IMG/VR virus record: IMGVR_UViG_3300045999_002198
Coordinates: 1 to 22,840 of that record
Origin: a virus
Length of the DNA: 22,840 bases
Reading direction: 5' to 3' (one strand)
Positions 1-22,840 of the stretch are shown one piece after another. The position numbers and the translations under genes are program-made. The notes beneath the pieces were generated by a model that had not been told where the DNA came from, searched no databases, and was given only the letters and a program-made list of their open reading frames with translations. Every line of letters starts with the position of its first letter. The first letter of the stretch is position 1.

Positions 1-1059
1 CGGCATATCACCACCTAATCCAGCAGTCTGCGCCCGCGGCGCTGGGCCACGCATATCCGCAAACTGCGCCTGTGGCCGTTGTACCGGATTAGGGGCCATC
101 GGTTGCTGTTGTGCCATTCCGCTGGCAGCCAGCGACGGTGCGTCAGCTTGCAGCGAGATGTTGTTGTTGCGGATTACATCCATAATCCCTTGTCGGGCTG
201 GCGGCGGGGCCAACGCTAACATCTGGTCAAGGTCGATCTGCGCCATGACGCCTGTCTGGACTGCGGAGTCAAGAATGGCTGGGACCATGTCGGGTGACAT
301 CCGGCCTGCGGTTGGCGTAGCCATGCGCCCGCCGTTGGTGGATGCCGGTGTATTCGACATACCCAAGCCTTCTTGCATTTGGCGGATATGGTCTTGCTGA
401 TATGGCGAAAGAGGTACGGACGCTTCAGGAACAACTAGTGCTTCGCCAAACTTACCTGTCCGCGCTGGGCCGGTCGGCGTCTGCGGTGCCACCGGCGTTC
501 TGGGTGCAGGCGCGGTCGGCGTGCCGCGCGGCGCTACTTCGCCAATAACTTCTGCCCGTGGGTCAAGGCCCCCCGCAGTAACGCTGGTCGTTTGACCTGT
601 GCGGTCATTAACCGCCACACTGGCAACCGGCGTCGCGTAAAGTTTATCTATTTCTTTGTCGGAGTCCATCATTAGACGCACTATCGTATCGCGCGTCCAT
701 TGCGATGCAGGCGGAATAAACTGATCGTAGCCCGGTATGCGGCTTACTAAGTCAGCGCGCACAGCTTCAGCAGCGGCGACATCGCCTTCCGCTATATCGC
801 CAACAGCGTTGCGAAACATCTCTAATGCTTGAACGGCATTATCTTGCTGCGCCTTAGTCAGTGCGGGGCCATGCAAATCTTTTTTGCGGCCTTCCTCTGC
901 CGTGGCGTAAGCCATCTCTTGTTGCGCCCGCTTCGCCTGAAGTTCAGCAGCTTCTTGTTGCCGTGTCGCGTTCATCATGTTGACAAATTTAGATGTTTGA
1001 GCAGCCGGATCAGGGAGCCTGAGCAAGTTTATTTTAGGCATTACCATTTGGTTGGGCAT
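1..1059 (-). CDS. Putative ejection/internal virion protein, C-terminus beyond window (partial)
   Basis: An open frame starts at ATG 1059 and stays open for 353 codons to the left edge, so its stop lies outside the window. The N-terminal third (about residues 20-75) is rich in Gln, Glu, Ala, Lys and Arg and probably helical. The middle (about residues 175-200) is a Pro/Thr/Ala-rich linker containing TPTAPAPRTPVAPQTPTGPA, and the rest is Met/Gln/Pro-rich and low in complexity. The start is 5 bases after the stop of the DNA-transfer protein, with GGGA upstream. In P22-like phages the genes after the gp7-type protein encode further ejection proteins (gp20, gp16), so position suggests an injected internal protein. 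I see no enzymatic motif in the visible part. The frame is certain; the role is inferred from context. Confidence 0.6.
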   Translation of the reverse strand, partial: MPNQMVMPKINLLRLPDPAAQTSKFVNMMNATRQQEAAELQAKRAQQEMAYATAEEGRKKDLHGPALTKAQQDNAVQALEMFRNAVGDIAEGDVAAAEAVRADLVSRIPGYDQFIPPASQWTRDTIVRLMMDSDKEIDKLYATPVASVAVNDRTGQTTSVTAGGLDPRAEVIGEVAPRGTPTAPAPRTPVAPQTPTGPARTGKFGEALVVPEASVPLSPYQQDHIRQMQEGLGMSNTPASTNGGRMATPTAGRMSPDMVPAILDSAVQTGVMAQIDLDQMLALAPPPARQGIMDVIRNNNISLQADAPSLAASGMAQQQPMAPNPVQRPQAQFADMRGPAPRAQTAGLGGDMP

Positions 1060-1063
1060 TTTC

Positions 1064-2971
1064 TTAAGTCCCTGTGCGAGTGGCGGGGGTACCGCGGCGG
1101 TAATAGTTTAGGATAGCATTGTTCATAGCTTGGTTACTGTAGTACCCCGCTACTTGACCAGCAGCGTTGTTAAACGCGTTTGCTTGGTTAGCAGCGTTAG
1201 CTGCCGCCGCGTTGCCAGCGGTTGTCGCCGCGTTGGCTCTCGCGTTGCCAACATTGTACGCAGCGGTTGCTCCAGCGTTTGCGACGTTCATAGCGCCCTG
1301 CTGCGCCGCCTGAGCGACGTTGTATGCGTTCTGCGCGGTATACTGGCCTTGGTTCTGTACAAGGTTTCCTTGTTGGTCGTAATAGGTTGAAGTGTTTCGG
1401 GTGTTGGCCGCACCGCGGTTTAGGATATTTGTGGATGTTGTCGCTGCGCGGTTTAGCGCGTTTCCAGCGGTTGCTTCGCCGCGGTTTAGGAGAAGATTAC
1501 CTGTTGCTGCGCCGCGGCTTGTAGCGATATTGCCAGTTGCCGCACCGCGGTTCGTAGCGTTTGTGGCGAGAGCCGAGCCGCGGTTTGTAGCGTTTGTGGC
1601 AAGGGCCGTACCGCGGTTTGTAGCGTTTGTGGCAAGTGCTGTGCCGCGGTTCGTAGCCAAGTTAGCTGATGCGGTTCCACGGTTTGTAGCAAGCGCACTT
1701 GTTGCCGCGCCGCGGTTTGTGGCAGTCGTAGCGGTTGCGTTTGCTCTGCCTAAAGCGTTTGCGGACGTAGCGTTTCCGCGCCCGATAGAGTTTGCAGATG
1801 TCGCCGCCGCCCGTGCCAAAGCGTTTGCCGCGCTGTTTGTGCCAAGTTGCCCCGCGGCGGTCGTCATAACATTTGACGCCCCTTGGCCCGCAGTTGACAA
1901 ACCACCAAGCGTATTAAGACGCGCAGTGCGTTCAGTCTGATAGCGGTTAAATGCGTTGTTGTATTCTTGGCTGGCTAAGTCTTGGCCGAACCGCTGAACA
2001 CCCCTTAGCGCGCCGCCTGACAAAGTACCGCCCCGCGCAGATGCGCTGCGCTCAAGCAACCGCATACCTTCCGCTTGACGGAACGCATAACCGGGGTCTT
2101 GTTCAAACTGATCTGTACCAAAAGAGCGCGCGTACTGGCCGTAATCAGCAGCGTTGGTATCGCCGCCGAGGCCCATAAGCTGCATAATTTGCTGCTGGGC
2201 AGTAAGGCCGCTTCTTATATACGGGTCTTGAAAGCCTGCTTGCCGACCGTAAGCCTGTTCGTATGCGTCTTGAGCGGTAGTATAGCCCCTGTCAGCGGCA
2301 GCTTGCGCCTCAGTGTAGCCCCTGTCAGTCGCAGCTTGGGATGCATCATAACCCCTATCATACGCAGTTTGGGCGGTGTCAAAACCCCTATTCGTATCAG
2401 TTAAAGCGGTGTTATAACCAGTGTCAACGGCGGCTTGAGCGGTATTGTAGCCTGTATTAAGTGCGTTTCCTGCGGCGTCATAACCTGTATTAAGCGCGTT
2501 TGCAGCCGTATTGTAGCCGGTTTCGTATTCGGTGCGGGCGGTGTCGTAACCCCGGTTGGTGTCGGTTAAAGCAGTGTTAAAGCCCGCGTCACTCGCGGCT
2601 TGAGCGCCAGTATATGACGCATCATATGCGGCTTGAGCGGCGTCGAAGCCTGTATCAGCGGCGCGCTGCGCGTTGGTAAATGTCTGATCGTCCGTGCCGC
2701 GCTGCTCGTTATAGCGCGCGCGCTCAAAATCGGCTGCCGCCCTAGTCGCAGCGTCTTGTGCAGTTTGTGCTATCTGCGCCGCTTCGCGTGCGGCTGCAAT
2801 AGCTTCAGCCGATCCGGTTCTCGCTGCTTCTAAAGCCAGCGCCGCCGCGCGCTCCTGCGCGTCTGCCGCTGTGTTAGCCGCTCGTGTTTGTGCGCGCGCC
2901 GCGCTGCTGCTGGCGGCGGCGGTTGCCGCGCCGCCGACAACTGCTGCCCCAATTACTGCTGCTGCGACCAT
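1064..2971 (-). CDS. DNA-transfer/ejection protein with two hendecad repeat arrays
   Basis: A 635-residue protein from ATG 2971. This start lies one base after the GNAT stop, with GGGGA 5 bases upstream. A TTG four codons earlier (2983) would overlap the GNAT gene and is less likely. The first 25 residues are Ala/Val/Gly-rich and hydrophobic. Residues 106-237 are twelve copies of an 11-residue repeat of the form [DN]-x-G-[YF]-x-x-A. Residues about 248-370 are a non-repetitive core (DPYIRSGLTAQQQ; FEQDPGYAFRQAEGMRLLERSA; RGGTLSGGALRGVQRFGQDLA) resembling proteins annotated as phage DNA-transfer protein p32 / P22 gp7-like. Residues about 378-520 are thirteen further 11-residue units with Arg at every eleventh position (mostly NRG). 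The C-terminus is Asn/Ala-rich. It probably travels in the head and is ejected with the DNA. Family assignment rests on the core and on its position in the tail module. Confidence 0.7.
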   Translation of the reverse strand: MVAAAVIGAAVVGGAATAAASSSAARAQTRAANTAADAQERAAALALEAARTGSAEAIAAAREAAQIAQTAQDAATRAAADFERARYNEQRGTDDQTFTNAQRAADTGFDAAQAAYDASYTGAQAASDAGFNTALTDTNRGYDTARTEYETGYNTAANALNTGYDAAGNALNTGYNTAQAAVDTGYNTALTDTNRGFDTAQTAYDRGYDASQAATDRGYTEAQAAADRGYTTAQDAYEQAYGRQAGFQDPYIRSGLTAQQQIMQLMGLGGDTNAADYGQYARSFGTDQFEQDPGYAFRQAEGMRLLERSASARGGTLSGGALRGVQRFGQDLASQEYNNAFNRYQTERTARLNTLGGLSTAGQGASNVMTTAAGQLGTNSAANALARAAATSANSIGRGNATSANALGRANATATTATNRGAATSALATNRGTASANLATNRGTALATNATNRGTALATNATNRGSALATNATNRGAATGNIATSRGAATGNLLLNRGEATAGNALNRAATTSTNILNRGAANTRNTSTYYDQQGNLVQNQGQYTAQNAYNVAQAAQQGAMNVANAGATAAYNVGNARANAATTAGNAAAANAANQANAFNNAAGQVAGYYSNQAMNNAILNYYRRGTPATRTGT

Positions 2972-2972
2972 G

Positions 2973-3428
2973 CTATTCCCCAATCCACTTGCTGTAGTAT
3001 GTCTCTACAGGTTCCATTTTCAAAAACTTAAACAGCCGTGAAGCGTCTTTGTGAAGTTTGGAGCCGTAAAAAATACGATGTACGCCTCGCCTTTTAGCTT
3101 CTTTTTCAACTAAACGAAAGAGTTTTACGCCACTAAATCCACCACGCACATCTGGGTGCGTCCAAAAGATGTCCATCGTCAGCGTTAGGCACGTCTGATA
3201 GTGAAGCCCCGGCGCGATAAAACCGATGAAATACCCTACTAAACGGCCAGTTTCGCGCAGCGTCACCACTAGCACTTGCCCCGCGGCATCTCTCGCGTCG
3301 TAGACATCGTACTTCGGATCAAGCGGCACTTTATCTTTGTTGAGGGCCAATTCTTCCCAGTGCAAAGGCAACAACGGTTGCGCTTCTTGGATAAATGGAC
3401 CCCATTCTTCAACTTGTGCCGTGATCAT
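2973..3428 (-). CDS. GNAT-family N-acetyltransferase
   Basis: A 151-residue protein with the GNAT fold layout: a beta strand with RETGRLVGYFIGF (about 58-70), a strand LTLTMDIFWTHPDV (81-94), and acetyl-CoA-binding motif A at about 91-115 (HPDVRGGFSGVKLFRLVEKEA), followed by the helix and YGSKLHKDASRLFKFLKMEP. The R-G-G-F-S-G stretch fits the pyrophosphate-binding loop (Q/R-x-x-G-x-G/A). The family transfers acetyl groups from acetyl-CoA to amines; this substrate is unknown. The ATG overlaps the stop of the dioxygenase gene upstream by one base (TAATG), so the two are translationally coupled. It may modify a virion or host protein. Similar small GNAT proteins occur among phage structural genes. 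The family call is good, the role open. Confidence 0.75.
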   Translation of the reverse strand: MITAQVEEWGPFIQEAQPLLPLHWEELALNKDKVPLDPKYDVYDARDAAGQVLVVTLRETGRLVGYFIGFIAPGLHYQTCLTLTMDIFWTHPDVRGGFSGVKLFRLVEKEAKRRGVHRIFYGSKLHKDASRLFKFLKMEPVETYYSKWIGE

Positions 3429-3970
3429 TATGCGCTCCTGATATCTACGATACAGACTATCCTATCATCTGCGCTGTTATTTACAACAGAATGTGTTACG
3501 CGATTGTTGATCCACCAGATTTCGCCTGCCCGAAAGTTGACGGTTTCGTCGTCGCTATGAAACAGCGCGCCGGGGAGCGACTGAAGCGCAATCTGATAGC
3601 GGGTGTAAAACTCCGCGGGGGCGCCGCCATCAACGTGCGGGCTAATAACGCCGCCCGGCGGCAGTTTAGTGATGATGCAGCGACCAAGCTGAACGCCATT
3701 GACGCGGTGAATTAGGTCTAGCACCATGCGGCGCATCGCCGGCAGCCGCGTCCACGCTGGGTATTCTACAGTCTGGATGTCGTTGACAACAGCCTCTGGC
3801 GTCTCAGGGATTTCATTAAACCACAGCCAAATGTCGCTTACTTCCGCATGGGCGGTGTCAGGATGGCTGGTGCGGAGCGTGTTCTGGTCCCACAACTCTG
3901 GCTGCGTAATCAACTCCCGCAAAACAGAAGCAGTATGTATCCCGTCAGCAATGCGTAGAAAGTTCTTCAT
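3428..3970 (-). CDS. Aspartyl/asparaginyl beta-hydroxylase-like Fe(II)/2-oxoglutarate dioxygenase
   Basis: A 180-residue protein whose C-terminal half matches the Asp/Asn beta-hydroxylase type of double-stranded beta-helix dioxygenase. LPPGGVISPHVDGG carries the first metal ligand, His112 (with Asp114 in an HxD arrangement). FHSDDETVNFRAGEIWWINNRVTHSV carries the second His (His160), and ten residues later Arg170 fits the 2-oxoglutarate-binding Arg. The enzyme family hydroxylates Asp or Asn side chains using O2, Fe(II) and 2-oxoglutarate. The gene is coupled on both sides by TAATG overlaps, to the 112-residue protein upstream and the GNAT downstream, inside the virion operon. A substrate among the phage tail or capsid proteins, or a host target, is possible but not shown. 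All expected ligand residues appear present, so it is probably active. Confidence 0.75.
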   Translation of the reverse strand: MKNFLRIADGIHTASVLRELITQPELWDQNTLRTSHPDTAHAEVSDIWLWFNEIPETPEAVVNDIQTVEYPAWTRLPAMRRMVLDLIHRVNGVQLGRCIITKLPPGGVISPHVDGGAPAEFYTRYQIALQSLPGALFHSDDETVNFRAGEIWWINNRVTHSVVNNSADDRIVCIVDIRSA

Positions 3971-4308
3971 TAGCTAATCTCGCGGCCAGACGCGCGCAGA
4001 TTGACTGCTGCTGCTGACGACGCAAGTGTTGATACAAACCCGCCGGGCGGCAGGATGTGGCCTACGATTTCTGGAAAGGTGTACGTCTCGCCGGGTTGCA
4101 GCGTCCGCGTCTTGACGATCAAGTTGTCGTTTCCTGTACCGGCGCCTACCGCTGCCAAGTTGACGCTTACGGTAACCATGCCGCTGCTGAAGTTGGTGGC
4201 GGTAAACTTGTCAATGATAGTTGTGGTGCTGCTTGGCGACACATACTGCGTTGTCTGCGCGTTTTCCATATTTTTGGCGGGGATGATGTTTGCTGCGATA
4301 ATCGGCAT
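3970..4308 (-). CDS. Small structural protein of unknown function (112 aa)
   Basis: A 112-residue Ser/Thr/Ala/Val-rich, probably all-beta protein. It has no transmembrane segment or catalytic motif that I can see. The pattern TTTIIDKFTATNFSSGMVTVSVNL followed by LQPGETYTFPEIVGHILPPGGFVSTLAS is that of an immunoglobulin-like or beta-sandwich domain of a type often found in phage virion proteins. It lies between the tail protein (12-base gap) and the dioxygenase (TAATG overlap). A virion accessory or tail role is inferred from position only. Confidence 0.6.
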   Translation of the reverse strand: MPIIAANIIPAKNMENAQTTQYVSPSSTTTIIDKFTATNFSSGMVTVSVNLAAVGAGTGNDNLIVKTRTLQPGETYTFPEIVGHILPPGGFVSTLASSAAAVNLRASGREIS

Positions 4309-4320
4309 GGGCCTATCCTA

Positions 4321-5109
4321 TCAGGTTACGTTGCCAGTTACATAGAACACGTCGGTGCCAACGCACAATACCGAAGCTACGCCGTAAGCAGCGATGGTGC
4401 GGCTGCCGGTGGTAGCCGTGCCGCCGAGCCGCAACGTCGTGCCGGCGCCTTGCGTCAACGTGACGGAACTGCCGCTGCTGTTGACAACGAGAAATTCGTT
4501 ACCGGCGCTGAACACGCCAGACGGGATTGTGGTGGTGGCTGAAACAAACAAGTGTTTGCCCACATCCGACACCGTAGCAGTTGTGTTAAGGCTCTGGGGG
4601 TAGCTGCGGTAGCCGATGGTGTACGCCGTGCCTGCGGGATCGTTAATAGTCGATACCGATGCCAAACCTGTGATGGTCTTGTTTGTCAGCGTCTGGGTGG
4701 CCGTCAGATAAACGCCGTTCGTAACCGTGCCAGCGTTGCCAGATACGTTGCCGGTAATGTTGCCAGTAAACGTAACGCCGTCGATTGTGCCGCCGGTGAT
4801 AGCCACGTTGTTGGAGTTTTGGCTGGCGATGGTGCCGTAGGTCGCAATGTTGTCAACGGTCCATTGCAGTTCGTCAGTAGCGTTTTTCAGGACTACTTTG
4901 TAGCTGGTGGCCGTAGCGAACCACAGGTTGCACTCGCCGCGGGAGTCCAGAATGACTGGGTTGGTGTTCGGCGTTGTCGCCGACGCGTCAGTATACGTTG
5001 TCAGCGGCGATGACGTACCGGCTGCGTAGGTAAAGACCTTACCGCCAACCAGCGGAGTGCCGCTGGCGTCGAAGAATTGTGCTTTAGGTTGTGGAGCAAG
5101 AACAGCCAT
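4321..5109 (-). CDS. Tail fibre/tail protein with head-binding-like N-terminal domain
   Basis: A 262-residue protein. Residues 1 to about 95 (PKAQFFDASGTPLVGGKVFTY; SSPLTTYTDASATTPNTNPV; DSRGECNLWF; YKVVLKNATDELQWTVDNI) form a module I recognise from the N-terminus of many podovirus and siphovirus tail fibres and tailspikes, where it anchors the fibre to the particle. Residues about 100-155 are Gly/Thr/Asn repeats (ITGGTIDGVTFTGNITGNVSG; TQTLTNKTITG) typical of beta-helical fibre shafts. The C-terminus (about 165-262) looks like a short beta-rich tip. There is no obvious depolymerase catalytic site. It is short for a tailspike and may be an adaptor or a short fibre. Confidence 0.7.
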   Translation of the reverse strand: MAVLAPQPKAQFFDASGTPLVGGKVFTYAAGTSSPLTTYTDASATTPNTNPVILDSRGECNLWFATATSYKVVLKNATDELQWTVDNIATYGTIASQNSNNVAITGGTIDGVTFTGNITGNVSGNAGTVTNGVYLTATQTLTNKTITGLASVSTINDPAGTAYTIGYRSYPQSLNTTATVSDVGKHLFVSATTTIPSGVFSAGNEFLVVNSSGSSVTLTQGAGTTLRLGGTATTGSRTIAAYGVASVLCVGTDVFYVTGNVT

Positions 5110-5118
5110 GATCAGACC

Positions 5119-5766
5119 TCAATTAATGTTATCAGTTACCGTCAGGATGACGGACGGAATTGCGGGGACAGGGGCAACAGCGCCCAATGCTTGAATTTGA
5201 CAGCCTGTATCATCTGTAGACCAAACCAGTTCAAAATAATCACCTGCGTTTAACTCTATCACAAAGTTCCATGCAGCGACAACTGCTGCGTCGCTTCCGG
5301 CCAAAGTTACTTTTGTTGCCGAGTTTGCCGCGTCCGCACCATTTACTCTATACCAGATATAAACGTGTTTGGCGCTACTAGACGCTTTGACAAGCTGCAC
5401 CGAAAATTGAAAGTTGTACGTGCCTAGCCGATCTACATACACACGCGACGTAGGCGTGCCGATGTAGACGCCGTCAGTTATGCTTGTTGAATTAATCGTG
5501 ACCGGATACGCCGTATTGATGGCTGCGGCTGTCTGCGTGGATGTGTCGTAGAACACACCGTGACGTTTAGCATCGACCTGCGGCGTGTACGCCGGCGCCA
5601 AGTCTTGCCCAAAAGATGAACTTGCCGCCGAGTTAGCTTGGCCGCCGCCCGTTATAGTAAAGACGTTAAATAAAAACCTATACCATTCGCGCGACACCCT
5701 ACCGTCCGCGCCTTCAGTAATTGGCACGCGAGACGCGGGGATGCGAGTGAGTTGGTCGTTAGGCAT
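5119..5766 (-). CDS. Virion protein with C1q/TNF-like jelly-roll C-terminus (putative)
   Basis: A 215-residue protein whose N-terminus (IPASRVPITEGADGRVSREWYRFLFNVF) resembles a short motif seen at the start of phage structural proteins encoded beside tail genes. From about residue 85 the sequence alternates short hydrophobic strands (VYVDRLGTYNFQFSVQLVKASS; KHVYIWYRVNGADAANSATKVTL; WNFVIELNAGDYFELVWSTDD). This is the pattern of a C1q/TNF-like jelly roll, a common trimeric receptor-binding fold. The ATG overlaps the end of the gp10-like gene by 8 bases. Role as a tail or surface protein is inferred from fold pattern and position. Confidence 0.6.
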   Translation of the reverse strand: MPNDQLTRIPASRVPITEGADGRVSREWYRFLFNVFTITGGGQANSAASSSFGQDLAPAYTPQVDAKRHGVFYDTSTQTAAAINTAYPVTINSTSITDGVYIGTPTSRVYVDRLGTYNFQFSVQLVKASSSAKHVYIWYRVNGADAANSATKVTLAGSDAAVVAAWNFVIELNAGDYFELVWSTDDTGCQIQALGAVAPVPAIPSVILTVTDNIN

Positions 5767-7291
5767 TCGTGCCGCTCAACAGCAGTTCAGCGCCAGTAAG
5801 GTAGATGCGTACAGGGTCACTGCCGGACAATTCGTAGACGCGGTCGCGCAGCTTTAGTGTCATGCCGAGCCGCCGCCACATAACGCGGGTGCCAGTTGCG
5901 CCGATCTTGCCCATAGACGCCCAATGCTCGTTGGAATAAGTATGGCCGCCATCGTCGGACCAGCGAAGCATAACTTGCGGGTCGCTTCCTTGGCCGTTGT
6001 TCAGGCCAACGCCCGTTTCGCACTCAAGTTGCAAACTGTGGTTTGCAGTACGTTTAAGATTGTTTTGGCCTGTCGGCAGCGCGCGCCACGACCGCAGCCA
6101 ACGCTGGGCTATCCCGTTGTCCTCGAAAACATTTAGTTCAAACGTGTAAATGTTTCCGTTAGCGTAATCGCCGACAATGATGTTGCCTTGGAAGTTGCAC
6201 TGGCAGTTGCTGCGGTGGCGCGAGAACACGCCACTAACGCCGGAAGGTTCAAGGGCGGCGGCGGTATAAAATGCTTCATTGTAGTACGCTTCCCGATAAA
6301 ACGCACCTTCCACCGGCGCGATAGCTGCGTAAGAAGACCGCTGGTGCCATGCGCCAGTTGAAGCGTCGAACACCCATGTCTCATCGGCGGATGGGAACGA
6401 CAGCACATAGAACGCATGACCGTCCTGCTGGTAGGTGTAGCCAACCGCGTCGCTCATGTTCAGATAGTTTTGGATGCGCCATTCAATCGCGTGCGTAGAA
6501 ATACGCTGCGCGTTATATCCAGCGGCCCTGTAGATGATACCTTGACCGCGGGCGTCGGCGCCCAGCCAGAACACGGTGTTATCCATCTTGGCGATGGAGT
6601 GCGGCGCGGCGCAACCGATTTCGTTAAACGCACCTTGGATCGGCGAAAGCGGGAAGTCTAAACCGCCGGAGTTGTACCACACTTCGGTGGAGTCAGTACC
6701 AAAAATCCAACATTCGCGGTGGTCTACCAGCAAACCGACAACGCCGTCAGGGCTGCCTTCGGCGCTGGCAAACTCTAACGGGTCAATTTCAAAACCATCA
6801 AAAAGCTGCGTCACCCAAATTCTTTGGCTGCTGGGTTCGTTGAACACGAAATAGCCGTCCAAATAGCCAACAGTGACCGCGCCCGGAAAGTCTGGATCGG
6901 TAATTTGTTGGAATACGTCGATTGACTCGTCGTAAATATACGAGTCGGGATTGCAGGCGAAAAATATCTGCGTGCCGTTGTCGGCAATAGATACAGGGCC
7001 AGTGCCGGTTACGTCGCCTAGCTTGACAGGTGTGCCGTTCAGGCTGGACAGCTTATAAACTTCAAAGCCGGACACGACATAGAAGTCATCGCCGCGTGTC
7101 TGGTGCGCCCACAACCCGCGGATCGGGCCTGTACCAATGGTGTTTTGTGTTAATAGACCGGGGCAGCGCTGTAAAAACGCAGGCTCCATGCCGCCTTCTG
7201 GTACGGCTTCAGGAAACAAGTTTATCATGCGTGCGTCGGCAGCGTTTACCGAGCGGGCCACATACGCGCTGCCCAGTATGGGCGTCTTCAT
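5759..7291 (-). CDS. Packaged DNA stabilisation protein, P22 gp10-like
   Basis: A 510-residue protein (P22 gp10 is about 470). The N-terminus MKTPILGSAYVARSVNAADARMINLFPE and the series of beta-propeller-like strands (FYVVSGFEVYKLSS; VSIADNGTQIFFAC; VTVGYLDGYFVFNEP; VGLLVDHRECWIFGTDSTEVWYN; NTVFWLGADARGQGIIY) fit the phage stabilisation protein family. In P22, gp10 binds gp4 at the portal vertex, closes the filled head and forms the tail hub. The ATG overlaps the gp4-like stop by one base (TAATG), the same gene order as in P22-type phages. An extra C-terminal portion (about 400-510) with GQRW-type and LRWSDDGGHTYS motifs resembles sialidase/Asp-box-like repeats. Confidence 0.8.
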   Translation of the reverse strand: MKTPILGSAYVARSVNAADARMINLFPEAVPEGGMEPAFLQRCPGLLTQNTIGTGPIRGLWAHQTRGDDFYVVSGFEVYKLSSLNGTPVKLGDVTGTGPVSIADNGTQIFFACNPDSYIYDESIDVFQQITDPDFPGAVTVGYLDGYFVFNEPSSQRIWVTQLFDGFEIDPLEFASAEGSPDGVVGLLVDHRECWIFGTDSTEVWYNSGGLDFPLSPIQGAFNEIGCAAPHSIAKMDNTVFWLGADARGQGIIYRAAGYNAQRISTHAIEWRIQNYLNMSDAVGYTYQQDGHAFYVLSFPSADETWVFDASTGAWHQRSSYAAIAPVEGAFYREAYYNEAFYTAAALEPSGVSGVFSRHRSNCQCNFQGNIIVGDYANGNIYTFELNVFEDNGIAQRWLRSWRALPTGQNNLKRTANHSLQLECETGVGLNNGQGSDPQVMLRWSDDGGHTYSNEHWASMGKIGATGTRVMWRRLGMTLKLRDRVYELSGSDPVRIYLTGAELLLSGTNA

Positions 7292-8001
7292 TAGTAGTTT
7301 CCTGCGAAGATGTTATACCGCTGGCGCGTAGCTACAAGGCTGTACGGCATTGACATGATGTCGTCTGGATTGTTGATGCGCTTCAGGTTGCGCTTGGATG
7401 TCATGGCAATACGCTGAACTTGCGGGGCAGGCTCAACACCAAACTCAGGCGCTAGTTCGCACGCTAGGTTATACCGGAACGCACGCAGATAGCCGGGCGG
7501 GAAATGCAGAACTGTGTCAAGCGTCGCCGGCTGCGTCAGTTCTTCAACCGAAATAAAATGCCATTCCAATGCGCGCGTAGGGCGCGGGTAGATGTACATT
7601 TCAATGTCAGGGAACGTCATGTTGACGAAGATGACTTGCGGGAATGTAGACGTTACCGTCTTAACCGCGATGCCGTTATACTGCTGCTGGTTAATGAATT
7701 TTATGCCGTAGCTAACGCCAGTGCCGGGGTCGCGGAAATACGTCGAGTCGTCAAGCAGCACGGGGCGGTTGCCGACAAAGTCGCCGCTAGGGCCGAGCGT
7801 GCGCGACAGTTCGCCGGCAGGCCATGTGAATATTTGGTCTTGTGTGGCGTAGACAGACAGGCGCTCAGTGTTCCAGCTATCAATCATCTGATCCATAGCG
7901 CGCAGGGCGTCTTGAGACGTTTCAGCCGATGGAACTTCGCCTTCTGCCAGAACGCCTAGAAGCCTAAGCGAACCGTTGATTATGTCGCCCGCTGTTTCCA
8001 T
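7291..8001 (-). CDS. Head completion/tail accessory factor, P22 gp4-like
   Basis: A 236-residue protein with the N-terminal pattern of gp4-type adaptors: GDIINGSLRLLGVLAEGEVPSAETSQDALRAMDQMIDSWNTERL (about 5-48), a helical bundle typical of head-completion proteins. The middle part (about 60-160) is beta-rich, and the C-terminal helices (LRAFRYNLACELAPEFGV; QVQRIAMTSKRNLKRINN) follow. It is longer than P22 gp4 (166 residues). In P22 this protein binds the portal after packaging and receives gp10. The gp10-like gene follows directly with a TAATG overlap. The family call is based on pattern and gene order. Confidence 0.75.
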   Translation of the reverse strand: METAGDIINGSLRLLGVLAEGEVPSAETSQDALRAMDQMIDSWNTERLSVYATQDQIFTWPAGELSRTLGPSGDFVGNRPVLLDDSTYFRDPGTGVSYGIKFINQQQYNGIAVKTVTSTFPQVIFVNMTFPDIEMYIYPRPTRALEWHFISVEELTQPATLDTVLHFPPGYLRAFRYNLACELAPEFGVEPAPQVQRIAMTSKRNLKRINNPDDIMSMPYSLVATRQRYNIFAGNY

Positions 8002-8004
8002 CGT

Positions 8005-8184
8005 TTAGTCTTCCTGCGTTGTGCGGCGACGACTAGTGCGCGCCGGCATTTCGTTCACTGTAGCACTTACAGGCTCGTCAGGATAGTATCTTTCCCATCC
8101 ATAGTCTTCGTCGCAGCGTGCTTCTTCTTCTGAAATAGCTACTTTTGCGCCGTGGCGGGGGTGAACGAGATAGATAACGGCCAT
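8005..8184 (-). CDS. Small protein of unknown function (59 aa)
   Basis: A 59-residue protein starting at ATG 8184, with GAAAGA upstream. A 15-codon extension upstream (to 8229) would run through the strong hairpin at 8206-8229, so the internal ATG is preferred. The start MAVIYLVHPRHGAKVAIS is followed by acidic EEEARCDEDYGWERYYPDEP and a basic end, TSRRRTTQED. I recognise similar short proteins next to gp4-like genes in phage genomes, but I know no function for them. Its place between structural genes suggests a minor virion or assembly protein. Confidence 0.6.
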   Translation of the reverse strand: MAVIYLVHPRHGAKVAISEEEARCDEDYGWERYYPDEPVSATVNEMPARTSRRRTTQED

Positions 8185-8205
8185 AAAATTATCTTTCAGA
8201 ATAGC

Positions 8206-8229
8206 TTGCCCCGACCGAAGCCGGGGCAA
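8206..8229 (-). terminator. Stable UUCG-loop hairpin between structural genes
   Basis: On the minus strand, TTGCCCCGGC and GTCGGGGCAA form a 10-bp stem (one G-T pair) around a TTCG tetraloop closed by C-G, an exceptionally stable RNA loop. It sits 6 bases past the stop of the 131-residue gene and about 20 bases before the next ATG. No run of T follows, so it is more likely an RNA-processing, 3'-end-protecting or pausing element than a complete intrinsic terminator. Confidence 0.6.
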
Positions 8230-8235
8230 AACCTA

Positions 8236-8631
8236 TTAGCCAGCGATGCGGTACAGGTTGTACGTTGTCGCGCTTGTCTTAACAGCACGGAACAGTACGC
8301 TGCGCGATGCAACGCCTGTGCCAACGCCGACCAGCGTCCAGCCAGTGCCTACTACGATAGTAGGAACGCCGGTGCTGGTAGCAATCAAAGAAAACTCAAA
8401 CGATGAGTTTACTTTGGCGCTGCTGATGTCGGCGTCAACAACGCTAACAGCAGGAAGCGTAAGGTCAGCAGTGCTGCTCGAAGTGTATACAACTGCGCCG
8501 CCAGCCAAATCGGCAGTGGTTAGCGTAGCTGCTGCGGTGTACGCAGTAGGGATAGATGAAGTACCAAGAGTAACTTCGCCAAGATTTCCGTCGCCGACTT
8601 GATAACCGCCAGCACCATTAGGAAGAGCCAT
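8236..8631 (-). CDS. Putative capsid-associated/decoration-like protein (131 aa)
   Basis: A 131-residue Thr/Ser/Val/Ala/Gly-rich protein predicted to be all beta (TADLTLPAVSVVDADI; SSFEFSLIATSTGVPTIVVGTGWTLVGVG; RSVLFRAVKTSATTYNLYRI). It follows the coat gene directly, separated by a strong terminator, and is bounded downstream by a second stable hairpin. It can therefore be expressed at a level separate from coat. Its SD-like AAAGGA lies right at the end of the terminator T-run. Position after coat and beta-rich composition suggest a decoration or head-associated protein; I know no characterised homologue. Confidence 0.55.
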   Translation of the reverse strand: MALPNGAGGYQVGDGNLGEVTLGTSSIPTAYTAAATLTTADLAGGAVVYTSSSTADLTLPAVSVVDADISSAKVNSSFEFSLIATSTGVPTIVVGTGWTLVGVGTGVASRSVLFRAVKTSATTYNLYRIAG

Positions 8632-8645
8632 AATAAAAATCCTTT

Positions 8646-8677
8646 AAAAAAGTTGGCCCCCGGCAAACCGAGGGCCA
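8646..8677 (-). terminator. Rho-independent terminator after the coat gene
   Basis: Read on the minus strand, TGGCCCTCGG and CCGGGGGCCA form a 10-bp stem (one T-G wobble) closed by a 4-base TTTG loop. Two bases later there is a run of six T. It begins 9 bases after the coat stop. Genes on the same strand continue downstream, so it would act as a partial terminator that keeps coat transcript high and lowers distal transcription. Confidence 0.8.
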
Positions 8678-8685
8678 GTGTTAAA

Positions 8686-9894
8686 TTAACCCCACATCCG
8701 GACGGCCATTTGTGGACGGATCGTGCTGTAACCATACAGAACGTCAATACGGCAAGGCATACGGTCGTTGTTGATGTCGTACTGACGAACAACGCGCAAG
8801 CTGATGCCGTTATGCACCTGACGCGAAGCCATATCTACGCCCTGTGGGAGCAGAAGGTCGGCGGTTGCGAAGGTGATAGCGTCCTTGTGGTATACAAGGT
8901 TCTGAGCGTACTGTGTGGACGCCGCGCCGACGAACACGATTGCCTTGCTGTTGCCGGGCAGTGTGTTGACGGTGGCGAGTGCGTGGCCAGCCGAGTAAAT
9001 CGGTGCAACAGTGATGTTGCCTGCGCCAGAAGCGTTGAGCGTGACATCAGCCAACGCAACGAACTGGAACAACGAACCTGTGCTTTCACGCGTCTGTGGG
9101 TTGACTGAGAAGCAGTCAGCAACAGTGAACACGTCACCAGCCTTGACAGTTGCAGCGTTACCCGCACCAGTGATGGCAACGGTTGTTGCACCTTCAGTGG
9201 TGATTGCAGCCGAAGTCGTGCCGCCAGTTGCAGTACGCGAACCAGTGGTGAACTGCTTGATGGACTGCGACATATTGATTTCGTCGAAACCAAGTACGCC
9301 TGTACCCATCATGCCGTTCTTGAACTGCTTGCTGATTGTGTCGGTTGGGTTGAAAAGACCCTTCAAGCCTTCGACCAAGCCAGCGTTAGCTGCTGGGTTG
9401 ACGGTGGCGTAACGTGGCGACATCACCGCAGCGTTTTCGTTCAGCTTCTGCTGTGCAGCAAGAAGAACTGCCGAAGTGCCGGGAGTTGTGCCGGGCGTGC
9501 CGACCGAGTTACCGATGGTCGCATACGCGTTTGCAACGTCAGCGTCGATGCTGGAAGCAAGCTGCGAGATACGTGGCTTGAGAACGCGCTCTGCGAAATC
9601 GTCAAGCTGCATGGTCAATTCAGCAGATGTGAAGTTGACGCCGATGTGCTTCTGGTTGGCAACGGTCAGCGTTGTGAACTGTTCGTTGTCGTCCTGTACC
9701 TGAAGGGCTGCGCCGTCAGTTACGAGCGCACGGTCTGGAAGACGGATACGCAGGGTTGAGCCAATTTTAGCACCTTCAACAGCGAAGCTGTCGTCGTACT
9801 GGCGGTTTACGTTACGTGTGAGTACGAGGTTGTTCTCCAGAATTTCCAGAGCCTTCCGCGTAATCATGTCAATTGTTAAAATCGAGTTAGACAT
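8686..9894 (-). CDS. Major capsid (coat) protein, P22-like
   Basis: A 402-residue protein (P22 coat is 430). The N-terminal pattern SILTIDMITRKALEILENNLVLTRNVNRQYDDSF followed by GSTLRIRLPDRALVTDG, and VANQKHIGVNFTSAELTMQLDDFAERVLKP, match the P22 coat protein family (HK97 fold: N-arm, spine helix, P-domain). Residues about 215-310 form a Thr/Ala/Gly/Val-rich beta region where P22 carries its inserted domain. The C-terminus GISLRVVRQYDINNDRMPCRIDVLYGYSTIRPQMAVRMWG is typical of the family. The gene starts 15 bases after the scaffold stop and ends just before a strong terminator. Assembly into the icosahedral shell with the scaffold protein upstream is inferred from the family. Confidence 0.9.
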   Translation of the reverse strand: MSNSILTIDMITRKALEILENNLVLTRNVNRQYDDSFAVEGAKIGSTLRIRLPDRALVTDGAALQVQDDNEQFTTLTVANQKHIGVNFTSAELTMQLDDFAERVLKPRISQLASSIDADVANAYATIGNSVGTPGTTPGTSAVLLAAQQKLNENAAVMSPRYATVNPAANAGLVEGLKGLFNPTDTISKQFKNGMMGTGVLGFDEINMSQSIKQFTTGSRTATGGTTSAAITTEGATTVAITGAGNAATVKAGDVFTVADCFSVNPQTRESTGSLFQFVALADVTLNASGAGNITVAPIYSAGHALATVNTLPGNSKAIVFVGAASTQYAQNLVYHKDAITFATADLLLPQGVDMASRQVHNGISLRVVRQYDINNDRMPCRIDVLYGYSTIRPQMAVRMWG

Positions 9895-9909
9895 GGTAAT
9901 AATCCCAAA

Positions 9910-10695
9910 TTATCTGTTGCGTTGTGCCTCGTACTTCTTGATCTGTCGCAACCGTTCGGCTTCGATCCATTCCGACGTACTCATCGTTTTAGTCGAACGA
10001 GGGTCGGTTGTATCGTACTGGGTTGACCCAGCAGAACGAGCAGTGACAGGCGCAATTGGTGCCGGGGCGGTTGAAGTTCTTTTAACCGGCGGATTTGAAG
10101 ACAATGATGCTTCAAGTTTTCCAATTTCTTTTGCCTGCAAAATTGGCGCTAGACGGGCGATACGATCAGCTTCTTTCGGATTTAAGCCGAGATAATATAG
10201 AACGTCTGGGCCTGCGTCTGACGCTTGGATGCTTTGTGCCATGAAATCCGTAATCGGAAGGTCTGGGTTATATGCGACTTGTTCAAAGTCATCATACTTG
10301 TCCCGCGCCGCTTCTTCACGGTCATGGTAGGCGTCCTGCATTTCAGCTTGCTGTCGGGCAGTTTCCCGCCGTGCCAACAATTCTTCGGCTTTACGTTCGG
10401 CCAAAACCTCTGCGTAATCCTCATAAGTCTCAAATTGTTCAGGGGCTATGTCATACACCGCCTGTTGGCGGGCCTGCATTTCCTCTGCTCTTTGAGCCTG
10501 TTCGCGCTCCCATTTGCGCTGTTCTCTTGCGAGGCGCTTGCCAACAATCGCGTCAAGTTCTTCTTGTGTGAAGGACTTATTTGCTTCCTGTTCAGCAGGC
10601 GTTTCCGGCGTCGTGTTTTCTACAGGCTCGATTGCTGCCGTGGCTTCGAGTTCTGGCGCGGAGGCATCCGCTACGTTGGGGACTGTTTCGTCCAT
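9910..10695 (-). CDS. Scaffolding protein
   Basis: A 261-residue, highly charged, mostly helical protein. An acidic Ala/Glu/Thr/Pro-rich N-terminus (1-42) is followed by a long Glu/Gln/Arg/Ala-rich helix or coiled coil (about 43-145; KRLAREQRKWEREQAQRAEEM and similar), a short conserved segment NPDLPITDFMAQSI, and a basic C-terminus (about 195-261; TSEWIEAERLRQIKKYEAQRNR). In P22 the basic C-terminal helix-turn-helix binds the coat protein. It lies directly before coat, the canonical position. The AUG is preceded by GGAG 6 bases upstream, which is inside a small hairpin (10700-10714), so translation may be controlled. Confidence 0.8.
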   Translation of the reverse strand: MDETVPNVADASAPELEATAAIEPVENTTPETPAEQEANKSFTQEELDAIVGKRLAREQRKWEREQAQRAEEMQARQQAVYDIAPEQFETYEDYAEVLAERKAEELLARRETARQQAEMQDAYHDREEAARDKYDDFEQVAYNPDLPITDFMAQSIQASDAGPDVLYYLGLNPKEADRIARLAPILQAKEIGKLEASLSSNPPVKRTSTAPAPIAPVTARSAGSTQYDTTDPRSTKTMSTSEWIEAERLRQIKKYEAQRNR

Positions 10696-10699
10696 GTTT

Positions 10700-10714
10700 A
10701 ACTCCTATGGAGTT
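10700..10714 (-). promoter_or_regulatory. Hairpin enclosing the scaffold ribosome binding site
   Basis: On the minus strand AACTCC-ATA-GGAGTT is a perfect 6-bp inverted repeat with a 3-base loop. The GGAG Shine-Dalgarno of the scaffold gene (6 bases before ATG 10695) lies in the 3' arm. When folded, the site would be hidden. The fold is weak enough to be opened by ribosomes or displaced by a protein. Confidence 0.5.
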
Positions 10715-10802
10715 CCTGATGTGCCGCACCAGTACGGTTAATGGTCAAACTACAGTAAAATTTATAGCTTGACAATATGCTTGGTTTGTTCCGCTTATCG
10801 GA

Positions 10803-11720
10803 TCATGCTGTGTAGCTACCCGACGAAGTGAACGTCAAAATTGTGTTGGCGCCTGAAGTCGTAACTGTAGGCGAACCTGTGGTTGTGCCAGTGTATCGAG
10901 CAGTTGGTACAGACAAAATAATAACGCCTGAACCGCCCGCACCGCCGGTACGGACTGTGCCGCCGCCGCCAGTGCCGGCACCGCCGCCGCCGCCGCCAAG
11001 GTTTGCAGTTCCTGCGGTACCGTTAGCGGCTGCGCCGCCGTTACCGCCGCCCCCAGCACCGCCGGTGCCAGCCGTGCCAGCTATGCGTTTACCGCCGCCG
11101 CCGCCGCCGGCATAAGTTACTGAAGAACCAGTGATTGAACTTGCAGTACCCGCTCCGCCGTTACCACCTGAAGTACCCGTGCCAGCAGAACCAACAGCAG
11201 AAGCGCCGCCGCCGCCGCCGCCAACTTGCGCGTCAGCGTCTACAAAGCTATCTTGACCGGCGCCTCCATTACGACCTTGGCCGCTAGTTCCAGCGCCGCC
11301 AGATGTAATTGAAAACCCAAATGAACCTGAGCCGCCGCCGCCTGAGCCGCCAGCAACACCGTTGCCACCGTTTAGGCCGCTGCCCGCGCCGCCGCCGGTT
11401 GCCGATACACTTAATGCCGAAGAGTTGTTTCCGTTAACACCGTTACCGTTTCCGGACTGCACAGCGCCGCCCGCGCCGACAGTAATTGTGTACACTGTTG
11501 CGGCGGTTAGGCTTGACGTGCCAGATAACAACCCGCCTGCGCCGCCGCCGCCGGTCCCCATGTTGGTGTCGTTTGAACCGCCAGACGCGCCGCCAGCAAC
11601 AATTAAATAGTCGGCGTTGTAAGGTGTGGTTGGCGCCACTACCCCGCCGCGCGTAGACAGCGTGGTAGAGGCTTTTAAACCTATACCTATACCATTACGG
11701 ACGGGGACGCCGAAACTCAT
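10803..11720 (-). CDS. Glycine-rich adhesin-like protein (305 aa)
   Basis: A 305-residue protein, about one third Gly. A short N-terminus (MSFGVPVRNGIGIGLKAS) leads to TPYNADYLIVAGGASGGS and then long Gly/Ala/Ser/Asn tracts (about 55-255). The C-terminus is VIILSVPTARYTGTTTGSPTV...TFTSSGSYTA. This layout (YL-[MI]-VAGGG start, Gly-rich body, FTSSGS end) is shared with the 494-residue protein of the same cassette. It resembles the glycine-rich tip domains known from T-even phage adhesins, where stacked polyglycine-II helices carry receptor-binding loops. The ATG overlaps the stop of the gene upstream (ATGA). A surface or receptor-binding role is inferred. Confidence 0.65.
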   Translation of the reverse strand: MSFGVPVRNGIGIGLKASTTLSTRGGVVAPTTPYNADYLIVAGGASGGSNDTNMGTGGGGAGGLLSGTSSLTAATVYTITVGAGGAVQSGNGNGVNGNNSSALSVSATGGGAGSGLNGGNGVAGGSGGGGSGSFGFSITSGGAGTSGQGRNGGAGQDSFVDADAQVGGGGGGASAVGSAGTGTSGGNGGAGTASSITGSSVTYAGGGGGGKRIAGTAGTGGAGGGGNGGAAANGTAGTANLGGGGGGAGTGGGGTVRTGGAGGSGVIILSVPTARYTGTTTGSPTVTTSGANTILTFTSSGSYTA

Positions 11721-12034
11721 CGGATGTTAATCGGCTTTGCGTACATCGTGCCGCCGGCGCTGATCTGGATTGCGCTGACGCGCCATACGCCGCCGTTGCC
11801 GCTGGCATCGCCGGGTTGCGGTACGTAAATCGGTACAGGCGTGTTGGCAGGGAGCGGCGTGTCAGCCGTTGTAGCTGTGGCGCTGTTACCGACGCGGATG
11901 TAAGCGTCAGATGTACACCACACCAGCACGCCTTGCGGGCCAGCGTTCCAGCCAGTTACCGAACCAGCAGTTCCGGTGTAAGCTACGCTTTGAGTAGCAA
12001 AACCGGCGTCGTTAAGAGGGCGTAAAATTTCCAT
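11717..12034 (-). CDS. Small beta-rich virion-associated protein (105 aa)
   Basis: A 105-residue protein (MEILRPLNDAGFATQSVAYTGTAGSV...) with alternating short strands (GVLVWCTSDAYIRVGNSATAT; TPLPANTPVPIYVPQPGD; VWRVSAIQISAGGTMYAKPI) and no charged helices. I recall similar short proteins in phage tail regions without a known function. Its stop overlaps the start of the Gly-rich protein (ATGA), so the two are probably made in proportion. It could be a base or adaptor for the adhesin. Confidence 0.55.
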   Translation of the reverse strand: MEILRPLNDAGFATQSVAYTGTAGSVTGWNAGPQGVLVWCTSDAYIRVGNSATATTADTPLPANTPVPIYVPQPGDASGNGGVWRVSAIQISAGGTMYAKPINIR

Positions 12035-12045
12035 ATGTCGCGTCC

Positions 12046-12408
12046 TTATGCGAGAAATTTAAGTTTATACAGCGTGCTGTAGTACAGACCAAAAATCTCG
12101 TCGATAATGTTCTGGAGTGGGGTACACTCCTTATCGACGACTTTATACCGCATTTCCATCAGTTCGTCTACTTGACCTTCTAGAAACTCGACAATGTTGT
12201 TTGTCTTCTTGGCCGACATAAGCGAAATAGGGCCGATCAGGCCGTATTTGCCTTGATAGGCTTCTGCAAATTTGTCAGCCAGTTCAATCACTTCATCGTA
12301 AAAAGTGTTCAAAGCAGAGTGCTTGGCAAAGCTGCGTGTGTTCAGGTGCGTCGAATGGGCCACATCGCGCGCCAGAAACAATGTGCCTATAAAGTTAGCG
12401 CAGCTCAT
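12046..12408 (-). CDS. Ferritin/Dps-like helical protein of unknown function (120 aa)
   Basis: The start at ATG 12408 overlaps the upstream stop (ATGA) and gives 120 residues; an upstream in-frame start (12444) would overlap the previous gene by 40 bases. The protein is predicted all-helical, with a compact motif HSTHLNTRSFAKH followed by NTFYDEVIELADKFAEAYQG. Taking His18, His30, Asp45 and Glu49, the spacing is H-x11-H-x14-D-x3-E. This is the same spacing as the ferroxidase residues His51, His63, Asp78 and Glu82 of E. coli Dps, while the position equal to Asp67 is Asn34. It therefore looks like a diverged ferritin-like four-helix protein. I recall close relatives in aquatic phages without assigned function. 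Iron binding is an inference. Confidence 0.6.
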   Translation of the reverse strand: MSCANFIGTLFLARDVAHSTHLNTRSFAKHSALNTFYDEVIELADKFAEAYQGKYGLIGPISLMSAKKTNNIVEFLEGQVDELMEMRYKVVDKECTPLQNIIDEIFGLYYSTLYKLKFLA

Positions 12409-12749
12409 GTGGTTGCAACCCATGCCATTTCGTCTTCGCTCCACGCGTATGAGTTACCGTCTGTAGGATACAGAATTGGCGCGGTCCAAAAGCAAGTGTC
12501 TTCATCAAGCACCCACGACGGAAAGGGCTGTGGCGCGTAAAACGCGTCGCGTTCCGCGTCATAGGTGAAACCAATGCCCGCGTAGTTCATACGCAACGGG
12601 CGTCCGTCTGGATGCTGCCCACCATGCGTGTTGTATGATGTCTGCACCCACATCGCGGGATCGCCGAACAGGCCTGTGTCGATAACGTCCTGCTCAATTA
12701 CCAGAACTTCAGTGACGATGCCGTCTTCTATTTTTGCAAAATGTGCCAT
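12405..12749 (-). CDS. Aquatic-phage conserved protein of unknown function (114 aa)
   Basis: A 114-residue acidic, Trp/Tyr-rich protein: MAHFAKIEDGIVTEVLVIEQD, then MWVQTSYNTHGGQHPDG, MNYAGIGFTYDAERDAFY, PQPFPSWVLDEDTCFW and YPTDGNSYAWSEDEMAWV. I recognise this set of motifs from proteins of cyanophages and other marine T4-like and podo-like phages, where they lie near tail or fibre genes and have no known function. The paired motifs FPSWVLDEDTCFWTAP and YAWSEDEMAW suggest a small beta-rich fold with two repeated WxxDExxxW-like units. The stop overlaps the next start (ATGA). A virion surface accessory is likely from context. Confidence 0.7.
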   Translation of the reverse strand: MAHFAKIEDGIVTEVLVIEQDVIDTGLFGDPAMWVQTSYNTHGGQHPDGRPLRMNYAGIGFTYDAERDAFYAPQPFPSWVLDEDTCFWTAPILYPTDGNSYAWSEDEMAWVATT

Positions 12750-12758
12750 TGTACGTCC

Positions 12759-14243
12759 TTAGAATGTAATCGAACCGGAAGAAGTAAACCTGTAAATTGT
12801 AATGCCTCCGATGGTCCCTACGGTTGGTGAGCCAGTGGTCGATGTCGCAAGAACAGGGGTGCTAATGACAACAACACCTGAACCGCCGTTACCGCCGTTA
12901 AGCCGACCGAGGCCAACAGCAGAAGCAGCCCCGCCGCCTCCTCCTCCGCCGCCTGTGTTGGCCGTTCCGTTTGTAGCGTTTGTCGGTACGGCTGGCGCGG
13001 CACCATCGCCGCCGCCGCCATTGCCGCCGCGACCAACGCCATTGGCGTCAGCTAACTGTGCAGTGCATCCGCCGCCGCCGCCGCCGTAAAATACTGAAGC
13101 GCCGGTTATCGTAGACAAAACGCCCGCGCCGCCGTTTCCGCCTATTTGTGATGTTGTTAAGCCGCCAACATTACCAGAGCCACCTGCGCCGCCGCCGCCG
13201 CCGCCGCCGTAATTACCAATGACAGCGGTGCCGCCTACAGAGCCTTGATTTGCTGTAGCTGTGCCGCCAGAACTGAAAGTAGTTGGTTGACCCGCGCCGC
13301 CACCAGAACCGCCGGAACCGCCGGCTGTTGCCGTGCGACCCCCGCCAGCGCCGCCGCCGACAGCAGTTGTAGCGCCTGTTAAGGTTGTGTTGCTGCCTTG
13401 AACACCTGCGCCGTCACCCGCGGTTTGACCTGAGCCGCCAGCGCCGATGGATATTGTGTACGTTCCCGTAGCAAATGCTGCGTTGCCAGCTACAACACCA
13501 CCGCCGCCGCCGGCGCCCGCAGCGTAGTAATCGCCGGGTGTATTGCCACTGCCGCCGCCCCCGCCGCCGGCTACCATCAGGTATGTAAGCTGCGGTACAA
13601 GCGCCGAACCAAAAGAACTATTCCATTGATTTGTGCCGGTTTTAATTAGCTGCAAAGTGCTTTTTGGAATGATCGTCGCAGGGTTGGAAACAGTTCCTAC
13701 GCCATTTTGGCTAACAGTAACGCCCGTTGTGGACAGGCTGATAGCCGTAGTACCCATGTTTACGACAGTAAGCACGGAGCCAATCGGAAAGGCTACCGAT
13801 GCGTTTGTAGGAAGGGTTATGGTTTGCGCGCCAGTGTTAGCAGAATAAATCTGCTTTCCTGCGTCGTCTATTACAAACGTGTAATTGCCGTTTTGGGCGT
13901 TTTGCAGATACGCAACGCCGCCGGTCGCCGCCGTCGTTTGTGTTGTGCCGTCAGGGAACTTAAACCCGCCGGTGGTGCTTTCCACCTTTCCGACAACAGA
14001 TAGCTTTTCCGCAGGCGTTGAAGTGCCGACGCCGAGGCTACCATTAAAGCTAACATTACCCGCAGCAGTTACAGCAATGGGCAGTTCCTGCACTACACCA
14101 GCGCCCGATGTGTCGCGGCCAATTACTGTGCCAGCAGCCGCCATTAGTTCGTGTTCTGCGTTCCAATCGGACGGCTGAATAAGCGAAGCGTCAGTGCCGT
14201 CAGCTTTAGCTGACTGAAAAATATGTTTGAGACTTACGGTCAT
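12759..14243 (-). CDS. Glycine-rich tail fibre/adhesin-like protein (494 aa)
   Basis: A 494-residue protein. The N-terminus (about 1-110) has motifs common in phage tail fibres: SLKHIFQSAKADGTDASLIQPSDWNAEH, GSLGVGTSTPAEKLSVVGKV and FKFPDGTTQTTAA. Residues about 110-220 are a beta-rich segment (YTFVIDDAGKQIYSAN; VGTVSNPATIIPKSTLQLIKTGTNQWNSSFGS). From about 225 (YLMVAGGGGGGSGN) to about 455 there are long polyglycine tracts with Ala/Asn/Thr loops. The end is GGSGVVVISTPVLATSTTGSPTV...YRFTSSGSITF. The Gly-rich body resembles polyglycine receptor-binding tips of T-even adhesins. The ATG overlaps the portal stop by 4 bases. It is a likely receptor-binding fibre, unusually placed between portal and scaffold. 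Confidence 0.7.
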   Translation of the reverse strand: MTVSLKHIFQSAKADGTDASLIQPSDWNAEHELMAAAGTVIGRDTSGAGVVQELPIAVTAAGNVSFNGSLGVGTSTPAEKLSVVGKVESTTGGFKFPDGTTQTTAATGGVAYLQNAQNGNYTFVIDDAGKQIYSANTGAQTITLPTNASVAFPIGSVLTVVNMGTTAISLSTTGVTVSQNGVGTVSNPATIIPKSTLQLIKTGTNQWNSSFGSALVPQLTYLMVAGGGGGGSGNTPGDYYAAGAGGGGGVVAGNAAFATGTYTISIGAGGSGQTAGDGAGVQGSNTTLTGATTAVGGGAGGGRTATAGGSGGSGGGAGQPTTFSSGGTATANQGSVGGTAVIGNYGGGGGGGAGGSGNVGGLTTSQIGGNGGAGVLSTITGASVFYGGGGGGCTAQLADANGVGRGGNGGGGDGAAPAVPTNATNGTANTGGGGGGGGAASAVGLGRLNGGNGGSGVVVISTPVLATSTTGSPTVGTIGGITIYRFTSSGSITF

Positions 14244-16495
14244 TGCATTGGTCCTTCAGGTGGCATAGGTGGCGGCGGCATTTCGCCCATACCTTCCATA
14301 CCGCCCATTTCTGGCATTGGTTGCTGTTGAGGCATTTCTTCGTCCATCATAGGGGCTTCACGCATTTCTGGTGAACCGCCGATCAAGTCGCCTGTATCCA
14401 GTGCGCCCGCAATCGTACCCATGACAATATCCTGAATTTGCTCTTCTGTCATCCCTGCTTGCATTGCGCTGATACGTTTTGTTTCGGCGTCGTAGGCGTC
14501 TACTTGCGCTTTGTATTCCTTGATGTCTACTTCGCGCTTCGCATTGTCTGCCTGCACGCCTTCGATAATATCGACCATGCGGTTCAGTTCTTGCGCCATT
14601 ACTTCCATTTGCTGCTTTGCTTCGGCCATTTCAGGTGACTCATCACCTTCCGCCAAAACCTTCGGATCAAGGATTTTCTTGAAGCGTTCCGCCATTTCTT
14701 GCGCGCCGGGCCAATCCATATTTTTAATAAACAAATCGCCTGCGACAGACCAAAGCTGCGGGTTGGACTGCAAAATCTGGCTCATGGCGTCTAGCGCCTC
14801 TTGGCGCTTAGTCATGTAGCCGGGGCCAGTTGTGACCATAACGTCGTATGTACCAACGCCGGGGTTGTAAATCTTTTCGATCAAACCGCCAGTTTCCGCG
14901 TCGCGGATTTCCTTAACTGGCTCTGGCTGCGTTGGGTTAAATTTAACCATGCTTACGTCGCCGTCAGCGCCGATGATCCGTGCAATGCGCTGCGTGTCGT
15001 AGATTTTAGGAATAAGATCGACGACTTGGCGTGTGATGTGACGGATAGCACGCGCAAGGTTGTCAACGTAGTGATATGTGCCGACATCGCCCTGCTTTTC
15101 GCGTGCGGTAATAGCCTTAGCCGAGCGTTCGTTGCCTTGTTCGCCCAATGATGCGTCATACTGGCCGGTAGTGGCCTTGATGTCCTCTCCAGCGCCCATT
15201 TTAGCCTGTATCAGACCTGTTTGGGGTAGAGGTGGCTGTGCGCGTTGCGGCAGCGGCAGAGTGCCTCCAGCGCCGTCTGTAACGTCAGGGTTGACTTCCA
15301 GATACGGCCAGTTGGTCGTGTTGGCTGTCTTCCACTGCTGTTCGTAGCCTTCAAACTGGCCGCCGTAGCCGATAAACGGTGCTTTAGGGGCCAACGCAAG
15401 CATTTCTGCCTCTTGGCTGGTCCAGTAGTTGTACATCCGCTGGGCGTCCTTGGCATTACGCACAAGGCCAGAAATGTACATACGGCCTTCGACTTCCCAT
15501 TCGTTGCCGATGACGCGCACGACAGGTATCCATTTGCCGGGCCATTCACGCTCGTCGAGGATGTCAAAACCGTTGGTTTTCATCCACATGACCTTTTGAC
15601 GGTCTACTTCGCGTGTGCGGATAGGCTTACCAAACATCGCCTGCAAGTTGGCGTCCTGTGGCGTGCCTTTAAAAGCTGTCTGGTTGTCTGGGTACAAGTG
15701 CAGCGTAGCTTTTTCATACGCCTTGTAGAAGTATTCCGCGATCCGGATGGTATCTTCAGCCAGCCATTGCGCCATACTCTCGTTGCCAACGCCCTGCGAC
15801 ATGAGTGTCGAGATAGGCGCCGCATCTGGGAACATACGCTCGTAGTCGGATTTCAGGATGTCTTCGGTGACAAAGCAATATTCAGCGTCGGCGCCGCACG
15901 GGTCTTGGATCGTAGGGTCCATATAAACGCTAAACGAGTTACGGACGCGCATGATGCGGATGTCTTGGTCGAAGCTATCTTCGTTGCAATACTCAGTTAT
16001 TAGGCGAATATAGCCTTCGCCGTAGGTAACTTGGTTATCGCAAGCTGTGTCATACGCAACGTCGGCGTCCGACATATACTCAATATGGCGCATGACGCCG
16101 TTAAAAATCTCTGCGACTTGCACGTCAGCGTTGTCATCGGCAGGAATTACCTTACCGCTAGGCCGGTTTTGACGCTGTTCGTTCGTCACCTGACGGACGT
16201 GCTGCGGTAATTTGTTAATTGTCAGGCAAGGCCGTGCGTTAATTGTCTGCCCTTGCACACTTCCGCGCGTTGACAGCACGTCAGCAGGCCATTGCCACTG
16301 GTTGTCTGGCGATCCTGCCATAAATCGTAGGTCGTCCAGTTCATCTTCACGGCTGTCAGAGTACGCAGCTTGCGCCATTTGGAGGCGCGACCGCATGGTT
16401 GCCATCTTGTCGCCGTCATCACCTGACGTTTTAGGTGGGTTAGAGCCGACGTTGGCGACTTTACCTGCCGTGTTAATGCCTGTGGGGTCGGCCAT
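14240..16495 (-). CDS. Portal protein, P22-like
   Basis: A 751-residue protein (P22 gp1 is 725). The N-terminal part carries family signatures: SREDELDDLRFMAGSPDNQW (about 48-67), RPCLTINKLPQHVRQVTNEQRQNRP (about 88-112), DVAYDTACDNQVTYGEGYIRL (about 145-165) and FSVYMDPTIQDPCGADAEYCFV (about 188-209). The middle forms wing and stem (ATTGQYDASLGEQGNERSAKAI is typical). About 625-690 is a long charged helix that would form the barrel. The last 40 residues are Met/Pro/Glu-rich and disordered. Twelve copies form the DNA channel at one vertex and bind the terminase and gp4. It is the first large gene after the three small basic proteins. Confidence 0.92.
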   Translation of the reverse strand: MADPTGINTAGKVANVGSNPPKTSGDDGDKMATMRSRLQMAQAAYSDSREDELDDLRFMAGSPDNQWQWPADVLSTRGSVQGQTINARPCLTINKLPQHVRQVTNEQRQNRPSGKVIPADDNADVQVAEIFNGVMRHIEYMSDADVAYDTACDNQVTYGEGYIRLITEYCNEDSFDQDIRIMRVRNSFSVYMDPTIQDPCGADAEYCFVTEDILKSDYERMFPDAAPISTLMSQGVGNESMAQWLAEDTIRIAEYFYKAYEKATLHLYPDNQTAFKGTPQDANLQAMFGKPIRTREVDRQKVMWMKTNGFDILDEREWPGKWIPVVRVIGNEWEVEGRMYISGLVRNAKDAQRMYNYWTSQEAEMLALAPKAPFIGYGGQFEGYEQQWKTANTTNWPYLEVNPDVTDGAGGTLPLPQRAQPPLPQTGLIQAKMGAGEDIKATTGQYDASLGEQGNERSAKAITAREKQGDVGTYHYVDNLARAIRHITRQVVDLIPKIYDTQRIARIIGADGDVSMVKFNPTQPEPVKEIRDAETGGLIEKIYNPGVGTYDVMVTTGPGYMTKRQEALDAMSQILQSNPQLWSVAGDLFIKNMDWPGAQEMAERFKKILDPKVLAEGDESPEMAEAKQQMEVMAQELNRMVDIIEGVQADNAKREVDIKEYKAQVDAYDAETKRISAMQAGMTEEQIQDIVMGTIAGALDTGDLIGGSPEMREAPMMDEEMPQQQPMPEMGGMEGMGEMPPPPMPPEGPMQ

Positions 16496-16498
16496 GTG

Positions 16499-16639
16499 CT
16501 ATTTCTTGCCCTTCTTGGCGGCTTCCCGCTTGACGCTGTACGCTATGGCTACAGCCTGTTTGACAGGCTTTCCGGCCTCTACTTCAGCCTTGATGTTCTT
16601 GCGGAACGCGGCTTTGCTTGTCGATTTGACCAGCGGCAT
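16499..16639 (-). CDS. Small basic protein (46 aa)
   Basis: A 46-residue Lys/Ala-rich protein beginning MPLVKSTSKAAFRKNIKAE and ending YSVKREAAKKGKK. Its stop is 3 bases before the portal start. I recognise near-identical short proteins next to portal or terminase genes in many phage genomes, where they are annotated only as hypothetical. The helix from about 8 to 40 is amphipathic and strongly positive, so nucleic-acid or packaging-motor contact is possible. Codon pattern and gene packing make it real; the function is unknown. Confidence 0.7.
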   Translation of the reverse strand: MPLVKSTSKAAFRKNIKAEVEAGKPVKQAVAIAYSVKREAAKKGKK

Positions 16640-16641
16640 GA

Positions 16642-16947
16642 TTATTTCTTTTTGCCTGTTGGCGTCGGCTTAAACGAAACGGTCGTGCGAATGACTTGCT
16701 GTTTAGCAGGCATCTTAACAGGCGCAGTTTTAGCAGGCATTTTAACCGCTGGGCGTCCGCCGGATTTGCTCGTTGTACCTTCTTGCGCCATGATTTTCAG
16801 GGCTGCCGCCTTGCGTTTAGTGGCTGCGCCGGGGCCGATACCAAGGTCGGCATTTGTCGCGCGGTTACCGTATTCGTCGGTCGGACGTGTCGAAATACTT
16901 TCGCGCATTTGCCGAGTTTTAGCTGTTTCGTTCCTACCTGTCGGCAT
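16642..16947 (-). CDS. Basic low-complexity protein (101 aa)
   Basis: A 101-residue, very basic protein with Lys/Arg/Thr/Ala/Pro-rich low-complexity sequence. Two near-identical units VKMPAK (about 68-73 and 77-82) lie in the C-terminal half and the tail ends GKKK. No fold or motif is evident. It is packed 2 bases after the 46-residue gene (in window order) and just before the 51-residue gene, and shares their strong positive charge. A DNA-associated or head-internal role would fit the charge, but this is conjecture. Confidence 0.6.
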   Translation of the reverse strand: MPTGRNETAKTRQMRESISTRPTDEYGNRATNADLGIGPGAATKRKAAALKIMAQEGTTSKSGGRPAVKMPAKTAPVKMPAKQQVIRTTVSFKPTPTGKKK

Positions 16948-16948
16948 A

Positions 16949-17104
16949 TTACTTACCCTTCTTAGCGGTTTTGGCGCTCTCTTTGAACGCTTTGGCTGTT
17001 GGTGCGCCCTTAGCGCCCGGCTTACGCATTTTTTCGCCCGAACCAGCGGCTATCCGCTCTTTCTTGGCGTGAATGTTGGCATATAGACCTTTTTTGGCCG
17101 GCAT
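16949..17104 (-). CDS. Small basic protein (51 aa)
   Basis: A 51-residue protein, MPAKKGLYANIHAKKERI...GSGEKMRKPGAKGAPTAKAFKESAKTAKKGK. I recognise this sequence type (GLYANIHAK-[KR]-ERI-x-AGSGEKMRKPG) as a widespread short phage protein encoded between terminase and portal genes; no function is known to me. The ATG lies 2 bases after the terminase stop and the next start (16947) one base after its own stop, so translation is coupled. About 30 percent of residues are Lys or Arg. Confidence 0.75.
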   Translation of the reverse strand: MPAKKGLYANIHAKKERIAAGSGEKMRKPGAKGAPTAKAFKESAKTAKKGK

Positions 17105-17106
17105 CG

Positions 17107-18642
17107 TCAAGACCCCATCCATGATGTAGAAATTCCAGCGGGAGAATACCCGCTTGTGCGGCGCTTGTCAACGCGTCCTAGACGCGGATCGGTAGATGCT
17201 ACAGGAAACGCGAACGTGACCGCTATGGCGTCCGCAGCGTCAGGCGATGCTAGGCCGCGCGCCTTCATATCCTTCTTGCTTTCGAGGAACAGCGTACCCT
17301 TGCTGTCAGGCTTGGTGCGCGGGCTGATGAGGTCGGTTTTCAGGAACCTATCGGTCGGTATATGGCCTGTTTTCAGCCAGTCGCGCATGGCGCCCCACAT
17401 TTCGGCCCGTTTGTTGCCCCACATGGTCTGATTTTTGGCTTTATTGCCGAAATTCACACCGCGTATCTTGTACCGCTGCTCTTTCAGCCGGTCTACGACG
17501 CCTGCGCCTAGCCCGCCTTCGTCGATGCAGACCAGCGCCGGCTTAAACTCTTCTATGGCGTCGATGACATGGCCTGCAACTTCCATAGTGTCCGCCCCGC
17601 GGTGCCTGCGTAGCTCCAAAATGTCCCGCCCTTGGCGCACAGCGATGACGGTAGCGTCCGCCCCGAAGCGTGCAGGGTCTACGCCTATGACAATCGGCGC
17701 TGATGCGTCTCTGGCGGGTGTCCGTTTCATGGCGTCATCGACCAAATTGCTGCCGATAAACTGATCGTCGCCTTCTGACGGGAAATTACCATAAACTTCG
17801 ACGCTGGCTTGGTAGCTGTCAGGCCCATATTCGTCGATAATGCGCTGATACAGGTTTTTATCTGTACCTTCGACATCGCGCGCGTCGATGACGCGTGTCT
17901 GCCAGAACGCGCGCTTGCTGTGAAACGTCTCGTAGAAATATCCTGTGTTCCGCCGCGGGTTGGAAAAGGCCAGATGGAAGCGGTGCGGCGTATTTTCGGT
18001 GAAGAAACCGTCTGATACGGACCATATCGAGTCTGGAATACCGCTGGCCTCGTCAAATATCAGCATGACACCGTCGAAGTTATGCACCCCTGCGTATGCG
18101 TCAGGGTTTTCTTCCGACCACAGCCGGCCTTCGACTGACCAATAGCGCGTACCTTTCTTCAGGTCGCGTTCGACCAGTTCCGTCAGCCACTTGGCTGGCA
18201 TGATGCGTGTGGCGGCTATCTCGAACCAGTGACTGTTAAGCGACATCGCCAGCCACTTAGTAATTTCTGCCCATGTTACTGACCGCAACTGCGCCTCAGA
18301 GTTAGCCGACACGATGGTTGTCGAGCCGATGCGGGTGGATAGCATCCAGATGGTAAGCCATGATACCAAGGCCGACTTGCCGATACCGCGGCCTGACGCA
18401 ATCGCCAGCCGCGCAGTGTCAAAGTCTACGTTGCCGTTGTTCTGCTTGATGTGGTCGCGCAAATCGGAGAGTATCTGACGCTGCCATTTACGCGGTCCGG
18501 GGAAATGTTCCAGCGGCGTACCCTGCTGCCCCCACGGGAATGTATATAATACGAACGCTAGTGGGTCATCCTTCAGGCTGGGCGACCACAACCTTGCCAT
18601 CAACTCCATCTCGTCTTGGGCTGAATATATCGGTGCTTGCAT
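17107..18642 (-). CDS. terL: Terminase large subunit
   Basis: A 511-residue packaging ATPase/nuclease. Walker A is SGRGIGKSA (residues 83-91) and Walker B is VMLIFDEAS (192-200, catalytic Glu198). The coupling motif region HLAFSNPRRNTG follows (about 223-234). The C-terminal RNase H-like nuclease has acidic residues in VIGVDPARFGADATV (Asp322), LVCIDEGGLGAG (Asp374) and SPDAADAIAVTF (Asp468 or Asp471). The motor cuts concatemeric DNA and pumps it through the portal. The ATG lies 77 bases inside the small subunit gene, a strong overlap that couples their synthesis. Length and motif spacing are normal, so it should be active. Confidence 0.95.
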   Translation of the reverse strand: MQAPIYSAQDEMELMARLWSPSLKDDPLAFVLYTFPWGQQGTPLEHFPGPRKWQRQILSDLRDHIKQNNGNVDFDTARLAIASGRGIGKSALVSWLTIWMLSTRIGSTTIVSANSEAQLRSVTWAEITKWLAMSLNSHWFEIAATRIMPAKWLTELVERDLKKGTRYWSVEGRLWSEENPDAYAGVHNFDGVMLIFDEASGIPDSIWSVSDGFFTENTPHRFHLAFSNPRRNTGYFYETFHSKRAFWQTRVIDARDVEGTDKNLYQRIIDEYGPDSYQASVEVYGNFPSEGDDQFIGSNLVDDAMKRTPARDASAPIVIGVDPARFGADATVIAVRQGRDILELRRHRGADTMEVAGHVIDAIEEFKPALVCIDEGGLGAGVVDRLKEQRYKIRGVNFGNKAKNQTMWGNKRAEMWGAMRDWLKTGHIPTDRFLKTDLISPRTKPDSKGTLFLESKKDMKARGLASPDAADAIAVTFAFPVASTDPRLGRVDKRRTSGYSPAGISTSWMGS

Positions 18643-19072
18643 TGCTGGTGTCCTCTAGCTGCGCTGGGGGCGTCACGTCCGTGTACATCCCTTCGATGAC
18701 GCGTGACTGTGCTTTTTCCAGCGCGCCTGTAATGCTTATCTGTTGGTCGATGTTCACGTCGATCTGCTGCTTGGCTACCCAGCCGTGCTGATGCTTGAGT
18801 ATCTCTAGCGCAGCCTTGCTGTCGCCATCGCGCGCCGCTTCGTACATCGTCTTAGCCGCAGTGTACTCGCCGTCGCTGCGACCTTTGATCTCAGCCATCT
18901 CGACCAGCGGGTCAGCGTCGGCCAGCACACGAAATTGCCGTGGGGTCAATCCAGCCGCCATAGCAAGGCTGTCGCCCTTAAGGCCGTAGCGGGCAGCTTC
19001 ATAGATTGCCTCTAGCCGCGCCTCGGTTGCTTGCACCCGCTCAGGTGTAAATGGCAGTGAGTAGAAAGTCAT
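18566..19072 (-). CDS. terS: Terminase small subunit-like protein
   Basis: A 168-residue protein from ATG 19072. Residues about 8-50 (FTPERVQATEARLEAIYEAARYGLKGDSLAMAAGLTPRQFRVLAD) form a helix-turn-helix of the kind used by small terminases to bind the packaging site. Residues about 55-90 (EMAEIKGRSDGEYTAAKTMYEAARDGDSKAALEILKHQHGW) form the helical oligomerisation core. The rest is a charged tail. The frame extends upstream to ATG 19096 and further, but those codons lie inside a sigma70-like promoter (19080-19108) whose predicted start is about one base before ATG 19072. That favours the downstream start and an almost leaderless message. It is the first gene of the late operon. Confidence 0.8.
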   Translation of the reverse strand: MTFYSLPFTPERVQATEARLEAIYEAARYGLKGDSLAMAAGLTPRQFRVLADADPLVEMAEIKGRSDGEYTAAKTMYEAARDGDSKAALEILKHQHGWVAKQQIDVNIDQQISITGALEKAQSRVIEGMYTDVTPPAQLEDTSNASTDIFSPRRDGVDGKVVVAQPEG

Positions 19073-19079
19073 TGGGCGT

Positions 19080-19108
19080 ACTATAGTGTGTTGCATTCTG
19101 ATTTGCAA
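19080..19108 (-). promoter_or_regulatory. Sigma70-like leftward (late) promoter
   Basis: Read on the minus strand, -35 TTGCAA (19108-19103) is followed by a 17-base spacer and -10 TATAGT (19085-19080). A T-rich stretch directly upstream (to about 19127) could act as an UP element. The expected start point is about 19073, one base before the terS ATG. It is the only good promoter I see for the late operon. Confidence 0.6.
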
Positions 19109-19226
19109 AAAAAAATAAAAATTGTTTGCGATCCTACCCGCGACAGTCACACGCGCCGCCGGCCCTACCCCCACCCCTCTGCAACTTTGCGTGAATTAAA
19201 ATGCGTGTGGTATTATGCATGCGTTT

Positions 19227-19264
19227 TGCTGCGTAGTTTGCGTTGTGCTGCGTAGTTTGCGTTG
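19227..19264. repeat. Tandem duplication of a 19-bp unit
   Basis: Two perfect adjacent copies of TGCTGCGTAGTTTGCGTTG, at 19227-19245 and 19246-19264, followed by degenerate TGCG-rich sequence (to about 19285). The unit is not part of a coding frame I accept. Confidence 0.9.
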
Positions 19265-19394
19265 CGCTGCGCTGCGAGAATTGCGCGCTGCGATTGGCGC
19301 GCTGGAATTGGGATTGGCCTTTCCCTTTTGCGACTTAGTCGCGTTAAGAAAAACACATCTGCCAGCTTGCTATGTTGCACTGCAACATTTTGCA

Positions 19395-19615
19395 CTAGGC
19401 GTTCTAGGTCATGACAATTCAAGTCGGCGATGAGTTGAGTTGACGTTAACGTAAACTGAGGAGAACAAACTGCGTAGGTGTATTACATGGGCAACACGCG
19501 CTAGGCGATCTAGGCTATCTGTTTTCAGTTGCCGTGAAATACATACGTATTAACCATATAGGTTATAAAATACAGAATATCTGTTAAATACCAAACCATT
19601 ACCTAGAACGCCTAG
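19395..19615. repeat. Three copies of a 15-bp CTAG doublet
   Basis: Doublet 1 is CTAGGCGTTCTAGGT at 19395-19409. Doublet 2 is CTAGGCGATCTAGGC at 19501-19515. Doublet 3 at 19601-19615 is the exact inverted copy of doublet 1 (ACCTAGAACGCCTAG). Within each, the two CTAG cores are 9 bases apart; the doublets are about 100 bases from each other. Confidence 0.85.
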
Positions 19616-19746
19616 AATTCTTGGCGAGACGCAGAAATCCGTCGCTTTTCCCTAGGTCATTTAGGGCGAAATCATGACCTAACAAATCGCCTAGTTCATG
19701 ACCCAAAAATCCGGGCATTTTTCCGGATAAATCCCCGATCCAAAAA

Positions 19747-19789
19747 CTAGGCAATTTCTAGGTCATTTCTAGGTCATTCTAGGTCATTT
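19747..19789. repeat. Helically phased CTAGGTCATT tandem array
   Basis: Four tandem units start at 19747, 19758, 19769 and 19779: CTAGGCAATTT, CTAGGTCATTT, CTAGGTCATT and CTAGGTCATTT. The periods of 11, 11 and 10 bases place every CTAG core on the same face of the helix. Further single sites are CTAGGTCATT at 19652, the inverted TAGGTCAT at 19674-19681, and CTAGTTCATG at 19691. Confidence 0.9.
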
Positions 19790-19983
19790 AGCATTCTGGA
19801 ACATACACGGAACAGAACCAGAACCTTTTCAGACTCGAACCTTTCCCATACTAACCTACCCTCAAACCCAAATCGCGCTGTATGAGGCTTAAAATCGGTT
19901 TTAGAGGGTAGTGCTAAAATGCCACACAATTTGCTGCAAATCCAGAAATCGACATCGCGGCGCAAAATAATGTCTTTTTAATA

Positions 19984-20007
19984 CCCTCATATTGTGTAGA
20001 ATGAGGG
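19984..20007. promoter_or_regulatory. Operator-like inverted repeat before the first rightward gene
   Basis: CCCTCAT and ATGAGGG form a 7-bp inverted repeat with a 10-base spacer. A -10-like TAGAAT (19997-20002) on the plus strand overlaps the right arm, but no convincing -35 is placed upstream. The first rightward ATG is 27 bases further on. Copies of the arm, TACCCTC and GAGGGTA, also occur at 19857 and 19904. This looks like a repressor or activator site. Confidence 0.45.
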
Positions 20008-20034
20008 CACAGCACGAACGAAAGGATTTTTAAA

Positions 20035-20199
20035 ATGACACCTACCAGCCAACAGATTTTCTGGGAAATCCACAGCCTAGAAATGGAGCTGACCGACCCA
20101 GTTAGAAGCAAAGGTATCGTCACGCATTTAAAAGCAGCCATTCGCAAGCGCCGGACACAATATTACCGCGCTCTGCGCGCCGAAGCAAAAGCAGCATAA
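20035..20199 (+). CDS. Small early protein, basic helical (54 aa)
   Basis: A 54-residue protein, MTPTSQQIFWEIHSLEMELT... continuing with LKAAIRKRRTQYYRALRAEAKAA. It is predicted to be two helices, with an acidic first and strongly basic second half. The AAAGGA ribosome site lies about 8 bases before ATG. It is the first gene after the divergent control region. I do not recognise it. The basic C-terminal helix could bind nucleic acid or a host protein. Clear codon bias, SD and tight spacing to the next gene (22 bases) support it. Confidence 0.6.
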   Translation: MTPTSQQIFWEIHSLEMELTDPVRSKGIVTHLKAAIRKRRTQYYRALRAEAKAA

Positions 20200-20221
20200 T
20201 CAATCAACAGGAGTGAGTAAC

Positions 20222-20533
20222 ATGACTATCACTGACACCGACATCATCGCCACTGGCGGCTTTAACACTGGGCGCCAATACACAGCCGAAGGCCAGCGCA
20301 TCTTCTGGGCGCAGCGCGCCGACGGCTGGGTATACTTCAAAGATGCCGACCGCATGATTGATGGCTGGATTGATGGGCGCTATGATGACGCGAACGTCAG
20401 CCCGCGCTGGCTGATGAGCCGCTATGATGCCCGCGAGTATAATTATTTCGCGCCGACGTTGCGTAACGGCGAACGTGCACCAAACCCTAAATCGCCAGCC
20501 GACTTTGACTACGGCACAGCCCTTCGCATTTAA
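20222..20533 (+). CDS. Early protein of unknown function (103 aa)
   Basis: A 103-residue protein rich in Asp, Arg, Tyr and Trp (RIFWAQRADGWVYFKDADRMIDGWIDGRYDD, then SPRWLMSRYDAREYNYFAP). A GTG at 20213 abuts the SD and is less likely than ATG 20222, which sits 9 bases after AGGAG. There is no signal peptide, membrane segment or known motif. The composition suggests a small mixed alpha/beta fold. I do not recognise a family. A stem-loop follows its stop. Confidence 0.6.
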   Translation: MTITDTDIIATGGFNTGRQYTAEGQRIFWAQRADGWVYFKDADRMIDGWIDGRYDDANVSPRWLMSRYDAREYNYFAPTLRNGERAPNPKSPADFDYGTALRI

Positions 20534-20538
20534 CCTAC

Positions 20539-20566
20539 TCTGCGCGGCGCAGCTGCACCGCGCAGA
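20539..20566 (+). terminator. Terminator-like hairpin between early genes
   Basis: TCTGCGCGG and CCGCGCAGA form a perfect 9-bp GC-rich stem with a 10-base loop that is itself nearly palindromic (GCAGCTGC). Only a short T-run (TTTT) follows 4 bases later. It sits just 5 bases after the 103-residue gene, and 24 bases before the next ATG. It is probably a partial terminator or RNA-stability element. Confidence 0.5.
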
Positions 20567-20590
20567 CCATTTTCAAACGGAGTGAATAAA

Positions 20591-20797
20591 ATGTCACATG
20601 AAATCATCGAAACTTTCGGTGTCGGCCCATACCGCCGTAAGACTGTCATCGCCACCGCCGCCAATTTGGCGGACGCAATCGCACTGGCGCACGATATGTT
20701 CAACATCATCGACATTGAGATTGACGCATCCAATCCGCTTTGCGCCGATTTCTACACATCCACCGGGCGCGTCATGCAGATTGAGCCTTGGGCATGA
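20591..20797 (+). CDS. Early protein of unknown function (68 aa)
   Basis: A 68-residue protein starting at ATG 20591, 8 bases after CGGAG (a GTG at 20582 overlaps the SD). Sequence pattern: strand GPYRRKTVIATAANLADAIALAHDMFNIIDIEID, then CADFYTSTGRVMQIEPWA. This is a beta-alpha-beta-beta arrangement resembling small phage proteins of unknown role. Its stop overlaps the start of the next tiny frame (ATGA). Confidence 0.6.
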   Translation: MSHEIIETFGVGPYRRKTVIATAANLADAIALAHDMFNIIDIEIDASNPLCADFYTSTGRVMQIEPWA

Positions 20798-20883
20798 GCC
20801 GCGCTGCAATCCATAACCTAGCGTTCGCGGTGTATATCATCGCGGCGCTAACCCTTGACCACCTAATCTTTGGAGTAAATTGA
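20794..20883 (+). CDS. Putative 29-residue hydrophobic micropeptide
   Basis: ATG 20794 overlaps the stop of the 68-residue gene (ATGA) and reads 29 codons to a TGA one base before the next ATG (20885). The product MSRAAIHNLAFAVYIIAAL...DHLIFGVN has one hydrophobic segment, about residues 9-27, that could span a membrane. It fills the otherwise empty gap between two genes exactly. There is no separate SD; translation would rely on coupling. Real expression is uncertain. Confidence 0.4.
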   Translation: MSRAAIHNLAFAVYIIAALTLDHLIFGVN

Positions 20884-20884
20884 C

Positions 20885-21097
20885 ATGACACACGCACGAA
20901 CCTGCACCGCCTGTGGCGCTGGCATGAACGAAGGATACGTCATCGATGGCGCAAATGAGCATTATTGCAGCGATGATTGCTTGCACAAAAACATAACGCC
21001 GGAAGAGTTTTCAGAGTTCTTCATCGGCAATCAAGACGACGACGACGAAATCGGCGATATCCAGATATTTTGGACTGAATGGGAAGAAGAAGACTAA
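20885..21097 (+). CDS. Small zinc-binding-like protein with acidic tail (70 aa)
   Basis: A 70-residue protein. CTACGAGM (Cys7 and Cys10, C-x2-C) and YCSDDCLH (Cys28 and Cys32, C-x3-C) resemble a treble-clef or zinc-ribbon pair that could bind one zinc ion. The C-terminal half (FFIGNQDDDDEIGDIQIFWTEWEEED) is extremely acidic. The SD GGAG is 9 bases before ATG. Such early phage proteins may bind host transcription or nucleic-acid proteins, or mimic DNA charge, but I cannot assign a target. Confidence 0.6.
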   Translation: MTHARTCTACGAGMNEGYVIDGANEHYCSDDCLHKNITPEEFSEFFIGNQDDDDEIGDIQIFWTEWEEED

Positions 21098-21163
21098 CAC
21101 CACCGGACGACGGAGCAATCCGCCGCGAGGCTGGCGCTAGTGCCAACAACAGGAGCAAACACA

Positions 21164-21412
21164 ATGACATTCATTTCACAAGCAATCGAAACCCGTTACC
21201 TTGGCGCGACCAACACCAAGGGCGGACGTATCAAAGCGACCGCATGGGCTGGCAGCGTCACAGTAGGCTATGACCATGCACTAAACGCAGACGCTAATCA
21301 CAAGGCCGCCGCAGACGCCCTGATTGCTAAATTCGGCTGGATTGGCACGTTCGCACAGGGCGGCAACGTCAAGGGCGACGGTTACTACTTCGTAAACATT
21401 GAGGGAGCATAA
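21164..21412 (+). CDS. Conserved phage protein of unknown function (82 aa)
   Basis: An 82-residue protein with ETRYLGATNTKGGRIKATAWAGSVTVGYDHAL, NHKAAADALIAKFGW and GGNVKGDGYYFVNIEGA. I recall this arrangement (Y-LG-TNTKG-RIKA, then YDH-L) from many phage and bacterial hypothetical proteins, without known role. The ATG 21164 is 10 bases after AGGAG; an upstream GTG (21140) is less likely. The end (GGAGCATAACATG) puts its stop inside the ribosome site of the next gene. Confidence 0.65.
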   Translation: MTFISQAIETRYLGATNTKGGRIKATAWAGSVTVGYDHALNADANHKAAADALIAKFGWIGTFAQGGNVKGDGYYFVNIEGA

Positions 21413-21413
21413 C

Positions 21414-21701
21414 ATGAGAAACGACCTAACACCCTTTAGAACCATCCGCGAATTACTCGCAAACAGCGACTGTGTCCTAATGGGCAATGCTGTCAACACC
21501 GAAGGTAAACTATACGACGACAGCGTCGAGAACCTGACCGCAATTCTGGCGATGCAAGATAGCTACAGCGAGATGCTGGCCGCGCTGGAAACAGCCCTTG
21601 AAATGCTGATTGATAGCTGGGGCGATGAGCAGATAGCCGCTGGCGACGATCAAGTCGCAAACGTCATCAAAGAAGCAATCACAAAAGCAAAAGGAGCATA
21701 A
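21414..21701 (+). CDS. Early helical protein of unknown function (95 aa)
   Basis: A 95-residue acidic protein from ATG 21414, with GGGAG 6 bases upstream; an upstream TTG would overlap the previous gene. The N-terminal part is TPFRTIRELLANSDCVLMGNAVNTEG. It is followed by two acidic helices (NLTAILAMQDSYSEMLAALETALEMLIDSWGD and DDQVANVIKEAITKAKGA). No motif is known to me. Its last codons GGAGCATAA serve as the SD of the following gene. Confidence 0.6.
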   Translation: MRNDLTPFRTIRELLANSDCVLMGNAVNTEGKLYDDSVENLTAILAMQDSYSEMLAALETALEMLIDSWGDEQIAAGDDQVANVIKEAITKAKGA

Positions 21702-21702
21702 C

Positions 21703-21909
21703 ATGACACAAGACCGCACATATTTTCGGATGCTATCCGATAGCGCATTGGCCGACGCTGCGCGCCATTGCGACAATGACCTAGCCCTAGTGTTAGGGGA
21801 GCGCCTGCACGACCTAATAGACGCCCAAGAAGAGCTAGAAGCGTTACAGATACTGTATGACCGCCTAGTCGCTGAGAATAACGCCCTGTTGGACGATATG
21901 GCCGAATGA
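21703..21909 (+). CDS. Early coiled-coil protein (68 aa)
   Basis: A 68-residue acidic, all-helical protein (ADAARHCDNDLALVLGERLHDLI, DAQEELEALQILYDRLVAENNALLDDMAE) with leucine/hydrophobic heptads in the second half, so likely a short coiled coil and dimer. The SD AAAGGAGC is 7 bases before ATG. Its stop overlaps the start of a tiny hydrophobic frame (ATGA). Function unknown. Confidence 0.6.
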   Translation: MTQDRTYFRMLSDSALADAARHCDNDLALVLGERLHDLIDAQEELEALQILYDRLVAENNALLDDMAE

Positions 21910-21965
21910 CGGCGCTGTTGGCTGGCGCTGCTCTATTTCTATTAACATTACTACTGGAGGATTAA
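21906..21965 (+). CDS. Putative 19-residue hydrophobic micropeptide
   Basis: ATG 21906 overlaps the stop of the coiled-coil gene (ATGA) and encodes MTALLAGAALFLLTLLLED, almost wholly hydrophobic with an acidic end. The stop is 3 bases before ATG 21969, and its last codons (GAG GAT) overlap the SD of that gene. It resembles the 29-residue frame at 20794 in position and hydrophobicity. It may be a real membrane peptide or simply a reading-through device for coupling. Confidence 0.35.
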   Translation: MTALLAGAALFLLTLLLED

Positions 21966-21968
21966 CCA

Positions 21969-22175
21969 ATGACACACGACCAAATCGCAATCATCACGCT
22001 TTTAGCCATAGAAGCCGTAACCCTATACGCCCTATGGCTGACGCACCAGTCAGGCGAATGGTGGCGCAAGGCATGGCTACGCGATAGCGCCGAACTGCTG
22101 GAATGGAAGCGCAACGCTGTGCAGCGCGACCCCAAGACAGGCCGCTACGTTAAGAAGGTTAAGCGCAATGGATAG
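21969..22175 (+). CDS. Small single-pass membrane protein (68 aa)
   Basis: A 68-residue protein with one N-terminal hydrophobic segment (IAIITLLAIEAVTLYALWL, about 6-24) and then a cytoplasm-like, basic helical part (WWRKAWLRDSAELLEWKRNAVQRDPKTGRYVKKVKRNG). GGAGG lies 9 bases before ATG. It resembles small phage membrane proteins, possibly with holin- or exclusion-like roles, but its topology and place in the early block do not favour a holin. It overlaps the next gene by 8 bases. Confidence 0.6.
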   Translation: MTHDQIAIITLLAIEAVTLYALWLTHQSGEWWRKAWLRDSAELLEWKRNAVQRDPKTGRYVKKVKRNG

Positions 22176-22500
22176 GAACCTGCGCGCCAAGATACGCCAG
22201 CTATGCAGCTACATCACCGACAAGTCGGCGGTTATGCAATATATCAACAGGGAACGGAACCTTAACCTGACGCTGCGCGACATAGAGGCCGCTTGCGAAG
22301 GGATTAGGGACTATCGACCCAACCTCAAGCCTATGGCCCCGTCACCGCTAATCGTGACGCACAAGCAACAGGGATATGACGACCTAGCCCTCGCGCTGTT
22401 CAAATACCATGCCAAGCGCACGAAAGGCCCCGACCAAGCCTACTGGCTGGCACGACTGAACGACAGGCGACCCAAGCCCACCACCACCATAGAACTGTAA
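22168..22500 (+). CDS. Putative DNA-binding protein with helix-turn-helix-like region (110 aa)
   Basis: A 110-residue basic protein (MDRNLRAKIRQLCSYITDKSAVMQYINRERNLNLTLRDIEAACEGI). The first 45 residues form three helices whose second and third (SAVMQYINRERNLNLTLRDIEAACEGI) resemble a helix-turn-helix. The middle has SPLIVTHKQQGYDDLALALFKYHAKR and the end is basic with Pro/Thr. A DNA-binding regulatory role is possible; the family is not recognised. It starts within the previous gene, so translation is coupled. Confidence 0.55.
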   Translation: MDRNLRAKIRQLCSYITDKSAVMQYINRERNLNLTLRDIEAACEGIRDYRPNLKPMAPSPLIVTHKQQGYDDLALALFKYHAKRTKGPDQAYWLARLNDRRPKPTTTIEL

Positions 22501-22514
22501 AGGAAACCCAAACC

Positions 22515-22760
22515 ATGTTTGAAATTAAAGTTATAGACCCGTCTGTCGATGATGACGAAAAGGACATTGACGCCGAACTAGACCTGCTGCGGGTGGCCGC
22601 GCGCGCCATTGAGAAGCACGAACGCCTCAAGGCCGAACTGCGGCAACATGAGCAGCATTTGTCGCGCGTCTGCCAGACCTACGGCCAGCACTACCGCGTA
22701 TGGGGATTTAGGCCTGAGCATCTGCGCCAAGCCTGCATCGCACGGGGGCTGTTGAAATGA
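22515..22760 (+). CDS. Early helical protein of unknown function (81 aa)
   Basis: An 81-residue protein with an acidic N-terminus (DPSVDDDEKDIDAELDLL) followed by long charged helices (RVAARAIEKHERLKAELRQHEQHLSRVCQTYGQHYRVWGF) and a C-terminal RPEHLRQACIARGLLK. The His/Gln/Arg-rich middle could be a short coiled coil. The SD-like AGGAA is 9 bases before ATG. Its stop overlaps the next start (AATGA). The function is unknown. Confidence 0.6.
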   Translation: MFEIKVIDPSVDDDEKDIDAELDLLRVAARAIEKHERLKAELRQHEQHLSRVCQTYGQHYRVWGFRPEHLRQACIARGLLK

Positions 22761-22840
22761 GGCCGATGATTTACCCAATGGGAACGCTAGAGGTTGGCGA
22801 AGTCGGCACTATGCCAGCCACCAAGCGCGGCGATGCCTCC
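22757..22840 (+). CDS. Start of a further early gene (partial)
   Basis: ATG 22757 overlaps the previous stop (ATGA) and reads 28 codons to the right edge (MRPMIYPMGTLEVGEVGTMPATKRGDAS) without a stop. Too short to assign. The coupling to the previous gene and sense of the frame support it. Confidence 0.5.
   Translation, partial: MRPMIYPMGTLEVGEVGTMPATKRGDAS

Follow-up and report, generated by a model that had tools for sequence, protein, structure and literature searches.

What is the role of the dense cluster of CTAG tetramers that lies between the leftward terminase genes and the rightward early genes of the uncultured phage analysed here? The window, i.e. the whole stretch of DNA under study, is a linear 22.8-kb fragment, for which an initial annotation had listed twelve CTAG in about 400 bases. 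All twelve are present (19395, 19404, 19501, 19510, 19603, 19612, 19652, 19691, 19747, 19758, 19769 and 19779), and the cluster stands far above the rest of the window, whose rate predicts 0.61 CTAG in a stretch of 400 bp (Poisson p 3e-12). When the region was shuffled with its dinucleotides preserved (n = 2000), the mean was 1.2 CTAG and the maximum 6; elsewhere in the window, 400 bp contain at most four. The general rarity of CTAG, which had been invoked as well, is not notable in this DNA (46 seen over the whole window, 55 expected).

The 9-bp word and the architecture of the region

The tetramer is only part of the true repeat unit, a 9-mer CTAGG[T/C]NAT that occurs in both orientations, and CTAG is only the window phage's spelling of a word that varies among its relatives. 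The proposed helical phasing holds for the four right-hand copies, which follow each other at 11, 11 and 10 bp, but the pairs at 19395/19404, 19501/19510 and 19598/19607 are exact head-to-tail repeats of 9 bp, and thus not all sites lie on one helical face. The features of the region and its surroundings are the following (window coordinates).

17107..18642, minus strand: terL, terminase large subunit (PHROG phrog_2, E 2.6e-42)
18566..19096, minus strand: terS, directly before terL, left border of the candidate origin
19395..19412, plus strand: outer left pair of 9-mers, CTAGGCGTT CTAGGTCAT, head-to-tail at 9 bp
19443..19452: palindrome ACGTTAACGT, accessory site
19501..19518, plus strand: inner left pair, CTAGGCGAT CTAGGCTAT, head-to-tail at 9 bp
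19519..19597: AT-rich spacer, candidate unwinding region, with the inner pairs inverted on either side
19552..19564: central dyad AACCATATAGGTT, halfway from one inner pair to the other
19598..19615, minus strand: inner right pair, inverted, CTAGGCGTT CTAGGTAAT
19652..19660, plus strand: single 9-mer CTAGGTCAT
19674..19694, minus strand: two inverted 9-mers, TTAGGTCAT (19674-19682) and CTAGGCGAT (19686-19694)
19747..19787, plus strand: distal array CTAGGCAAT, CTAGGTCAT, CTAGGTCAT, CTAGGTCAT at 11, 11 and 10 bp
20035..20199, plus strand: first small rightward early ORF past the candidate origin, assigned from sequence
22168..22500, plus strand: F2, a conserved early protein

The terS product had no Pfam or PHROG match at threshold, and Rfam and tRNA scans returned nothing. 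Far from this region, a 639-aa protein encoded at 1064-2983 on the minus strand carries long repeats of the GYDTA / NRGTA type and is probably a virion or ejection protein.

Relatives keep the scaffold and change the word

Is the arrangement shared by related phages? We collected relatives by TerL, which gave 80 contigs with related terminases whose junctions upstream of terS were compared, and again by F0, a predicted primase-helicase described below, which yielded 41 phages with a clear word after dereplication; word types were assigned with patterns chosen after inspection of the junctions. Among these related uncultured podovirus contigs the scaffold is kept at the same place, the junction between terS and the early genes, with terS as neighbour in 33 of 33 relatives. 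Only part of the junctions contain CTAG; the others show the same arrangement with a different word, the observed words being CTAGG, TAGGC[TG]AT, CTGGGTCAT (CTGGG), GGACGTCAT and GTTGTCA. Absence of the array from close relatives had been named as a refuting observation: CTAG is indeed missing in many of them, but the array itself is present in another spelling.

The shared site map consists of an outer pair, a right-pointing inner pair (9 bp), an AT-rich spacer and a left-pointing inner pair, followed by single sites in both directions and then by copies about 9-13 bp apart. In relatives showing both inner pairs the spacer measures 93-127 bp with an AT content of 0.57-0.71. The dyad AACC-N5-GGTT is found in 28/41 junctions, as opposed to 2 copies in 526 kb outside them, and is unchanged in word-swapped relatives. 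The palindrome ACGTTAACGT likewise occurs in 28/41 junctions (0 in the 526 kb flank); it resembles operators of the LiuR/MerR type and is a candidate site of a putative regulator. Before the first early gene of the window lie GAGGG[TC]A words in both orientations (19857-19863, 19904-19910, 19982-19988 and 20003-20009). This word occurs 107 times in the junctions (39 of the 41) versus 67 times in 526 kb, and the cluster is probably a second, separate regulatory array of constant spelling.

The rewriting of the word can be followed site by site. Between the window and relative L141 the site coordinates match one by one, and when the window is aligned to L141 and G001, 13/13 sites change from A to G at position 3, including the outer left pair, which takes the CTGGG.. 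form, and all four copies of the distal array. In the same alignment, 4/4 copies of TAGG/CCTA outside the sites are unchanged, the dyad's copy included, at a background identity of 81%. A further relative, L207, whose TerL is 99% identical to that of the window, has three sites in the G form, and its array reads as an intermediate between the A and G spellings.

A DNA-level search for the window junction among cultured phages gave no match, and a search of bacterial genomes found a single contig, which belongs to a bin of an uncultured bacterium from Lake Erken. Upstream of the terminase operon in L208:780-900 and L210:14012-14107 lie about ten copies of CTAGGTCATGA, repeated every 11 bp; this phage has a different terminase (Terminase_6N), and word and place are the same with no relation detectable. 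In the relative L082 (MW202483.1, 10000-10700) a divergent wing, GMCFAPEL, accompanies an array of another word, around AGTTTACAT, before the terminase genes, and in the distant group (junctions of L252-L285) the array word TGTGGACAAT goes with the wing LKSR. Three relatives (G004:14028-14866, G009:13907-14733, G016:16397-17238) have a terS interrupted close to its 3' end by some 0.3 kb, which appears to be an insertion or intron-like element.

The word follows one residue of a predicted primase-helicase

Which protein follows the word? The initial annotation saw no matching initiator in the window, which is literally true: in relatives the gene of F0 is found some 3-5 kb rightward of the array, and the window ends just short of it. 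In these relatives, the rightward early genes abut a leftward replication block encoding F0 (~789 aa), DNA polymerase A (F3), F9 and F6. Pfam assigns F0 to DUF5906 (40.5 bits, cut-off 27.6) and also matches a VapE-like helicase, while RepB_primase stays just under its cut-off (E 1.3e-4, 22.4 bits against 24.3). A profile of F0 matches the helicase part of the NrS-1 phage PrimPol (6k9c/6k9e, E 8e-11).

We clustered the early genes in 33 relatives and scanned the variable columns of the neighbouring proteins against the word. A first hint of covariation came from the C-terminal 50 residues of F0 and from nowhere else. At position 738, the residue is G in 21/21 phages with AGG at word positions 3-5, N in 11/11 with ACG or TTG and A or H in 9/9 with GGG; the rule fits all 41 dereplicated phages, and 32/32 outside the discovery set, and the residue explains 0.93 of the word-type entropy. 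The best columns of TerS, TerL, F1, F2, F3, F4, F5, F6, F8 and F9 reach 0.25-0.53. F11 attained 1.00, with 14 sequences against 121 columns, which we judged to be overfitting. None of the early proteins tested (F1, F2, F4, F5 and F8) has a sequence that follows the word, and TerS or an early HTH protein as the binder was rejected for lack of covariation. F2, the binder put forward by the initial annotation, does not track the word: near-identical F2 proteins go with three different words, and its best column explains 0.39 versus 0.93 for the helicase.

Could relatedness alone produce this pattern? The similarity within and between word types is 0.886/0.874 for the F0 body and 0.846/0.845 for TerS. 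The F0-body tree calls for 13 word-type changes and 13 changes of residue 738, and in 8/8 independent pairs word and residue change together (p 0.008). Thus, the nearly equal identities and the tree indicate that relatedness does not explain the covariation.

Where in the protein does this residue lie? The C-terminal element order is predicted as H-E-H-H-E-loop-E, and AlphaFold models of F0 agree on a helix at 719-728 and a strand at 732-737, followed by a loop that starts at 738 and a strand at 746-750, with residue 738 as the first residue of the loop between the two C-terminal strands, at moderate confidence (pLDDT 68). This position would make residue 738 the opening residue of the wing in a predicted C-terminal winged helix. 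A PDB fold search with the C-terminal model gave no significant match (best E 0.17), the top ones being winged-helix proteins.

The rule is not universal. F0 proteins with the variant IACV go with mixed AGG/GGG arrays, and CTAGGTCAT arrays are also found in two distant relatives with G at the 738-equivalent, L205 and L213, and in L214, which has L there. In the distant group, K at this position accompanies GTGGACA in 8/8 cases and A mostly TGGGTC, but A738 is also seen with TAGG and TTGGCA, and the 738-equivalent is not the top column; these exceptions imply that the code depends on context. A column scan in this group was discarded as a source of the code, being confounded by phylogeny and yielding no clean code.

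A candidate replication origin

Taken together, we consider it very probable that the CTAG cluster (~19395-19791) is the DNA replication origin of the phage, with iterons that are read by its primase-helicase F0. This reading rests on three observations: the word is tracked by a predicted primase-helicase, an AT-rich dyad separates arms of opposite orientation, and an exact DnaA box occurs at a part of the junctions. The window contains several short direct repeats in a non-coding region (13 sites) and beside them an AT-rich element (97-bp spacing, AT 0.68) with its central dyad. Specificity of the initiator for the repeat is supported by the covariation in relatives, from whose F0 we extrapolate to the initiator that the window phage would encode beyond the end of the fragment. 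TTATCCACA, the exact DnaA box, is present in 17/41 junctions and not once in the 526 kb flank; its distance from the dyad is 165-169 or 175-176 bp, two classes about one helical turn apart. The window holds no exact DnaA box, and GC skew at 4-fold sites, tried as a mark of the origin, has mixed signs and no clean switch at the junction (TerL +0.04, portal -0.16, F0 -0.05). The suggestion of an iteron-type origin in the initial annotation is thus well supported by covariation, symmetry and the DnaA boxes of relatives.

We infer the following course of initiation. The 9-bp words flanking the AT-rich spacer with its central dyad would be bound by the predicted C-terminal winged helix of F0, a putative AEP prim-pol with an SF3-type helicase. 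F0 would load on the two arms, possibly forming a pair of rings turned towards the spacer, and the spacer would then melt; the prim-pol domain may prime in the melted spacer, DNA polymerase A of the phage would extend, and a contribution of host DnaA is possible. From its place at the beginning of the predicted wing, residue 738 would read word positions 3-5 (G: AGG; N: ACG or TTG; A/H: GGG), and by this contact initiator and origin would change together.

Alternative explanations

The initial annotation also considered a repressor or activator array that governs the divergent late and early operons; such an operator array could be of the immunity type. Its place between these operons would suit such a function, as would the further regulatory-looking sites packed there (GAGGG[TC]A and ACGTTAACGT), and in repressor immunity groups many operator copies also change in concert. 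However, the word follows a primase-helicase and none of the small early proteins tested, the inverted arms about an AT-rich dyad and the DnaA boxes at fixed distance are features of an origin, and a sigma-70-like promoter was not found in the region. We therefore regard a transcriptional operator array as improbable and control of both operons by it as unsupported, although autoregulation by the initiator at the array is possible.

Even less probable, in our judgement, is a packaging site (cos or pac) read by the small terminase. The array immediately precedes terS and adjoins terS/terL in every relative, and the dyad resembles a cosN palindrome in form; yet close phages with different words share 83-93% identity in TerS, its similarity is the same within and between word types, and its best column captures 0.31 of the type entropy. 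It is equally hard to credit that the array and the 3' end of F0 merely travel as one recombining cassette with no direct contact. These phages are mosaic and the two elements are only ~3-5 kb apart, but the intervening F1, F2, F4, F5 and F8 and the adjoining terS do not track the word, and within F0 only the wing residues do, not the body.

Implications and comparison with known systems

How initiator specificity can change jointly with dozens of origin sites has long been asked for plasmids, satellites and viruses alike. We tentatively propose, as a possibility that we hold with far less assurance than the origin itself, an evolvable initiator-origin code in which one wing residue selects the three-base core of the word and origins of about 13 sites have, in a close group, been converted to match it on at least 13 occasions. 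If true, co-infecting relatives or satellites would be kept off each other's initiator, much like incompatibility groups in a phage population. Many natural pairs of close relatives, which differ in one to four wing residues and whose origins are rewritten throughout, make the transition testable by a single-residue swap, and origins are predicted for a large group of uncultured phages. We found no described case of such a code in the openly accessible literature that was searched.

The closest functional parallels are initiators that combine helicase and origin recognition. In staphylococcal pathogenicity islands, the C-terminal domain of SaPI Rep reads iterons, and the origin lies just downstream of rep (PMC7581432). 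The pairing of short iterons with the C-terminal domain of a helicase initiator is seen both in SaPI Rep, a helicase that loads itself, and in SCCmec Cch2 and its putative origin, and SaPI5 Rep is a fusion of primase and helicase (PMC7581432), as F0 is predicted to be. In contrast to SaPI, the array studied here is ~3-5 kb from F0 with several genes between, and in a close group of phages its word has been respelled at least 13 times in step with a single wing residue. The alpha protein of satellite phage P4 is a similar multifunctional protein at origin repeats, to which its winged-helix domain binds before unwinding and priming; it differs in its TOPRIM-type primase (PMC4234260), whereas F0 has a putative AEP-type prim-pol domain.

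The NrS-1 primase-polymerase, the closest solved relative of the helicase part of F0 (6k9c/6k9e), recognises 5'-TTTGGTTA-3', present once per strand in the NrS-1 genome (PMC8718748, PMC7102993); it is not known to act at an iteron array. The dyad of the window holds GGTTA on both strands and so resembles TTTGGTTA, which is only a lead; the exact 8-mer as a junction signal was dropped, since it is not enriched here.

Finally, the replication proteins of pRN1 (ORF904) and Bordetella phage BIP-1 share with F0, as predicted, the order of AEP primase, SF3 helicase and C-terminal winged helix, and this architecture has been proposed to assemble at a stem-loop that lies 3' of the gene rather than at iterons (PMC4234260). 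Our comparison argues that such proteins may also read iterons, and would thereby speak against the stem-loop proposal for prim-pol/SF3/winged-helix initiators as a class.
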